The notes under the pieces were generated by a model. That model made no database searches, was not told the origin of the DNA, and worked only from the letters and a program-made list of their open reading frames with translations. A stretch of DNA of 54,038 nucleotides from an uncultured Faecalibacterium sp. (lineage in GTDB: Bacteria; Bacillota; Clostridia; Oscillospirales; Ruminococcaceae). The stretch lies in assembly GCA_944386015.1 (NCBI GenBank), contig CALWZK010000008.1, positions 1 through 54,038 on the forward strand, in the 5' to 3' direction. Both the position numbers and the translations under genes were made by a program. Shown here piece by piece: positions 1-54,038 of this stretch (position 1 is the stretch's first letter; each line of letters opens with the position of its first letter).

Positions 1-73
1 CCAGTCTTTGATTCGCTTGTTCTACCCCTTGCAGGCCTCTTTTTTGTATTGTCCGCACAATATGGGGCGGTTC

Positions 74-93
74 AAAAGGCAGGGGCCTTTTTT
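74..93 (+). terminator. Likely intrinsic terminator of a gene left of the window
   Basis: AAAAGGC (74-80) pairs with GCCTTTT (85-91) across a 4-base loop, and the right arm runs into a T-tract. It probably ends transcription coming from outside the left edge. The symmetric A/T tails could make it work in both directions. Confidence 0.5.
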
Positions 94-138
94 ATGCCAA
101 CTAGGTCCGTGCTGCTGCATCCAGAAGGAGCAGTTTTT

Positions 139-184
139 GGTTCAGAGCCCCGGCAGGGGCGCGGCCGCAGGCCGGGGGTTCCGC
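139..184 (-). repeat. GC-rich repeat, copy 1 (inverted relative to 702-748)
   Basis: Read on the minus strand this stretch matches 702-748 on the plus strand. Both contain GGAACCCC, then GGCCTGCGGCCGCGCCCC, a few variable bases, GGGGCTC and GAA(A)CC. The two copies face each other about 520 bases apart and could pair in a transcript. Function unknown. Confidence 0.6.
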
Positions 185-195
185 TATGGGCGGTG

Positions 196-313
196 GGCTG
201 CGCAGCCGAGCGCTGCCTGCGGCAGATGCAGCGAGGCGGAGCAGGGGCAGCGGTCTGCTTTCTGCAAGCGGGCGCCGCCCCGCGCAGCAAAAACAGGGCA
301 CCGCAACCCGGAG
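196..313 (-). repeat. Dispersed intergenic repeat, host copy
   Basis: The minus strand of this stretch closely resembles 38950-39066 on the plus strand, inside the prophage. Shared blocks in the same order are CTCCGGGTTGC, GCGCGGGGC, GCCCGCTTGCA, GCTGCCCCTGCTCCGCCTCG, CTGCCGCAGGCAGCG and CTCGGCTGCGCAG, with small indels between them. No protein is evident. It looks like a multicopy intergenic element of the host. Confidence 0.65.
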
Positions 314-386
314 GGTTTAATAAAGTCATAGGCTTTTGCCTATAGCGCTGTCCGGGCTGCTGCGCCCGTTTTGACGCTGCGCTGGC

Positions 387-435
387 CCAGAGGGGGAGGG
401 AGGGTGTTTCGAATCCCCCTCCCTACCCCCTCTGG
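387..435. repeat. Long G-run/C-run inverted repeat
   Basis: A purine-rich arm (387-404, CCAGAGGGGGAGGGAGGG) pairs with a pyrimidine-rich arm (416-435) across about 11 bases, with one bulge. A strong RNA hairpin or a G-quadruplex on one strand is possible. No poly-T follows, so it is not a standard terminator. Confidence 0.5.
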
Positions 436-701
436 ACTCCCTACCCTCCCGCAACGACCAGAGGAAACCTCTGGACTCACAAGAAGAAGTCGCAGCGAAC
501 AAAGGCCTAAAAAATGCGACACTCTGCCTGGCCCATTGAAACCACCAACAGGCTAAAACGGCGGCAGATGCATTTTTCTTAACGGCCTTTGAAACGCTGC
601 TCCGGTTGCAAAAATGCGCCAGCTGTGCGCTGGCGCGTGACTTCTAACGTCTGGGCAGACTGAGACTTATTTTTGATCTAAACCCACCCTCCACCCAGCT
701 A

Positions 702-748
702 AGGAACCCCCCGGCCTGCGGCCGCGCCCCCGTGGGGCTCGAAACCTG
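702..748 (+). repeat. GC-rich repeat, copy 2 (inverted relative to 139-184)
   Basis: Partner of the repeat at 139-184, with the same block order and slight changes in the spacer between the GCGCCCC and GGGGCTC blocks. Confidence 0.6.
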
Positions 749-768
749 TAGCGATCCTGAAAAACAAA

Positions 769-800
769 AATCCCCGCCCCCAAAATCGGGAGCAGGGATT
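769..800 (-). terminator. Intrinsic terminator downstream of asnB
   Basis: Read on the minus strand, AATCCC and a C-rich arm pair with a G-rich arm ending GGGGATT, followed by TTTTTG and more T residues. It lies about 160 bases after the asnB stop and is the best candidate for the end of that transcript. Confidence 0.5.
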
Positions 801-940
801 GGATTCAAGATCGGGTGAAACGAACCTTTCCGGTGACTCGCCCGCAGGGCAAACGCCGACTAAGATGCACGGGGCTAAACCGCCGGCAGGACGCAGCGTA
901 AGCCGGAGCAGTCACGCGGTACACAGTAAAAGTCTTTTGA

Positions 941-963
941 TGACTTTTCTTCCAGAAAAGTCA
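941..963 (-). other. Perfect hairpin overlapping the asnB stop codon
   Basis: TGACTTTTCT (941-950) and AGAAAAGTCA (954-963) are perfect inverted repeats with a 3-base loop; the right arm includes the asnB stop codon. On the asnB transcript the 3' arm can alternatively pair with a following GACTTTT. It may stabilise the mRNA end or act as a weak terminator. Confidence 0.45.
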
Positions 964-2547
964 TACGCCGGAGGCGCCGTAGTTGGCCAGGACGCGGGCG
1001 GAGGGGTCGTTGACGTTGCAGTTGGGCCATGCCTTGTTGGGCATCCAGAAACTGACGATGGTGCGGGCCTGGTCGTAGTAGTATTTCTCGAAGATTTCGC
1101 GGTAGAGCAGGCTCTCCTTGGTGAAGGGCATGCAGTGGGCCGAATAGTTGGCCCGGCGCAGCTGGAACATCTCGTCGGTGTAGACTTCCTCGGCATACTG
1201 CTTGATGTCGTCCACCATGCTGTGGCCCACGGCGTCCGAGAAGGCCGCCTTCTCGCGCCAGAGAATCTCGGGGGGCAGCCAGTCGCCCTCGAAGGCTTTC
1301 CGCAGCAGGTATTTGCCCTTGCCGTAGCGGTTGACCTTCATCTCGGGGTCGATGGCCATGACGTAGCGGACAAAGTCCAGATCCCCGAAGGGGACGCGGG
1401 CCTCGATGCTGTTGGTGGAGATGCAGCGGTCAGCCCGCAGCACGTCGTACATGTACAGCTCGCGGATCCGCTTCTGGGACTCCTGCTGGAAGGCGTCGGC
1501 GGTGGGGGCGTAGTCGGTGTACTTGTAGCCGAACAGCTCGTCGGAAATCTCGCCGGTCAGCAGAACCCGGACGTCGGTCTGCTCGTGGATGGCCTTGCAC
1601 AGCAGGTACATGCCCACGCTGGCCCGGACGGTGGTGATGTCCCAGGTGCCCAGGATGCGGATCACTTCCTCCAGGCTGTTGATGACGGTGTCCCGGTTGA
1701 TGATGATCTCATGGTGCTCGCTGCCCAGATACTCGGCGGTCTGGCGGGCATACTTCAGGTCGATGGCGTCGGTGTCCATGCCGATGGCAAAGGTGCGGAT
1801 GGGCTTTTTCAGCTTGCGGGCTGCGATGGCGCAGACCAGGGAAGAGTCCAGGCCGCCGGACAGCAGGAAGCCCACAGGGGCGTCGGCGTCCAGGCGCTTT
1901 TCCACGCCGGCAATCAGCTTTTCACGGATGTTCTTCAGCACTTCCTCCATGCCGTCGGCGTGGGGGGCGGGGACGTCGGCGATGTCCTCGTAGCGGACAA
2001 ACCGGCCGTCGCAGTAGTAGCTGCCGATGGGGAAGGGACGGATGTCATCGCACCAGCCCACCAGGTTCTGCAGCTCGCTGGCAAAGGCAATCTGATGGCT
2101 GGACTTGGAGTAGCCGTAGAACAGGGGCCGGATGCCGATGGGGTCCCGGGCGGCGATCAGCCGGTCCTTGCGGGAATCGTACAGGATCAGGGCAAACTCG
2201 GAGTCCATGTGGCGGAACATATCCAGCCCGTATTCGTAGTAGAGGGGCAGCAGGATCTCACAGTCGCAGTCGGAGGCGAACTTGTAGCCGGCCCGCTTGA
2301 GGATCTCTTTCTCAAACCGGAAGCCGTAGACCTCGCCGTTGCAGACCACGCAGTCGGCACCGCGGTAGAAGGGCTGCATGCCGTCGGGGGTCAGGCCCAT
2401 GATGGCCAGCCGGCCGAAGCCCATCAGGCCGAAGGGCCCTTCCACCACCCGCTGGTCGTCGGGCCCGCGGCTGACGGTGCGCATCAGATATTCCTTGAAC
2501 TCGGCGGCCGACAGATCGTGCCCCGTGTAACCCATGATACAACACAT
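961..2547 (-). CDS. asnB: Asparagine synthetase, glutamine-hydrolysing
   Basis: Makes asparagine from aspartate, glutamine and ATP in the cytoplasm. The 528-residue protein has the class II glutamine amidotransferase domain first (about 1-190) with the nucleophile Cys2 in MCCIMGY. The synthetase domain follows, with the pyrophosphate loop SGGLDSS at 230-236. The start was set at 2547 because Cys must follow the initiator Met and because AAGGAG lies just upstream; the frame stays open further upstream only through the leader RNA. A T-box leader governs expression (2574-2851). Length and domain order are normal for AsnB. Confidence 0.93.
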   Translation of the reverse strand: MCCIMGYTGHDLSAAEFKEYLMRTVSRGPDDQRVVEGPFGLMGFGRLAIMGLTPDGMQPFYRGADCVVCNGEVYGFRFEKEILKRAGYKFASDCDCEILLPLYYEYGLDMFRHMDSEFALILYDSRKDRLIAARDPIGIRPLFYGYSKSSHQIAFASELQNLVGWCDDIRPFPIGSYYCDGRFVRYEDIADVPAPHADGMEEVLKNIREKLIAGVEKRLDADAPVGFLLSGGLDSSLVCAIAARKLKKPIRTFAIGMDTDAIDLKYARQTAEYLGSEHHEIIINRDTVINSLEEVIRILGTWDITTVRASVGMYLLCKAIHEQTDVRVLLTGEISDELFGYKYTDYAPTADAFQQESQKRIRELYMYDVLRADRCISTNSIEARVPFGDLDFVRYVMAIDPEMKVNRYGKGKYLLRKAFEGDWLPPEILWREKAAFSDAVGHSMVDDIKQYAEEVYTDEMFQLRRANYSAHCMPFTKESLLYREIFEKYYYDQARTIVSFWMPNKAWPNCNVNDPSARVLANYGASGV

Positions 2548-2573
2548 AGCGCAATTCTCCTTTGCAAATAAAA

Positions 2574-2617
2574 ATACGGCAGCGTTCCTCCTTTTCGTAG
2601 GACGAATGCTGCCGTAT
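2574..2617 (-). terminator. Regulated terminator of the T-box leader
   Basis: On the minus strand ATACGGCAGC pairs perfectly with GCTGCCGTAT (outer arms 2608-2617 and 2574-2583) and is followed by a T-run. The ribosome binding site of asnB lies just beyond it. Confidence 0.85.
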
Positions 2618-2851
2618 CCGTGGTGCCACCTAGTTTGCCGGCATAGCCGGCCCCTCGGCGCTCTCCTCATTGAAAGCGCTGCCGCTTAACGTGCGGCTGC
2701 CGTCCAGCCCTACTGCCCCCGAAAGCCGGCGGGTTCAGGCGGAAGCTCGCGGGTGTTCGTTCGGGTCCGGCCTCCTGCGCGGCTCTCACCTGCCCGCGCT
2801 CTCTGGAAAGAAACCTGGTGGACCTTACTTTTCCCGGTCACAGCTTTTGAT
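2574..2851 (-). promoter_or_regulatory. T-box leader of asnB
   Basis: The minus strand carries the diagnostic T-box sequence AGGTGGCACCACGG (2618-2631 on the plus strand), directly before a strong terminator. Upstream in the roughly 280-nt leader are an AGAGAG element and a CACGTTAAG hairpin typical of the class. Uncharged tRNA would pair with the T-box bulge and block the terminator, turning asnB on. The gene product implies tRNA-Asn as ligand. AAC triplets occur in the expected part of stem I, but I could not assign the specifier with certainty. Confidence 0.88.
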
Positions 2852-2857
2852 GCAAGC

Positions 2858-2886
2858 ATTGTATCACGGCTGGGCGCCGCTGTCAA
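2858..2886 (-). promoter_or_regulatory. Promoter of the asnB leader
   Basis: On the minus strand a perfect -35 box TTGACA (2881-2886), a 17-base spacer and TACAAT (2858-2863). The -35 box lies inside the last codons of the upstream Fur-family gene. Confidence 0.8.
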
Positions 2887-3322
2887 CCATGGAATCCTGA
2901 TCTTCCGCTTCTTTTTGGGCGCAGCGGCGGCACAGGCCGTACAAAATGCTCCCCTCGCACTGGAGGGTGAAGCCGTGCTCGGCCAGCAGATGCTGGCGCA
3001 CCTCGTCCATGAAATGGCAGTCCATGTGGAAGATTTCGCCGCAGCGCACGCACTTCAGGTGGATGTGCTGGCGGCAGTGGCTCTGGGCGTCGGTGAGCTG
3101 ATAGACCGCCCGCTCGCCCTTGTCGGCCACATACTTCATCACCCGCTGCTCGCCGGCCAGCTTGTCCAGATAGCGGTAGACGGTGGTGGGGTTGGTGCGC
3201 TGGCCCTCGGTTTCCAGATGGGCCAGGATGTCGGCGGCGCTCACCGTCCGGTGCCGGTTCCGGGTGAGATAATCCAGGATGATCTGGCGGGTGTGGGTGT
3301 TGTAGCTGCTGCTGCGGGCCAT
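2864..3322 (-). CDS. Fur-family metal/peroxide-responsive repressor
   Basis: A 152-residue DNA-binding regulator. The N-terminal winged helix (about 10-75) carries the recognition segment TNPTTVYRYLDKL. The C-terminal half has the metal-site residues HIH (86-88) and two CxxC pairs (91-94 and 131-134), which usually hold a structural zinc. I cannot tell whether it is Fur, Zur or PerR. The start at 3322 is preferred over the one 15 codons upstream because AAGGAAG precedes it. Its last codons contain the asnB -35 box. Confidence 0.85.
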   Translation of the reverse strand: MARSSSYNTHTRQIILDYLTRNRHRTVSAADILAHLETEGQRTNPTTVYRYLDKLAGEQRVMKYVADKGERAVYQLTDAQSHCRQHIHLKCVRCGEIFHMDCHFMDEVRQHLLAEHGFTLQCEGSILYGLCRRCAQKEAEDQDSMVDSGAQP

Positions 3323-3665
3323 GAAACTGGTACACTTCCTTTGCGTTTGATCCGGTCCAAAAACCATTTTGTATCATTTTAGTATATCATTTCAAAGAAA
3401 AAGCGCAAGAGAAAAAGTCTGTTTCCCGGGAAAAATTGGACAAATCCAGGGAAAAAAATCTGGAATTTTGTGTAAAACGTGGAAGGAAAATGAAAGTCAT
3501 TCCTAAAGCTTGTAATCGTGCCGGAAATGTGAAATAATAAACATATATATAGCTTCCGGCCGGGGCATGGGTGCGGGCAGGACGCGCCTGGCCCCGTGCA
3601 GGGCCGGGGCAGGAGGTTCAAGACCGGTTTGCAGGGCCGGCATTGTGAATGGAAGGCAGAGAAGA
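3323..3665. other. Divergent intergenic region, Fur gene / GntR gene
   Basis: 343 bases of lower GC than the surroundings between two divergent regulators. It contains the minus-strand promoter at 3381-3408. On the plus strand TTGTAA and AATAAT 17 bases apart (about 3510-3538) are a weak promoter candidate for the GntR gene. No gene or RNA is evident. Confidence 0.5.
3381..3408 (-). promoter_or_regulatory. Promoter of the Fur-family gene, possible autoregulatory site
   Basis: On the minus strand TTGCGC, a 16-base spacer and an extended -10 box (TG-A-TATACT). On the plus strand TATCATTT occurs twice, 5 bases apart, over and just downstream of the -10 box. An AT-rich repeat like this could be the operator for autorepression; that part is inference. 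Confidence 0.5.
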
Positions 3666-4328
3666 ATGAAAGAGACCGAAAATACATCCAAGCCGAGCCT
3701 GAAACTGCAGGCTTACCAATACCTGAAAACCAAAATCCTCAACTGTGAGTACGCCCCCAGCCAGTTCCTCAACGAGCAGAAGCTGTGCGCCGAGATGGGC
3801 AACATTAGCCGCACCCCCATGCGGGATGCCCTGGGCCGGCTGGAGCAGGAAGGCCTGATCACCATCCTGCCCAAAAAGGGCCTGATGGTGTCCCCCATCA
3901 CCGACGAGGACGTCCACAGCATCTATGAGGTGCGGCTTCTGGTGGAGCCCTATGCCCTGCGGGTGTACGGCGAACTGCTGCCCCGGGAAGAGCTGGAGCA
4001 CTTTGTCACCCTGATGGAGCACCCCGAGCAGATGCCCGACTTCTGCGCAGGGGACGATGAATTCCACGCGCTGCTGATCAGCACCCTGCCCAACCGGTAC
4101 CTCCGGTCGGCCCACAACTCCATCACCGGGCAGAACTCCCGGTTCCGGATCATGACCGGCAAGGTGGGCCTCATCGGCCAGGAAGATACCTGCCGGGAGC
4201 ATCTGGCCATCCTGGAGCCGGCCCTGGCAGGGGACTGGAACGCCGCAGCCGACGCCCTGACCCACCATCTGGAGCTGGCCCGGGAAAAGGCCGAGAGCGT
4301 GCTGGACATCATCCACCTGGGCACCTGA
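3666..4328 (+). CDS. GntR-family (FadR/FCD) transcriptional regulator
   Basis: 220 residues. The N-terminal winged helix (about 10-75) has the typical run NISRTPMRDALGRLEQEG. The rest is an all-helical FCD ligand-binding domain, with the EVRLLVEPYA segment and conserved His residues near the end (HLELARE). Such proteins sense organic acids or sugars acids; the ligand cannot be read from the sequence. The start Met (MKETEN) follows a purine-rich stretch; the frame is open further upstream but with non-protein-like composition. A strong terminator follows, so it is probably a single-gene unit. Confidence 0.85.
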   Translation: MKETENTSKPSLKLQAYQYLKTKILNCEYAPSQFLNEQKLCAEMGNISRTPMRDALGRLEQEGLITILPKKGLMVSPITDEDVHSIYEVRLLVEPYALRVYGELLPREELEHFVTLMEHPEQMPDFCAGDDEFHALLISTLPNRYLRSAHNSITGQNSRFRIMTGKVGLIGQEDTCREHLAILEPALAGDWNAAADALTHHLELAREKAESVLDIIHLGT

Positions 4329-4356
4329 CAAGACAGACAAGCAAAATACACACCAA

Positions 4357-4407
4357 AGGGGAAGCGGGCCCGGCGGCATACGCCGGACCGGGCCTCCCTT
4401 TTTTAGA
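4357..4407 (+). terminator. Intrinsic terminator after the GntR gene
   Basis: GGGCCCGGCG pairs with GCCGGACCGGGCC across a short loop, with flanking GGG/CCC pairs and a T6 tract. Confidence 0.85.
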
Positions 4408-4440
4408 GCGCGCCGTCCGCTGCGGCGCGGGAGGAAACCA

Positions 4441-5436
4441 ATGCAGACAATCCAGATCGGGCCGGTGACCCTGGCCCACCGGGCGGTGTTCGGGCCGATG
4501 GCAGGCTTTACCGACGAGCCCTGCCGCCGGCTGATGGCCCAGCACGGGGCCGGTTTTACGGTGAGCGAAATGGTGTCCAGCCGGGCGCTGACCTATCACG
4601 ATTACAAGACCCTGAGTCTGGTGAAGGCCCGGCCCAACGGCGCCCCCTACGGGGTGCAGATCTTCGGGGAAGTGCCCTCCATCATGGGCCAGGCTGCCGC
4701 CGCCCTGGAGGAATACGACTTTGACTTCCTGGACATCAACATGGGCTGCCCTGCCCCCAAGATTGTGTCGGGGGGCGCCGGCAGCAAGCTGATGCTCCAC
4801 CCCGAGCTGTGCGGGGAGATTGTGGCCCAGGTGAAGGCCCACACCAGCCGCCCGGTGACGGTCAAGATGCGCAAGGGCTGGGACGCCGACCATGTGACGG
4901 CGGTGGAATGCGCCAAAGCCTGTGAACAGGCGGGGGCCGCCCTGGTGGCGGTCCATGCCCGGACCAGGGAGCAGATGTACACCCCCGGCATCGACCTCTC
5001 CATCATCCGCGCGGTGAAGCAGGCGGTGCACATCCCGGTGCTGGGCAACGGGGACATCAACAGCCCCGAGGACGCGCTGACCATGCTGGCCGAGACCGGC
5101 TGCGACGGGGTGATGATCGCCCGGGGGGCCCTGGGGGACCCCTGGCTCTTTGAGCGGGTGAACGCCGCCATCGAGGGCCTGCCGGCCCCCAGGGAGCCCA
5201 ACCTCCAGGCCCGGATGAACGCCCTCCGCCGCCAGGTGGAGGAGATGGTGGACCTGAAGGGGGAGCGCACCGCCATGCCCCAGGCCCGGGCCCAGGCCAT
5301 CCACTATATGAAGGGGCTGAAAGGGGCCGCGGCCCTGCGCCGGGCCTGCTGCCAGCTGACCTACCTGTCTGACCTGGACGGGCTGATCGAGACAGTCTTT
5401 GACCAGCAGCGCCGCGCCGGGGCGGAAGAGGAATAA
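4441..5436 (+). CDS. dus: tRNA-dihydrouridine synthase
   Basis: Flavoenzyme that reduces uridines in the tRNA D-loop. 331 residues: an FMN-binding TIM barrel begins at FGPMAGFTD (about 17-25). The catalytic Cys103 lies in INMGCPAPK, and the phosphate-binding end of the barrel is seen in GNGDI and GCDGVMIARGALGDPW. A helical tRNA-binding domain forms the C-terminus. AGGAGG-like GGGAGGAAA precedes the ATG. Closest to the DusB type by motif layout. It sits immediately upstream of the cobalamin riboswitch but has no visible link to B12. Confidence 0.9.
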   Translation: MQTIQIGPVTLAHRAVFGPMAGFTDEPCRRLMAQHGAGFTVSEMVSSRALTYHDYKTLSLVKARPNGAPYGVQIFGEVPSIMGQAAAALEEYDFDFLDINMGCPAPKIVSGGAGSKLMLHPELCGEIVAQVKAHTSRPVTVKMRKGWDADHVTAVECAKACEQAGAALVAVHARTREQMYTPGIDLSIIRAVKQAVHIPVLGNGDINSPEDALTMLAETGCDGVMIARGALGDPWLFERVNAAIEGLPAPREPNLQARMNALRRQVEEMVDLKGERTAMPQARAQAIHYMKGLKGAAALRRACCQLTYLSDLDGLIETVFDQQRRAGAEEE

Positions 5437-5438
5437 CC

Positions 5439-5467
5439 TTGCAGCCCCGGCGGGTTTATGCTATGCT
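5439..5467 (+). promoter_or_regulatory. Promoter of the cobalamin operon
   Basis: TTGCAG (5439-5444), 17-base spacer, TATGCT (5462-5467). An overlapping TATAGA a few bases on is an alternative -10. The -35 starts three bases after the dus stop codon. Confidence 0.55.
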
Positions 5468-5487
5468 ATAGAATACTCAAAACGCCC

Positions 5488-5655
5488 CAGGGTGCCCGGG
5501 GCCGGAAGGCCGGCCGGGAGAATAGGGAAACAGGTGAAAAACCTGTGCGGGACCGCCGCCGTAAGGGAGGAGCGCCGGGCCATACTGTCACTGCATGGAA
5601 GATGCGGGAAGACGGGCCGGCGCGCTGATCCCCGAGCCGGAAGACCTGCCCTGCC
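5488..5655 (+). promoter_or_regulatory. Cobalamin riboswitch
   Basis: Hallmark blocks occur in order: GGTGCCCGGGGCCGGAAGG, GAGAATAGGGAA (5518 onward), CAGGTGAAAAACCTGTGCGG, CCGCCGCCGTAAG, GTCACTGCATGG, GGGAAGACGG and the closing GCCGGAAGACCTGCC. It binds adenosylcobalamin-type ligands and should switch off the downstream genes when B12 is abundant, using the terminator at 5778-5822. Confidence 0.93.
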
Positions 5656-5777
5656 GGCAAATCCTGCAAGCGCTCCGGGCTGCCGGCCCGGGGCGGGAGG
5701 GCAGACCCCGCCCGGCGGACGGACCAAACGCCGGGGCGGCACACCAGCGCGCCGCTCTGGAACACGTTTTGCACAGG

Positions 5778-5822
5778 ATGCCTTTCTCATAACAGGATTA
5801 TGAGAGGGGCATTTTCTTTTTT
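5778..5822 (+). terminator. Riboswitch expression-platform terminator
   Basis: ATGCC plus CTCATAA pair with TTATGAG plus GGCAT around a CAGGA loop, followed by TTTCTTTTTT. It lies between aptamer and first gene. It is thus the probable off-state of the switch. Confidence 0.8.
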
Positions 5823-5901
5823 GCCCCGGCCCCACTTCCTATGGGGCATCGAATATGGTACACTAAGGGCCGGCAACAACACACACAAGGAGGGAAAGGC
5901 T

Positions 5902-7050
5902 GTGGCCTTTGAACACTACATCCGCAGCGGGCAGAAGATGCTGCGCTGCGGCTATACCACCGGCACCTGCGCCGCCCTGGCGGCGGCGGGGGCGGCCCGG
6001 CTGCTGCTCACCGGCCAGGCCCCCGAGACCCTCTCCCTGCTGACCCCCAAGGGCTGGACGGTGGAAGTCTGCCCCCAGGGCCTGGCCCTGACTGAATCGG
6101 GGGCGGTGTGCTCGGTGCAGAAGGACGGCGGCGACGACGCCGACGTCACCCATGGGATGCTGGTGACCGCTGCGGTGAGCCGGTCTGACCAGCCCGGCAT
6201 CGCCATCGACGGCGGGGAAGGGGTGGGCCGTGTGACCCGCCCCGGCCTGGACCAGCCGGTGGGGGCCGCCGCCATCAACCATGTGCCCCGGCAGATGATC
6301 GCCCGGGCAGTGGAGGCGGTGTGCCGGGAGGCCGGCTATGCCGGCGGCCTGCAGGTGGTCATCTCGATCCCCGGCGGCCGGGAGCGGGCCCAAAAGACCT
6401 TCAACCCCCTGCTGGGGATTGAAGGAGGCCTGTCGGTGCTGGGCACCTCGGGCATTGTGGAGCCCATGAGCGAACAGGCCATCGTGGACACCATCGGGGT
6501 GGAGATCCGCCAGGCGGCCCAGAGCGGCCGGCGGCTGATCCTGACCCCCGGCAACTACGGGGCCGATTTCCTGAAAGCCCACGGCCTGGACGGCCTGGGG
6601 GTGCCGGTGGTGCGGTGCTCCAACTTCATCGGGGACGCCCTGGACATGGCCGCCGCCGAGGGGTTCAAAGCCGTCATCCTGGCAGGCCACATCGGCAAAC
6701 TGGTCAAGCTGGCGGGGGGCATTATGAACACCCATTCCCGGCAGGCCGACTGCCGGTGCGAGCTGTTCTGCGCCCACGCCGCTGTGGCGGGGGCCAGCCA
6801 GGCCCTCTGCGCCCGGCTGATGGAGGCCGCCACCACTGACGCCTGCATCGCCCTGCTGGAAGAAGAACACCTGAGCCAGCCGGTGCTGGCCAGCCTGACG
6901 GCGGCGGCCCAGCGCCAGGTCCAGCGCCGGGCCGGGGAGGCCTTCCAGGCCGGGGTGATTCTCTTTTCCAACGTCTACGAGACCTTGGGGGTGAGCCCCC
7001 AGGCCCGGGCCATCATTGACACATGGAGGAACAGCCATCATGAAGGATAA
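5902..7050 (+). CDS. cbiD: Cobalt-precorrin-5B (C1)-methyltransferase
   Basis: Adds the C-1 methyl group from S-adenosylmethionine in the anaerobic corrin pathway. 382 residues; the family signature GYTTGTCA is at 17-24. A glycine-rich segment FIGDALDMA and the GHIGKLVKLAGGIMNTHS run follow further on. The start is a GTG at 5902, eight bases after AAGGAGG; an in-frame ATG at 5800 is rejected because it lies inside the terminator. First gene behind the cobalamin riboswitch; its end overlaps cbiL by 11 bases. Confidence 0.92.
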   Translation: MAFEHYIRSGQKMLRCGYTTGTCAALAAAGAARLLLTGQAPETLSLLTPKGWTVEVCPQGLALTESGAVCSVQKDGGDDADVTHGMLVTAAVSRSDQPGIAIDGGEGVGRVTRPGLDQPVGAAAINHVPRQMIARAVEAVCREAGYAGGLQVVISIPGGRERAQKTFNPLLGIEGGLSVLGTSGIVEPMSEQAIVDTIGVEIRQAAQSGRRLILTPGNYGADFLKAHGLDGLGVPVVRCSNFIGDALDMAAAEGFKAVILAGHIGKLVKLAGGIMNTHSRQADCRCELFCAHAAVAGASQALCARLMEAATTDACIALLEEEHLSQPVLASLTAAAQRQVQRRAGEAFQAGVILFSNVYETLGVSPQARAIIDTWRNSHHEG

Positions 7051-7747
7051 AGGTACACTCTACGGGGTAGGGGTGGGCCCGGGGGACCCCGAGCTGCTCA
7101 CCCTGAAAGCGGTCCGCACCATCGAGGCCTGCCCGGTGATCGCCGCCCCCCGGACCCCCGGGGGGGACATGGTGGCCCTGGATATCGCCCGCCAGGCGGT
7201 GGATCTGTCGGGCAAAACCATCCTGCCCCTGGATTTTTCCATGTCCCCCAGCGCCGAGCGGCGGCGGGCCGCCCATGAGGCGGCGGCGGCCCTGGTGCGA
7301 CGGGAGCTGGAGGCCGGCCGGGATGTGGCCATGCTGAACATCGGGGATGTGTCGATTTACGCCACCTGCTCCTATCTGATGGAGGAGCTGGAATCGGCGG
7401 GCTTTCCCACCGCCCGGGTGGCGGGGGTGCCCAGCTTCTGCGCGGCGGCGGCCCGGCTGAACACCAGCCTCACCGGCATCGACACCCCCCTCCACATCAT
7501 CCCCGGGGGCCAGGAGGAAGACCTGGCCGCCCATCTGGACTGGCCCGGCACCAAAATTCTGATGAAGAGCGCCCGGCGGCTGCCCCAGGTTCTCAAGACC
7601 CTGGAGGAAAAAGGCCTGCTGGACCGCAGCGCCCTGGTGGCCAACTGCGGCCTGCCGGGGGAGCTGGCCCTGCCCCGGCTGTCGGCGGGGGCGGAGGCCG
7701 CCCTGGACGCCGGATATTTCGTGACCATTGTGGTAAAGGAGAAGTGA
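7040..7747 (+). CDS. cbiL: Cobalt-factor II C20-methyltransferase
   Basis: Transfers a methyl group to C-20 of the tetrapyrrole, the first corrin-specific methylation of the pathway. 235 residues of the tetrapyrrole methylase fold: VGPGDPE at 12-18 (SAM loop), then NIGDVSIY and GVPSFCAAAARL. The ATG lies within the end of cbiD, so translation is probably coupled. Confidence 0.92.
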   Translation: MKDKGTLYGVGVGPGDPELLTLKAVRTIEACPVIAAPRTPGGDMVALDIARQAVDLSGKTILPLDFSMSPSAERRRAAHEAAAALVRRELEAGRDVAMLNIGDVSIYATCSYLMEELESAGFPTARVAGVPSFCAAAARLNTSLTGIDTPLHIIPGGQEEDLAAHLDWPGTKILMKSARRLPQVLKTLEEKGLLDRSALVANCGLPGELALPRLSAGAEAALDAGYFVTIVVKEK

Positions 7748-7751
7748 GACC

Positions 7752-8510
7752 ATGGTACATTTTGTGGGCGCGGGGCCGGGAGCCCCGGATCTGCTGACCA
7801 TCCGGGGGGCCAAGCTCCTGTCCGGGGCCGGGTGCATCATCTATGCCGGCAGCCTGGTGAACCCGGCCATTCTGAGGATTGCCCCGGAGGGCTGCTCCAT
7901 CTACAACAGCGCCGAGATGACCCTGGAACAGGTGCTGGAGGCCATCCGCACCGCCGAGGCCGCCGGCCATGACACCGTCCGGCTCCACACCGGGGACCCC
8001 TGCGTCTACGGCGCCATCAAAGAACAGATGGACGCCCTGGACGCCGCCGGCATCCCCTGGGACGACACCCCCGGGGTGTCCAGCTTCTGCGGGGCTGCCG
8101 CGGCGGTGGGGGCCGAGTATACTCTGCCCGGGGTGAGCCAGAGCGTCATCATCACCCGGCTGGCGGGCCGCACCCCGGTGCCCGGGCGGGAGAGCCTGGC
8201 GTCCCTGGCCTCCCACGGCGCATCCATGGTGATTTTCCTGTCGGCGGGGATGCTGGACCAGGTCCAGGCCCAGCTGCTGCAGGGGGCCTACACCCCCGAC
8301 ACCCCCGCCGCCATCGTCTATAAGGCCACCTGGCCCGAGGAAAAAATCGTCCACTGCACGGTGGGCACCCTGGCGGCCCGGGGGGCCGAGGCGGGCATCC
8401 GCAAGACCGCCCTGATCCTGGTGGGGGATTTCCTGGGCCAGGGCGGGTACGAGCGCAGCAAGCTCTACGACCCCACCTTCACCACCGGATACCGGGAGGC
8501 TACCCAGTGA
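7752..8510 (+). CDS. cbiF: Cobalt-precorrin-4 C11-methyltransferase
   Basis: SAM-dependent methylation at C-11. 252 residues. The family N-terminus VHFVGAGPGAPDLLTIRG is followed by YAGSLVNP, LHTGDPCVYGAIKEQ and TPGVSSFCGAAAA, matching CbiF/CobM rather than the other methylases of the cluster. It starts four bases after the cbiL stop and ends in a GTGA overlap with cbiG. Confidence 0.93.
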   Translation: MVHFVGAGPGAPDLLTIRGAKLLSGAGCIIYAGSLVNPAILRIAPEGCSIYNSAEMTLEQVLEAIRTAEAAGHDTVRLHTGDPCVYGAIKEQMDALDAAGIPWDDTPGVSSFCGAAAAVGAEYTLPGVSQSVIITRLAGRTPVPGRESLASLASHGASMVIFLSAGMLDQVQAQLLQGAYTPDTPAAIVYKATWPEEKIVHCTVGTLAARGAEAGIRKTALILVGDFLGQGGYERSKLYDPTFTTGYREATQ

Positions 8511-9505
8511 ACCTCTACTATCTGGCCTTCAGCGGGCGGGGGCTGGCCCTGGCCCGGCGCCTGGCGGATGCCCTGGGGGGCGAGGCGGTGCGCTGCGGCG
8601 GCCCGGTGACCCTGGCAGGCTGGACGGCGGAACACTTTGCCCCGGGGGCGGGGCTGGTGTATGTGGGGGCCTGCGGCATCGCGGTGCGGGCGGTGGCCCC
8701 CCACCTCACCGCCAAGGACAAGGACCCGGCAGTGGTGGCCATCGACGAGCAGGGGCACTTTGCGGTGCCCCTGGTGTCGGGCCACCTGGGGGGCGCCAAC
8801 GCTCTGGCCCGGCAGATCGCCGCAGCCTGCGGGGCGGTGCCGGTGGTGACCACCGCCACCGACGCCGGGGGGTTATTCCCGGTGGACGACTGGGCCCGGG
8901 CCCAGGGCTGCGCCATCCCCGACACCAAGCGGATCAAGGCCTTTTCGGCGGCACTGCTGGCGGGCAAACCCCGCCGCATCCGCAGCGACTGGCCCATCGC
9001 CGGCACACCCCCCAAAGGGGTGGAGCTGGTGACAGGTGACACCCCCTGCGACGCCGCCCTCTCCTTCACCGACCCGGGCCCCGGCATCCTCTGGATGGTG
9101 CCCCGGATCGTGACGGTGGGCATCGGCTGCCGCCGGGGGGTCACGGCCGCCCGGCTGGAAGAAGCCCTGACCGCAGCCCTGGCTGGGGCGGGCATCCCCG
9201 TCCAGGCGGTGGCGGCTGTCTGCACCATCGACCGCAAGGCCGATGAGCCGGGCCTTTTGAAACTGTGCCAGACCCGCCGCTGGCCCCTGCGGATTTACAC
9301 CGCAGATCAGCTGAACCAGGTGGAAGGCACCTTCACCCCCTCGGCCTTTGTGGCCCGGACAGTGGGGGTGGACAACGTCTGTGAGCGGGCCGCCGTGCTG
9401 GGTGCGGCGGGGGGCCCGCTGCTGTTACCCAAACAGGCCGGGGACGGCGTCACGCTGGCCCTGGCCCGGATGGCCTTTGGGCCGGATTGGAAGTGGAACC
9501 AATGA
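8507..9505 (+). CDS. cbiG: Cobalt-precorrin-5A hydrolase
   Basis: Opens the lactone ring of cobalt-precorrin-5A and releases the two-carbon fragment, a step specific to the oxygen-independent route. 332 residues: an N-terminal domain with YVGACGIAVRAVAPHL and the conserved VSGHLGGANALA run, and a C-terminal CobE-like domain starting near VGIGCRRGV. GTG start overlapping the cbiF stop; ends in an ATGA overlap with cbiH. Confidence 0.92.
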   Translation: MNLYYLAFSGRGLALARRLADALGGEAVRCGGPVTLAGWTAEHFAPGAGLVYVGACGIAVRAVAPHLTAKDKDPAVVAIDEQGHFAVPLVSGHLGGANALARQIAAACGAVPVVTTATDAGGLFPVDDWARAQGCAIPDTKRIKAFSAALLAGKPRRIRSDWPIAGTPPKGVELVTGDTPCDAALSFTDPGPGILWMVPRIVTVGIGCRRGVTAARLEEALTAALAGAGIPVQAVAAVCTIDRKADEPGLLKLCQTRRWPLRIYTADQLNQVEGTFTPSAFVARTVGVDNVCERAAVLGAAGGPLLLPKQAGDGVTLALARMAFGPDWKWNQ

Positions 9506-10233
9506 ACAAAGTCTATGTAGTGGGTCTGGGCCCCGGCGGCGCCCAGGGGATGACGGCGGCGGCCCGCACCGCCCTGGAACAGGCCGATGTCATCTGCGGC
9601 TACACCGTCTATCTGGATCTGGTGGCCCCCCTGTTCCCGGGCAAGGAGATGCGCTCCACCCCCATGACCAAAGAGGTGGACCGGTGCCGCATGGCCCTGG
9701 AGCTGGCCGCCGGGGGGCGGACTTCGGCCCTGGTGTGCAGCGGGGACGCGGGGGTCTACGGCATGGCCTCCCCCCTGCTGGAACTGGCAGGGGAGTACCC
9801 TGACGTGGAGGTGGAGGTGATCCCCGGCGTGACGGCGGCCCTGGCAGGGGCGGCGGTGCTGGGTGCGCCTTTGGGCCACGACTTCTGCATCGTCTCCCTG
9901 TCCGACCTGCTGACCCCCTGGAAGGTCATCGAAAAGCGGCTGCGGGCGGCTGTGGCGGGGGATTTCATCCTCTGCCTGTATAACCCCGCCTCCCGCCACC
10001 GGAAAGACCACCTCCGCCGGGCCTGTGAGATCCTGCTGGATGCGGGGCTTTCCCCCGACACTGCCTGCGGCTGGGTGCGGAACATCGGCCGGGAGGGCCA
10101 GACCTCCCAGCTGCTGACCCTGGCCCGGCTGCGGGATGCCCAGGTGGATATGTTCACCACCGTCTTTGTGGGCTCCACCCGCACCAAAATCCAGGACGGC
10201 CGCCTGCTGACCCCCCGGGGGTACCGGGCATGA
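9502..10233 (+). CDS. cbiH: Cobalt-precorrin-3B C17-methyltransferase
   Basis: Methylates C-17 and contracts the ring to the corrin size. 243 residues: VVGLGPGG near the N-terminus, CGYTVYLDLV, SGDAGVYGMA and the C-terminal half with LYNPASRHRKDHLRRA, diagnostic for CbiH/CobJ. Start chosen at the ATG that overlaps the cbiG stop (ATGA). Confidence 0.93.
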   Translation: MNKVYVVGLGPGGAQGMTAAARTALEQADVICGYTVYLDLVAPLFPGKEMRSTPMTKEVDRCRMALELAAGGRTSALVCSGDAGVYGMASPLLELAGEYPDVEVEVIPGVTAALAGAAVLGAPLGHDFCIVSLSDLLTPWKVIEKRLRAAVAGDFILCLYNPASRHRKDHLRRACEILLDAGLSPDTACGWVRNIGREGQTSQLLTLARLRDAQVDMFTTVFVGSTRTKIQDGRLLTPRGYRA

Positions 10234-10982
10234 GGGGGATTGTCCTGTTCAGCGGCACCACCGAAGGCCGGACATTATCCCACCAGCTGGCGTCGGAGGG
10301 GGTGCCGGTGACGGTGTGCGTCGCCACCGAGTATGGCCGCACCGAGCAGGGCCAGGCGCCGGGGATCACCGTCCACACCGGCCGGATGGAGCCGGCTGAA
10401 ATGGCGGCGCTGTTGGCGGGGGCGGCCCTCTGCGTGGACGCCACCCATCCCTATGCGGCCCTGGTCAGCGCCAACATCCGCGCTGCCTGTGAAGAGGCGA
10501 AAGTGCCCTGCCTGCGGCTGCTGCGGCCCGCCAGCCCTCTGCCTGCCGGAGCCCTCACCGCTGCCAGCGCCGCAGAGGCCGCCCGGCTGCTGGCGGATAC
10601 CGAGGGCAATATCCTGCTGACCACCGGCGCCAAGGAGCTGGCCGCCTTTGCCCCTCTGGGGGGCGGGCGGCTGATCGCCCGGGTGCTGCCCAGCCACGCC
10701 GGGCTGTCTGCCTGTGAGGCGGCGGGCATCCCGGCCCACAACATTGTGGCCATGCAGGGGCCCTTCAGCCGGGAACTGAACGAGGCCATCCTCCGGCAGT
10801 TTTCGGTGCGCTATCTGGTGACCAAGGACGGCGGCGAAGCCGGGGGCTTTTCGGCCAAGGCCGAGGCGGCGGCAGCGGCAGGGGCCGCCCTGGTGGTGAT
10901 CCGCCGCCCCGCCGACGCCGGGCTGACCTATCAGGAAGTGCTGGAACAGTGCAGAAAGGCGGCGTCAACATGGAACAAGTGA
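10230..10982 (+). CDS. cbiJ: Cobalt-precorrin-6A reductase
   Basis: NAD(P)H-dependent reduction of the macrocycle. 250 residues with the N-terminal signature LFSGTTEGR, then CVDATHPYA and the mid-protein LLTTGAKELAAF. A C-terminal segment VTKDGGEAGGFSAKAEAA is typical of CbiJ/CobK. ATGA overlap with cbiH; its 3' end overlaps the start of cbiET by 13 bases. Confidence 0.92.
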   Translation: MRGIVLFSGTTEGRTLSHQLASEGVPVTVCVATEYGRTEQGQAPGITVHTGRMEPAEMAALLAGAALCVDATHPYAALVSANIRAACEEAKVPCLRLLRPASPLPAGALTAASAAEAARLLADTEGNILLTTGAKELAAFAPLGGGRLIARVLPSHAGLSACEAAGIPAHNIVAMQGPFSRELNEAILRQFSVRYLVTKDGGEAGGFSAKAEAAAAAGAALVVIRRPADAGLTYQEVLEQCRKAASTWNK

Positions 10983-12166
10983 CTTTGGTGGGGCTGGGGG
11001 CCTCGGCGGCCACCCTCACCGCAGAGGGGGAAAAGGCCCTGCGGGCCGCCGCCCGGATTGTGGGGGCCAGGCGTCTGCTGGACGCCCTGCCCCCGGATTA
11101 CACCGCCCAGCGGGTGGCCGCCGCCCGGTATGAGGATGTGCTGGCGGCGGTGCTGGCATCTCCCGGGCCCTGCGCGGCCCTCTACAGCGGGGATACCGGC
11201 TTTTATTCAGGGGCGGCGGGCCTGCTGGAACGTCTGGCCCAAAATGGAATCCCCGCCAAAGTGGTGCCGGGGATTTCCAGCGTCCAGCTGCTGGCGGCCC
11301 GGCTGGGCCGGCCCTGGCAGGACTGGAAGCTGGTGTCGGCCCACGGCACCGGCTGCGACCCGGTGGCCGCCGTCTGCGGGGGCCGGCCGGTGTTTTTCCT
11401 CACCGGCGGCAAGGGCACCGGCCCCGCCGACCTCTGCGCCCGTCTGGCCCAAGCAGGCCTGGAAGACCTGCCGGTGACGGTGGGGGAGAACCTGGGCTGC
11501 CCCGATGAGGCCCTCACCAGCGGCACAGCCGGTGAGCTGGCAAAGCGGGCCTTCGGGCCCCTGGCGGTGCTGCTGGCCCAGCCGGCCCCCCGGGCCGCTG
11601 CCCGCACCCCCGGCTGGCCCGACGGCACTTTCACCCGGGCCGAGGCCATCCCCATGACCAAACAGGCCATCCGGGCCCAGGCCCTGGCCCAGCTGGCTCT
11701 CCGCCCCGGGGAGACCGCCTGGGACGTGGGGGCAGGCACCGGCAGTGTCAGCCTGGAGCTGGCCTTTGCCAACGGGGGCGCCCCGGTGTATGCGGTGGAG
11801 TGCCTGCCCGAGGCCTGCGCCTTGATCGAAGAAAACCGCCGCCGGCTGGGGGGCTGGAACATCCGTGTGGTGGAGGGCAAAGCCCCGGAAGCCCTGGCGG
11901 GCCTGCCCGCCCCCGACGCCGTCTTCATCGGCGGCACCCGGGGCCAGCTGGAACCCATCCTGGCGGCGGCCTGGCAGGCCAACCCCGACGCCCGGGTCTG
12001 CATCACGGCGGTGACGGTGGAAACCCTGGCCGCCGCCGTGGCGGGGATCACCGCCCTGGGCCGGAAAGCCCAGGTCACCCAGATCGGGGCGGCCCACACC
12101 GGGGAGGGCAAAATCCACCTGCTGCGGGCCGAAAACCCCATCTTCCTCATCACCGCCCATGGATAA
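10970..12166 (+). CDS. cbiET: Cobalt-precorrin-6B C5- and C15-methyltransferase/decarboxylase (CbiE-CbiT fusion)
   Basis: One 398-residue protein combines two activities. Residues about 1-200 are the CbiE tetrapyrrole methylase (VGLGASAATLT, YSGDTGFYSGA, VPGISSVQLLA). Residues about 215-398 are CbiT with the Rossmann SAM motif WDVGAGTGSVSLELA; CbiT also decarboxylates the acetate side chain. This is the CobL-type arrangement. AAAGGCGG precedes the ATG. Confidence 0.93.
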   Translation: MEQVTLVGLGASAATLTAEGEKALRAAARIVGARRLLDALPPDYTAQRVAAARYEDVLAAVLASPGPCAALYSGDTGFYSGAAGLLERLAQNGIPAKVVPGISSVQLLAARLGRPWQDWKLVSAHGTGCDPVAAVCGGRPVFFLTGGKGTGPADLCARLAQAGLEDLPVTVGENLGCPDEALTSGTAGELAKRAFGPLAVLLAQPAPRAAARTPGWPDGTFTRAEAIPMTKQAIRAQALAQLALRPGETAWDVGAGTGSVSLELAFANGGAPVYAVECLPEACALIEENRRRLGGWNIRVVEGKAPEALAGLPAPDAVFIGGTRGQLEPILAAAWQANPDARVCITAVTVETLAAAVAGITALGRKAQVTQIGAAHTGEGKIHLLRAENPIFLITAHG

Positions 12167-12181
12167 AAGGAGGCTGCGGCC

Positions 12182-13546
12182 ATGGAAAATCCAATGATTC
12201 CCCAGCTGATGGCGGCGGCCCCCGCCTCGGGCAGCGGCAAGACCACGGTGGTCTGCGCCCTGCTGCGGGCGCTGCGCCGCCGGGGCCTCGACCCCTGCGC
12301 CTTCAAGTGCGGCCCCGACTACATCGACCCCATGTTCCACCGGGCGGCCCTGGAAGTGCCCAGCTGCAACCTGGACCTCTATTTGACCGACCCGGCCCGG
12401 CTGCGGCAGCTGTACAGCGCCCACCTGGCGGGCCACGGGGCGGCGGTGGTGGAGGCCGCCATGGGCTACTACGACGGCGCCGGCCTCACCGATGCCGCCA
12501 GCGGCTGGCAGACCGCAGACACCCTGGGCCTGCCGGTGCTGCTGGTGGTGCGGCCGGGGGGCGCCAGCCTGACGTTAGCGGCCCAGATCAAAGGGCTGCA
12601 GGCCTTCCGCCCCGACAGCCATCTGGCCGCCATCCTGCTGAACGGCTGCTCGGCCTCCTACGCCGACCGGCTGGCCCCCCTGCTGGAGCGGGAAACGGGG
12701 CTGCCGGTGGTGGGCTGCCTGCCCACGCTGGAAGCAGCCCGGCTGCCCAGCCGCCACCTGGGGCTGTACACCGCCGGGGAAATCCAGGATTTGTCCCCCC
12801 GGCTGGACGCCCTGGCCGACGCCCTGGAAGCCGGCGCCGACCTGGACAAGCTGCTGGCGGTCTGCCGGCGCCCCGCCCCGGTTTCCGCACCGGCCCAGGC
12901 TGCGCCGGTGCGGGCCCGGATTGCGGTGGCCCGGGACGAGGCCTTCTGCTTCTGCTACCCCGAGACCCTGGAAACCCTGGCCCGGGCGGGGGCGGAGTGT
13001 GTCTTTTTCAGCCCCATGCGGGATGCTGCCCTCCCTGAGGCCGACGCCCTCTACCTGCCGGGGGGCTACCCCGAGCTGTACGCCGAGGCCCTCAGCAAAA
13101 ACGCACCCCTCCGCCGGGCCGTGGCCGCGGCGGTGGCTGCCGGCATGCCCACGGTGGCCGAGTGCGGGGGCTTCCTCTACCTGGGGCAGACCCTGGCGGA
13201 TGAGGCCGGCAGCGTCTGGCCCATGGCGGGGGTGCTGCCGGGGGATGGCTTCCGGGCGGGGCGGCTGGTGCGGTTCGGCTATGCCGACCTCACCGCCCGT
13301 GAGGACAGCCTGCTGTTCCGGGCGGGGGAGCGGGTGCCGGTCCATGAGTTCCACCACTGGGACTCCACCTGCCCCGGTGACGCCCTGGAGGCAGAAAAGC
13401 CGGACGGCCGCCGGTGGCGCTGCGGGTTTGCAGGGCCCCGGCTGTACGCCGGCTTTCCCCATTTGTACCTGGCCGGCCGGCCCCGGCTGGCTGAGCGGTT
13501 GGTTTCGGCGGCCGCCGCCTGGCGAAAGGAGAGAGGCAAGGAATGA
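12182..13546 (+). CDS. cbiA: Cobyrinate a,c-diamide synthase
   Basis: ATP- and glutamine-dependent amidation of the a and c side chains. 454 residues: dethiobiotin-synthetase-like ATPase with P-loop ASGSGKTT (about 15-22), CGPDYIDP and GYYDGAG, then a class I glutamine amidotransferase domain with nucleophile Cys in VAECGGFLYL. AAAGGAGG stands upstream. Ends in an ATGA overlap with cobT. Confidence 0.94.
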   Translation: MENPMIPQLMAAAPASGSGKTTVVCALLRALRRRGLDPCAFKCGPDYIDPMFHRAALEVPSCNLDLYLTDPARLRQLYSAHLAGHGAAVVEAAMGYYDGAGLTDAASGWQTADTLGLPVLLVVRPGGASLTLAAQIKGLQAFRPDSHLAAILLNGCSASYADRLAPLLERETGLPVVGCLPTLEAARLPSRHLGLYTAGEIQDLSPRLDALADALEAGADLDKLLAVCRRPAPVSAPAQAAPVRARIAVARDEAFCFCYPETLETLARAGAECVFFSPMRDAALPEADALYLPGGYPELYAEALSKNAPLRRAVAAAVAAGMPTVAECGGFLYLGQTLADEAGSVWPMAGVLPGDGFRAGRLVRFGYADLTAREDSLLFRAGERVPVHEFHHWDSTCPGDALEAEKPDGRRWRCGFAGPRLYAGFPHLYLAGRPRLAERLVSAAAAWRKERGKE

Positions 13547-14625
13547 AGACTTGGAATTCTGTCAAAGAGCTGGTGGAGGCCGCCTCGGCCCCCGCTGATG
13601 AAGCCGCCCGGGCCGAGGCCCACCGGCACTGGGCCAGCCTGGCCCACCCCCTGGGGAGCCTGGGCCTGCTGGAAACCATGCTGGAAGACGCCGCCGCCCT
13701 CACCGGCAGCGCCCATTTGAACTTTGACAAGCGGGTGGTGCTGCTGCTGTGCGCCGACAACGGGGTGGTGGCCCAGGGGGTCACCCAGACCGGCCCCGAG
13801 GTCACCGCCGCGGTGGCCCGGGGGTTCGCGGCGGGGGAGAGCCCCGTCTGCCGGATGGCCGCCGCCGCCCGGTGCGCCGTGGTGCCGGTGGATATGGGAA
13901 TCCTGAATTTCCCCGGGGTGCCGGGGGTGCTGGACCGGCGGGTGGGCAACGGCACCGGGGATATCACCCGGGGCCCCGCCATGACCCGGGCCCAGGCCCA
14001 GCAGGCCATCCTCACCGGAGCGGCCCTGGCAGCGGAGCAGGCTGCCGCCGGGGTCAGCCTGCTGGCCACCGGGGAGATGGGCATCGGCAACACCACTACC
14101 TCGGCGGCGGTGGCCTGCACTTTGCTGGGCCGCCCGGCGGAGGATTTTGTGGGCCGGGGGGCAGGTTTGTCCGACGCGGGTCTTGCCCGCAAGCGGGAGG
14201 CCGTCCGCCGCGCCCTGGAAGTCAACCGCCCCGACCCCGCCGACCCCCTGGATGTGCTGGCCAAGGTGGGGGGCTTTGACCTTGCGGGGCTGTGCGGGGT
14301 GTTCCTGGGGGGCGCGGCCTGCCGGGTGCCGGTGCTGGCCGACGGCCTCATCAGCACGGTGGCGGCCCTGTGTGCCGTGCGCCTGTGCCCCGGGGCCTCC
14401 AAGGCGGTGTTCGCCAGCCATGTGTCCGCCGAGCCGGCGGGCCACGCGGTGCTGGACGCCCTGGGCAAGCAGCCCCTCATCACCGCCGGGATGCGGCTGG
14501 GGGAGGGCACCGGCGCGGTGGCCTCCATCCCCCTGTGGGATATGGCCCGGGCGGTGTATGCCGAGAGCTACAGTTTTGAGACCTGCGGGGTGGAGGCCTA
14601 CCAGCCCCAGGGAAAGGGTGAGTGA
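13543..14625 (+). CDS. cobT: Nicotinate-nucleotide:dimethylbenzimidazole phosphoribosyltransferase
   Basis: Activates the lower-ligand base to its alpha-riboside phosphate. 360 residues, normal length. Family landmarks: LGSLGLLE near 45, CADNGVVAQGVTQTG, VDMGIL, GTGDITRGPAM, ATGEMGIGNTTTSAAV and the C-terminal MRLGEGTGA with the catalytic Glu. The presence of cobT with cobU and cobS means a complete nucleotide-loop assembly set. Confidence 0.95.
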   Translation: MKTWNSVKELVEAASAPADEAARAEAHRHWASLAHPLGSLGLLETMLEDAAALTGSAHLNFDKRVVLLLCADNGVVAQGVTQTGPEVTAAVARGFAAGESPVCRMAAAARCAVVPVDMGILNFPGVPGVLDRRVGNGTGDITRGPAMTRAQAQQAILTGAALAAEQAAAGVSLLATGEMGIGNTTTSAAVACTLLGRPAEDFVGRGAGLSDAGLARKREAVRRALEVNRPDPADPLDVLAKVGGFDLAGLCGVFLGGAACRVPVLADGLISTVAALCAVRLCPGASKAVFASHVSAEPAGHAVLDALGKQPLITAGMRLGEGTGAVASIPLWDMARAVYAESYSFETCGVEAYQPQGKGE

Positions 14626-14626
14626 G

Positions 14627-15154
14627 ATGCTGACGCTGGTGATTGGGGGCTCGGCCTCGGGCAAAAGCGCCTTCGCCGAGGACTTGATCCTCAAGGCCGG
14701 ACCGGGGCCCCGGTACTACCTGGCCACCATGGAACCCATGGACAGTGAGTGCCGGGCCCGGATTGACCGCCACCGGGCCATGCGGGCCCAGAAGGGCTTC
14801 AAGACCATCGAGCAGTATACCAACCTGGCAGGACTGACTCTGCCCCGGCGGGGGGCGGTGCTGCTGGAGGATTTGGGCAACCTGGCGGCCAACGAGCTCT
14901 ACAGCCCGGCGGGGGCCGGGCCGGAAAAGGCCCTGGCGGCCATTCTGACGGGAATCGACAGGCTGGGGGTACAGTGCCGCGCACTGGTGGTGGTCTCCAA
15001 CGAGATCTTTGCCGGCGGGCGGGACTATGCCCCGGGCACCGAAACCTATCTGAGCCTGATGGCCCGGGCCCACCGTGCCATTGCTGCCCGGGCCGATCAG
15101 GTGTACGAGGTGGTCTGCGGGCTGCCTTACGGGTACAAGGGGGATGTCAAATGA
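14627..15154 (+). CDS. cobU: Adenosylcobinamide kinase / adenosylcobinamide-phosphate guanylyltransferase
   Basis: Phosphorylates cobinamide and then attaches GMP. 175 residues: P-loop GGSASGKS at 7-14, a YLATMEP segment, and His49 in RIDRHR, in the position of the guanylylated His of the family. The VVSNEIF and VVCGLPYGYKG segments close the protein. ATG two bases after the cobT stop; ends in an ATGA overlap with cobS. Confidence 0.9.
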   Translation: MLTLVIGGSASGKSAFAEDLILKAGPGPRYYLATMEPMDSECRARIDRHRAMRAQKGFKTIEQYTNLAGLTLPRRGAVLLEDLGNLAANELYSPAGAGPEKALAAILTGIDRLGVQCRALVVVSNEIFAGGRDYAPGTETYLSLMARAHRAIAARADQVYEVVCGLPYGYKGDVK

Positions 15155-16095
15155 ACAAGGAAAAACTGTCGAATCTCGGGGCCCGGTGCCGCGCCGGCCT
15201 GGCCAAAGCGGGGGCCGGCCTGGCCAAGGCAGGGACAGCCCTGAAAGCCGGGGCCGGCAAAGCCCTGGCCTTTTTGAAGGGCATCCGGGGCAAACTGCCG
15301 GCGGTGCCGCTGCCGGGTTGGCTGCGTATGGCCGGCCAGACGGTGGCGGTGGCCTTCGGGATGTTCTCGGCGGTGCCGGTGCCCCAGCCCCTGTGGAACG
15401 AGCGGAACATGCGCTACGCCCTCTGCGCCTTCCCCCTGGTGGGGGTGGTGTGCGGGGCCGCCGCCGGGGTCTGGGGCTGGATGTGCACTGCCTGGGATCT
15501 GCCGGTGCTGCTGCGGGCGGGGGTGTTCTGCCTGCTGCCGGTGTGGATCACCGGGGGCATCCATCTGGACGGCTTTGCCGACACCAGCGACGCCCTGGCC
15601 AGCTATGGGGATAAAGAAAAACGCCTTTCCATCCTGAAGGACTCCCACTGCGGGGCCTTCGCGGTGATCCGGCTGTGCGGCTGGTTTGTGCTGGATTTCG
15701 CCCTGTGGGGGACGCTGGATCTGAGCCCCCGGGCGGTGGGCTGCGTCCAGATCGGCTATGTGCTGGAGCGGGCCATCTCGGGCTGGGCGGTGGCATCCCT
15801 GCCCCTGGCCAAGCACAGCGGCCTGGCCTATACATTTTCCACCGCCGCCGACCGGCAGCGGGTGAAAAACATCCTCACCGGGGTGATTTTGGTGCTGTCC
15901 ATGCTGCTGGTGGGGGTGGGCCGCATTTGGGGCTGGGCCATGCTGGCGGCAGCCCTGGCGGCTTTGTGGCGGTATACCGTGGTTTCCCGGCGGGATTTCG
16001 GCGGCATCACCGGCGACCTGGCGGGGTGGTTTTTGCAGCGGTGCGAACTGTGGATGCTGGCAGCCCTGGCGGCTGCCCAGCTGGCGGGCCTTTGA
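15151..16095 (+). CDS. cobS: Adenosylcobinamide-GDP ribazoletransferase with N-terminal extension
   Basis: Membrane enzyme joining adenosylcobinamide-GDP to alpha-ribazole (phosphate) to give cobalamin (phosphate). 314 residues, longer than the usual 240-260. The conserved core begins near 62, with FSAVPVP, then GGIHLDGFADTSDAL and the DSHCGAFAV motif, and several membrane spans. The extra first 60 residues are Ala/Gly/Lys-rich with near-repeats AGLAKAG and ALKAGAGKAL, probably an amphipathic helix. ATG overlaps the cobU stop. Confidence 0.92.
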   Translation: MNKEKLSNLGARCRAGLAKAGAGLAKAGTALKAGAGKALAFLKGIRGKLPAVPLPGWLRMAGQTVAVAFGMFSAVPVPQPLWNERNMRYALCAFPLVGVVCGAAAGVWGWMCTAWDLPVLLRAGVFCLLPVWITGGIHLDGFADTSDALASYGDKEKRLSILKDSHCGAFAVIRLCGWFVLDFALWGTLDLSPRAVGCVQIGYVLERAISGWAVASLPLAKHSGLAYTFSTAADRQRVKNILTGVILVLSMLLVGVGRIWGWAMLAAALAALWRYTVVSRRDFGGITGDLAGWFLQRCELWMLAALAAAQLAGL

Positions 16096-16120
16096 GCCCA
16101 TTGAGAGGGGAGAGGCAAGG

Positions 16121-16459
16121 ATGATGCTGATTACCGGCCCGCTGTGGAGCGGGAAACGGGCCTTTGCCTGCCAGGCCCTGGGCTGCACCCGGGAGGAACT
16201 GTCCGCCCGGGCGGTATGGGATGCCCAGGACCTGGCGGCGGGCTGTGATGACCTGGCCGCCCTGGCCGACAAGCTGGCGGGCCATGAGGCAGTGATCATG
16301 ACCGAAGTGGGGGGCGGGGTTGTGCCCATGGACCCGGCCCAGCGGGCCGCCCGGGAGGCGGCGGGCCGTCTGGCCTGCCTGCTGGCAGACCGGGCCGACT
16401 GTGTGGTGCGGGTGTTCTGCGGGCTCCCGCTGGTACTGAAAGGAGCATACAGGCAGTGA
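16121..16459 (+). CDS. Mini CobU-like protein
   Basis: 112 residues related to the two ends of CobU, lacking the middle. It keeps a P-loop-like GPLWSGKR (6-13) and the C-terminal TEVGGGVVPMDP (61-72) and FCGLPLVLKG. The region carrying the guanylylated His is missing. The cobU gene in this cluster has the opposite pattern: it has the His but lacks the EVG..VP run. The two may work together or divide kinase and transferase roles; that is inference. GAGAGGCAAGG precedes the ATG; GTGA overlap with cobC. Confidence 0.75.
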   Translation: MMLITGPLWSGKRAFACQALGCTREELSARAVWDAQDLAAGCDDLAALADKLAGHEAVIMTEVGGGVVPMDPAQRAAREAAGRLACLLADRADCVVRVFCGLPLVLKGAYRQ

Positions 16460-17064
16460 AAATCTATCTTCTGCGCCACGGTGTCACCATCTACAACACC
16501 GAAAAGCGCTATCAGGGGCAGCGGGATATCCCCCTGTCCACCCAGGGCCGGGCGGCGCTGCGCCGGGCCGATTTTACCCCCGAGGTGGTGTATGTCAGCC
16601 CCATGACCCGGGCCCGGCAGACCGCCGCGGTTCTGTTTCCTGACTCCAGGCTGGTGATTGTCCCCGGCCTGCGGGAGATGGACTTCGGCACCTTTGAGGG
16701 GCGCAACTATGTGGAGATGGAGAACGACCCCGACTACCTGGCCTGGGTGGCCTCCAACTGCGAGAGCCCCTGCCCCGACGGGGAGAAAAAAGAGGACTTC
16801 GCGGCCCGGTCCTGCGGGGTGTTCGCCCGGCTGCTGGACCAGGCCTTTGCCGATGGCAAAGACCAGCTGGTGATCCTGGCCCACGGGGGCACCCAGATGT
16901 CGGTGATGGAGCGCTACGCCCTGCCCCGCAAGACCTACCATGAGTGGTGCGGGCCCAACGCCGGGGGCTTTGTGCTGGAAACCGACGCCGACACCTGGAA
17001 AAACCAGCATGTTCTGCACTACCTGGCCACCGTCCAGTACACCAAGCCGGAGGGGACATGCTGA
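16456..17064 (+). CDS. cobC: Histidine phosphatase, probable alpha-ribazole phosphatase
   Basis: Removes the 5' phosphate from alpha-ribazole phosphate or from cobalamin phosphate. 202 residues of the phosphoglycerate-mutase-like fold: catalytic RHG at 7-9 (LLRHGVTIYN), YVSPMTRARQTA, REMDFGTFEG and the second catalytic His in ILAHGGTQMS. Function assigned from the fold plus its position between cobU/cobS and cbiB. GTG start overlapping the previous stop. Confidence 0.85.
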   Translation: MKIYLLRHGVTIYNTEKRYQGQRDIPLSTQGRAALRRADFTPEVVYVSPMTRARQTAAVLFPDSRLVIVPGLREMDFGTFEGRNYVEMENDPDYLAWVASNCESPCPDGEKKEDFAARSCGVFARLLDQAFADGKDQLVILAHGGTQMSVMERYALPRKTYHEWCGPNAGGFVLETDADTWKNQHVLHYLATVQYTKPEGTC

Positions 17065-18026
17065 CGGCGCTGGCGGTGCTGGGGGGCTTCGGGCTGGATC
17101 TGCTGCTGGCCGACCCGGCCTGGATGCCCCACCCGGTGGTGCTGATGGGGAAAATCATTGCCCGGCTGGAAAAGCTGCTGCGGCGGCTGTTCCCCGACAC
17201 CCCCGGCGGCCAGTTGGCCGCGGGACGGGTGCTGGCGGCGGTGCTGCCTCTGGGCACCTTTGCCCTGACGGCGGCGGTCTGCGCCCTGGCCTATTGGGTT
17301 CACCCGGTGCTGGGCTTTGGGGTGGAGCTGGTCTGGTGCTGGCAGGCTTTGGCCCTGCGGGGCCTGGCGGACGAGAGCAGCCGGGTTTACCCGCCCTTGA
17401 AGGCGGGGGACCTGCCGGCGGCCCGGCGCCAGGTGAGCCGGATTGTGGGCCGGGACACCGCCGCCCTGACATCCGAAGGGGTGGCCAAGGCTGCGGTGGA
17501 AACGGTGGCCGAGAACTTCTCGGACGGTGTGCTGGCCCCGCTGCTGTATCTGCTGATCGGCGGGGCACCTTTGGGCCTGGCCTATAAGGCCATCAACACC
17601 ATGGACAGCATGGTGGGCTACAAGAACGAGAAATATCTCTATTTTGGCCGGGCGGCGGCCCATCTGGACGACGCCGCCAACTGGGTTCCCTCCCGGGCGG
17701 CGGCCCTGTTCTGGATTGCCGCCTCGGCGCTGGCCGGCTTTGACGGCAAAAACGCCTTCCGCATCTGGCGGCGGGACCGCCGGCGCCATGCCAGCCCCAA
17801 CTCGGCCCAGACCGAATCGGCCTGCGCCGGGGCCCTGGGGGTCCAGCTGGCGGGCCCGGCCTGGTATTTCGGGGAATATTATGACAAGCCCACCATCGGC
17901 GACCCCGATCGCCCGGTGGAGCCCGAGGACATTCTGCGGGCCGACCACATCCTCTATCTGGCGGGCTTTCTGGCCCTGGGGGTGGGTCTGGCCCTCCGTC
18001 TGGGCCTCTGGCTGGTGCTGAGGTAA
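17058..18026 (+). CDS. cbiB: Adenosylcobinamide-phosphate synthase
   Basis: Membrane protein that attaches aminopropanol (phosphate) to adenosylcobyric acid. 322 residues. The conserved N-terminus GFGLDLLLADPAWMPHPVVLMG is followed by ETVAENFSDGVLAPLLY and the AYKAINTMDSMVGYKNEKY block, then PNSAQTESACAGALGVQL. Several hydrophobic spans. Overlaps cobC by seven bases. Confidence 0.93.
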   Translation: MLTALAVLGGFGLDLLLADPAWMPHPVVLMGKIIARLEKLLRRLFPDTPGGQLAAGRVLAAVLPLGTFALTAAVCALAYWVHPVLGFGVELVWCWQALALRGLADESSRVYPPLKAGDLPAARRQVSRIVGRDTAALTSEGVAKAAVETVAENFSDGVLAPLLYLLIGGAPLGLAYKAINTMDSMVGYKNEKYLYFGRAAAHLDDAANWVPSRAAALFWIAASALAGFDGKNAFRIWRRDRRRHASPNSAQTESACAGALGVQLAGPAWYFGEYYDKPTIGDPDRPVEPEDILRADHILYLAGFLALGVGLALRLGLWLVLR

Positions 18027-18031
18027 TAGCG

Positions 18032-19102
18032 ATGAACAAGGAAATCAAACTGACCCACGGGGGAGACTGGGCGGGCTTTGCGGCCCAGTATGGCGCCGAA
18101 GCCCCCCTGCTGGATTGTTCGGCCAATGTGAGCCCCCTGGGGCTGCCGGCGGGGGTGGCCAAAGCCCTGGCCGACTGCGTTGACCGGTGCAGCCGCTACC
18201 CCGACCCCCTCTGCCGGGCCCTCTGCGGGGCCATCGGGGAGGCGGAAGGGGTGCCCGCTGAATGGGTGCTCTGCGGCAACGGCGCCGCCGACCTGATCTG
18301 GCGGGCCGCCCTGGCCCTGAAGCCCGCCCGGGCCCTGGTGACTGCCCCCACCTTTGCCGAGTATCAGGCGGCGCTGGAGGCGGCGGGCTGCCGGGTGGAG
18401 GCTTACCGCCTGCGGGAAGAAAACGATTTTGCCCTGGATGAAGCCTTCCTCCCGGCCATCCGGCCCGGGGTGGGGATGGTGTTCCTCTGCGAGCCCAACA
18501 ACCCCACCGGCCGCACCACCCCCCGGCCCCTGCTGGAGCGGGTTCTGGCCCGCTGCCGGGAGGCAGGGGCGGTGCTGGTGGTGGACGAGTGCTTCGGGGA
18601 CTTTCTGGAGGACCCTGCCGCCCACACCCTGAAAGGCAGCCTGGCAAACTACCCCAACCTGGTGATCCTGAAAGCCTTCACCAAGATTTACGGGATGGCG
18701 GGGGTCCGGCTGGGGTACCTGCTGGGGTCGGATGAAGGCCTGCTGGACCGGCTGCGCCGGGCGGGGCAGCCCTGGGCTGTGTCCACCCCGGCCCAGGAGG
18801 CGGGGCTGGCGGCTCTGCAGGAGACTGAATATGTCCGGCAGGTCCGGGCCCTGATCGCCCGCCAGCGGCCCATCCTGGCCGCCGGGCTGCGGGCTCTGGG
18901 CTGCCGGGTGGTGGAAGGGGAGGCCAACTACCTGCTGTTCCGCTGCGAGACGCCCCTGATCCAGCCGCTGCGCCGGCGGGGGATTCTGCTGCGCAGCTGC
19001 GGCAACTACGAGGGCCTGGACGACACCTGGTACCGGACGGCGGTCCGCACCGGGCCGGAAAACGCCCGCCTGCTGGCGGCCATCAAGGAGGTGCTGGGAT
19101 GA
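18032..19102 (+). CDS. cobD: Threonine-phosphate decarboxylase (class I/II aminotransferase fold)
   Basis: PLP enzyme producing aminopropanol phosphate for CbiB. 356 residues: THGGD near the N-terminus, DCSANVSPLGLP, CGNGAADLIWRA, CEPNNPTGRTT, and the PLP lysine in LKAFTKIYGMAGVRLGY. Closely related to histidinol-phosphate aminotransferases; the N-terminal GGD and the position directly after cbiB favour CobD. Confidence 0.9.
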   Translation: MNKEIKLTHGGDWAGFAAQYGAEAPLLDCSANVSPLGLPAGVAKALADCVDRCSRYPDPLCRALCGAIGEAEGVPAEWVLCGNGAADLIWRAALALKPARALVTAPTFAEYQAALEAAGCRVEAYRLREENDFALDEAFLPAIRPGVGMVFLCEPNNPTGRTTPRPLLERVLARCREAGAVLVVDECFGDFLEDPAAHTLKGSLANYPNLVILKAFTKIYGMAGVRLGYLLGSDEGLLDRLRRAGQPWAVSTPAQEAGLAALQETEYVRQVRALIARQRPILAAGLRALGCRVVEGEANYLLFRCETPLIQPLRRRGILLRSCGNYEGLDDTWYRTAVRTGPENARLLAAIKEVLG

Positions 19103-20580
19103 GCAAGACCCGCTGCATCATGGTGCAGGGCACCATGTCGGGGGCAGGCAAGAGCCTGCTGTGCACTGCACTGTGCCGGATTTTCCACCAGGACGGCCTG
19201 CGGTGCGCCCCCTTCAAGAGCCAGAACATGGCCCTCAACAGCTATGTCACCCGGGACGGCCTGGAGATGGGCCGGGCCCAGGTGGTCCAGGCCATGGCCG
19301 CCGGCCGGGAGCCGGATGTGCGTATGAACCCCATCCTGCTGAAACCCTGCAGCGATGTGGGCAGCCAGGTGATTGTCAACGGGGAGGTGCGGGGCCAGAT
19401 GCCGGCCCGGGACTATTTCCGGTACAAAAAGCAGCTGGTGCCCGAGATCCTGGCGGCTTACCGGAGCCTGGCGGCGGAAAACGATGTGATTGTCATCGAG
19501 GGGGCGGGCAGCCCCGCCGAGATCAACCTGAAGTCGGAGGATATCGTCAACATGGGCCTGGCCAAACTGGTGGACGCGCCGGTGCTGCTGGCGGGGGATA
19601 TCGACCGGGGCGGGGTGTTTGCCCAGCTTTACGGCACAGTGGCCCTGCTGGAGCCTGAGGAGCGGGCCCGGATCAAGGGCCTGGTCATCAACAAGTTCCG
19701 GGGGGATGTGGAGATTCTCCGCCCCGGCCTGGGCTTTTTGGAACAAAAGACCGGCGTGACGGTGGTGGGTGTGGTGCCCTATGTCCCCACCCAGATCGAC
19801 GACGAGGATTCCCTGGCCCCCTCTTTGAGCCAGACTCAGGCCCACAAGCCTCTGGACGCGGCGGTGATCCGGCTGCCCCGGATCTCCAATTTTACCGATT
19901 TCTCCCCCCTGGAGCAGCACCCGCTGCTGGGGGTGCGGTATGTGAGCCGCCCGGCCGAGCTGGGCACCCCCGACGTGGTGATCCTGCCGGGGACCAAGAG
20001 CACCCTGGACGATCTGGCCTGGCTGCGGCAGAGCGGCCTGGAAGCCGCCATCCTGAAACTGGCCGCCGCCGGGGTGCCGGTGGTGGGGATCTGCGGGGGC
20101 TACCAGATGCTGGGCCGCACCCTCTCGGACCCCCAGGGCACCGAGGGGGGCACCCCCGGTGCCGTCTGCCGGGGGCTGGGGCTGCTGCCGGTGGATACCG
20201 TCTTCACCCCCCAAAAGACCCGCACCCGGGTGGAGGCCCAGGCGCTGGCGGGGCCCTTTGCCGGGGCCCGGCTGGAGGGCTATGAGATCCACATGGGCCG
20301 GACCACCGTGGAGGGCGACCCCTTCTGCCGGCTGGCCGACGGCCGGGCCGAGGGCTGCGCGGCGGGCCGCGTCTGCGGCACCTACCTCCACGGTCTCTTT
20401 GACACCGGCGAAGCCACCGCCAAACTGGCGGACGCCCTGTGCCGGGCCAAGGGCATTGACCCGGCCCGGGCCCGGCCGGTTTCCCACCGGGCTTTTCAGG
20501 AACAGGAGTTTGACCGTCTGGCCGCCGCAGTCCGGGGCGCGCTGGATCTGGATGCCATTTACCGGATGATGGAGGGCTGA
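19099..20580 (+). CDS. cbiP: Cobyric acid synthase
   Basis: Glutamine- and ATP-dependent amidation of the b, d, e and g side chains of adenosylcobyrinate diamide. 493 residues: MVQGTMSGAGKS P-loop near the N-terminus, FKSQNMALNSYVT, EGAGSPAEINL, GDIDRGGVFA, and a C-terminal glutamine amidotransferase domain with the nucleophile Cys in GICGGYQMLG and His in YEIHMG. Also known as cobQ. ATGA overlap with cobD. Confidence 0.95.
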   Translation: MSKTRCIMVQGTMSGAGKSLLCTALCRIFHQDGLRCAPFKSQNMALNSYVTRDGLEMGRAQVVQAMAAGREPDVRMNPILLKPCSDVGSQVIVNGEVRGQMPARDYFRYKKQLVPEILAAYRSLAAENDVIVIEGAGSPAEINLKSEDIVNMGLAKLVDAPVLLAGDIDRGGVFAQLYGTVALLEPEERARIKGLVINKFRGDVEILRPGLGFLEQKTGVTVVGVVPYVPTQIDDEDSLAPSLSQTQAHKPLDAAVIRLPRISNFTDFSPLEQHPLLGVRYVSRPAELGTPDVVILPGTKSTLDDLAWLRQSGLEAAILKLAAAGVPVVGICGGYQMLGRTLSDPQGTEGGTPGAVCRGLGLLPVDTVFTPQKTRTRVEAQALAGPFAGARLEGYEIHMGRTTVEGDPFCRLADGRAEGCAAGRVCGTYLHGLFDTGEATAKLADALCRAKGIDPARARPVSHRAFQEQEFDRLAAAVRGALDLDAIYRMMEG

Positions 20581-20583
20581 CAC

Positions 20584-21096
20584 ATGGAACTTGGACTGGT
20601 ACACCTCTACTGGGGAGAAGGCAAAGGAAAGACCACTGCGGCCATGGGCCTGGCCCTGCGAGCCCTGGGCAACGGCTGCCGGGTGGTGGTGGTGCAGTTC
20701 CTGAAAGGGGCTGACACCGGGGAAATCCCCCTGCTGCGGCAGCTGGGGGCCCAGGTCTACCGGGGCAAGGCGGGGCAGAAGTTTGTCTTTCAGATGAACG
20801 AAGAGGAAAAGGCCGCCACCCGGGCGCTGCAGAACGAAAACCTCAAGGCGGCCCTGGACTGCCCGGCGGACCTGCTGGTGCTGGACGAAGCCTGCGCCGC
20901 CTGGGAACTGAACATGGTGGACCGTGACCTGCTGGAGCAGGCGGTCCGCCACCGCCCGGCGGGGCAGGAAGTGGTCCTCACCGGCCGCCGCCCGGCCCCC
21001 TGGATGGAGGACCTGGCCGACTATTCCACCGAGATGCGCTGCTGGCGGCATCCCTATGAAAAGGGCGTCCAGGCCCGGAAAGGGGTGGAATTTTGA
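20584..21096 (+). CDS. cobA: Corrinoid adenosyltransferase, BtuR/CobA type
   Basis: Transfers the adenosyl group from ATP to reduced cobalt. 170 residues: P-loop GEGKGKTTAA near 12-20, VVVQFLKG, LLVLDEACAAWELNMVD and LTGRRPAPWMEDLADY are signature segments. Also called CobO/BtuR. Starts three bases after the cbiP stop. Confidence 0.93.
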   Translation: MELGLVHLYWGEGKGKTTAAMGLALRALGNGCRVVVVQFLKGADTGEIPLLRQLGAQVYRGKAGQKFVFQMNEEEKAATRALQNENLKAALDCPADLLVLDEACAAWELNMVDRDLLEQAVRHRPAGQEVVLTGRRPAPWMEDLADYSTEMRCWRHPYEKGVQARKGVEF

Positions 21097-21773
21097 GCGA
21101 ACATCTGCACACTTTGCCGGGGGATATTGAGCGCACCAGCCTGTCCATCATTGCGCAGGAACTGGCCGATCTGGGCCTGACCCCGGCTGCCGAAAACGAG
21201 GCGGTGGTCCGGCGGGTGGTCCATGCCACCGCCGACTTTGACTACGCCAAAAACCTCCGGTTCACCCCGGGGGCGGTGGCCAAAGGGGTGGCGGCCCTGG
21301 CCGCCGGCGCCCCCATCGTCACCGACACCAACATGGCCCTGGCGGGGGTCAGCAAGCCGGCCCTGGCCCGGCTGGGGGGCGCTGCCTTCTGCTATATGGC
21401 CGACCCGGCGGTGGCGGCCGCCGCCAAAGAGGCGGACACCACCCGGGCGGTGGCTGCCATGCACCACGCCGCCGCGGTCCATCCCAAGGCTGTGTTTGCG
21501 GTGGGCAACGCCCCCACCGCCCTCTTTGCCCTCTGCGACGCCATGGAGGCGGGGGATTTCCGCCCCGCCCTCATCATCGGGGTGCCGGTGGGCTTTGTGA
21601 ACGTGGTGGAGAGCAAGGAGCGGCTGATGGATCTGTGCCAAAAGCTGGGGGTCCCGGCCATCGCCGCCATGGGCCGAAAAGGGGGCAGCAGCGTGGCGGC
21701 GGCCATCTGCAACGCCCTGGTGTACACCGCCGCCGGCCAGCTGGACCCCGCCGCCCGGGGCTGGCAGGGATGA
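21093..21773 (+). CDS. cbiC: Cobalt-precorrin-8 methylmutase
   Basis: Moves the methyl group from C-11 to C-12, giving cobyrinate. 226 residues; the catalytic His is in VVHATADFDYAKN, followed by IVTDTNMALAG, GNAPTALF, IGVPVGFVNVVESK and the C-terminal RKGGSSVAAAICNAL. The start is a TTG overlapping the cobA stop (TTGA), with AAAGGGGTGG upstream. It is the last recognisable cobalamin gene of the run, although its step falls in the middle of the pathway. Confidence 0.92.
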   Translation: MSEHLHTLPGDIERTSLSIIAQELADLGLTPAAENEAVVRRVVHATADFDYAKNLRFTPGAVAKGVAALAAGAPIVTDTNMALAGVSKPALARLGGAAFCYMADPAVAAAAKEADTTRAVAAMHHAAAVHPKAVFAVGNAPTALFALCDAMEAGDFRPALIIGVPVGFVNVVESKERLMDLCQKLGVPAIAAMGRKGGSSVAAAICNALVYTAAGQLDPAARGWQG

Positions 21774-21789
21774 GGAAAGGAGCAGGCCT

Positions 21790-22527
21790 ATGGAACAAAC
21801 CCAACTGACCCGCTGGCAGGTGCTGAACCGGGACCAGATCAAATACATCGCCATGTTCACCATGCTGCTGAATCACATCGCCAATGTGTTCATGACCCCC
21901 GGCGGGCTGTGGACGATGGTGCTGGAGGACATCGGCTACTTCACCGCCCCGGTGATGTGCTGGTTTCTGGTGGAGGGCTACGGCTACACCCACTCCAAAA
22001 AGCAGTACGCCCTGCGGCTGCTGGGCTTTGCCCTGCTGGCCGAGATTCCCTTCTGCCTGGCCTTCAGCCAGGGGCCGGGGATCAACTTCTTTGCGCTGAA
22101 CATGCTGTTTACCCTGCTGATCTGCTTCGGGATTCTGGTGATCCACGAAAAGATGGCCCCCGGCTTTGTCCGGCGCTGCATCGACGTGGTGCTGGTGCTG
22201 CTGACGGGGGTGCTGAACTGCGACTGGATGCTGCTGGCCCCCTGCTACACCCTGCTGTTCCTCTGGGCCAAAGGGGACAGGCGGCGGGCCTTCGTCGCTT
22301 TTGGCTGGGCCATGGTACTGTTCGGCCTCTTTATGCGGCTGAACCAGTACAGCCTGCCGGCCTCCATCGGCGGCGCCCTGGCGGTGGGGACAGCAGGCTT
22401 CGCCGTCCTGTTCCTCTACAACGGCCGCCGGGCGGAGAAAGGCCGCAAGTTCTCCCAGTGGTTTTTCTATCTGTTTTACCCCGGCCATCTGCTGATTCTG
22501 GCTGTGATCCGGCTGGCTTTGCTGTAA
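21790..22527 (+). CDS. TraX-family integral membrane protein
   Basis: 245 residues with about seven hydrophobic segments. The opening QIKYIAMFTMLLNHIANVF and the later FYLFYPGHLLIL match the TraX family, named for plasmid pilin acetylation but widespread as chromosomal proteins of unknown role. AAAGGAG precedes the ATG, 16 bases after cbiC, so it is probably cotranscribed with the cobalamin genes. No corrinoid link is known to me for this family. Confidence 0.8.
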   Translation: MEQTQLTRWQVLNRDQIKYIAMFTMLLNHIANVFMTPGGLWTMVLEDIGYFTAPVMCWFLVEGYGYTHSKKQYALRLLGFALLAEIPFCLAFSQGPGINFFALNMLFTLLICFGILVIHEKMAPGFVRRCIDVVLVLLTGVLNCDWMLLAPCYTLLFLWAKGDRRRAFVAFGWAMVLFGLFMRLNQYSLPASIGGALAVGTAGFAVLFLYNGRRAEKGRKFSQWFFYLFYPGHLLILAVIRLALL

Positions 22528-22529
22528 CC

Positions 22530-22573
22530 AAAAAAATCCGCATCCCTTCTGCTGAAAGGACGCGGATTTTTTT
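22530..22573. terminator. Bidirectional terminator
   Basis: AAAAAATCCGC and GCGGATTTTTTT form a long stem, with TCC...GGA extending it, between two convergent genes. It ends the cobalamin/TraX unit on one strand and the flavin-protein gene on the other. Confidence 0.9.
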
Positions 22574-22616
22574 ATGCTGCGGGAAGGTATATACGGGAAG
22601 GTAAAAGGGCTGGATC

Positions 22617-23612
22617 TTATAGGTTCAGGCCGGCCTGGGACAGAGCGTCCTTGACGGCATCAATGATGCCCTGGCTGGAGAAGGAAGCGCCGCTGGCCAG
22701 CTCCACATCGGTGGACTGGGCCTTGATGATGGCGTCGGGGATGGTCTGGAAGGCGGGGTCAGAGACGCCGGAGGTCTCACTGTGGGACAGCACTTCGATC
22801 TTGCTGATCTTGTCGCCGTCCACCGTGACCTTCACCTGGATGGGCCCGCCGAAGCCTTCGCCCTCGCCGATGTACTCATTGTCGGCCAGGGTCGTCTCGG
22901 AGGCGGCAGTGTTCTCGGCCGGAGCCTCCATGTAGCCAAAGTGGATGTTCAGCAGCTCGGCGGTCTTTTTGGCCACGTCGGCGCTGACGCCGCCGCAGCG
23001 GGCCAAACGCTTGGGGTCGCTCATCTCGGAGATGCCGGCGGCATCCATAAAGACGGTGACGCTGTCGGAGCAGTTGACGCTCTTGGCCACGGTGGGGGTC
23101 TCCGCCTTGATCTCAGGCTGATAGATGGGCAGGTTGGTGGAGGTGTACCAGCTGTACAGTTCCTTGGTGATGGCCGAAGCGTCATCGGGGGAGCACATCA
23201 GGCCGATGATGGCGGCTGCGCCGCCCAGAGAGCCGCACAGGGAGCCGACGCCGTAACCGGTCTTGCCGTTGACGAACATCTCAGCGGGAATGGCGGTGTA
23301 GGGGAAGCCCACCTTCTCCTTCAGCTCGGTCAGCAGAGCGTTGGCGACGGCAAAGCAGCAGCCGTTCTGATAGAAGCTCTCGTAGCCCAGCTGCTCCACC
23401 CGGTCCAGATCGAACTCACAGTCGGGGTAGGGATGGGCCGGGATGGTGACATCGGCGGCGGTGGCAGAGGCGGCTGCTTCCGAGAAGGCGGCAGAGGATG
23501 CCGCGGTGGAGCTGGCAGGCTGGGAGCAGCCGGCCAGGCCCAGGAAGGTCAGGCCTCCCAGGGAGAGGGCGGTCTGTTTCAGAAATCTTCTGCGGGATTC
23601 AAAGTTGGACAT
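22617..23612 (-). CDS. Exported flavin-binding redox protein with C-GCAxxG-C-C-like domain
   Basis: 331 residues. The N-terminus has a twin-arginine motif (ESRRRFLKQ) and a lipobox-like LGLAGC near 24-29, so export and membrane anchoring are likely. The middle contains QNGCCFAVANALL and GSLCGSLGGAAAIIG, resembling the C_GCAxxG_C_C redox family. The end is an FMN-binding domain with VELASGASFSSQG, the kind of SGA(T/S) site that receives covalent FMN from ApbE. It suggests extracytoplasmic electron transfer; the partner is unknown. AAAGGAG precedes the ATG. Confidence 0.82.
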   Translation of the reverse strand: MSNFESRRRFLKQTALSLGGLTFLGLAGCSQPASSTAASSAAFSEAAASATAADVTIPAHPYPDCEFDLDRVEQLGYESFYQNGCCFAVANALLTELKEKVGFPYTAIPAEMFVNGKTGYGVGSLCGSLGGAAAIIGLMCSPDDASAITKELYSWYTSTNLPIYQPEIKAETPTVAKSVNCSDSVTVFMDAAGISEMSDPKRLARCGGVSADVAKKTAELLNIHFGYMEAPAENTAASETTLADNEYIGEGEGFGGPIQVKVTVDGDKISKIEVLSHSETSGVSDPAFQTIPDAIIKAQSTDVELASGASFSSQGIIDAVKDALSQAGLNL

Positions 23613-23659
23613 GGTGCATCTCCTTTGATGATTGATAAATAAAAATCAATTCTGGAAAT

Positions 23660-23687
23660 ATTGTACACTTTTATTCCCGCATGTCAA
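23660..23687 (-). promoter_or_regulatory. Promoter of the exported flavin protein gene
   Basis: On the minus strand TTGACA (23682-23687), a 16-base spacer and TACAAT (23660-23665), about 50 bases before the start codon. Confidence 0.7.
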
Positions 23688-23816
23688 ATGAAATTTTATG
23701 CGAAATGCATCGAATTGCGAAACAAGGTCCTCCGCAGAATTCAAAAAACAACGATGGCACAATGCAAATAGACAATCCTTTACAAGTGGGTTACAAAATG
23801 GGCTGCTGCAAAAAGA

Positions 23817-23851
23817 AAACCGCCTGAAAACCTACGTTCTCAGGCGGTTTT
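23817..23851 (-). terminator. Terminator of the displaced tRNA gene
   Basis: AACCGCCTGA and TCAGGCGGTT pair around a 12-base loop; on the minus strand TTTTCTTTTT follows. It lies directly beyond the tRNA 3' fragment and is the host tRNA's original terminator. Confidence 0.8.
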
Positions 23852-23854
23852 TGA

Positions 23855-23883
23855 TGGAGCGGGTAATCGGAATCGAACCGTCG
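23855..23883 (-). other. tRNA 3' fragment, probable attL (tRNA-Gly)
   Basis: On the minus strand GGTTCGATTCC followed by GATTACCCGCTCCA is a T-arm plus acceptor 3' strand with encoded CCA. Discriminator U and the acceptor TACCCGC fit tRNA-Gly (5' GCGGGTA). No anticodon or D-arm lies upstream, and the T-stem pairing breaks after about three bases, which places the crossover there. The whole tRNA should lie at the other prophage end, outside the window. Confidence 0.75.
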
Positions 23884-23989
23884 TCCCAATTTTTATACAC
23901 AGGTATGAGATTGAAACTATATCGTAAAATCGCTATTTTGTTGTGATTTTTACCAATGTGTTTGGATTCGTACCAATACGCAAAAAATA

Positions 23990-24013
23990 AAAGTGCGGTA
24001 CAAAGTGCGGTAC
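23990..24013. repeat. Tandem 12-bp repeat between attL and integrase gene
   Basis: AAAGTGCGGTAC occurs twice without a gap, ending just before the integrase stop codon; TACCAAT also occurs twice at about 23950-23976. The position suits arm-type integrase or excisionase sites. Inference only. Confidence 0.55.
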
Positions 24014-24017
24014 TGGA

Positions 24018-25157
24018 TCAGCCGTGGGCCTGCTTGAATGCCTCGGTGCTGGCCTGGGCAAGCTGCTCCCGCTGGCCCTCCACTTCATGGCCATAGACAC
24101 CCTGGGTGTCCATGTTTTTGCTGTGGCCCACCAGCAGCTTCAGCTGGCCGTCGTTCATCGCTGCTGCATTGACGCTGACAAACGTGTGCCGCAGCTCATA
24201 GAGGCTGACAGGAGGATCGATCCCGTTGGCTGCCTGGTAGCGCTTCCAACGGCGGTACAAGGCCCGCTCGGATCCGACGGGAAAGAGCGGGGTGGCATAG
24301 TTGATCTCGATCCCGGAAGCATGGAGAAGATCCACCTGAGCTTCATAGGCCGCGCGGGCGTCGGCGTTCATATCGAAAGACCGGACGGCGTTTTCGTTTT
24401 TGCCCTGGGTGGTTTCGTTGTGGATATTGATGGAGCGCCGGAGGTTGACAGTGTTGCCTTTGATGTCGCCGTAGTAGAGGCCAACCAGTTCGCCAGGCCG
24501 CACACCGGTGGCAACGACAAACCGATAAGCATAGATGAAATCGTCGAAAATGGTTTTTTTGTGCCAGCTGCGGGTGTCCACAGAGAACAGGATCTGCAGC
24601 GCGGTGGGCTGAAGGATCTTTTTCCCACACAGCCGTGCGCCCTTTGGAATGGACAAATTTTCGGGGAAAAGGGTGGTGTACTTGTGGAAGCGGCACCACT
24701 TGAGGAAGGAACGCTCCACAGATCGGATGCCCTGCAGGGTCTTTTTGCTCAGGGGCCGGCCCAGGGGCTTGCGCTGCCGGTCCTTTTTCAGGCAGCCCTG
24801 TTTGTAAGCCTTATTCAGGACGGTCTGCAGGTGCCCCTCGTTCAGATCTCCGATTTTCAGAGCGCCGCAGACCGGGAGAATATAGTATTCACCATATTTC
24901 CGGCATTCGCTCAGGTAGGATGTCCCGGCGGTAGCAGCCAGCTCTTCCAGCCAGTCGGCATAAAGCCTGGACACCTTGGTGGATGTGTTGGCGATCCCGT
25001 CATCCAGCCAGGCGTCCGCCTTTGCGTTGGCTTCCCGCTGACCGGTGCGGCCTGGCTTAAAGCTGTAAAAGCTGCGGCGCTTGCCGTCCTTTTGCACATC
25101 AATTTTCCAGCGGCCCTGTTTTTCCTGCCAGGCAGCGGTATTTGTTCGCTTTCCCAT
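24018..25157 (-). CDS. int: Tyrosine-type phage integrase
   Basis: Catalyses integration and excision at the tRNA site. 379 residues: an N-terminal arm-binding part, a SAM-like core-binding domain (about 60-160) and the catalytic domain with Arg220 (ATGVRPGEL), Arg323 (YELRHTF; the usual first His of this box is Tyr320), His345 (VGHS) and nucleophile Tyr355 (GVYGHE). Start at 25157 chosen because AAGGAGG precedes it. It points toward the attachment site, which is the usual layout. Confidence 0.93.
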   Translation of the reverse strand: MGKRTNTAAWQEKQGRWKIDVQKDGKRRSFYSFKPGRTGQREANAKADAWLDDGIANTSTKVSRLYADWLEELAATAGTSYLSECRKYGEYYILPVCGALKIGDLNEGHLQTVLNKAYKQGCLKKDRQRKPLGRPLSKKTLQGIRSVERSFLKWCRFHKYTTLFPENLSIPKGARLCGKKILQPTALQILFSVDTRSWHKKTIFDDFIYAYRFVVATGVRPGELVGLYYGDIKGNTVNLRRSINIHNETTQGKNENAVRSFDMNADARAAYEAQVDLLHASGIEINYATPLFPVGSERALYRRWKRYQAANGIDPPVSLYELRHTFVSVNAAAMNDGQLKLLVGHSKNMDTQGVYGHEVEGQREQLAQASTEAFKQAHG

Positions 25158-25182
25158 AAAAATCCTCCTTGGGTGGGTATGA

Positions 25183-25211
25183 TTGACAGACCCCGCCCAA
25201 AGAGGTATAAT
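25183..25211 (+). promoter_or_regulatory. Perfect consensus sigma-70 promoter of a small RNA
   Basis: TTGACA (25183-25188), exactly 17 bases, TATAAT (25206-25211). It is divergent from the integrase and no coding sequence with a start site follows. Confidence 0.85.
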
Positions 25212-25217
25212 CACACT

Positions 25218-25300
25218 GTCCGACTGTGCGATGATCCCTTTGGGGGAGCCAGTTGCTCTTCCCGCTCACCTGTTCCAGCAGGTGGGCGGGATTTTTCTTT
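25218..25300 (+). ncRNA. Predicted small non-coding RNA of about 83 nt
   Basis: Starts at the expected distance from a perfect promoter and ends in an intrinsic terminator: CCCGC-CACCTG pairs with CAGGTG-GCGGG, followed by ATTTTTCTTTT. No ribosome binding site with a usable reading frame lies inside. It does not match an RNA family I recognise. A regulatory RNA of the lysogenic state is possible. Confidence 0.65.
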
Positions 25301-25354
25301 TGTGGTAAAATGGATCTACAAGACCTCTGCCCATGGTGCGCTTTTGGGGGAGGC

Positions 25355-25392
25355 GGCCTCCTCGGCGATATGCCGAGGGGGCCTTTTGTTTT
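25355..25392 (+). terminator. Second intrinsic terminator facing the ltp-like gene
   Basis: GGCCTCCTCGGC and GCCGAGGGGGCC pair around GATAT, then TTTTGTTTTT. An extended -10 like sequence (TGGTAAAAT) at about 25303-25310 could start a second short transcript ending here; otherwise it is a back-up for the small RNA terminator. Confidence 0.75.
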
Positions 25393-26084
25393 TATCCCAG
25401 ATTGGCGATGGCATAGTCCGCCTCGCTCTCGGTGAATTGCTCGCCGTACTCAGAGACCAGTTGGTCCCAGATGGCAGAGGGGGACATATCCATGTTTTCC
25501 TGGTAGCTGCGGGCCGTTTCCAGGGCGTTCTGGTTCCAGTCGGCCTGGACGTGATCCACGGCATACTGGGCCTCGCTCTCGGTGAACTGTTCGCCGTACT
25601 CCGAGATCAGCTGGTCATAAATGCCGGCCTTGGACATGTGCATCTGATCGCTGTAGTTCTGGGCCGTCTGCAGGGCGTTTTCATTCCAGTCGGCCTCCAT
25701 GTTGTCGATGGCATACTGGGCAGCCTCCGGGCTGAACTGTTCGCCATATTCCGAGGTCAGCTGGTCATAGATGCCGGCTTTGGACATGTGCATCAGCTCG
25801 CTGTAGGTTTCTGCGCTGGCCAGGGCCGAGCGGTATTCGGTGGGAACGCTGTCATCCACCGGGGCTTCCGCCTCGGAAGAAGGGACAGTCTCGGCCGGAT
25901 CACTGGCATCCTCCGCAGAAGATACCGCCGCCGAGGACACGGGGACCGAAGAAGCTGCCGCCTGCTCTCCGCCGCTGTTGCCGAGTGTGGAGCCGATGGC
26001 TGCCAGAACCAGGACCACCACCAGAATGGGCAGGCATCCTGTTTTTTTCTTCCCGTTGGGGGTCTGCTTGTCTCCAGATTTCAT
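25392..26084 (-). CDS. Ltp-like repeat protein, probable superinfection exclusion
   Basis: 230 residues: a cytoplasmic Lys-rich start, one membrane span (about 17-34), a Ser/Ala/Glu-rich linker (38-82), and three repeats of 50 residues (85-134, 135-184, 185-230) built on MSKAGIYDQL, SEYGEQF and AQYAIDN. The repeats match the host cell surface-exposed lipoprotein (Ltp) family, in which a streptococcal phage member blocks DNA entry of other phages. Here the anchor is a membrane span rather than a lipobox. Its place beside the repressor fits expression in the lysogen. AGGAGG lies upstream. Confidence 0.8.
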   Translation of the reverse strand: MKSGDKQTPNGKKKTGCLPILVVVLVLAAIGSTLGNSGGEQAAASSVPVSSAAVSSAEDASDPAETVPSSEAEAPVDDSVPTEYRSALASAETYSELMHMSKAGIYDQLTSEYGEQFSPEAAQYAIDNMEADWNENALQTAQNYSDQMHMSKAGIYDQLISEYGEQFTESEAQYAVDHVQADWNQNALETARSYQENMDMSPSAIWDQLVSEYGEQFTESEADYAIANLG

Positions 26085-26105
26085 GATTGATTCCTCCTCA
26101 AATTT

Positions 26106-26717
26106 CTAAAACCAATGGGTAAAGCCGACGGCTTTGCCCTCGATCCGAATGTTTTCCAGCTCGGGGCCGCTGTAGGTTTTGGGCCGGTAGCTGGAGTTTG
26201 CGGGCATCAGGGTCAGGCTCTGCCCGTCGTAGTAGACCCGCTTCAGGGTGGCCTCCCCGCCGATACGGACGGCCGCAATCTCTCCGTCCTCGACTTCGGG
26301 CTGGATGCGTATATACACCACATCGTTGTCCTGGATGCCGGCATCCACCATGCTGTCCCCGTGGCACCGCAGGCAGAAATCGCAGTGGACGGTTTCGGGC
26401 ACGTCCACATAGTCCGCAACATTCTGCTCTGCCGTGATGGGCTCACCGCAGGCGATGTCGCCGATCAGGGGGCGCTTCACCATCCGGGGCAGGGGCTCAA
26501 AGCCTGGGGGGACTGGACGGCTTTCGTTTCCTGTCATGATAAATTCAGGGCTGGTATGGAGAGCCTTGGCATAAGCCGCGATGCGATCCCTTCGCATATT
26601 TGCAATAGAGCCGCTTTCCCAACGGGATACGGTGCCCTCAGACACGCCGACTTGTTCAGCAATTTCCTTTTGTGTGAGCCCAAGTTCGTTTCTTCGAGCT
26701 GCCAAATAGTTCGCCAT
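26106..26717 (-). CDS. CI-like phage repressor with S24 self-cleavage domain
   Basis: Maintains lysogeny. 203 residues: an HTH domain (about 4-60; TQKEIAEQVGVSEGTVSRWE) and a LexA/CI peptidase domain with Ser122 (HGDSMVDAGI) and Lys159 (GEATLKRV). The probable cleavage bond is Cys90-Gly91 in GDIACGEPI, as in repressors that cut at Cys-Gly instead of Ala-Gly. Start at 26717 after AAGGTGG. Divergent from the next gene, with operators between. Confidence 0.92.
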   Translation of the reverse strand: MANYLAARRNELGLTQKEIAEQVGVSEGTVSRWESGSIANMRRDRIAAYAKALHTSPEFIMTGNESRPVPPGFEPLPRMVKRPLIGDIACGEPITAEQNVADYVDVPETVHCDFCLRCHGDSMVDAGIQDNDVVYIRIQPEVEDGEIAAVRIGGEATLKRVYYDGQSLTLMPANSSYRPKTYSGPELENIRIEGKAVGFTHWF

Positions 26718-26741
26718 AGATGACACCACCTTACAAAAATG

Positions 26742-26770
26742 ATTATACTCCATATATTGCAAAAACGCAA
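26742..26770 (-). promoter_or_regulatory. Repressor promoter with operator O1
   Basis: On the minus strand TTGCGT (26765-26770), 17 bases, TATAAT (26742-26747). The palindrome TTGC-AAAAAC-GCAA (26757-26770) covers the -35 box. Confidence 0.75.
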
Positions 26771-26798
26771 CAAAAAATATAAAAGTCATCAAAAAAAC

Positions 26799-26812
26799 TT
26801 GCGAAAACGCTT
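26799..26812. promoter_or_regulatory. Operator O2
   Basis: TTGC-GAAAAC-GCTT, a one-base-off version of the TTGC-N6-GCAA palindrome, touching the -35 box of the early promoter. Confidence 0.6.
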
Positions 26813-26839
26813 GACTTGCATTTATGCAAGATGTATAAT
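26811..26839 (+). promoter_or_regulatory. Early (lytic) promoter with operator O3
   Basis: TTGACT (26811-26816), 17-base spacer, TATAAT (26834-26839). The perfect operator TTGC-ATTTAT-GCAA (26816-26829) fills the spacer, so bound repressor would block polymerase. Confidence 0.82.
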
Positions 26840-26862
26840 GATTCCAGAAAGGAGGCGTTTGG

Positions 26863-27117
26863 ATGTTTGATAAGAATCGTTTCCAGGCAAAGTACATCGA
26901 GCACGGTCTGAGCGCGGTGGATGTTGCCAGAATTATGGGCATCAATCCTGCCACATTGTCCAGAAAAGTCAATGGAGAATCTGATTTCACGAGAAATGAG
27001 ATCCAGCTGTTCCGGGCGGAACTCGGCCTTAACGCAGAAGAAGTGGCAGATATTTTTTTAGTTGAAACTTGCGTTTATGCAAGATTTGAAAGGAGGGAAC
27101 GTGATGAAAGCCTGTAA
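26863..27117 (+). CDS. Small HTH regulator, Cro-like
   Basis: 84 residues, first gene of the early operon and divergent from the repressor. An HTH is visible at about 15-40 (SAVDVARIMGINPATLSRKV). By position it plays the Cro role; sequence alone does not prove this. AAAGGAGG stands upstream. The sequence coding its last dozen residues contains operator O4. Confidence 0.78.
   Translation: MFDKNRFQAKYIEHGLSAVDVARIMGINPATLSRKVNGESDFTRNEIQLFRAELGLNAEEVADIFLVETCVYARFERRERDESL
27069..27082. promoter_or_regulatory. Operator O4 inside the Cro-like gene
   Basis: TTGC-GTTTAT-GCAA, a perfect copy of the operator pattern, 240 bases downstream of O3, inside coding sequence and just before the ribosome binding site of the next gene. 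It may act as a transcription roadblock or support DNA looping. Confidence 0.6.
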
Positions 27118-27373
27118 AGAATTTAAGGATGCAGCCGTCCGGGAAAAGAAAGCGGACCTTGCTGATCGCACAGCCTGTGCAGTGATGCGGCTGCTTGTGG
27201 CTTACTGCAGCTGGATGGAATGCAGCATCAACAGCCGCAGCAAAACGAGCGGTGAAGTCATGTTTGAAATGGCAAATGCCCTCAGCGCCATGAGCAAGCT
27301 GCTGTCGGTCCTTGTCAGGATCGCAGCAAAAACAGAAGGGGCGGACACTGAGGATCAGTGCCAGCCCCTGTGA
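27104..27373 (+). CDS. Hypothetical early phage protein
   Basis: 89 residues, mostly helical by composition, no recognised domain. AGGAGGG six bases before the ATG decides the start. It overlaps the end of the Cro-like gene and is probably expressed from the same early promoter. Confidence 0.65.
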   Translation: MKACKEFKDAAVREKKADLADRTACAVMRLLVAYCSWMECSINSRSKTSGEVMFEMANALSAMSKLLSVLVRIAAKTEGADTEDQCQPL

Positions 27374-27376
27374 GCA

Positions 27377-27592
27377 TCAAAGCTTTTCCCATTCACCCAG
27401 ATCGGTAGGTTCGTCCGGGACGTTTAAATCATCCCATCGGTGGCAGCCGGTGTGATGGGTATAGACGTCATCCGCTGCGGCAACGGGGTCCATGTAACGG
27501 CCATAGCATTCACTGTCATGCCAGAGCTCGTACCTTCCATCACCGGCACGGCGGATCACAAACGGGCCAATGGGGGAGCGGTAAACCCACAT
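27377..27592 (-). CDS. Small minus-strand phage protein
   Basis: 71 residues with an aromatic, acidic composition (YELWHDSECYGRYMDP, then VAAADDVYTHHTGCHRWDDL). It resembles small conserved proteins of gut Firmicute phages, function unknown. AAAGGAGG precedes the ATG and a promoter is present at 27645-27673. It runs against the early operon and ends three bases from the stop of the preceding plus-strand gene. Confidence 0.7.
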   Translation of the reverse strand: MWVYRSPIGPFVIRRAGDGRYELWHDSECYGRYMDPVAAADDVYTHHTGCHRWDDLNVPDEPTDLGEWEKL

Positions 27593-27643
27593 AGAAGCAC
27601 CTCCTTTCCTGAGAGCCTCAGCTGCTGCAACAGCTGGCAATTT

Positions 27644-27687
27644 CAGTATAGGGAGGAACAAATCCAAAAGCAAGCGCCCCGGCGGGG
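27644..27687 (-). promoter_or_regulatory. Duplicated promoter module, copy 1
   Basis: On the minus strand TTGCTT (27668-27673), 17 bases, TATACT (27645-27650), with a GC-rich hairpin arm (GCCCCGGCGGGG) just upstream of the -35. The 44-base block recurs at 28247-28290 with one mismatch. It drives the minus-strand gene 27377-27592. Confidence 0.65.
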
Positions 27688-27712
27688 ATGCGATCTGGAA
27701 TGGAGGAACGTG

Positions 27713-27979
27713 ATGAAGGATTTCGAGGGCTGGCATACCAACAGGGCGGGAGAAAAGGAAGCAGTCCTGAAGCACTTCGGGTATGACTGGGAGTCCCTGC
27801 AAAAAGAAGGGCCCGTGGGCATTGGTCTTTGGCCCGCAGGCGAGGCAATGGAGCGGATCAAGGCGCTGCCTGACTTCATGGAGTTTGTGGACGGGACGAA
27901 AAAAGCCCGGGTCATATTTGAGTATGACCCAGACTTTCCGACGGCCCTGCTGATTACCCAGGCCGCCTTGAAGGAATGA
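27713..27979 (+). CDS. Hypothetical early phage protein
   Basis: 88 residues, acidic/aromatic (FGYDWESLQKEGPVGIGLW near the middle). No known domain. TGGAGG before the ATG sets the start. Its stop abuts the stop of the next minus-strand gene. Confidence 0.6.
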   Translation: MKDFEGWHTNRAGEKEAVLKHFGYDWESLQKEGPVGIGLWPAGEAMERIKALPDFMEFVDGTKKARVIFEYDPDFPTALLITQAALKE

Positions 27980-28186
27980 CTACCCGCCAAGGAACTCGCA
28001 GCGGCACCCGGCGGGGTAGCAGGGGGAAGACATAAAATCTTCCTTACGGTCCCACGCCACCTTCACGGCAACAAGGCCATGCACAGGTACTATCTGCTCG
28101 TAAGTATCCCAGGCAAGCTGGCTGATCTTCTGGCAAGCGTCAAAGCGAGCCTGCATGGGGAGTGTGTCAAGGTGGACAAGATACAT
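27980..28186 (-). CDS. Small minus-strand phage protein
   Basis: 68 residues (MYLVHLDTLPMQARFDACQK at the start), with three Cys near the C-terminus including CYPAGCRC. Not recognised. GAGGAGGG lies 13 bases before the ATG; the promoter module at 28247-28290 stands upstream. Confidence 0.6.
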   Translation of the reverse strand: MYLVHLDTLPMQARFDACQKISQLAWDTYEQIVPVHGLVAVKVAWDRKEDFMSSPCYPAGCRCEFLGG

Positions 28187-28246
28187 CTTCAAAAAACAAC
28201 CCTCCTCTCTGTATAGGGACTCGGCTGCGGCAACAGCCTGTGGCTC

Positions 28247-28290
28247 CAGTATAGGGAGGAACAAATCAAAAAGCAAGCGCCCCGGCGGGG
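28247..28290 (-). promoter_or_regulatory. Duplicated promoter module, copy 2
   Basis: TTGCTT (28271-28276), 17 bases, TATACT (28248-28253) on the minus strand; 43 of 44 bases match copy 1 at 27644-27687. In both transcripts a hairpin with a TTGC-containing loop follows the start (GGCTG...CAGCC here, CAGCTG...CAGCTG in copy 1). Confidence 0.65.
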
Positions 28291-28316
28291 CGCAATACAG
28301 AGAGGAGGCAGGAACC

Positions 28317-28595
28317 ATGGCAGCACTGGTCCACGGGACGTTCAACCAGATCCCGTTCTGGCGGCTGCGGGCGCGGTTCCGCGCCTGCGGCTACTACGAC
28401 GGAGAGGTGGCCGATGCGCTGGGCATCAGCAAAAACACCCTGTCAGCCCGGCTGCGGGGTGTGAGTGCCGGCGGATGGACCGAGAAGGAGATCTGCATGA
28501 TCTGCAGGATGATGGAGATCCCCCAGGAGGAGATCGGCTCCTACTTTTTCCCCTCCGTCCAGGCACATGGAGGGGAGGGCGAGTGCGTTGGATGA
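28317..28595 (+). CDS. Phage HTH protein
   Basis: 92 residues. A helix-turn-helix is suggested by YYDGEVADALGISKNTLSAR followed by LRG, and EICMICRMMEIPQEEIGSYF resembles the end of small phage regulators that measure HTH plus one helix. AGGAGG precedes the ATG. It could be a second early regulator. Confidence 0.65.
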   Translation: MAALVHGTFNQIPFWRLRARFRACGYYDGEVADALGISKNTLSARLRGVSAGGWTEKEICMICRMMEIPQEEIGSYFFPSVQAHGGEGECVG

Positions 28596-28749
28596 AAAAC
28601 AGTGCCGGCGGACCTTCTACCTGGACAGGCCCGAGTGCCGGGCCTGCGCGGGGTACAACACCGGCTGCCCGGATTTCCACCCATGGCAGGATGAAACGGT
28701 GGAAGAGCAGGGGAAAGGAGAACCGCATGAACATCTGGAGGACACTTGA
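28588..28749 (+). CDS. Small Cys-rich phage protein
   Basis: About 53 residues starting at a TTG eight bases after a GGAGGGGAGGG site; an in-frame ATG at 28567 is an alternative but lies before that site. Four Cys in CRRT...CRAC...TGC suggest a small metal-binding protein. Overlaps both neighbours. Confidence 0.5.
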   Translation: MDEKQCRRTFYLDRPECRACAGYNTGCPDFHPWQDETVEEQGKGEPHEHLEDT

Positions 28750-28987
28750 TTTAAGATCCAAGATTTCACGCCCGGAAGAAAGACGCCTGGCGGCCCTGTA
28801 TCTGGTGGATCGCAGATCGGGGCATGCAGAATACCGGATTGGCTGCTTGACCAGAAGGAGAGGTTCCAACACAAAGCTGTGGTGGGAGGACGCTTCTGGG
28901 GTTCAGGATCTGGCACGATCCCGCGACCGGTATGACATCCAATGGAGTTATGTGGATCCCTGTGACGGATCACACTGCGGCCCCTGA
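28727..28987 (+). CDS. Hypothetical phage protein
   Basis: 86 residues, basic first half (LRSKISRPEERRLAALYLVD), no recognised domain. AAAGGAG before the ATG. Confidence 0.55.
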   Translation: MNIWRTLDLRSKISRPEERRLAALYLVDRRSGHAEYRIGCLTRRRGSNTKLWWEDASGVQDLARSRDRYDIQWSYVDPCDGSHCGP

Positions 28988-28998
28988 GGCCGCTCTAA

Positions 28999-29046
28999 GG
29001 GGTGCCGCAGCAGGCTGCCAGCCGGTTCGAGCCCGGCGCACCCGGT
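28999..29046 (+). ncRNA. tRNA-like element 1
   Basis: GGGTGC (29000-29005) pairs with GCACCC (29038-29043). A 4-bp hairpin follows (GCAG, CAGG loop, CTGC; 29007-29018), then a canonical T-arm: GCCGG, TTCGAGC loop, CCGGC (29021-29037). No anticodon arm of normal size is present, so it is not a working tRNA. It looks like acceptor stem plus T-arm plus a stub. Confidence 0.55.
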
Positions 29047-29438
29047 CAGGTTTGCATGAGATGGCGGAACCTGTGGTGGCCGCGAAAAACGGCAGCGCTC
29101 AAACTCCGGCGCCGGCAAGGGCGTGAAAGCCGTCCTCGCTGCAGGATCGAAGGGGAGTGTTTCATACTTTGGCCCCCCGCCCGGCGGCATCCGGGCAGGC
29201 CGACCGCGGCCAACGCGGCAGGCGGGGGAGAGTCCCTCCGCCCCCTCTGTCTGGTGCGCCCTGGCAGAGGGCTCTATGTGGGCCGAGAGGCCCGGTGTGC
29301 TGCCGGGATTCCCTGTCCGACATCCCGGCGGCATGGGTACCAATACCACCCGGATCTGGAGCCGGGCAAGTTCCCCAGAGGCGGCCCGGCCCAAGGGCAC
29401 CCCCATCCATTCCGGTGCGCGGGGATGGGGGTTGGATG

Positions 29439-29483
29439 TGCGGCGGGTGGTCCCTTGCGCCGGTTCGATCCCGGCGGGCCGCA
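29439..29483 (+). ncRNA. tRNA-like element 2
   Basis: Same plan as element 1. TGCGGC (29439-29444) pairs with GCCGCA (29478-29483), a small hairpin GGG-TGGT-CCC follows (29445-29454), then a T-arm GCCGG, TTCGATC, CCGGC (29459-29475). It ends 25 bases before the next start codon, just upstream of that gene's ribosome binding site. Confidence 0.55.
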
Positions 29484-29507
29484 AATACGCGAAAGGAGTA
29501 CATACAG

Positions 29508-30212
29508 ATGGGATTTTCCCAGGAAATGTCTGAAACCAAGACCGCGGTGGCCCAGCTGGCTTCCTGGTGCCTGACGGTGGCCCTTCACCAGGAGTTCGGC
29601 ATCGGCGCCGGCCGGCTGGAACGTCTGGCCAAGGTGCTGCGGCGGATCCAGGAGGAAAATGTGGCCGCCGTCCTCGGCCAGGGCACAAAGGCAGCCGTCC
29701 GCCAGCGGGAAGGCTGGATCCAGGGCAAGGTGGAGATGGATTTCCCGGTGCCGCTGCTGCGGGCGCCCCGCACCCGCCGGGAAAAACAGCTGCGGATGGC
29801 GGGGGATGAAGCTGCGGCCACCGCCTGGCAGATCTACGCCGCCGGGGTCATCCAGGAGTTCAAGTTCGGCCCCGACCGGCTGGAACGGCTGCGGCAGGCT
29901 GGCCGGGACAACTACCGGCAGTTCAACCAGTGGGCGTCTGAGGACGGCCTGGAGGTGGCCATGGAGCGGCTGCGGCGGTGCGTCCATGCCGCCCTCCAGG
30001 AGGAGGTGCGGATCGTGGACGAGCGGTCCTCCCATTACCGGGAGGACGCCGCCGCCATGGAACAGGACCTGCGGGCCACCCAGGCGGTGGCCGAACGGAT
30101 CCGGGCCTCCAGAGTGCTGGCGGTGCCTGGCATTTCCCACACCGACGCCGAGAAGGGGGAGATCTTCGCCCGCTGCGCCGCCGAGACTGCCAACATCTGG
30201 CGGCACAGATAG
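29508..30212 (+). CDS. Hypothetical helical phage protein with internal duplication
   Basis: 234 residues, strongly helical. Two related segments, HQEFGIGAGRLERLAKVLRR and IQEFKFGPDRLERLRQAGR, suggest an internal repeat of about 80 residues. No known family recognised. AAAGGAG before the ATG. Confidence 0.7.
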   Translation: MGFSQEMSETKTAVAQLASWCLTVALHQEFGIGAGRLERLAKVLRRIQEENVAAVLGQGTKAAVRQREGWIQGKVEMDFPVPLLRAPRTRREKQLRMAGDEAAATAWQIYAAGVIQEFKFGPDRLERLRQAGRDNYRQFNQWASEDGLEVAMERLRRCVHAALQEEVRIVDERSSHYREDAAAMEQDLRATQAVAERIRASRVLAVPGISHTDAEKGEIFARCAAETANIWRHR

Positions 30213-30221
30213 GAGGGGCCC

Positions 30222-30302
30222 ATGGACTACCATTCCACCCGGCTGGACTGGCTGCTGGTGCTGGCCGCAGCGGCGGCCATGATTCTCTGTTTTTGCAGAT
30301 GA
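30222..30302 (+). CDS. 26-residue membrane microprotein
   Basis: ATG with AGGAGGGG seven bases upstream. The peptide has a short charged start (MDYHSTRLDW) and one hydrophobic span (LLVLAAAAAMILCF). It fits between two genes with the same translation-signal style. Confidence 0.5.
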   Translation: MDYHSTRLDWLLVLAAAAAMILCFCR

Positions 30303-30316
30303 AAGGAGGAGTTTGG

Positions 30317-30607
30317 ATGCGAAACAACAAAAAAACAGCCCGGCGGCTTTGGCTGGCCCGGGCGGGGCTGCTGGCTCTGCAGACCGGGTACCTGGCCCTG
30401 GAGGTGACAGTCTTCTGGATGCTGCTGGGGATCCCCCAGTATCCCATGTTCTGGCTGCTGTATGCGGTGGCAGCGATGGCCACCAGCCTGACGGGCATGG
30501 CCATGCTGCCGGTGATCCGGCGGTATGAGGACTGGCTCCGGCGGCTGGAAGATCGGCACCAGGCAGTGCCTGTGCCCTACATCCAGCGCCATCGCCGCGG
30601 CGCATGA
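30317..30607 (+). CDS. Small membrane protein
   Basis: 96 residues, basic N-terminus, two hydrophobic spans (about 12-35 and 40-65), basic C-terminal tail ending PYIQRHRRGA. Function unknown. GGAGG before the ATG. Confidence 0.65.
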   Translation: MRNNKKTARRLWLARAGLLALQTGYLALEVTVFWMLLGIPQYPMFWLLYAVAAMATSLTGMAMLPVIRRYEDWLRRLEDRHQAVPVPYIQRHRRGA

Positions 30608-30609
30608 AA

Positions 30610-30643
30610 ACAAAAAGGCCCCGCCCGATGAACAGGATCGGGC
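30610..30643 (-). terminator. Minus-strand terminator-like hairpin
   Basis: GCCCGAT and ATCGGGC pair (30623-30629 with 30637-30643); the T-tract (CCTTTTTGTTTT) is on the minus strand although neighbouring genes are on the plus strand. It may stop antisense transcription. Confidence 0.4.
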
Positions 30644-30702
30644 AGAGCCAAAGGTGAGCTGTTGGATGTACTCACCTTCAGTATACAGGAGGTGTTCCCA
30701 AA

Positions 30703-30987
30703 ATGCAAGGTAAACCGAGAATGAAAGCTAAAATCAACGCCGAACTGGATCCCGAAACAGGGGTGACGAAAGCCATTGTCATGGGTGACAATGTGGCCCT
30801 TTGCACCCTGGTGGGTGTAGTCCTGCAGCGTATCATCAACGAATGGTCTAAACGGAGCGGGAAGCCGTATGAGGCGGAGGGAAAGGCGCTTTGTATTGTG
30901 GCCGAGGCAATGGCTGCGGCAGATAAAGCCCAGTCCGTCAGGATGGACCTGTCCGCCTTTGGAGGTGAGTTCCGTGACCAAGGTTGA
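30703..30987 (+). CDS. Hypothetical phage protein
   Basis: 94 residues, mostly helical, no recognised domain (ELDPETGVTKAIVMGDNVAL near the start). AGGAGG lies upstream of the ATG. Overlaps the next gene. Confidence 0.6.
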   Translation: MQGKPRMKAKINAELDPETGVTKAIVMGDNVALCTLVGVVLQRIINEWSKRSGKPYEAEGKALCIVAEAMAAADKAQSVRMDLSAFGGEFRDQG

Positions 30988-31354
30988 AATCATCGCCCTG
31001 GCCGAGAAGTGGGAGGCAGCCGCCCAGCGGGCGGAGGCCCGCTACCAGGACAGCGGGGCAGCCCGTCACCTGCGGGAAAAGGAGCAGGCCGAGGATCTGG
31101 CCGCCGCTCTGTGGATAGCCGCCGATGCTGCCGATGACCACCAGGCCCTGATCGGGCTGCGGGCGGCCCTGAACGGCCTGGCTGCCAAGGCCCACGCTGC
31201 CCTGGATGCTCTCCCGGCGGCGGATCGGGCCGATGACCGGACCATCCTCACCGACCTGGCCCGCAGCATCATCTCGGATGCACGGGTGTATGGGGTGGAC
31301 AGCGTCCTGGCGCCGTCGAAGAGGCGGCCGAAAGGGGAGACCACAGATGGATGA
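30974..31354 (+). CDS. Hypothetical helical phage protein
   Basis: 126 residues, Ala-rich and helical, probably coiled coil. GTG start after GGAGGTGAG. No known family. Overlaps both neighbours. Confidence 0.6.
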   Translation: MTKVEIIALAEKWEAAAQRAEARYQDSGAARHLREKEQAEDLAAALWIAADAADDHQALIGLRAALNGLAAKAHAALDALPAADRADDRTILTDLARSIISDARVYGVDSVLAPSKRRPKGETTDG

Positions 31355-31931
31355 AGCAGCTGCAAAACCCTATGATCTGGAGGCCATTGTGGCGTCCATT
31401 CGGACGGCCAGCAACCCCCGAAAAGCCGCCATGGATGCGGTGGCCGACACCGAGGGCCTGGAGGATGCCCAGCTGCTGGAAGCCCTGGGGGCCAAAAGAT
31501 GGGCAGACGTCCCCACAACCCCCTACTGGACCCAGCCGGCTGGCACCGTACCGCCCCAGATGGCGCCCCGCAGAAGGCCGGGGCCAAAGCCCGGCAGCCG
31601 CAGAAAGCAGAGCACCCCAAAGCCCGCAGCAGCCAGGAAAGAGGAACCCGAAGAGGCCTCCAAAGAGGCCGGGGACAAGCCCTCCGGGCCGTCTCAGGTG
31701 GAATCTGTCAAGGCTGTGGTGGAATCCCTGGGCAGCGGCCTGGCCGGGTTGAATGTGTTCATGAAAAACTGGATGGGTGTGCTCACCCAACCGGATGGAA
31801 TCTTTCCTTCCGATCAGGTGTTCACCCTGACAAGTTGCACCGAGAAAGCAGCATCTTACCTGGCGGGGATGTATGCGGCCGTTGCCATGATCGAACAGGA
31901 GGAGAAGAAAGATGCAGGTCATCAGGATTGA
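31347..31931 (+). CDS. Hypothetical phage protein with basic linker
   Basis: 194 residues: a helical N-terminal part, a Pro/Arg/Lys-rich linker (about 75-115; PRRRPGPKPGSRRK) and a helical C-terminal part. Possibly DNA-binding; no family recognised. Weak GGGGAGA upstream. Confidence 0.6.
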   Translation: MDEAAAKPYDLEAIVASIRTASNPRKAAMDAVADTEGLEDAQLLEALGAKRWADVPTTPYWTQPAGTVPPQMAPRRRPGPKPGSRRKQSTPKPAAARKEEPEEASKEAGDKPSGPSQVESVKAVVESLGSGLAGLNVFMKNWMGVLTQPDGIFPSDQVFTLTSCTEKAASYLAGMYAAVAMIEQEEKKDAGHQD

Positions 31932-32247
31932 CGTGGGCCATGAGCCCCGGGTGACGGAAATGGAAAACACCCTGAAAGCCTTCCAGGAGGCGGTGGGCGG
32001 CTACATCGAGACGGTAACCCTGGAGCGGACCGGCCTGGTGGTGATCGTCAATGAGGAGGGCAAGGTGATGGGCCTGCCCATCAACGGGATGCTGAACATC
32101 GGCCGCCTGATCGGTGAGCCTCTGGCCGGGCCGGTCCTGGTGGTGCGGGCCGACCCCGACGGGGAGGACTTCACCGGGGTCCGGGCCTGCGACCTGGGCC
32201 TGATCCAGGCCTGCTGGGTGCCCTGTGAGGCTCCCGGGAGGGGCTGA
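31912..32247 (+). CDS. DUF3846-like phage protein
   Basis: 111 residues. The pattern YIETVTLERTGLVVIVNEEG, then GLPIN, followed by GPVLVV, resembles DUF3846 proteins common in phages and plasmids of Firmicutes; function unknown. AGGAGGAGAA stands upstream. Confidence 0.65.
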   Translation: MQVIRIDVGHEPRVTEMENTLKAFQEAVGGYIETVTLERTGLVVIVNEEGKVMGLPINGMLNIGRLIGEPLAGPVLVVRADPDGEDFTGVRACDLGLIQACWVPCEAPGRG

Positions 32248-32248
32248 G

Positions 32249-32602
32249 ATGACAGCCCGGCGGCTTGCCTGCTGCCCGATCTGTGGGGACAGGTTGGAGC
32301 AGGAGGACCGGGTGGGAAACTACTGCCGCAAGTGTTACCGGATGATCCGCTGTATGCAGTGCAGGGACAGCCGCGCCAAGCATCCCAGGAGCGATGTGGA
32401 CCCCTTCGACACCTACAATGGCCTGGGTCCCGACGCCAGGCCGAAGGACATTCGCTACCACGCCGCCCAGCGGGCCCAGCAGTCGGAAGCCGAGATGGAC
32501 TGCATCCTCCGCCGGGCCGCCGCCCTGGGGATGCAGTACGGCGAGTACATGATTTACCTGAGAACACAAAAGGAGAATATCCATGAGCAAAAAGAACTAT
32601 GA
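32249..32602 (+). CDS. Small zinc-ribbon phage protein
   Basis: 117 residues. N-terminal Cys pairs CCPICGD, CRKC and CMQC within the first 40 residues point to a zinc ribbon; the rest is helical. GGGAGGGG before the ATG. Possibly an early regulatory protein. Confidence 0.6.
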   Translation: MTARRLACCPICGDRLEQEDRVGNYCRKCYRMIRCMQCRDSRAKHPRSDVDPFDTYNGLGPDARPKDIRYHAAQRAQQSEAEMDCILRRAAALGMQYGEYMIYLRTQKENIHEQKEL

Positions 32603-32954
32603 CAGCATCCTGCGGATGGCCCGGGGAGCCATCGAGGAGCGGGTGGATTACGAGATGGAACGGGTGATGACCAACATCCTGGACCCCAACACCAAGGCCG
32701 CCCAGAAGCGGAAAATCACCCTGTCCATCGAGCTGATGCCGGACGAGGAGCGCCAGCAGATCCGGGTGTCGGTGACGGCCAAGAGCACCCTGGCCCCCAC
32801 CAACCCGGTGACCACCTCCCTTTATGTGACGGGGGACCAGAACGGGGAGCTGACGGTGGTGGAAGCCATCCCCCAGATCCCGGGCCAGCTGCAGATGGAC
32901 GGCGACGAACAGGAGCCGCCCAGAACCCTGAAGTTGTCCGGCGCCGTGAGCTGA
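32583..32954 (+). CDS. Conserved early phage protein
   Basis: 123 residues (MSKKNYDSILRMARGAIEER at the start). It resembles phage proteins often labelled replication terminator, a label I would not take as proven function. Overlaps the preceding gene by 20 bases. Confidence 0.6.
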   Translation: MSKKNYDSILRMARGAIEERVDYEMERVMTNILDPNTKAAQKRKITLSIELMPDEERQQIRVSVTAKSTLAPTNPVTTSLYVTGDQNGELTVVEAIPQIPGQLQMDGDEQEPPRTLKLSGAVS

Positions 32955-32979
32955 CCCGGCCGGAACCTACATCCCCATG

Positions 32980-33010
32980 CGCTCTGCCCGGTTGGGCGGG
33001 GCGCTTTGTC
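32980..33010 (+). terminator. Possible terminator between early genes and replication block
   Basis: GCGC-CTGCCC pairs with GGGCGGGGCGC, then TTTGT. Weak T-tract; partial termination or processing site. Confidence 0.4.
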
Positions 33011-33042
33011 AAACCGGCCGCAAGGCCGTGAAAGGAGTTGTC

Positions 33043-33777
33043 ATGCAAAGCGAGAACCGGGAGTCCTTTGTGTTTTACCGGTCGTTTCTGGGGGCCATCC
33101 AGGAGATGGAACAGGCCGACCAGCTGGCCATGTTCTGGGCCATCTGCAATTATGCCCTGACGGGGGAGGAACCGGCGCTGCAGTCCGCCATCCAGCGGGC
33201 AGTGTTCGCCGTGATCCGGCCCAGCATCGACACCAACATCGCCAAACGGGATGGCGGAAAGCGTGGCGGACGCCCCAGAACGCGAACCGAAAAAACCATA
33301 CCTCAAAATGCAGAAACCATAGGTTTTGAAAATAAAAACCTTCCCGAACAAGGTTTTTCATCCGAAAACCAGGAAAGCCGGAGGTTTTCAGAACCCGAAA
33401 GCACTGTAACTGTAACTGAAGCTGTAACTGCTGCTGAAGCTGTATTCTCAGAAGACCCCGGCGGCCGCACTGACCAGGCCCTGGCGGGGATCATCCAGGA
33501 CTACGAGCAGGAGATCGGCGTTTTCCCCCGCAGCGCCCTGGACAAGCTCCAGGCCTACCGGGCCCAGGCGGGGGACCAGATGGTGCGTCTGGCCATCCAG
33601 GAGGCGGCCCAGCATAACGCCCGCAGCTGGAGCTATGTGGACGGGGTGCTGTCCACCTGGCGGAAAGAAGGGGTCAAGACCCCCGGGGACCTGGCGGCCC
33701 GCCGGGAGAAAATGCGCAGCCGGCGGCAGCAGCCGCAGCAGCCGGCGCCGGAACCCCGGTATGAGGTGCTGACATGA
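33043..33777 (+). CDS. DnaD-like replication initiation protein
   Basis: 244 residues. The N-terminal half (ESFVFYRSFLGAIQEMEQAD) matches phage replication proteins of the DUF6291 type; the C-terminal part (about 160-225) resembles a DnaD domain ending in SYVDGVLSTW. A Thr/Val/Glu-rich linker between them is encoded by repeats of CTGTAACTG. Together with the helicase next door it should load the replication fork. AAAGGAG decides the ATG. Confidence 0.75.
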   Translation: MQSENRESFVFYRSFLGAIQEMEQADQLAMFWAICNYALTGEEPALQSAIQRAVFAVIRPSIDTNIAKRDGGKRGGRPRTRTEKTIPQNAETIGFENKNLPEQGFSSENQESRRFSEPESTVTVTEAVTAAEAVFSEDPGGRTDQALAGIIQDYEQEIGVFPRSALDKLQAYRAQAGDQMVRLAIQEAAQHNARSWSYVDGVLSTWRKEGVKTPGDLAARREKMRSRRQQPQQPAPEPRYEVLT

Positions 33778-34961
33778 TTGATCTTCCCCGCATGCTGCTG
33801 GCAGCCCTGCTGGGCTTCCCTGAGTACATTCCCGAGGCGGCGGGCCGCCTGACCCCGGATGACTTCCCCGAAGGCCTGGGGGATTTATACGCCGCCATCG
33901 ACGGCACATGGAGCGCCAAGGGCGAGATGGACGTGGTGGACGTCCTCCACCGTTACCCCGACCTGAAAGAGACTGTGGCGGCCTGTATGGACGCCCTGGA
34001 CGTCGCCCCGGTGAAGGTGAACCGCAGCCGGGTGCGGGAGTGGGTGACGGCTCTGCTGGAGCGCCGGGCCCTGGAGCGGTTCCAGAGTTTGGCGATGCAG
34101 GCGGCGTCCCCCTCCACCAGCTACGAGGACCTGGCGAGCCTCTATGGCCGGATGGGACAGGCCCTGGACACCGACCACCCCGGGGAGGATTTCACCCCCC
34201 TGGGGGACCTGATCGACGACTACATCCGCAACCTGGACCAGCAGCCCAACTACATCGCCACCGGCATCGGTCCCCTGGACCGGAACCTCCACATCCTGCC
34301 GGGGAACTTCATCCTGATCGGCGGCCGGCCCTCGGCGGGCAAGACCGCCCTCAGCCTCCAGATCGCGGTGGAGATGGCCAAGCAGGGCCGGAAGGTCTGC
34401 TATTTCAGCCTGGAGACAAGCCCGCAAATCCTGGCCCAGCGGATCATTGCAAACCAGCTCTATGCGCCCCTGGAACAGGTCAAAAACAAGAAAGTCCCCG
34501 CCATCGAGCTGGACGGCCTGTCCAAACTGCGGAAGCTGCCGCTGTACATCCGGTCGGCATCGGGGCGGAACGTGGCCTGGATCCGGGCCCAGGCCCTGCG
34601 GATGAAGGCCCAGGTGGTGATGGTGGACTACGTCCAGATCATCCGGCCCGACCGGTCGGGGGACCGGTACCAGGCCATCACCCAGATCTCCATCGGCCTT
34701 CACGAGCTGGCCCAGACCACCGGCATGGTGGTGATAGGCGCGGCCCAGCTGAGCCGCAACGCCGCCCACACCCTGCCCAGCAACGCCGACCTGAAGGAGT
34801 CGGGCCAGCTGGAACAGGACGCCGACGCGGTCCTGCTGCTGGGCAATGCCGAGGACGGCCGCAGCGTCTGCATCCTGTCCAAAAACAAGGAGGGCCGGGT
34901 GGGGGAGATTCCTCTGGCCTTCGACAAGGAGCGCCAGCGGTTCCTGGAAGTGGTGCCGTGA
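33774..34961 (+). CDS. dnaB: Replicative DNA helicase, DnaB family
   Basis: 395 residues: a short N-terminal domain, then the RecA-like motor from about 160 with Walker A GGRPSAGKT (183-191), a CYFSLETS segment, Walker B-like VVMVDYVQII and GAAQLSRN. Slightly shorter than chromosomal DnaB. ATGA-type overlap with the DnaD-like gene indicates coupled expression. Confidence 0.93.
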   Translation: MIDLPRMLLAALLGFPEYIPEAAGRLTPDDFPEGLGDLYAAIDGTWSAKGEMDVVDVLHRYPDLKETVAACMDALDVAPVKVNRSRVREWVTALLERRALERFQSLAMQAASPSTSYEDLASLYGRMGQALDTDHPGEDFTPLGDLIDDYIRNLDQQPNYIATGIGPLDRNLHILPGNFILIGGRPSAGKTALSLQIAVEMAKQGRKVCYFSLETSPQILAQRIIANQLYAPLEQVKNKKVPAIELDGLSKLRKLPLYIRSASGRNVAWIRAQALRMKAQVVMVDYVQIIRPDRSGDRYQAITQISIGLHELAQTTGMVVIGAAQLSRNAAHTLPSNADLKESGQLEQDADAVLLLGNAEDGRSVCILSKNKEGRVGEIPLAFDKERQRFLEVVP

Positions 34962-34990
34962 GGCGCCGCAGCGAGAAAGGAGGGCAATCC

Positions 34991-35191
34991 ATGCCGGATG
35001 AAAGATACGGACGCAATCCGTCTGGGGCTGCTGACCCCACCCGGACCCGGGCCGAGGAATGCCTGGGCCGGGACGACAAGCGGGTCAGCGACCTGGTCCA
35101 CGTCCTGCGGTATGTGGCGGACGGGGCCGGGTTTGAGATCGTGGGCCGGGTGGTGCTGCTGGACAAGCGCACCGGCCGGGTGTTCAAGTAG
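34991..35191 (+). CDS. Small hypothetical phage protein
   Basis: 66 residues; basic/acidic N-terminus, a hydrophobic middle (FEIVGRVVLLD). AAAGGAGGG before the ATG. Not recognised. Confidence 0.6.
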   Translation: MPDERYGRNPSGAADPTRTRAEECLGRDDKRVSDLVHVLRYVADGAGFEIVGRVVLLDKRTGRVFK

Positions 35192-35209
35192 GAAGGGGTG
35201 AACAACAGG

Positions 35210-35365
35210 ATGGCTTGGCCCTTGTGCATGGTTCTGGCCACAGCTGATACCATGGCAACTTCAGTCCTGGCCTTTTGGCTCGGGTGCAAAATTTTTGAGG
35301 TAAGGTTCGAGTGGAAAAAGGCGGCAGCCCTGGCCATGCTGATGGTGCTGCTGAAGAGCGCTTGA
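35210..35365 (+). CDS. 51-residue membrane microprotein
   Basis: One or two hydrophobic spans (LATADTMATSVLAFWLG and LAMLMVLL) around a short charged stretch (EVRFEWKK). GGAAGGGG stands 11 bases upstream of the ATG. Confidence 0.45.
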   Translation: MAWPLCMVLATADTMATSVLAFWLGCKIFEVRFEWKKAAALAMLMVLLKSA

Positions 35366-35388
35366 CCAAGTGAGGAGGGTGCAAAAAC

Positions 35389-35661
35389 ATGAAGATGAAA
35401 ATCAAGGCTTTGGCAATCGCTTTGGCATTGTCTGTCATGATGCTGGGCTGCGGGACTGCGGCGGCCGCTACTGCAGAGAATGATGCAACACCCGCATTTT
35501 CCATGGAATTTGTGGATAAATATAGCGACTTCGATATTTACCAAGACATGGAAACTGGTGTCCAGTACATTGTCTACAAAGAATATAGTCATGGCGGGTA
35601 TTCCTGGTTTGGCATGGTTCCACGGTACAATGCCGACGGCACGCTGTATGTGGAGGACTGA
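35389..35661 (+). CDS. Small lipoprotein, DUF6440-like
   Basis: 90 residues: signal peptide with lipobox VMMLGC (Cys21), short linker, then KYSDFDIYQDMETGVQYIVY, similar to DUF6440. Probably exported by the lysogen or during infection. GAGGAGGG before the ATG. Confidence 0.65.
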   Translation: MKMKIKALAIALALSVMMLGCGTAAAATAENDATPAFSMEFVDKYSDFDIYQDMETGVQYIVYKEYSHGGYSWFGMVPRYNADGTLYVED

Positions 35662-35663
35662 CC

Positions 35664-35813
35664 ATGGAACCGATGATGACAGTTCTGCTGTGCGCCTCCC
35701 TGGCGTGGGCGCTGATCCTGGTCTGCCTGACCCGTCTGCGGGCCCAGCAGCGGCGGCAAAGCAGAGAGAAAGGAACGAGAAGATGGACAAAGCCAAAGAG
35801 AAAGAAACGCTGA
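35664..35813 (+). CDS. Single-span membrane microprotein A (duplicated)
   Basis: 49 residues: one hydrophobic span (about 5-22) and a basic tail (LRAQQRRQSREKGTRR). Positions 35685-35759 recur nearly exactly at 36147-36221 in a second such gene. No strong ribosome binding site; it starts two bases after the lipoprotein stop. Confidence 0.5.
   Translation: MEPMMTVLLCASLAWALILVCLTRLRAQQRRQSREKGTRRWTKPKRKKR
35685..35759 (+). repeat. 75-bp direct repeat, copy 1
   Basis: Matches 36147-36221 with about three differences; both encode the span and basic start of a membrane microprotein (LAWALILVCL, then RLRAQQRRQ). Confidence 0.85.
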
Positions 35814-36127
35814 TGGACCTGATCGTGAACGCCAAGCGAGCAGACCCCGAAACCGGGAGCTTTGTCGAGTGGCTGGCGGCCTTTTTGCTGGATCATGGGG
35901 TCGTTGTACCGCCATGCAGAGTAGGCGATTTTGTATGGTCCAATGGATATGGCTGCCCCTGTGCGTCTGAGGTGGCAAGAGTTGTCATTGAAAAAGATCA
36001 TATCGAAATTGACGGTGGAGATATGGTAGGCACATTTTCACCTGCAGACATCGGAAAAACCGTGTTCCTCACCCGTGATGAAGCCGAGGCCGCCCTGGCC
36101 AAAATGCGGGAGGAAGGCCGTGAATAA
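35783..36127 (+). CDS. Hypothetical phage protein (paralogue 1)
   Basis: 114 residues. The C-terminus KTVFLTRDEAEAALAKMREE is shared with the protein at 36244-36675. The motif suggests a conserved C-terminal helix in small phage proteins of these bacteria; function unknown. GAGAAAGGAA upstream. Confidence 0.65.
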   Translation: MDKAKEKETLMDLIVNAKRADPETGSFVEWLAAFLLDHGVVVPPCRVGDFVWSNGYGCPCASEVARVVIEKDHIEIDGGDMVGTFSPADIGKTVFLTRDEAEAALAKMREEGRE

Positions 36128-36152
36128 GCCTATCTGGACCGCCGCCCTGCTG
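36053..36152 (+). repeat. 100-bp direct repeat, copy 1
   Basis: Recurs at 36601-36700 with few changes. It spans the end of one gene and the start of the next (MNKPIWTAALL). Confidence 0.8.
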
Positions 36153-36239
36153 TGCGCCGCCCTGGCGTGGGCGCTGATCCTGGTCTGCCTGGCCCGGCTG
36201 CGGGCCCAGCAGCGGCGGCAACACAAGAGGAAGGAGTGA
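36120..36239 (+). CDS. Single-span membrane microprotein B (duplicated)
   Basis: 39 residues from a GTG preceded by GGGAGGAAGG: MNKPIWTAAL then the span LLCAALAWALILVCL and a basic tail. It is the second copy of the microprotein at 35664. Its first 11 residues are identical to those of the RusA-like protein downstream. Confidence 0.55.
   Translation: MNKPIWTAALLCAALAWALILVCLARLRAQQRRQHKRKE
36147..36221 (+). repeat. 75-bp direct repeat, copy 2
   Basis: See copy 1 at 35685-35759; same reading frame in both microprotein genes. Confidence 0.85.
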
Positions 36240-36243
36240 GACT

Positions 36244-36675
36244 GTGGAACGTTTGACGTACGATTTTTGTTTTAACGGGTCCCATAGCAACCAGGTCAAA
36301 GGAGCGGACAATCTGGTATGCTCGGAAGTGTGTGAAAGAGAGGGCAGCTGCAAAGAATGTCCCATTGCTAGAGCGTTCGATCGCCTTGCTGCCATTGAGG
36401 ACATTCTGGGAGACGACTACGACCTCGACCGCCTGCGGGAGCTGATCCAGGCCGACCGGGAGGGCCGGTGCTTGGTGCTGGCGTGCATGCCTGGGGAGTC
36501 TGTATTTGTTGTTGTCAGCGTGCCAGAATCTGGGATTTATGCAGTTGTCGAGACCAAGCCCCAGGGACTTCACGAGATACTCACTTTTACCAGGAGCCTC
36601 GGAAAAACTGTATTCCGTACCCGCGAAGAAGCCGAGGCCGCCCTGGCCAAAATGCGGGAGGAAGGCTGTGAATAA
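36244..36675 (+). CDS. Hypothetical Cys-containing phage protein (paralogue 2)
   Basis: 143 residues from a GTG after AGGAAGGAG. N-terminal Cys cluster (VCSEVCEREGSCKECP) may bind metal; the C-terminus KTVFRTREEAEAALAKMREE is shared with paralogue 1. Function unknown. Confidence 0.65.
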   Translation: MERLTYDFCFNGSHSNQVKGADNLVCSEVCEREGSCKECPIARAFDRLAAIEDILGDDYDLDRLRELIQADREGRCLVLACMPGESVFVVVSVPESGIYAVVETKPQGLHEILTFTRSLGKTVFRTREEAEAALAKMREEGCE

Positions 36676-36700
36676 GCCCATCTGGACCGCCGCCCTGCTG
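36601..36700 (+). repeat. 100-bp direct repeat, copy 2
   Basis: See copy 1 at 36053-36152. Here the second half is the beginning of the RusA-like gene. Confidence 0.8.
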
Positions 36701-37228
36701 GGGACGCCCCACACCAAGAAAAACAGCCAGCGGATCCTGGCCGGCCGGTACGGCGGGCGGTACATAGCCCCCAGCAAAAAATACACCGAATATGAGCAGG
36801 CCTGCCTGTACCAGATCCGGCGCCCCCAGCAGGCCATCGACCAGCCGGTGAATATTCGGTGCCTGTACTATATGCCCGACCGCCGCCGGGTGGACCTGCT
36901 CAACCTGCTGGAGGCCACCGACGACATCCTGGTGAAAGCCGGCGTCCTGACAGACGACCGCTCCTCCATCGTGGTGGGACACGATGGCAGCCGCGTTTTG
37001 CTGGATCGCCAGCGGCCCCGGGTGGAGATCACCATTACCAAGGCCCGGGCCATCTCCGGCCAGGCCGCCGCAGCCTGGATCTCCATCGGGGAAAAGCCCG
37101 AGGGAAACTGTTTCGCCTGCCCCCGGTGCGGCCGGGAGATCTGCATCCCGGCGGGCTGCTGGTACCCGGCGGAATGCGGCGTCGTCTTTTGCCAGTTTTG
37201 CGGGGAAAGGATGGCGGACAAGCCATAG
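36668..37228 (+). CDS. RusA-like Holliday junction resolvase with zinc-ribbon tail
   Basis: 186 residues. The RusA core (about 8-130) keeps the acidic cluster: D76 in RRRVDLLNL, D85/D86 in ATDDILVKAG and D96/D97 in LTDDRSS. It should cut branched recombination or replication intermediates of phage DNA. Residues 145-185 add CxxC pairs (CPRC, CQFC), an extension not present in standard RusA of about 120 residues. GTG start after GGGAGGAAGG; overlaps the previous gene. Confidence 0.8.
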   Translation: MNKPIWTAALLGTPHTKKNSQRILAGRYGGRYIAPSKKYTEYEQACLYQIRRPQQAIDQPVNIRCLYYMPDRRRVDLLNLLEATDDILVKAGVLTDDRSSIVVGHDGSRVLLDRQRPRVEITITKARAISGQAAAAWISIGEKPEGNCFACPRCGREICIPAGCWYPAECGVVFCQFCGERMADKP

Positions 37229-37240
37229 GGAGGGATCACA

Positions 37241-37546
37241 ATGACCCGAAAAGAAGTCTATCTGCAGCGAAACCCCGGCGCCGACACCTACCCCGACGGC
37301 ACCCCCAAGGGCTGCTGCTGTATCGAGGGGCTGGCTGCCCACTGCCATATCCAGAGAGGGGCATCCAGAAGCCGTCGGGAACAGTGCGCGGAATGCTGGG
37401 CCATGCCGGCAGCGCCGGCGGGCGAGAAGCGCTGCCCCATGGACCGGCTGTTCCGGCCCTGCATCCGGGAGGGCTGCGCCTGGTGGTGTGAGGCAGCCGG
37501 CGTCTGTGCCGTCCAGCTGCTGGAAAGAAGGGAGAAAACGAGATGA
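37241..37546 (+). CDS. Cys-rich phage protein
   Basis: 101 residues with 14 Cys (GCCCIEG, AECW, CIREGCAWWC among them), likely multi-zinc. Not recognised. GGGAGGG before the ATG; ATGA overlap with the next gene. Confidence 0.6.
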   Translation: MTRKEVYLQRNPGADTYPDGTPKGCCCIEGLAAHCHIQRGASRSRREQCAECWAMPAAPAGEKRCPMDRLFRPCIREGCAWWCEAAGVCAVQLLERREKTR

Positions 37547-37749
37547 AAAAGCTGATTCATGAAATTCTGACGGCGCTCTACATCCACCGGGTGAAGCGGC
37601 AGATCCAGCGGGACCTGGCCAGGGCCTACGGTCTGACAGAAAAAGAGAGCCAGGTGAAAATCCTCCCCAGAACCCCGGTGAAATACGCAACCATGTCTGT
37701 TAGATACACTGAAACGCCCATGGACGGGCAGATGGAAATGGAGGGCTGA
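37543..37749 (+). CDS. Small basic phage protein
   Basis: 68 residues, basic N-terminal half (ALYIHRVKRQIQRDLARAYG), acidic Met-rich end. Function unknown. Confidence 0.55.
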   Translation: MKKLIHEILTALYIHRVKRQIQRDLARAYGLTEKESQVKILPRTPVKYATMSVRYTETPMDGQMEMEG

Positions 37750-37751
37750 CC

Positions 37752-38099
37752 ATGAACGACTACACCGAAAAAACCGGCTTTCCTCGGGAGATAGAAGCGC
37801 CGGCCGAAATCAGCATCCTGGATACTTACCGGGAGGTCTGCCAGGAGGCACACACCATCAATTCAGCGGCAGGCCGGCAGAGGCTGTCGGAGAGCATCAA
37901 AAACCGGCTGTATGAAAAGATTCGGCAGGCCTTCGGCATCGACATGGCCACCCAGTCGCCGGTTGACATCTATCCTGTTTTCACCCCGGAACCCTGTGAC
38001 CCGGGTGCCGTCAGAGTGGATTTTGTTGTGGCCCCCAGGCGGGTGGAGGACATCCGCCTGGAGGTGAAGGACGGTCTTTCAGACAATGATGTGAGGTGA
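37752..38099 (+). CDS. Hypothetical phage protein
   Basis: 115 residues, no recognised domain; helical first half, beta-type second half (GAVRVDFVVAPRRVEDIRLE). Starts two bases after the previous stop. Confidence 0.55.
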   Translation: MNDYTEKTGFPREIEAPAEISILDTYREVCQEAHTINSAAGRQRLSESIKNRLYEKIRQAFGIDMATQSPVDIYPVFTPEPCDPGAVRVDFVVAPRRVEDIRLEVKDGLSDNDVR

Positions 38100-38104
38100 C
38101 ACCC

Positions 38105-38512
38105 ATGGAATACACAGAAAAGGTGGCCTGGCTGCGGCGGTACCGGGAGAGCCTGCGGCAAGAGCAGCTGCTGGGGGAGGAGATCGGCCAGCTGGAATCC
38201 CAGGCCCGGCGGGTCACCCGGGCCATCTCGGGGATGCCCGGCGGGGGAGGGGACGGCCAGGCCGTTCCCCGGGCGGTGGAGCGGCTGGAAGAAACCCGTC
38301 AGAAGCTGGCCGGGCTGCTGGAACAGGATCAGGCCCAGCGGGCCGAGATCGCCGCAGCCATCCAAAAGGAGCCCATCTCCCTGCGTCGGGACATCCTCAC
38401 CCGGCGGTACATTCTGGGCCAGCGGTGGGAGAAGATCGCCGCCGCCCATCACCTGGTGCTGCGGCAGGTGTTCCGGCTGCATCACCAGGCGGTGGACGGG
38501 CTGGACCTGTAA
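38105..38512 (+). CDS. Sigma-factor-like late gene activator (DUF1492/ArpU type)
   Basis: 135 residues: a coiled-coil-like N-terminal half and a C-terminal sigma region 4-like HTH (ILTRRYILGQRWEKIAAAHH, then LVLRQVFRLHHQAV). Proteins of this kind sit just before the packaging genes in Firmicute phages and switch on late transcription. A promoter with TGTCA repeats follows immediately. ATG at 38105 has AGGTG upstream and is preferred over a GTG nine bases earlier. Confidence 0.75.
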   Translation: MEYTEKVAWLRRYRESLRQEQLLGEEIGQLESQARRVTRAISGMPGGGGDGQAVPRAVERLEETRQKLAGLLEQDQAQRAEIAAAIQKEPISLRRDILTRRYILGQRWEKIAAAHHLVLRQVFRLHHQAVDGLDL

Positions 38513-38513
38513 A

Positions 38514-38550
38514 GATGTCATTGAATGTCACATTCCGGGCGTGGTATCCT
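38514..38550 (+). promoter_or_regulatory. Probable late promoter with activator repeats
   Basis: ATGTCA occurs twice four bases apart (38515-38531), overlapping TTGAAT (38521-38526), which is 18 bases from TATCCT (38545-38550). Weak core boxes plus repeats at the activator gene's end fit an activator-dependent promoter. Confidence 0.5.
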
Positions 38551-38797
38551 GTATTTGTGAAAGCCGCAGGCGGGGAGAAAATCCCTGCCAGCGGTTTTTT
38601 CTTTGGCTGCCATGCAGGCCAGAGAACACCCCGCGGCCGGAGGCGGGTAAGTCCCCCGGCAGCGGCCCGGCTGAAGGGCAGGCCCCCACGACTGATCGGG
38701 GGCCTTTTTCATGCGGGCAGCCTGATGCAAAGGGGTGTTTGTCAGCCATGGCCATGGCAGACGCCCTGAAGAAGTTCACCGCTTCGGCCCGCTCCAT
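38551..38797 (+). other. Non-coding leader between late promoter and tRNA
   Basis: Contains a hairpin with T-tract (GGC-GGGA/TCCC-GCC, then GGTTTTTTCTTT, about 38570-38606) and the terminator at 38681-38709. Next is a 19-codon frame (MAMADALKKFTASARSMSL, 38748-38807) that ends inside the tRNA and may be the remnant of a gene. Confidence 0.5.
38681..38709 (+). terminator. Intrinsic terminator before the tRNA
   Basis: GGCCCCC and GGGGGCC pair around a 10-base loop, then TTTTTC. Confidence 0.8.
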
Positions 38798-38873
38798 GTC
38801 GCTGTAGCGCAGCTGGAAGCGCACCTGTTTTGGGAACAGGAGGCCGCGGGTTCGAGTCCCGCCGGCGGCACCA
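38798..38873 (+). tRNA. tRNA-Pro (anticodon UGG)
   Basis: Complete cloverleaf with encoded CCA. Acceptor GTCGCTG pairs with CGGCGGC using two G-U pairs. The D-arm is GCGC-AGCTGGAA-GCGC, the anticodon arm CCTGT-TTTGGGA-ACAGG, and the T-arm GCGGG-TTCGAGT-CCCGC. It lies inside the prophage at the junction of replication and packaging genes. Confidence 0.9.
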
Positions 38874-38949
38874 GAAAATGTTTCTACTCTTGCGCTTAGC
38901 CGATTTTTGCAGCGCACCGCGGTGGGTGCTTGCAAAAACCGGAGCGCGG

Positions 38950-39066
38950 CTCCGGGTTGCCGTTGCCCAAATATGCGGCGCGGGGCACAGCCCGCTTGCA
39001 CATTTGGACGGCTGCCCCTGCTCCGCCTCGCCTGTTTCTGCCGCAGGCAGCGGCTCGGCTGCGCAG
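38950..39066 (+). repeat. Dispersed intergenic repeat, prophage copy
   Basis: Inverted copy of 196-313 in the host chromosome, with the same block order and small indels. It begins about 75 bases after the tRNA-Pro gene. Confidence 0.65.
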
Positions 39067-39380
39067 CCAACAGCGCCTTCGCTGCATCGTCCGCAGGACG
39101 CGCTCGGCGTTGTTGCGTAACCGGGACCGCGCAGGTACATGGCGTCCAGCATTGCGCCGCCGGGCGCTGCGGGTGTCCTCTCTGCGCCCGCCTCTGTCGG
39201 AGGCACCGGAAGCCCATGAGGGCTGTGTACCTGAAGGCCTTCAAGGCCCCGCGTCCCTGTTTCACGGGTCCTTCCCATCTGACAGGCCGGCGCGGGGCAC
39301 GGAAGGCCCGATGTGTTTTTGCAAAAAATCCGAAAAATTTCCGGCATTTCGTTACGGATCCGCCGCCCCGGCGGTCCCTT

Positions 39381-39400
39381 CACCCCCATACATGGGGGTG
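39381..39400. repeat. Near-perfect 20-bp palindrome
   Basis: CACCCCCAT and ATGGGGGTG separated by AC, about 50 bases before the small terminase gene; possibly a terminase or regulator site. Confidence 0.5.
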
Positions 39401-39449
39401 AAAGACCCGGGAAAATGCGAAATCGACCCCGCGAAAGGAGGTGGTGCAA

Positions 39450-40040
39450 ATGGCGGGCAAGGCGAAATCCACGGCGGCCCCGCCCCCTGGGGTCCTGACC
39501 CAGGTGCCCGCGTGGGCCAGCACCACCGCCATAGCCCAGCTGATCGGCCGCAGCACCCGGCGGGTGCAGCAGCTGACCCAGGACGGGGTTCTGTCCACCG
39601 AGGTGCCCCCCGGCGGCGGGGCCAGGCGGTACCGCACCGCCCGGACCATCCAGGACTACATGGCGTACCAGGAGCAGAAAATCCGGGACGAGCTGTCCGG
39701 CAGCACCCTGGAGGAACTGACGATTAAAAAACTGCAGGCCGAGGTGGAGCTGAAGGAGAGCCAGGGCGCCCTCCACAAGCTGAAAACCGCCATCGCCGAG
39801 GGAAAGTACCTGCCGGCGGAACAGGTGAGCGGCGATCTGTCCGACTTTCTGCGGCGGCTGAAACAGTTTGCCGACCGGATCCCCGCCCGGGCGGCGGGCA
39901 CCATGTCCGGCTACCTGGACGGGGCGGCGGCCCGGGCCATGAAAAAAGATCTCCAAAAGGAGCTGGACGGCCTGTTCGAGGCCTTTGTGGCGGCGGCTCA
40001 CATCCAGGATACCGACCGGGAGGACGATGACCCGCCGTGA
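39450..40040 (+). CDS. Terminase small subunit
   Basis: 196 residues. The N-terminal HTH (about 22-60; TTAIAQLIGRSTRRVQQLTQ) recognises phage DNA, followed by a helical region for contact with the large subunit. Similar in layout to lambda Nu1. AAAGGAGG before the ATG; GTGA overlap with the large subunit. Confidence 0.8.
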   Translation: MAGKAKSTAAPPPGVLTQVPAWASTTAIAQLIGRSTRRVQQLTQDGVLSTEVPPGGGARRYRTARTIQDYMAYQEQKIRDELSGSTLEELTIKKLQAEVELKESQGALHKLKTAIAEGKYLPAEQVSGDLSDFLRRLKQFADRIPARAAGTMSGYLDGAAARAMKKDLQKELDGLFEAFVAAAHIQDTDREDDDPP

Positions 40041-41869
40041 AGCGCCGGCCCAAGGTGGAACCCTACGCCGTCCCCCGGTGGATGGCCCCGGCCCTCCAGG
40101 TGCTGCGGCCCAAAAAGCGGCTGCCTGTGTCGGCCTGGGCCGAGGCCAACCGGATCCTGCCCGACACCAACGCGGTGGCGGGCCCCTGGCGGAATGCCCT
40201 GACCCCCTATCTGGTGGAGATCATGGACGCCTTCTCGGACGACGTCATAGAGCAGATCATCCTGGTGAAGGCCACCCAGATGGGCGGCACCTCGGCCATG
40301 GAAAACGCCCTGGGCAGCGCCATCGACCAGGACCCGGGCCCCGCCATGATGGTGTATCCCTCCGACCAGCTGGCCAAGCGGACGGTGGAGTCCAAGCTGG
40401 AGCCCATGTTCAAGAGCTGCCCGGCGCTGGCGGCCAAATACCGGGCCCACGAGAGCGAGGACCTGGCCCAGCGGTTTGACGGGATGACCGTCTACCTCAC
40501 CGGCGCCAACAGCCCGGCGGACCTGTCCTCCACCCCCATCCGGTATCTGTTCCTGGATGAGGTGGACAAGTACCCCGGCTCCACCAAAAAGGAATCCGAC
40601 CCCGTGTCCCTGGCGGTGGAGCGCACCAAGAGCTACCGGCTGAACCGGAAGATCTTCATGGCCTCCACCCCCACCCTGAAAACGGGGCTGATCTGGCGGG
40701 CCAAGGAGGCCGCCGAGGCCGAGAAGCACTATTTCGTGCCCTGCCCCCACTGCGGGGCCTACATCGAGCTGAAGTTCGCCCAGCTGAAATGGCCCGGCAA
40801 AGAGGAAGAGCCGGACCCCATCCAGCGGGCCCGCCGGGCGCGGTACGTCTGCCAGGAATGCGGCTGCATCCTCACCGACCGGGACAAGCCCGCCATGCTG
40901 CGGGCGGGGCGGTGGCAGTTTGTCCGCAGGGACAGCCAGACCCCTCGCAGCGTGGCCTTCTGGATGAATACCCTGTATTCGCCTTTTACCACCTTCGAGG
41001 AGGTGGTCCGGGAGTTTCTGAAGGTCAAGGACGACCCGGAGATGCTCCACAACTTCGTGAACAGCTGGCTGGCCGAACCCTGGGAGGACACCAAGCTCAA
41101 AACCAGCGCCGACCTGGTGCTGGAGCGCCAGACCGAGACACCGGCCTGGCAGCTGCCCCCCTGGACCAAGCTGCTGACCGGCGGCATCGACGTGCAGGAA
41201 AACTCCATCTACTGGACCATCCGGGCCTGGGGGGACCACATGACCAGCCAGTGCGTGGCCCACGGCCAGGCGCTGTCGGGGGCGGAGCTGGAACAGGTGA
41301 TGGGCACCGTCTTTCCGCTGCCGTCGGGGGGCTCTCTGATGGTGGATCTGGCCCTGATGGATTCGGGCGACCAGACCGACGCCATCTACGAGTTCTGTCT
41401 GCTGCATGCGGACTGGGTGATCCCCAGCAAGGGCTCCTCCAAGGCCCTGCCCGGCTTTTACCGGGTGTCCACCATCGACAAGGCGGGCAGCCGGGCCAAC
41501 GGGCTGCAGCTGGTCCTGGTGGACACCGGCAAGTACAAGGACATGATCGCCGCCCGGATGCGGCGGCCCAACGGCAGCGGCTCCTGGATGGTGTACAAGG
41601 GCTGCGACTTGGACTACGCCCAGCAGGTGACCTCAGAGCACAAGGTCACCGAGCGGTCGGGCGGCCGGCAGGTGGAGCGGTGGGTGGTGAAGTCCACCCA
41701 CGCCGACAACCACTACCTGGACTGCGAGGTCTACGCCGCCTGCGCCGCTGACCTGAAAAATGTCCGCAGCCTGGCATTGCAGACCCCGGCGGCGCAGCCT
41801 AAGCCCCGGCCCACGCCTCAGCCCACCCCCGAGGAGGACTGGATCGGGCAGCACGAAAACTGGATTTGA
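40037..41869 (+). CDS. Terminase large subunit, GpA family
   Basis: 610 residues, the DNA-packaging ATPase and nuclease. Walker A-like region VKATQMGGTSAMEN (about 78-90), Walker B YLFLDEVDKY (about 172-181), zinc-type Cys pairs (CPHCGAY, CQECGC), and a C-terminal nuclease domain with GGIDVQ and MVDLALMDSGDQTDAIYEF. GTG start overlapping the small subunit stop. Lambda-type, so packaging is probably by cos cutting. Confidence 0.92.
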   Translation: MKRRPKVEPYAVPRWMAPALQVLRPKKRLPVSAWAEANRILPDTNAVAGPWRNALTPYLVEIMDAFSDDVIEQIILVKATQMGGTSAMENALGSAIDQDPGPAMMVYPSDQLAKRTVESKLEPMFKSCPALAAKYRAHESEDLAQRFDGMTVYLTGANSPADLSSTPIRYLFLDEVDKYPGSTKKESDPVSLAVERTKSYRLNRKIFMASTPTLKTGLIWRAKEAAEAEKHYFVPCPHCGAYIELKFAQLKWPGKEEEPDPIQRARRARYVCQECGCILTDRDKPAMLRAGRWQFVRRDSQTPRSVAFWMNTLYSPFTTFEEVVREFLKVKDDPEMLHNFVNSWLAEPWEDTKLKTSADLVLERQTETPAWQLPPWTKLLTGGIDVQENSIYWTIRAWGDHMTSQCVAHGQALSGAELEQVMGTVFPLPSGGSLMVDLALMDSGDQTDAIYEFCLLHADWVIPSKGSSKALPGFYRVSTIDKAGSRANGLQLVLVDTGKYKDMIAARMRRPNGSGSWMVYKGCDLDYAQQVTSEHKVTERSGGRQVERWVVKSTHADNHYLDCEVYAACAADLKNVRSLALQTPAAQPKPRPTPQPTPEEDWIGQHENWI

Positions 41870-41884
41870 CAGGAGGTGAACGCC

Positions 41885-42106
41885 GTGGCCGACAACGACA
41901 AGCGCCAGCGGCTGGAACAGATCAACAAGGCCATCGAGACCATCCTGGTGGGGGGCCAGTCCTACAAGATCGGCAGCCGGTCTTTGACCCGGGCGGATCT
42001 GGGGATGCTGAAATCCATGCGGGAGGACCTGGAAGCCCAGCTGGACACCGACCAGAGCGGCCCCCTGCTGAGCCGCACCTATGTGGCCATTTTTGACGGG
42101 AGGTGA
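41885..42106 (+). CDS. gpW/DUF6148-like head-tail joining protein
   Basis: 73 residues between terminase and portal, the place of lambda gpW. IETILVGGQSYKIGSRSLTR followed by ADLGML matches that small family. GTG at 41885, eight bases from AGGAGG, is preferred over a GTG three codons earlier. Confidence 0.72.
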   Translation: MADNDKRQRLEQINKAIETILVGGQSYKIGSRSLTRADLGMLKSMREDLEAQLDTDQSGPLLSRTYVAIFDGR

Positions 42107-42112
42107 TGCTTT

Positions 42113-43612
42113 GTGGGCATTTTGGAAGGCCTGATCACGGCGGTGTCCCCCCGGTGGGCCTATGAGCGGGAGGCCTGGCGCCAGAGCTACCAGGTGCTGC
42201 GGCACTACGACGCCGCCGGCCAGGGCCGGATCAGCGGCCACTGGGCAGCCATCAACGAGAGCGCCGAGACCACCGACCGCTACAGCCGGGACATCATCCG
42301 GGCCAGAGCCCGGGACCTGGAGCGCAACAGCGATATTCTCCAGTCGGTGATCCTGGCCTATGACCGCAACGTGGTGGGCAAGGGCTACACCCTCCGGGCA
42401 AACACCGGGGACAGCACCCTGGACCGGCGGCTGGAAGATCTCTGGCGGCAGTGGTGCGAGGCCCGGAACTGCGACGTCACCGGGGAGCAGTCCTTCACCG
42501 AGCTGCTGCGGATGGCCGAGGAGCGGAAAAAGGTGGACGGCGGGATTTTGTTTTTGTTCCGCCACACCGCCGGGGGCCTGGTGCCTTTTAAATTGCAGGC
42601 CATCGACGTGGACGAACTGGATACCAGCCGCACCCAGCCCCGCCGCAAGGGGAACCGGGTGGTGGGAGGCGTGGAGTACAACAGCTGGCGGCGGCCCCAG
42701 GGCTACTGGATCCAGCAGTACGACATCGAGGGCTGGCGGCAGCTGGAGTCGGTCTACATCGACGCCAAGGACGCCTTTTTCCTGAAGTCGAAACGCCGCC
42801 CCAGCCAGCTGCGGGAGATGTCCGACCTGACCCACACCCTGACAAGAATCCGGGATGTCAACGAGTACATCAACGCCGTCTCGGTGAAGGAGCGGATCGC
42901 CGCCTGCATGGCGGTGTTCATCCGCAAGGCGCTGCCCTCGGGAGGCTTCGGCCGGTCGGCGGTGCAGACGGGCGACAGCGGCCGCATCGACTATGCCGGG
43001 AAAAAGCTGACCCCCGGCATGATCATGGAACTGAACCCCGGCGACAGCGTGGACGCCGTCAACCCCGGCAGCGCCGCCACCGACGCCGCCTCCTTCCTGC
43101 GGACCCAGCAGGCCCTGGTGGGTGCGGGGCAGGGCCTCAGCTATGAGGCGGTGAGCCGGGACATGAAGGGCTCCACCTATTCCAGCGCCCGGCAGAACGC
43201 GGTGGAGGATGAATACACCTACGCCGCCGACATCGAGCTGCTGCAGCGGATGATGTCGGAAATTTACGAGCAGTTTGTGATCTCCTGTGTCCTGGCGGGG
43301 CTGATCGCCCCGGCGGGGTTCTGGGAGAATAAAAAGAAATACATGGCCCACAGCTGGGTGAAAGCCCCGAAAAAGTGGATCGACCCCGCCAAAGAGGCGG
43401 GGGCCGGCCAGACCGCCCTGCAATCCGGGCAGAAAACCTATCAGGACGTCTGCGCCGAGCGGGGCAAAGACTGGCGGCAGGCCATTGAAGAGACAGCCGA
43501 GGTCCTGGCCTATGGCAGGGAGCGCGGCGTAGACATGGGAGGTGTACTGTTTGGCAGCAAAGCAGCAGCCCTGGCCCCTGACACGGACCAGGAACAGCCC
43601 CAGGAGGAATGA
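42113..43612 (+). CDS. Phage portal protein, lambda family
   Basis: 499 residues forming the DNA entry vertex. Typical segments: SPRWAYEREAWRQSYQ near the start, RYSRDIIRARARDLERNSDI, KGYTLRANTGD, and ISYVLAGLIAP-like VISCVLAGLIAPAGFWENKK near the end. GTG start after GGGAGGTG. A GAGGAATGA junction leads to the protease. Confidence 0.9.
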   Translation: MGILEGLITAVSPRWAYEREAWRQSYQVLRHYDAAGQGRISGHWAAINESAETTDRYSRDIIRARARDLERNSDILQSVILAYDRNVVGKGYTLRANTGDSTLDRRLEDLWRQWCEARNCDVTGEQSFTELLRMAEERKKVDGGILFLFRHTAGGLVPFKLQAIDVDELDTSRTQPRRKGNRVVGGVEYNSWRRPQGYWIQQYDIEGWRQLESVYIDAKDAFFLKSKRRPSQLREMSDLTHTLTRIRDVNEYINAVSVKERIAACMAVFIRKALPSGGFGRSAVQTGDSGRIDYAGKKLTPGMIMELNPGDSVDAVNPGSAATDAASFLRTQQALVGAGQGLSYEAVSRDMKGSTYSSARQNAVEDEYTYAADIELLQRMMSEIYEQFVISCVLAGLIAPAGFWENKKKYMAHSWVKAPKKWIDPAKEAGAGQTALQSGQKTYQDVCAERGKDWRQAIEETAEVLAYGRERGVDMGGVLFGSKAAALAPDTDQEQPQEE

Positions 43613-43625
43613 CGGCACCCGTTCC

Positions 43626-44171
43626 ATGGGCCAGATCCTGGCCCGGGAAGGGGAGGCGGAGAACAGCCGCCGGCGGATCCTCAGCTTTTCCAGTGAGGAA
43701 CCGGTGGACCGATATTTCGGCCCCGAAATCCTGGACCACAGCGGGGACGCGGTGAACCTGCAGCGCCTGAACGAGATCGGCGTCCTGCTTTTCAACCACG
43801 ACACCGACAAGGTGGTGGGCCGGATTCTCCGGGCCTGGGTGGAAAACGGCCGGGGGATGGCCGAGGTGGAGTTTGACACCGACGCCGCAGCCGAGACGGT
43901 GTTCCAGAAGGTCCGGTCCGGCACCCTGAAAACCACCTCGGTCCGCTACCGGGTGGACCGGTGGGAGATCGTGGAGGCCGGCAAGACCTCCGGCGACGGC
44001 CGGTTCACCGGCCCCTGTTCCATCGCCCGCAAGTGGACGCCGGTGGAGGTGTCCATTGTGTCGGTCCCGGCGGACCCCACCGTCGGGGTGGGCCGCTCCG
44101 ATGGAGAGGAGGCCCTGCCTCTCGACCTGTGGGAGCGGCAAATCCAGATCAACCAGAACAAAATGAGGTGA
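43626..44171 (+). CDS. Prohead maturation protease
   Basis: 181 residues. FSSEEPVDRYFGPEILDHSG, LLFNHDTDKVVGR and KWTPVEVSIVSVPADPTVGV are the conserved blocks of HK97-type/U35 proteases; the His in NHD and Ser in EVSIVS are the likely catalytic residues. The ATG at 43626 is 18 bases from AGGAGG; an upstream in-frame GTG at 43542 is less likely as it lies within the portal gene. Confidence 0.82.
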   Translation: MGQILAREGEAENSRRRILSFSSEEPVDRYFGPEILDHSGDAVNLQRLNEIGVLLFNHDTDKVVGRILRAWVENGRGMAEVEFDTDAAAETVFQKVRSGTLKTTSVRYRVDRWEIVEAGKTSGDGRFTGPCSIARKWTPVEVSIVSVPADPTVGVGRSDGEEALPLDLWERQIQINQNKMR

Positions 44172-44178
44172 CAACAGC

Positions 44179-45687
44179 ATGAACAAAACCGAAGCACTTG
44201 CCCGTCAGCAGGCCCTGGTGAACCAGGCCCGCACCGAGAGCCGCAGCCTCACCCCGGAGGAGCAGGCCGAGTTTGACCGCTGCCAGCAGATCATCGACGC
44301 TGTCGAGCCCTCCGGCAGCGCCAGCCAGGGCGCCGCAGAGGGCCAGCGGGGCGCAGACCCCGCCGCCCCTGACCCCATCCAGCAGGCCCTGGCCGCCGAG
44401 CGCCAGCGGACGGCCGACATCACCAGCCTGTGCCGCCAGGTGGGGATGGACGCCGACCCCTTTATCCGGGACGGCTCGGACATGAACGCCGTCCGGGAGG
44501 CCGCCGTGAACTTTATGATCCAGCACAAAGGCCCGGTGGGGGCCCGTTTCGCCGACCACGACCAGCAGCAGGACTTCCGCCAGGCAGCCTCCGACGCCCT
44601 GCTGATGCGCAGCGGCTTTGACGTCAGCAGCCCCACCGAGGAGGCCTATCAGATGCAGCGGCTGTCCCTGCGGGATCTGGCCATCGAGTGCCTGGCCCGG
44701 GAGGGGGCAGGCACCACCACCGAACTGCTGCGGATGAGCCGGGACGACCTGTGGGAGCAGCTGCAGCGCCAGTTCCTGAGCCCCACCGCAGCCTTCCCCG
44801 CCATCCTGGACAACACCATCCGCAAGAGCATCGTCCAGCGGTACCAGTCCGCCCCCACCACCTTCCAGGTCTGGACCACCGAGGGCACCCTCACCGACTT
44901 CAAGCCCTCGAAAGATCACGAGTACCTGCTGGGCGGCGCCGGGGATTTCCTGGAAGTGACTGAGGGCGGCGAGCTGAAGCACGACACCCTGAAGACCGAG
45001 CTGCTGCCCCAGCGCAAGCTGTCCACCTACGGCCGCCAGTTCTCCATGACCCGGGAGGCATTCGTCAACGACGACATCGGCCTCATCACCGAGATGCCCG
45101 GCCAGTACGCGGCGGCAGCCAAGCGCACCATCAACAAGCAGGTCTACCAGATCCTGATGACCAACCCCGCCATCTTTGACGGCGTGGCCCTGTTCGACGC
45201 CGCCCACGGCAACCTGATGGAGACCGGCGGCGCTCCTGGCATCGACACCATGCAGGCCATCATGCTGAAGCTGCTGAGCCAGACCGACCCCTTCGGGGAG
45301 AGCATCATGGTGCAGCCCCGGTTTGTCATCGTGCCGGTGGGCTACGGCTTCAAGATGTCCCAGATCCTGGAGAGCCCCCAGATCGACGTGGAGGGCATCG
45401 GCAGCCACACCGCCAACGCCCTCTATCAGTACCGCAACACCCTGCAGGTGGTGGAGGAGGGCACCATCAACGTCCTGGCCAAGGGCGCAGCCCTGCCCTG
45501 GTTCATGGCGGGCGACCCCGCCACCGGCCGCTCCATCCAGGTTGACTATCTCAACGGCATGAAGACCCCCTCCATCCGCCGCAGCCAGCCCGCGGGCCGG
45601 CTGGGCTATGTGTGGGACATCTGGATGGACTGGGGTGTCAGCGCAGTGGACTGGCGGGGCATCGCCAAGAACCCCGGCGTCCAGTAA
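44179..45687 (+). CDS. Major capsid protein, HK97 fold
   Basis: 502 residues. The first 70-120 residues are helical and charged (LARQQALVNQARTESRSLTP), the expected delta/scaffold region cut off by the protease. The rest has the family's late segments (LVKGAALPW-like VLAKGAALPWFMAGDPATGR). It starts seven bases after the protease, with the AAATGAGGTGAC binding site. Confidence 0.85.
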   Translation: MNKTEALARQQALVNQARTESRSLTPEEQAEFDRCQQIIDAVEPSGSASQGAAEGQRGADPAAPDPIQQALAAERQRTADITSLCRQVGMDADPFIRDGSDMNAVREAAVNFMIQHKGPVGARFADHDQQQDFRQAASDALLMRSGFDVSSPTEEAYQMQRLSLRDLAIECLAREGAGTTTELLRMSRDDLWEQLQRQFLSPTAAFPAILDNTIRKSIVQRYQSAPTTFQVWTTEGTLTDFKPSKDHEYLLGGAGDFLEVTEGGELKHDTLKTELLPQRKLSTYGRQFSMTREAFVNDDIGLITEMPGQYAAAAKRTINKQVYQILMTNPAIFDGVALFDAAHGNLMETGGAPGIDTMQAIMLKLLSQTDPFGESIMVQPRFVIVPVGYGFKMSQILESPQIDVEGIGSHTANALYQYRNTLQVVEEGTINVLAKGAALPWFMAGDPATGRSIQVDYLNGMKTPSIRRSQPAGRLGYVWDIWMDWGVSAVDWRGIAKNPGVQ

Positions 45688-45699
45688 GGAGGTACAGCT

Positions 45700-46017
45700 A
45701 TGGCAGCGATTTTTTACCAGACCGGCGATGTGATCGACTACACCGCCGCAGAACCCCTGTCTTTTGGGGATGTGGTGGACCTGTCCACCCGCATCGGCGT
45801 GGCCGGTGCCGACATCGCAAAGGACGCCGCCGGCCCGGTGCAGGTGACCGGCGTTTATCGGATCCCCAAGGCCTCCGGCGCCGTGACGGTGGGCCAGGCC
45901 CTCTACTGGGATAACTCCGCCAAGAACATCACCACCACCAGCGGCAGCACCCCGGCGGGCTGGGCCGTGGCCCCCGCCGCCAGCGAGGACCCCGACGTCC
46001 TGGTCAAGATCGGGTGA
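45700..46017 (+). CDS. DUF2190-like capsid decoration protein
   Basis: 105 residues, beta-rich: DVIDYTAAEPLSFGDVVDL, then GVYRIPKASGAVTVGQALYW. Matches DUF2190/head-decoration proteins that follow capsid genes. AAGGAGG before the ATG. Confidence 0.75.
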   Translation: MAAIFYQTGDVIDYTAAEPLSFGDVVDLSTRIGVAGADIAKDAAGPVQVTGVYRIPKASGAVTVGQALYWDNSAKNITTTSGSTPAGWAVAPAASEDPDVLVKIG

Positions 46018-46028
46018 GGGGGGGCGCC

Positions 46029-46403
46029 GTGAAACAGCTGATTGCCAAGCGCTCCATCCTCTACCAGAACCGGATCTACGGCCCCGGCGCGGCCCTGCCC
46101 GCCGCCGACGGCCGGATGGCCGCCGCCTGGCTGCGGGCCGGCAGCGCCGTCTGGCAGGAGGACACGCCCCCGGCTGAGGGGGAGAAGATGCTCACCGGCC
46201 ACCTGGACCCGGCCCAGCTGGCCGAAATGACCAAGGCGGAACTGACCGACCTGGCGGGGGAGCTGGGCCTGGATGTGTCGGCCGCCAAAACCAAGGCCGA
46301 CCTGGTGGCCCTGATCGGGGCCGCGGAAGTCCAGGCCCCGGCCGAGGCCGTCCAGGACATGGATGACGAAACCGACCAGAACGACGACGAGGGCACCCAG
46401 TGA
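46029..46403 (+). CDS. HeH/LEM-domain phage protein
   Basis: 124 residues. Residues about 60-95 (MTKAELTDLAGELGLDVSAA, then KTKADLVALI) form a helix-extended-loop-helix DNA-binding motif, found in phage head-region proteins. Acidic tail. The GTG at 46029 sits behind GAGGGGGG; a GTG five codons earlier is the alternative. Confidence 0.65.
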   Translation: MKQLIAKRSILYQNRIYGPGAALPAADGRMAAAWLRAGSAVWQEDTPPAEGEKMLTGHLDPAQLAEMTKAELTDLAGELGLDVSAAKTKADLVALIGAAEVQAPAEAVQDMDDETDQNDDEGTQ

Positions 46404-46738
46404 TGGGCGCCTTTTCTTTCAAGGACTGCATCGCCGCGGACATCCACCAGGTTTTCCTGAATGAGGAGGAATTTGCCGAGATCCACACGGTGGACGGCAG
46501 GCCCATGGGGGTGATCCTGGACGATGACGGCCTGCAGCAGCGGGATGCCGCCCGGGGCGGCGTCCACACCGACGGCCTCTACAAGAGCCGGCGGCTGATC
46601 TATCTCTCCAAAGCCGACTACGGCGGCCGGCCGGTCCCCGGCAAGGCCCTCAACCTGGACGGCCGGGTCTGGTATGTGGTCAGTGCGGATGAGGACGCCG
46701 GGATGCTGACCATCGAACTGGAGGCGAACCGGACATGA
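46403..46738 (+). CDS. Putative head-tail joining (stopper) protein
   Basis: 111 residues. Layout (FSFKDCIAADIHQVFLNEEE, then VDGRPMGVILDDD, then YLSKADYGGRPVPG) resembles lambda FII/head-attachment proteins. ATG overlaps the previous stop (GTGATG); a GTG one codon earlier is possible. Confidence 0.65.
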   Translation: MGAFSFKDCIAADIHQVFLNEEEFAEIHTVDGRPMGVILDDDGLQQRDAARGGVHTDGLYKSRRLIYLSKADYGGRPVPGKALNLDGRVWYVVSADEDAGMLTIELEANRT

Positions 46739-47388
46739 TCCAGATCCAAGTGGACACCCAGGGCCAGATGGTGGCCATCGGCCAGCGGCTGGAACGGCTG
46801 GCCTTTGAGGCCCCCAATGTGCTGCGGCTGTCGCTGAATGCGGCGGCCCGGCAGGTCCGCAAACAGCTGACCCGGGACGTGGCCGACACCTACACGGTGG
46901 ACGCCAGCGTCCTGAAAGACAGCAGCAAGGGCGCACCCCGGCTCCAGACCGCCAAGCCCGGCAAGATGGAGGCGGTGATCCGCTCCAAAGGCCCCATGCT
47001 GGACCTGCTGGAGTTCATGGTCCGGTCCTCGGACCGGGGCGTCCAGGCCAAGGTCCTGGAATCGGGCGGCCTGAAATTCCTGGAGCGGGGCGGTGCCCCG
47101 GCCTTCATCGGGCAGTTTGAAAACGGCCACCGGGCGGTGCTCCAGCGGCAGGTGGGCCAGACCTACACCATGGCCGGGGCCCAGGTCCGCATCCAGCGGT
47201 ACGGCATGCCCACCGACGGAAAGTGGCCCGACCTGACAAGGATCAAAAAGCTGCTGGGCCCGGCGGTGCCCAGCATGATGGCCAATGAAGAAGTCCAGGA
47301 CCGGGGCAGGACCCTGCTCTACCAGGTGCTGAACCAGGAGATCGACAAGCGGATCAGCAGGATGCTGAAACAGCAGAAGAAGGGGTGA
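46735..47388 (+). CDS. Minor tail protein, gpZ-like
   Basis: 217 residues. AARQVRKQLTRDVADTYTVD and FIGQFENGHRAVLQRQ are typical of the HK97gp10/lambda Z group needed for tail completion. ATGA overlap with the preceding gene. Confidence 0.72.
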   Translation: MIQIQVDTQGQMVAIGQRLERLAFEAPNVLRLSLNAAARQVRKQLTRDVADTYTVDASVLKDSSKGAPRLQTAKPGKMEAVIRSKGPMLDLLEFMVRSSDRGVQAKVLESGGLKFLERGGAPAFIGQFENGHRAVLQRQVGQTYTMAGAQVRIQRYGMPTDGKWPDLTRIKKLLGPAVPSMMANEEVQDRGRTLLYQVLNQEIDKRISRMLKQQKKG

Positions 47389-47392
47389 GGCC

Positions 47393-47920
47393 ATGGACCT
47401 GGAACAATACGGCATGACCGCCGAATTTGCTGCCGACGCCCTGAACGAAGACCTGAAGGAGTTACTGGCCGGGCAGCTGTACCGCAGCTCGGCCGGCGAA
47501 AAGCGGGCCATCCGGTATTTTGTCAACGATCTGCCGGTGGCCACCGGCAACGATGAGGACCGGAGCCAGGACGCTCAGGAGCCCTACATCGTCGCCCGGA
47601 TCACAGAGGGGACCATCCCGGAGGGAGACGCCGCCCAGGAGGTCCAGATCGTCCTGGTGATCTGCCTGTATGACGACCGGCCCGACCGCCAGGGCTACCG
47701 GGATGTGCTCCACATCATCCATGAGATCACCGCCCGGTACTGCAAAAACCCGGTGATCCGCATCCGGCCCGGCAGCGCCGGCGCCCGGGGCGGCCCCTAT
47801 ACCGTGAAAAAACCCATCGGGTGGTCTGTCCAGAACCAGCCCACCACCCCCTACTACTACGGGATTGTGGAGTTCAGCCTGGAAATCCCGAACATTTGCC
47901 CGGAGGTGCCTTTTACATGA
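47393..47920 (+). CDS. Putative tail terminator/completion protein
   Basis: 175 residues; QEPYIVARITEGTIPEGDAA, then VQIVLVICLYDDR, is a common pattern in these small beta-rich proteins. Assigned mostly by position between gpZ-like and sheath genes. Confidence 0.6.
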   Translation: MDLEQYGMTAEFAADALNEDLKELLAGQLYRSSAGEKRAIRYFVNDLPVATGNDEDRSQDAQEPYIVARITEGTIPEGDAAQEVQIVLVICLYDDRPDRQGYRDVLHIIHEITARYCKNPVIRIRPGSAGARGGPYTVKKPIGWSVQNQPTTPYYYGIVEFSLEIPNICPEVPFT

Positions 47921-48168
47921 ACAAGAAAACCAAAACCAGCGGCTCCCTGGTCTACTGCGGCCCCAACATCAAGGGGCTGGCCATGACCTGGACCGTCTAC
48001 ACGGGCGGCCTGCCCGAGAAATTGCAGGCGGCGGCCGAGGCTGACAAGGCCCTGGCCGGCCTGATTGTGCCGCTGGACCAGATGCCGGATGCCATGAAGC
48101 AGATCCGGCTGAAGTATGGCCGGATTTACACCTGTTACAAGCGCGTTCTGGACGCGCAGAAAGGGTAA
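47917..48168 (+). CDS. Hypothetical protein preceding the tail sheath
   Basis: 83 residues (VYCGPNIKGLAMTWTVYTGG near the start). Not recognised; located where Mu-like phages keep a small sheath-associated protein. ATGA overlap with the previous gene. Confidence 0.55.
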   Translation: MNKKTKTSGSLVYCGPNIKGLAMTWTVYTGGLPEKLQAAAEADKALAGLIVPLDQMPDAMKQIRLKYGRIYTCYKRVLDAQKG

Positions 48169-48177
48169 GGTGATCCC

Positions 48178-49647
48178 ATGTACGACCATGGCGTCGGCGT
48201 AGTCGAACAATCCACCAGTCTCACCACGCCGGTGGAAAGCGCGGCGGGGCTGCAGGTGATTTTCGGCACCGCCCCCATCCATCTGCTGAAGGACCCGGCG
48301 GCTGCTGTCAACAAGCCCTTCCTCTGCTACTCCTTCGGGGAGTGCCAGCTGGGGCTGGGCTATTCCGATGATTTCAAGGACTTCACCCTCTGCCAGAGCA
48401 TGGACGCCAGCTTCCGGGTGTTCAGCGTGGCCCCGGTGATCCTGGTGAACGTCCTGGACCCCAGCAAGGAGAGCCACACCACCGCCAACGAGGAGGCAGA
48501 CTACCCCGTGGCCGAGGGGGTGGTGCGGTACGACAAGCCTTTTGTGCTGCTGAACACCCTGTCGGTGAAAAACGGGGACACCCCCCTCACCGAGGGGGAG
48601 GACTACCTGGCCGAACACGCCGAGGACGGCTCGGTGACCATCACCCTGCTGGATGAGGCCGCCGAGGCCGAGACGGTGAAGATCGCCAGCACCAGCCTCA
48701 ACCCCGCCGGGGTGACCAATGCCGACATCGTGGGGGGCGTGGACGTGGAGACCGGCGCCGAGACCGGCATCGAGATGGTCCGCCGGATCTATCCCAAGTT
48801 CGGCATGACCGCCGGCATCCTGCTGGCCCCCGGCTGGAGCCAGGACCCGGTGGTGACCGCAGCCCTCCAGGCCAAGACCGAGGGAATCTGCGGGGTGTTC
48901 CGGGCCCAGACCTACATCGACATCGGCACAGACAAGAAAAAGGGCGGCGCTGCCGTCTACACCGAGGTACGGACCGCCAAGGAAAAGCAGGGGGTCACCT
49001 CGGCCTTTGCGGCAGCCCTCTGGCCCATGGTGGCGGTGGGCAGCAAGACCTATGCCATGTCGGCCATGCTGGCCCCCCTGACCGCCACGGTGGACGCCGG
49101 CAACGACGATGTGCCCTACGAGAGCCCCTCCAACAAGGACCTGCGGATCACCGGCACCGTCCTCCACGACGGCACCGAGGTGCTGCTGGACCAGCAGCAG
49201 GCCAACGACCTGCTGAACGCCAACGGCATCATCACCGCCATCAACGCCAGCGGCTGGAAGGCCTGGGGCAACAACACCGCCGCCTATCCCTCCACCACCG
49301 ACCCCAAGGACCGGTTCCTGGCGGTGCGGCGGTTCTTCAACTGGGACGCCAACAACTTCATCCTGACCTATTTCCAGAAGGTGGACAACCCCGCCAACAC
49401 CCGGCTGGTCCAGTCCATCGTGGACAGCCAGAACATCAAGGGCAACGGCTATGTGGCCCGGGACTATGTGGCGGGCTACCGGTGCGAGTTCCGGGAGGAG
49501 GAAAACCCGGTCACCGACCTGCTGAACGGCCACCTGACCACCCATACCTTCCTGGCGCCCTACACCCCGGCGGAATACATCGAGAATATCAACGAATACG
49601 ACATCGATGCCCTGCAGACAGCTTTGACCGGAGGTGACGCAGCGTGA
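48178..49647 (+). CDS. Tail sheath protein
   Basis: 489 residues forming the contractile sheath. MYDHGVGVVEQSTSLTTPVE at the start and the C-terminal third (DPKDRFLAVRRFFNWDANNF, NGYVARDYVAGYRCEF) match myovirus sheaths of the FI type. It is the clearest sign of a contractile tail. AAGGTG upstream of the ATG. Confidence 0.92.
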   Translation: MYDHGVGVVEQSTSLTTPVESAAGLQVIFGTAPIHLLKDPAAAVNKPFLCYSFGECQLGLGYSDDFKDFTLCQSMDASFRVFSVAPVILVNVLDPSKESHTTANEEADYPVAEGVVRYDKPFVLLNTLSVKNGDTPLTEGEDYLAEHAEDGSVTITLLDEAAEAETVKIASTSLNPAGVTNADIVGGVDVETGAETGIEMVRRIYPKFGMTAGILLAPGWSQDPVVTAALQAKTEGICGVFRAQTYIDIGTDKKKGGAAVYTEVRTAKEKQGVTSAFAAALWPMVAVGSKTYAMSAMLAPLTATVDAGNDDVPYESPSNKDLRITGTVLHDGTEVLLDQQQANDLLNANGIITAINASGWKAWGNNTAAYPSTTDPKDRFLAVRRFFNWDANNFILTYFQKVDNPANTRLVQSIVDSQNIKGNGYVARDYVAGYRCEFREEENPVTDLLNGHLTTHTFLAPYTPAEYIENINEYDIDALQTALTGGDAA

Positions 49648-50165
49648 ACAACATCCCCAGCAAAATCCACAGCTATCACCTGTATAACGATGATCTGGGG
49701 GGCCGGTTCTTCGGCATGGGGGATGAGTGCACCCTGCCCGACTTCGAGGCCCTGACCGAAACCCTCAGCGGCGCCGGCATCCTGGGAGAGCTGGACGACC
49801 CGGCCCCCGGCCACTTCTCCAACCAGCAGATGGAGATCCCCTTCCGGGTGCTGGACGAGGAGCCGGTAAGCCTGATGGACACCACCAAGGCGGTCAAGCT
49901 GACCATGCGGGGTGCCCTGCAGGCTCTGACGTCGGAGGGGGACACCGCCTTCCGGCCGCTGAAGGTGGTGGTACGGGGCAAATGCGCCACCCTGAAGCTG
50001 GGCACCCTGAAGAACGCCAGCGCCATGAGCTCCAGCGTCACCCTGAATATTTCCTACATCAAGATTTCGCTCAACGGCAAGGAACTGGTGGAGCTGGACA
50101 AGCTCAACGGCATTTTCAAGATCGACGGTAAGGACATCCTGCAGAAAGTGAGGGAGATGACCTGA
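49644..50165 (+). CDS. Tail tube protein, FII family
   Basis: 173 residues, beta-rich: NNIPSKIHSYHLYND at the start, LTMRGALQALTSEGDTAFRP and a C-terminal LVELDKLNGIFKIDGKDIL, the hallmark of P2 FII-like tubes. GTG start overlapping the sheath stop. Confidence 0.87.
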   Translation: MNNIPSKIHSYHLYNDDLGGRFFGMGDECTLPDFEALTETLSGAGILGELDDPAPGHFSNQQMEIPFRVLDEEPVSLMDTTKAVKLTMRGALQALTSEGDTAFRPLKVVVRGKCATLKLGTLKNASAMSSSVTLNISYIKISLNGKELVELDKLNGIFKIDGKDILQKVREMT

Positions 50166-50166
50166 T

Positions 50167-50568
50167 ATGAACGCACATATTTCTGACCCCAATGTCCTGG
50201 AGCCCGCGGCCCAGAATCCCCAGAATTTCGAGATCACCCCCGCGGCTGCCCACGACACCGAGGACCAGGAGGACCTGGTCCTCCGCTTCAAAAAGCCCTA
50301 TTCCTTCGAGGGGGAGACCTATACCGAGGTGGACCTCAGCGGCCTGGAGGACCTCTCGGCCGCCGACCTGTGCAAGGTGGGCAAGATGGTGAAAAAGACC
50401 GACGGGGTGGACCCCATCGCCGAGATGTCCCTGCCCTATGCCATCTTCATGGCGGCCCGGGTCACCGGCAAGCCCCTGGAATTTTTCCAGCAGCTGCCCG
50501 CCCGGGAGGCCGTCAAGCTGAAAACCCTTGTGGCGGGTTTTCTCTACGGCGGGGATGGGGAGGAATAA
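50167..50568 (+). CDS. Tail assembly chaperone, Mu gp41-like
   Basis: 133 residues; LRFKKPYSFEGETYTEVDLS, GLEDLSAADL and LPYAIFMAARVTGKPLEFFQ match the family. It helps load the tape measure during tail growth. A second frame overlaps its end (see next entry). Confidence 0.8.
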   Translation: MNAHISDPNVLEPAAQNPQNFEITPAAAHDTEDQEDLVLRFKKPYSFEGETYTEVDLSGLEDLSAADLCKVGKMVKKTDGVDPIAEMSLPYAIFMAARVTGKPLEFFQQLPAREAVKLKTLVAGFLYGGDGEE

Positions 50569-50735
50569 CCCCGCCGGAAATCCGCAAGGCCTGTGTGGCC
50601 CTGTCCCTGCAGCTCCACAGCGGGATTGATTACTTTTTGGAAATGTCCCTGGAGGACCTGAACGATCTGGCAAAGGTGGTGATGGAGTATGTCCAAGAGC
50701 AAAGTCATGGAACTGGCCATCAAAATCGCCGGTAA
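50566..50735 (+). CDS. Tail chaperone extension in the -1 frame
   Basis: An open frame shifted by -1 relative to the chaperone encodes about 55 residues (PPEIRKACVALSLQLHSGID, then YFLEMSLEDLNDLAKVVMEY) ending inside the tape measure gene. No start codon with a good ribosome binding site is available, so a programmed -1 frameshift near 50536-50566 is likely, as in many phage chaperone pairs. I could not find a classic slippery heptamer. Confidence 0.55.
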
Positions 50736-52914
50736 GGTGGACAAATCCCTGGGCACCAGCGTCAAAACCTCCTCCAAGCAGCTGAACACCATCATCCAGG
50801 CTGCCAACAAAGTGTCTGACGTGACAACGGTCGGCTTGGCAGCCATGGGTACTGGCGCCATGGCGGCTGCTAAATATCTGACGGATCTGGGCGGGGAGTG
50901 GCAGAAGGCCACCAACCAGGTGGCCTCCTCCACCGGCGCGGCGGGCGCAGAGCTGGAAAAGCTCCGCAGCGTCATGGAGACGGTCTACGCCAACAACTTC
51001 GGCGCCGACGTCAACGACGTGGCCGAGGCGGTGGCCCTGGTGGACAAAAACATGGCCGGCCTGAGCCAGAACGGCATGGTCCAGGCCACCCAGGGGGCCA
51101 TTGCCCTGCGGGACGCCTTTGGCTATGACGTGGCCGAATCCACACGGGCCGCCGAGGCCATCCGCAAAAACTTTGGCGTCTCGGCGGAAAAGGCCTTTGA
51201 CCTGATCGCCGCCGGCGCCCAGAACGGCCTGGACTTCTCGGGGGAACTGATCGACACCATCAACGAATACTCGGTCCAGTTCTCCAAACTGGGCCTGTCT
51301 GCCGACGATATGTTCCAGATCCTCCAGTCGGGTGCCGACGGCACCGCCTGGAACCTGGACAAGGTGGGCGACGCGGTGAAGGAGTTTTCCATCCGGGCCA
51401 TCGACGGCAGCGACACCACCATCAGCGCCTTCCAGGCCCTGGGCTACAATGCCGACGAAATGATGGCCACCTTCGCCGCCGGCGGAGAGGGCGCAAACCA
51501 GGCCTTTTTCGAGGTTTTGGACCAGCTGCTGGCCATGGACGACCAGGTCCAGCGGGACGCCGTGGGCGTCAAGCTGTTCGGCACCATGTGGGAGGATCTG
51601 GGCGCCGGGGCCCTGCAGGCCATGGCCGACGCCTCCTCGGCGGCCTACAGCACCGGCGAGGCCCTGGAACAGATCAACCAGACCAAGTACAACGACCTGG
51701 ACAGCGCCCTGGAAGGGGTGCGCCGCCACCTGGAAGTGGCCATGCTGCCCGCCGCCGACGCGGTGTATCAATCCCTGATGGAGCACATGCCCGAGGTCAC
51801 CGGCGCCTTGGATGCCATGTCCCCCGTGATCCAGGAGATCGCGGGGGATTTCGGCGACATGGCCGCCGGCGCTTTTGCCGACGCTCTGCCCCAGCTGGCG
51901 GCGGGCCTGCGGGATTTTGTGGCCTGGCTGCCCGGGGCCTACGACGCCGCCCAGCCCTTCCTGTCCTTCCTGTGGCAGCACAAAGGGACGGTGGCCGCCT
52001 TTGCGGTGGCCCTGCGGATGGTGGGCCCGGCGGTGAACACCGTCTCCAAGGGGATGGCAGCCTTCAGCCAGGCAAAGACCTTCTTTGCCCTGCTCCAGGC
52101 CTCGGGCAAGCTGGGCCAGTTTGTCACCATCCTGAAAACCGCCGGCACAGCCCTGGCGGGGCCCCTGGGGGTCATTCTGGCCATCGGCACCGCCCTGGTG
52201 CTGTTGTATCGGAACTGGGGCCAGGTGGACGCCCTGGTCCAGTCCTTCATCGCCATGGTGGGGGAGCGCTTCCCGGCGGCGGGGGCCTATTTACAGGCCT
52301 TCTGGCAGTCCATCCAGGCCGCCGCAGGCAACGCCCAGGCCATCATCCAAAACCTTTTGGATTTTGTGGGCAACGTCTTTGCCGGCAACTGGTCCGCCGC
52401 CTGGCAGAACGTGGTCAACATCTTCGGCAACATTTTCGGGATGCTGGGCAACATCGCCAAGGCACCCATCAACGGGGTGATTGCCCTCATCAACCGGGCC
52501 ATCGAGGGGATCAACGGCCTGGCCGTGGATATCCCCGACTGGGTGCCGGTGGTGGGGGGCAAAACCTTGGGCTTTTCCATTCCCACCATCCCCCAGCTGG
52601 CGGCGGGCGGCATCGCCACCCGGCCCACCCTGGCCCAGATCGGCGAGGGCGGCGAGCCGGAAGCGGTGATGCCCCTGTCCAAGCTGGCCCAACTGCTGGA
52701 TCAATGGCCGAAACCCGGCCCCAATGGCCGGGGCGGCGGCGCCGCCGGGGGCGATCCCATCACCTTTGCCCCGGTGTTCAACTTCTACGGCGGTACCCCC
52801 ACCAGGGAGGAAGCCCAGGAGGCCGGCCGGATCAGCTTTGCCGAGTTCAAGCGGCTCTACAAGCAAATGCGGGCCGAGGAGCGCCGGAAGAACTTCCGCA
52901 CCGATCCGGTTTAG
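50689..52914 (+). CDS. Tail tape measure protein
   Basis: 741 residues, setting tail length. N-terminal helical domain with a TP901-type core (about 75-280; VMETVYANNFGADVNDVAEA), hydrophobic central stretches (about 440-520) and a C-terminal LAAGGIATRPTLAQIGEGGE segment. Short for a tape measure, predicting a short tail. ATG lies inside the chaperone extension. Confidence 0.9.
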   Translation: MSKSKVMELAIKIAGKVDKSLGTSVKTSSKQLNTIIQAANKVSDVTTVGLAAMGTGAMAAAKYLTDLGGEWQKATNQVASSTGAAGAELEKLRSVMETVYANNFGADVNDVAEAVALVDKNMAGLSQNGMVQATQGAIALRDAFGYDVAESTRAAEAIRKNFGVSAEKAFDLIAAGAQNGLDFSGELIDTINEYSVQFSKLGLSADDMFQILQSGADGTAWNLDKVGDAVKEFSIRAIDGSDTTISAFQALGYNADEMMATFAAGGEGANQAFFEVLDQLLAMDDQVQRDAVGVKLFGTMWEDLGAGALQAMADASSAAYSTGEALEQINQTKYNDLDSALEGVRRHLEVAMLPAADAVYQSLMEHMPEVTGALDAMSPVIQEIAGDFGDMAAGAFADALPQLAAGLRDFVAWLPGAYDAAQPFLSFLWQHKGTVAAFAVALRMVGPAVNTVSKGMAAFSQAKTFFALLQASGKLGQFVTILKTAGTALAGPLGVILAIGTALVLLYRNWGQVDALVQSFIAMVGERFPAAGAYLQAFWQSIQAAAGNAQAIIQNLLDFVGNVFAGNWSAAWQNVVNIFGNIFGMLGNIAKAPINGVIALINRAIEGINGLAVDIPDWVPVVGGKTLGFSIPTIPQLAAGGIATRPTLAQIGEGGEPEAVMPLSKLAQLLDQWPKPGPNGRGGGAAGGDPITFAPVFNFYGGTPTREEAQEAGRISFAEFKRLYKQMRAEERRKNFRTDPV

Positions 52915-53127
52915 AGCAACCCCAGAAAAAGTCAACAATCTACTGCAAACGCCGGACACAGGTGACATTGGTTCCTCAAGTTTCAGATTCGGGAAAGCCC
53001 GTGTCTTTTCATTTGAATGCCCACCCACCCGCCCTTTATTGGAACCTGGGGCTTCGCCCCAGACCCCATTCTGGGTGTATGGCAGGCTTCACGCTATTTC
53101 TTGGGATTGCTCTAAGGAGGGGATTTC
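52915..53127 (+). other. Non-coding insertion in the tail operon
   Basis: 213 bases with lower GC than the neighbours and no usable frame. It contains a perfect hairpin CTGGGGC-TTC-GCCCCAG (53046-53062) followed by ACCCC, without a T-tract. Such a gap is unusual in a packed tail module. Confidence 0.6.
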
Positions 53128-53337
53128 ATGGAAGCAACCTACACCACCCGGGCGGGGGACGCCTGGGACCTCATCGCCTACCGGGTCTACGGGGATGTGA
53201 AGTACACCGGCTGGCTGATGGAGCACAATTTCCCCCTGCTGGATGTGTTTGTGTTTGATGCCGGGACGGTCCTCAACACCCCGCCCCTGCCGGCAGAGCA
53301 GGCCGTCTCCAGCCTGCCCGCCTGGAGGACCCGGTGA
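53128..53337 (+). CDS. Tail protein X
   Basis: 69 residues with a LysM-like fold: YTTRAGDAWDLIAYRVYGDV, then VFVFDAGTVLNTPPLP, as in P2 gpX. It helps join the tail hub. AAGGAGGGG precedes the ATG. Confidence 0.85.
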   Translation: MEATYTTRAGDAWDLIAYRVYGDVKYTGWLMEHNFPLLDVFVFDAGTVLNTPPLPAEQAVSSLPAWRTR

Positions 53338-54038
53338 GGCCCCGGCGGGCAGAGGCCGCCCTGGTGTGGGACGGGGCGGCGGTGACCACCGACATGATCG
53401 GCTCCAAGGGGGTAGTGACCTACACCGACCCGGCCGACGGCGAGTCGGACACCATCGACATCCAGATCAACGACCGGGACGCCCAGTGGGCGGGGGACTG
53501 GCTGCCCCAAAAAGGGGACACCCTCACCGCCCAGATTTTGATTTATGACTGGGACGCCGAGGGGGACGACCGCAGCTTTGACTGCGGGTCCTTCACCCTG
53601 GACGATTACAACTTTTCGGGCTGGCCCCGGACCGGCACCATCTCAGGGGTGTCGGTGCCGGCGGACACCTCTTTCAAGGCCACCAGCCGCACCAAGACCT
53701 GGGAGAAAGCCACCCTCCAGGCCATCGGCCAGGAGATTGCGTCCCGGGCGGGGATCACCCTGGTGTGGGATGTAGAGGGCGGGGACGTGCCCATCGAAAC
53801 GGTGGAGCAGACCGAGCAGAACGACTGCGATTTTTATACCCAGCTGTGTGAGACCTACGGCCTCTGTCTGAAGCTCTACGCCCAGAAGCTGGTGGTGTAT
53901 GACCGGGAGGCCTACAAGGCCAAGGAGCCGGTGGACACCCTCCGCAGGGAGGACATCCAGACCTGGAACTGGCACACCAAGCTGGAGGGCACCTACACCG
54001 GCGGCGAATACACCTACACCGAGCCCAACTCGGAGGAG
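53334..54038 (+). CDS. Baseplate hub / late control protein gpD, 3' end cut by window
   Basis: At least 235 residues from a GTG overlapping the protein X stop (GTGA). TYTDPADGESDTIDIQINDR and WAGDWLPQKGDTLTAQI near the start and EQNDCDFYTQLCETYGLCLK later match P2 gpD-type hubs. No stop occurs before the window ends. Confidence 0.85.
   Translation, partial: MRPRRAEAALVWDGAAVTTDMIGSKGVVTYTDPADGESDTIDIQINDRDAQWAGDWLPQKGDTLTAQILIYDWDAEGDDRSFDCGSFTLDDYNFSGWPRTGTISGVSVPADTSFKATSRTKTWEKATLQAIGQEIASRAGITLVWDVEGGDVPIETVEQTEQNDCDFYTQLCETYGLCLKLYAQKLVVYDREAYKAKEPVDTLRREDIQTWNWHTKLEGTYTGGEYTYTEPNSEE

Follow-up and report, generated by a model that had tools for sequence, protein, structure and literature searches.

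A conserved, probably structured non-coding segment with two tRNA-like T-arm elements and a repeated pseudoknot unit in Faecalibacterium prophages

Introduction

Large structured RNAs are found in phages and prophages, and two of them, ROOL and GOLLD, are prophage RNAs that often lie near tRNA islands and have no described function yet (PMC12286853). Other phage RNAs are natural substrates of RNase P, which cleaves models made of an acceptor stem, a T-stem and a T-loop; examples are the M3 and C4 RNAs, located in phage transcripts (PMC11143913), and the non-tRNA substrates of this enzyme also comprise tmRNA, 4.5S RNA and MALAT1 (PMC11143913, PMC4919913). RNAs that present a T-stem-acceptor stack are expected to be cut, and the D-loop appears to be dispensable (PMC4919913). 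The HK022 put sequence is a structured phage RNA of the early operon that acts as an antitermination element on the nascent transcript (PMC9378689). Prophage hammerhead ribozymes are RNA elements that flank phage genes and have been proposed as cutters of long transcripts (PMC3088659).

The segment described here is carried by a prophage within a stretch of 54,038 nucleotides from an uncultured Faecalibacterium sp. (contig CALWZK010000008.1), called the window below. It resembles ROOL and GOLLD as a structured prophage RNA, one copy of whose module lies near a tRNA, and differs from them in being modular and repeated instead of having one fixed fold, and no ROOL or GOLLD covariance model of Rfam matched at its gathering score. 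Two T-arm elements in the segment share the acceptor, T-stem and T-loop of RNase P substrates and, like M3 and C4, would be part of a phage transcript; unlike those substrates, they have no 3' CCA and occur as two copies that bracket one RNA. Put is a structured phage RNA within the early operon, and here a structured unit stands at the head of the early operon and also of the late one, beside hairpins; unlike put, which reportedly folds into two stem-loops, this unit is a pseudoknot and its late copy is placed between two terminator-like hairpins. The likeness to the prophage hammerheads lies in RNA elements that flank phage genes and may cut a transcript, with the difference that the segment has no hammerhead match and that host enzymes would be needed.

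In the Rfam searches, one at a permissive cut-off included, the segment yielded no family that reached its own cut-off; at the late copy of the module the single family to do so was tRNA. The family DUF3800-XI (RF02975) matched weakly at both pseudoknots, with 11.3 and 15.6 bits, far below the cut-off of 37.8, and Pfam, applied to 9 proteins of the window, gave no match to DUF3800. Readings as a hammerhead or HDV ribozyme were set aside with no Rfam match, and tmRNA with no match in Rfam or ARAGORN. Among the titles and abstracts found, none names the RNA of this segment, and the main texts of three surveys of candidate RNAs do not mention Faecalibacterium (PMC11109978, PMC8632094, PMC8040213).

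The segment, its setting and its distribution

The prophage of the window has an integrase gene (24018-25214), a repressor, replication genes, a terminase and a portal. The segment, at 28973-29507 (+), belongs to its early region and is located between a short reading frame ending at 28987 and a gene at 29508-30212 (+), whose product of 234 amino acids is assigned to phrog_24484, of unknown function. This protein has no match in Pfam or PADLOC, and its AlphaFold2 model (mean pLDDT 57.7) is not usable. Beside the integrase gene, at 23869-23879 (-), there is an apparent tRNA 3' end that lacks the rest of the gene, likely the attachment site; a nearly identical 3' end is found within an intact tRNA (G000:C15:35676-35747, L104). 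The host part of the window contains a T-box leader (2595-2850, -), a cobalamin riboswitch (5473-5667, +) and an ARAGORN call of tRNA-Arg (11840-11923, -), which lies inside a long host reading frame, is absent from the Rfam matches and is probably false.

Four distinct phages carry the segment: that of the window, that of IMG/VR contig 2788500450 (L011 and L020), that of Faecalibacterium sp. An122 (G236), which agrees with IMG/VR contig 2788500446 (L019) over the aligned part, and that of G396. Carriers from the same genus include Faecalibacterium sp. An122 and uncultured Faecalibacterium from chicken, and the segment-bearing prophages belong to Faecalibacterium or its relatives. In a fifth contig, L077, the first T-arm element (element 1) and the next hairpin are retained, and neither the remainder nor the downstream gene is there; at least one contig is thus devoid of the cassette. 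At this deletion (L077 8045-8162), element 1 and its hairpin stand directly before the gene that elsewhere comes after the phrog_24484 gene. Reading by eye places the stop of the upstream frame within the first hairpin (window 28973-28989) in the window, L011 and G396, and one extra base in G236 and L077 lets that frame continue through element 1.

No conserved protein frame, which the preliminary description had named as a finding that would refute it, runs across the segment. All six frames have stops in G236, one plus frame is open in G396, and a single minus frame is open in the window and likewise in L011. Every one of the six phage pairs compared shows indels of 1-2 bases, and the three relative frames are mixed, least between the window and G396 (409 of 522 aligned columns in one frame). 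Each codon position receives about the same share of the substitutions, as with 19, 19 and 17 between the window and L011. We consider it highly probable that a conserved structured RNA exists here.

Within the collections searched, the RNA is confined to this group of phages. Strong copies of the pseudoknot unit were found in 3 of 31 genomes of the genus and in 2 of 327 drawn from the family, a draw that did not contain G396, and a DNA search of phage and plasmid collections gave no match to the early segment. The loci with more distant relatives of the phrog_24484 gene (L015-L018 and L208) showed no convincing RNA copy; the best R3 match among them had an E value of 0.063 (L016), and L018 was outside that search and was read only.

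The two T-arm elements

Element 1 (29000-29043, +) is a T-arm minihelix with an enclosed hairpin: the acceptor GGGTGC/GCACCC (29000-29005 / 29038-29043, +) surrounds the hairpin GCAG-CAGG-CTGC (29007-29018, +) and the T-arm GCCGG-TTCGAGC-CCGGC (29021-29037, +). Element 2 (29439-29483, +) is composed of the acceptor TGCGGC/GCCGCA (29439-29444 / 29478-29483, +), the hairpin GGG-TGGT-CCC (29445-29454, +) and the T-arm GCCGG-TTCGATC-CCGGC (29459-29475, +), with GTGGTCC/GGGCCGC (29447-29453 / 29476-29482, +) as an alternative acceptor pairing. One 18-nt repeat with one mismatch contains the T-arms of both. The preliminary description had reported two tRNA-like elements in this region, and its observation is partly confirmed and largely right: both are present as it described them, and their acceptors differ yet pair. 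It had also given them the same order and spacing; the order holds and the spacing is not quite equal, since element 2 has two extra bases between the T-stem and the acceptor, which can be read instead as a 6-bp T-stem with a bulge.

Each element has a TTCGANN loop beside an acceptor-like stem, and each could present, counting possible pairs only, the acceptor-T-stem stack and T-loop-like loop of an RNase P substrate. The stacked pairs possible in the window number 11 for element 1 and 12 for element 2 in either pairing, one of them with a bulge, and 11 are possible in the alternative pairing of element 2 in L011. No 3' RCCA was found, there being no CCA after either element in the window or in the relatives: GCACCC of element 1 is followed by GG (window) or AG (relatives), and GCCGCA of element 2 by AAT. 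No cloverleaf was detected either, as neither element is called a tRNA by ARAGORN or by Rfam RF00005.

Conservation of the stems across homologues had been set beforehand as a check that could refute the elements. The acceptor and T stems pair in four of four phages, those of element 1 in five of five when L077 is included. The compensatory changes that had been hoped for did not appear in either minihelix, because the T-arms and the 3' acceptor strands are almost invariant; only one single-sided change was seen, in G236, where a C in the acceptor of element 2 is replaced by T. The loop of element 1 is TCCGAGC in G236 and L077. The hairpin of element 2 is intact in the window and G396, shifted in L011 and lost in G236, and the best fold of this element is made of the first acceptor pairing and the hairpin in the window and G396 (in L011 with the shifted hairpin), and of the pairing GTGGTCC/GGGCCGC in G236 and in the RNAalifold consensus of the four phages. 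When a wider context of element 1 is folded with RNAalifold, the 5' acceptor strand pairs with an upstream arm instead of the 3' acceptor strand.

Over 28985-29507, 113 of 523 columns vary among the four phages, and 7 of 89 do so in both elements together (2 of 44 in element 1, 5 of 45 in element 2), a level as low as which is seen in 1.7% of random window pairs of the segment. In element 2 the 25 columns at 29459-29483, which hold its T-arm and 3' strand, are all invariant. The pre-gene stretch 29484-29507 is equally conserved (1 of 24 columns variable, against 12 of 53 at the start of the gene), and conservation near element 2 may therefore partly reflect the ribosome site.

The pseudoknot unit and its late copy

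The sequence between the elements can form a series of hairpins, all on the plus strand. P2 (AGGTT..AACCT, 29048-29072) loses two of its five outer pairs in G236. P3 (GCCG/CGGC) and P4 (GGGCG/CGTCC), at 29079-29135, are invariant in the three phages compared. P5, P6 and P7 follow at 29180-29242; in the same three-phage comparison, G236 has A-U instead of G-C as the pair that closes P6. A module then begins with Pa (CCCTCTGTC/GGCAGAGGG) and Pb (GGGCC-GAGA-GGCCC) at 29243-29293 and continues with Pc (core pairs 29305-29326), which has lost one pair in G236 and is surrounded by diverging sequence. Next in the module come the sequence CCCGG-A-TCTGG-AG-CCGGG-YAAGTT-CCAGA, the hairpin Pd and a GC-rich hairpin. 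This sequence can form an H-type pseudoknot with the helices S1 (CCCGG/CCGGG) and S2 (TCTGG/CCAGA), which together with Pd (GCCC/GGGC) occupies 29349-29398, and the GC-rich hairpin Pe (CCCCCATCC/GGATGGGGG, 29400-29431) has no T run behind it. In G236 and G396 the module is present twice, in tandem.

Eight copies of the pseudoknot unit from the four phages (6 early and 2 late, 6 of them distinct) were used to look for covariation. Both crossing helices and Pd amount to 14 pairs and 83 cells, which are 100% paired, and when the partners are slid by 1-3 columns the pairing falls to 30-54%. Two-sided changes are found at 4 of the 14 pairs, a number reached by 8 of 500 shuffles, and the covariation score of 0.310 is reached by none of 500; these counts are not probabilities, because the copies are closely related. 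In L011, as judged by eye, helix S2 is lengthened to 8 bp with one inserted base per side, a pair that the alignment places inexactly. The unit thus has the two crossing helices of an H-type pseudoknot, with covariation support from closely related copies, and on these comparisons it is a better-supported structure than the T-arm elements; it was missed by the preliminary description.

A second, diverged copy of the module is found at 38531-38684 (+), with its pseudoknot and Pd at 38627-38682. It was detected by the covariance model R1 (E 1.9e-8), which was built from early copies only, and also by R3. The unit there is preceded by a promoter-like site, TTGAAT-18-TATCCT (38521-38550, +), directly followed by a terminator-like hairpin with a T run (38560-38600, +; z -5.47 for 38558-38650). 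Then come the unit and, abutting it, an intrinsic-terminator-like hairpin recognized by eye, GGCCCCC-loop-GGGGGCC-TTTTT (38681-38709, +), a tRNA-Pro (UGG) at 38798-38873 (+), and the terminase genes. The second hexamer of the promoter-like site is TATAGT in G396, G236 and L077, and a promoter scan found the site in G396 and not in the window, where this hexamer is degenerate. A terminator scan listed the core of the first hairpin in the window (38569-38589) and none on the plus strand of G396; the second hairpin is absent from its list, the loop limit of the scan being 8 and the loop here 10.

G396 has the same late arrangement as the window, including the tRNA-Pro, and L077 has the unit and the terminator with no tRNA called. 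In G236 the late copy ends, as read, at a junction into the small terminase gene, which it enters at an apparent internal part (L039 10900-10950, -), and G236 is possibly a defective prophage. The late loci compared were thus those of the window, G396, L077 and G236. The phage of G396 has an extra tRNA-Ser (GGA) at L038 10153-10228, not called in the window. Among viral contigs the exact late pattern occurs in L077 only, and in a DNA comparison of the late copy with phage records, six share 24-27 bases only.

Proposed mechanism

RNase Z reads the same acceptor-T-stem stack as RNase P. Since the minihelices fit the acceptor-T-stem stack and T-loop that RNase P measures, they can be viewed as RNase P sites, and tRNA mimics or processing signals, as already suggested in the preliminary description, are the leading, partly supported, reading of the elements. 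We propose that the early transcript of these prophages contains a structured RNA of modular build that codes for no protein, in which two tRNA-like minihelices with no anticodon arm would bracket a hairpin array and one or two H-type pseudoknot units. The minihelices would serve as minimal substrates of host RNase P, on the 5' side, and RNase Z, on the 3' side, which would cut the early transcript; with cuts 3' of element 1 and 5' of element 2, an RNA of about 395-403 nt would come free in the window, and processing would set the 5' end of the downstream mRNA just before the ribosome site. The pseudoknot unit would act on the nascent transcript, by attenuation or antitermination, in both the early and the late operon. 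A GC-rich hairpin stands behind the unit in the copies read, and a terminator-like one in the late copy; the early hairpin has no T run. The unit is thus positioned as a control element of nascent RNA might be, with HK022 put as the closest functioning counterpart (PMC9378689).

We hold this combined reading tentatively, giving it somewhat less than an even chance. Processing of the early transcript at the minihelices is a serious possibility of much the same order, and it is weakened mainly by the lack of CCA and of covariation. Transcription control by the pseudoknot unit is held to be only slightly less likely than processing. Other observations counted against the proposal are the alternative upstream pairing of element 1, the ordinary folding energy, the early hairpin with no T run, the late promoter scanned in G396 and not in the window, and L077, which has no cassette. 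That the two parts make up a new system, in which a pseudoknot unit at the heads of the early and late operons would control RNA polymerase in cis with no protein involved, while anticodon-less minihelices would have host enzymes excise the early copy, seems quite unlikely at present.

Alternative explanations

The T-arms may instead serve for tertiary docking within a single large, ornate RNA of the ROOL or GOLLD kind, with the segment as a stable RNA. A multi-hairpin, pseudoknotted prophage segment of about 530 nt, with a late copy beside a phage tRNA, would suit such a reading, as would the location of ROOL and GOLLD in prophages, often near tRNA islands (PMC12286853). It is nevertheless unlikely: Rfam gives no match to either family, and the parts occur separately, the pseudoknot unit with no T-arm elements in the late copy and element 1 with no pseudoknots in L077.

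Also unlikely is that the elements are shrunken remnants of tRNA genes of the phage that persist by chance or as filler. The phages do carry tRNA-Pro, and G396 also tRNA-Ser, and the geometry of T-arm and acceptor is tRNA-like. When 30 tRNA loci, out of 41 tRNA matches in the genome, were compared, however, the 3' end of element 2 reached at best 19 of 25 positions, at two tied loci of which one is the phage tRNA-Pro, and element 1 reached 16 of 22, with no T-arm among the matches listed. The invariance of the T-arm and 3' strand within a variable segment also speaks against relics, and two of them would have to have been reduced to nearly the same form.

The T-arm repeats could act as DNA, being inverted-repeat operators for the phage repressor, as the dyad GCCGG-N7-CCGGC is present twice in an early region that also has repressor genes. 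This is a rather remote prospect, given that the outer stems differ yet pair, which an operator would not need, and that the only other two occurrences of GGTTCGANNCC in the window are tRNA sequence, namely the tRNA-Pro and the apparent tRNA 3' end beside the integrase.

Chance pairing is a very improbable explanation of the stems, in spite of a GC-rich region with folding energies like those of shuffled sequence. The energies are z -0.54 for element 1 and -0.82 for element 2, +0.75 and +0.17 for their 61-nt contexts, and -0.99 for 28985-29510; they show no excess stability and were left out of the evidence. A 6-bp stem is also easily found once a T-arm is given (7 of 18 in a random sequence of window size), and so the T-arms carry most of the significance. 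Their counts argue against chance, as does the low variability across the phages: GGTTCGANNCC occurs 4 times on the two strands of the window against 0.51 expected, a number reached by none of 100 shuffles, and a T-arm enclosed by a stem of 6 bp or more was found in 2 of 3,000 random 701-base sequences (plus strand) drawn with the dinucleotide make-up of the region, whereas the real region has two. Both elements are unlikely to have arisen by chance.

A type III toxin-antitoxin-like pair, made of the pseudoknot repeats and the downstream gene, recalls the tandem pseudoknots upstream of that gene and the weak DUF3800-XI similarity at both pseudoknots, yet is barely credible, as the only downstream gene is that of phrog_24484, with no ToxN-type endoribonuclease found and no Pfam or PADLOC match for the 234-aa protein, the loci of its relatives, as read, have no RNA, and the late copy precedes tRNA and terminase genes.

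Wider occurrence and implications

We prefer the modular RNA with possibly processed minihelices to these alternatives, and the covariance models were run on other genomes as well. R1 matched 6 of 150 genomes, 3 of these weakly (all 3 aligned), and R2 matched 7 of 396, 5 weakly (all 5 aligned). With R3, 7 of 31 genomes matched, 4 weakly, and 23 of 327, 21 weakly; a rescan took in 21 of the 27 weak places found with R3, and 10 of the 21 were viewed as alignments, and in the shorter loci L060, L061, L063, L064 and L066 the match lay outside the part viewed. The weak covariance matches in other genomes were judged by eye to be chance, and there may be a distant relative of the RNA among them. The best of these is L053, where the second helix can also be formed and the reverse strand was read as coding. 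R1 also matched weakly inside the window, at 32980-33134 (E 0.039) and, on the minus strand, at the module itself; these matches were taken as chance.

The 18-nt T-arm was found in 61 viral stretches, with 62 occurrences, 28 in ARAGORN tRNA or tmRNA genes and 34 outside them. Three of these 34 are relatives of the segment, and 28 of the other 31 could be tested, 3 lying too close to the end of their contig. Of these 28, 6 fit a template that combines an acceptor, a hairpin and a T-arm, against 0.81 in shuffles, and 4 have GG in the loop against 0.28. Element 2 itself does not fit this strict template, and some of these loci are inside long open frames. Rfam found nothing in 10 of these non-tRNA loci, and a wider T-arm pattern gave 48 matches, 26 of them in tRNAs, with no new convincing case. 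A reduced form is seen in unrelated viral contigs at L154 3090-3145, L141 2845-2900, L150 2010-2080 (-), L153 4610-4680 (-) and L159 11720-11785, in which an acceptor-like stem, a small hairpin or GG-bearing loop, and a T-arm are present with no anticodon arm. Two of these five, L154 and L141, fit the strict template and the other three do not; L154 is clear of long frames. A general class of minihelices is only hinted at; the minihelix trick may be more widespread, because a few unrelated viral contigs, L154 being the best, have a similar reduced form.

The repeated pseudoknot RNA unit is, going by its covariation, the more solid discovery, and the segment may be a new phage control RNA. Set beside ROOL, GOLLD and other large structured RNAs of phages, it offers parts that can be tested: a pair of minimal tRNA-like elements for which cut sites are predicted, and a pseudoknot, backed by covariation, that is used twice in one prophage, near promoter-like and terminator-like sites. 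If the minihelices are cut, they would be a clear example from nature of a phage that uses the tRNA-processing enzymes of its host to cut a transcript. If the pseudoknot steers the polymerase, it would represent an RNA control common to early and late genes, outside the lambdoid phages.
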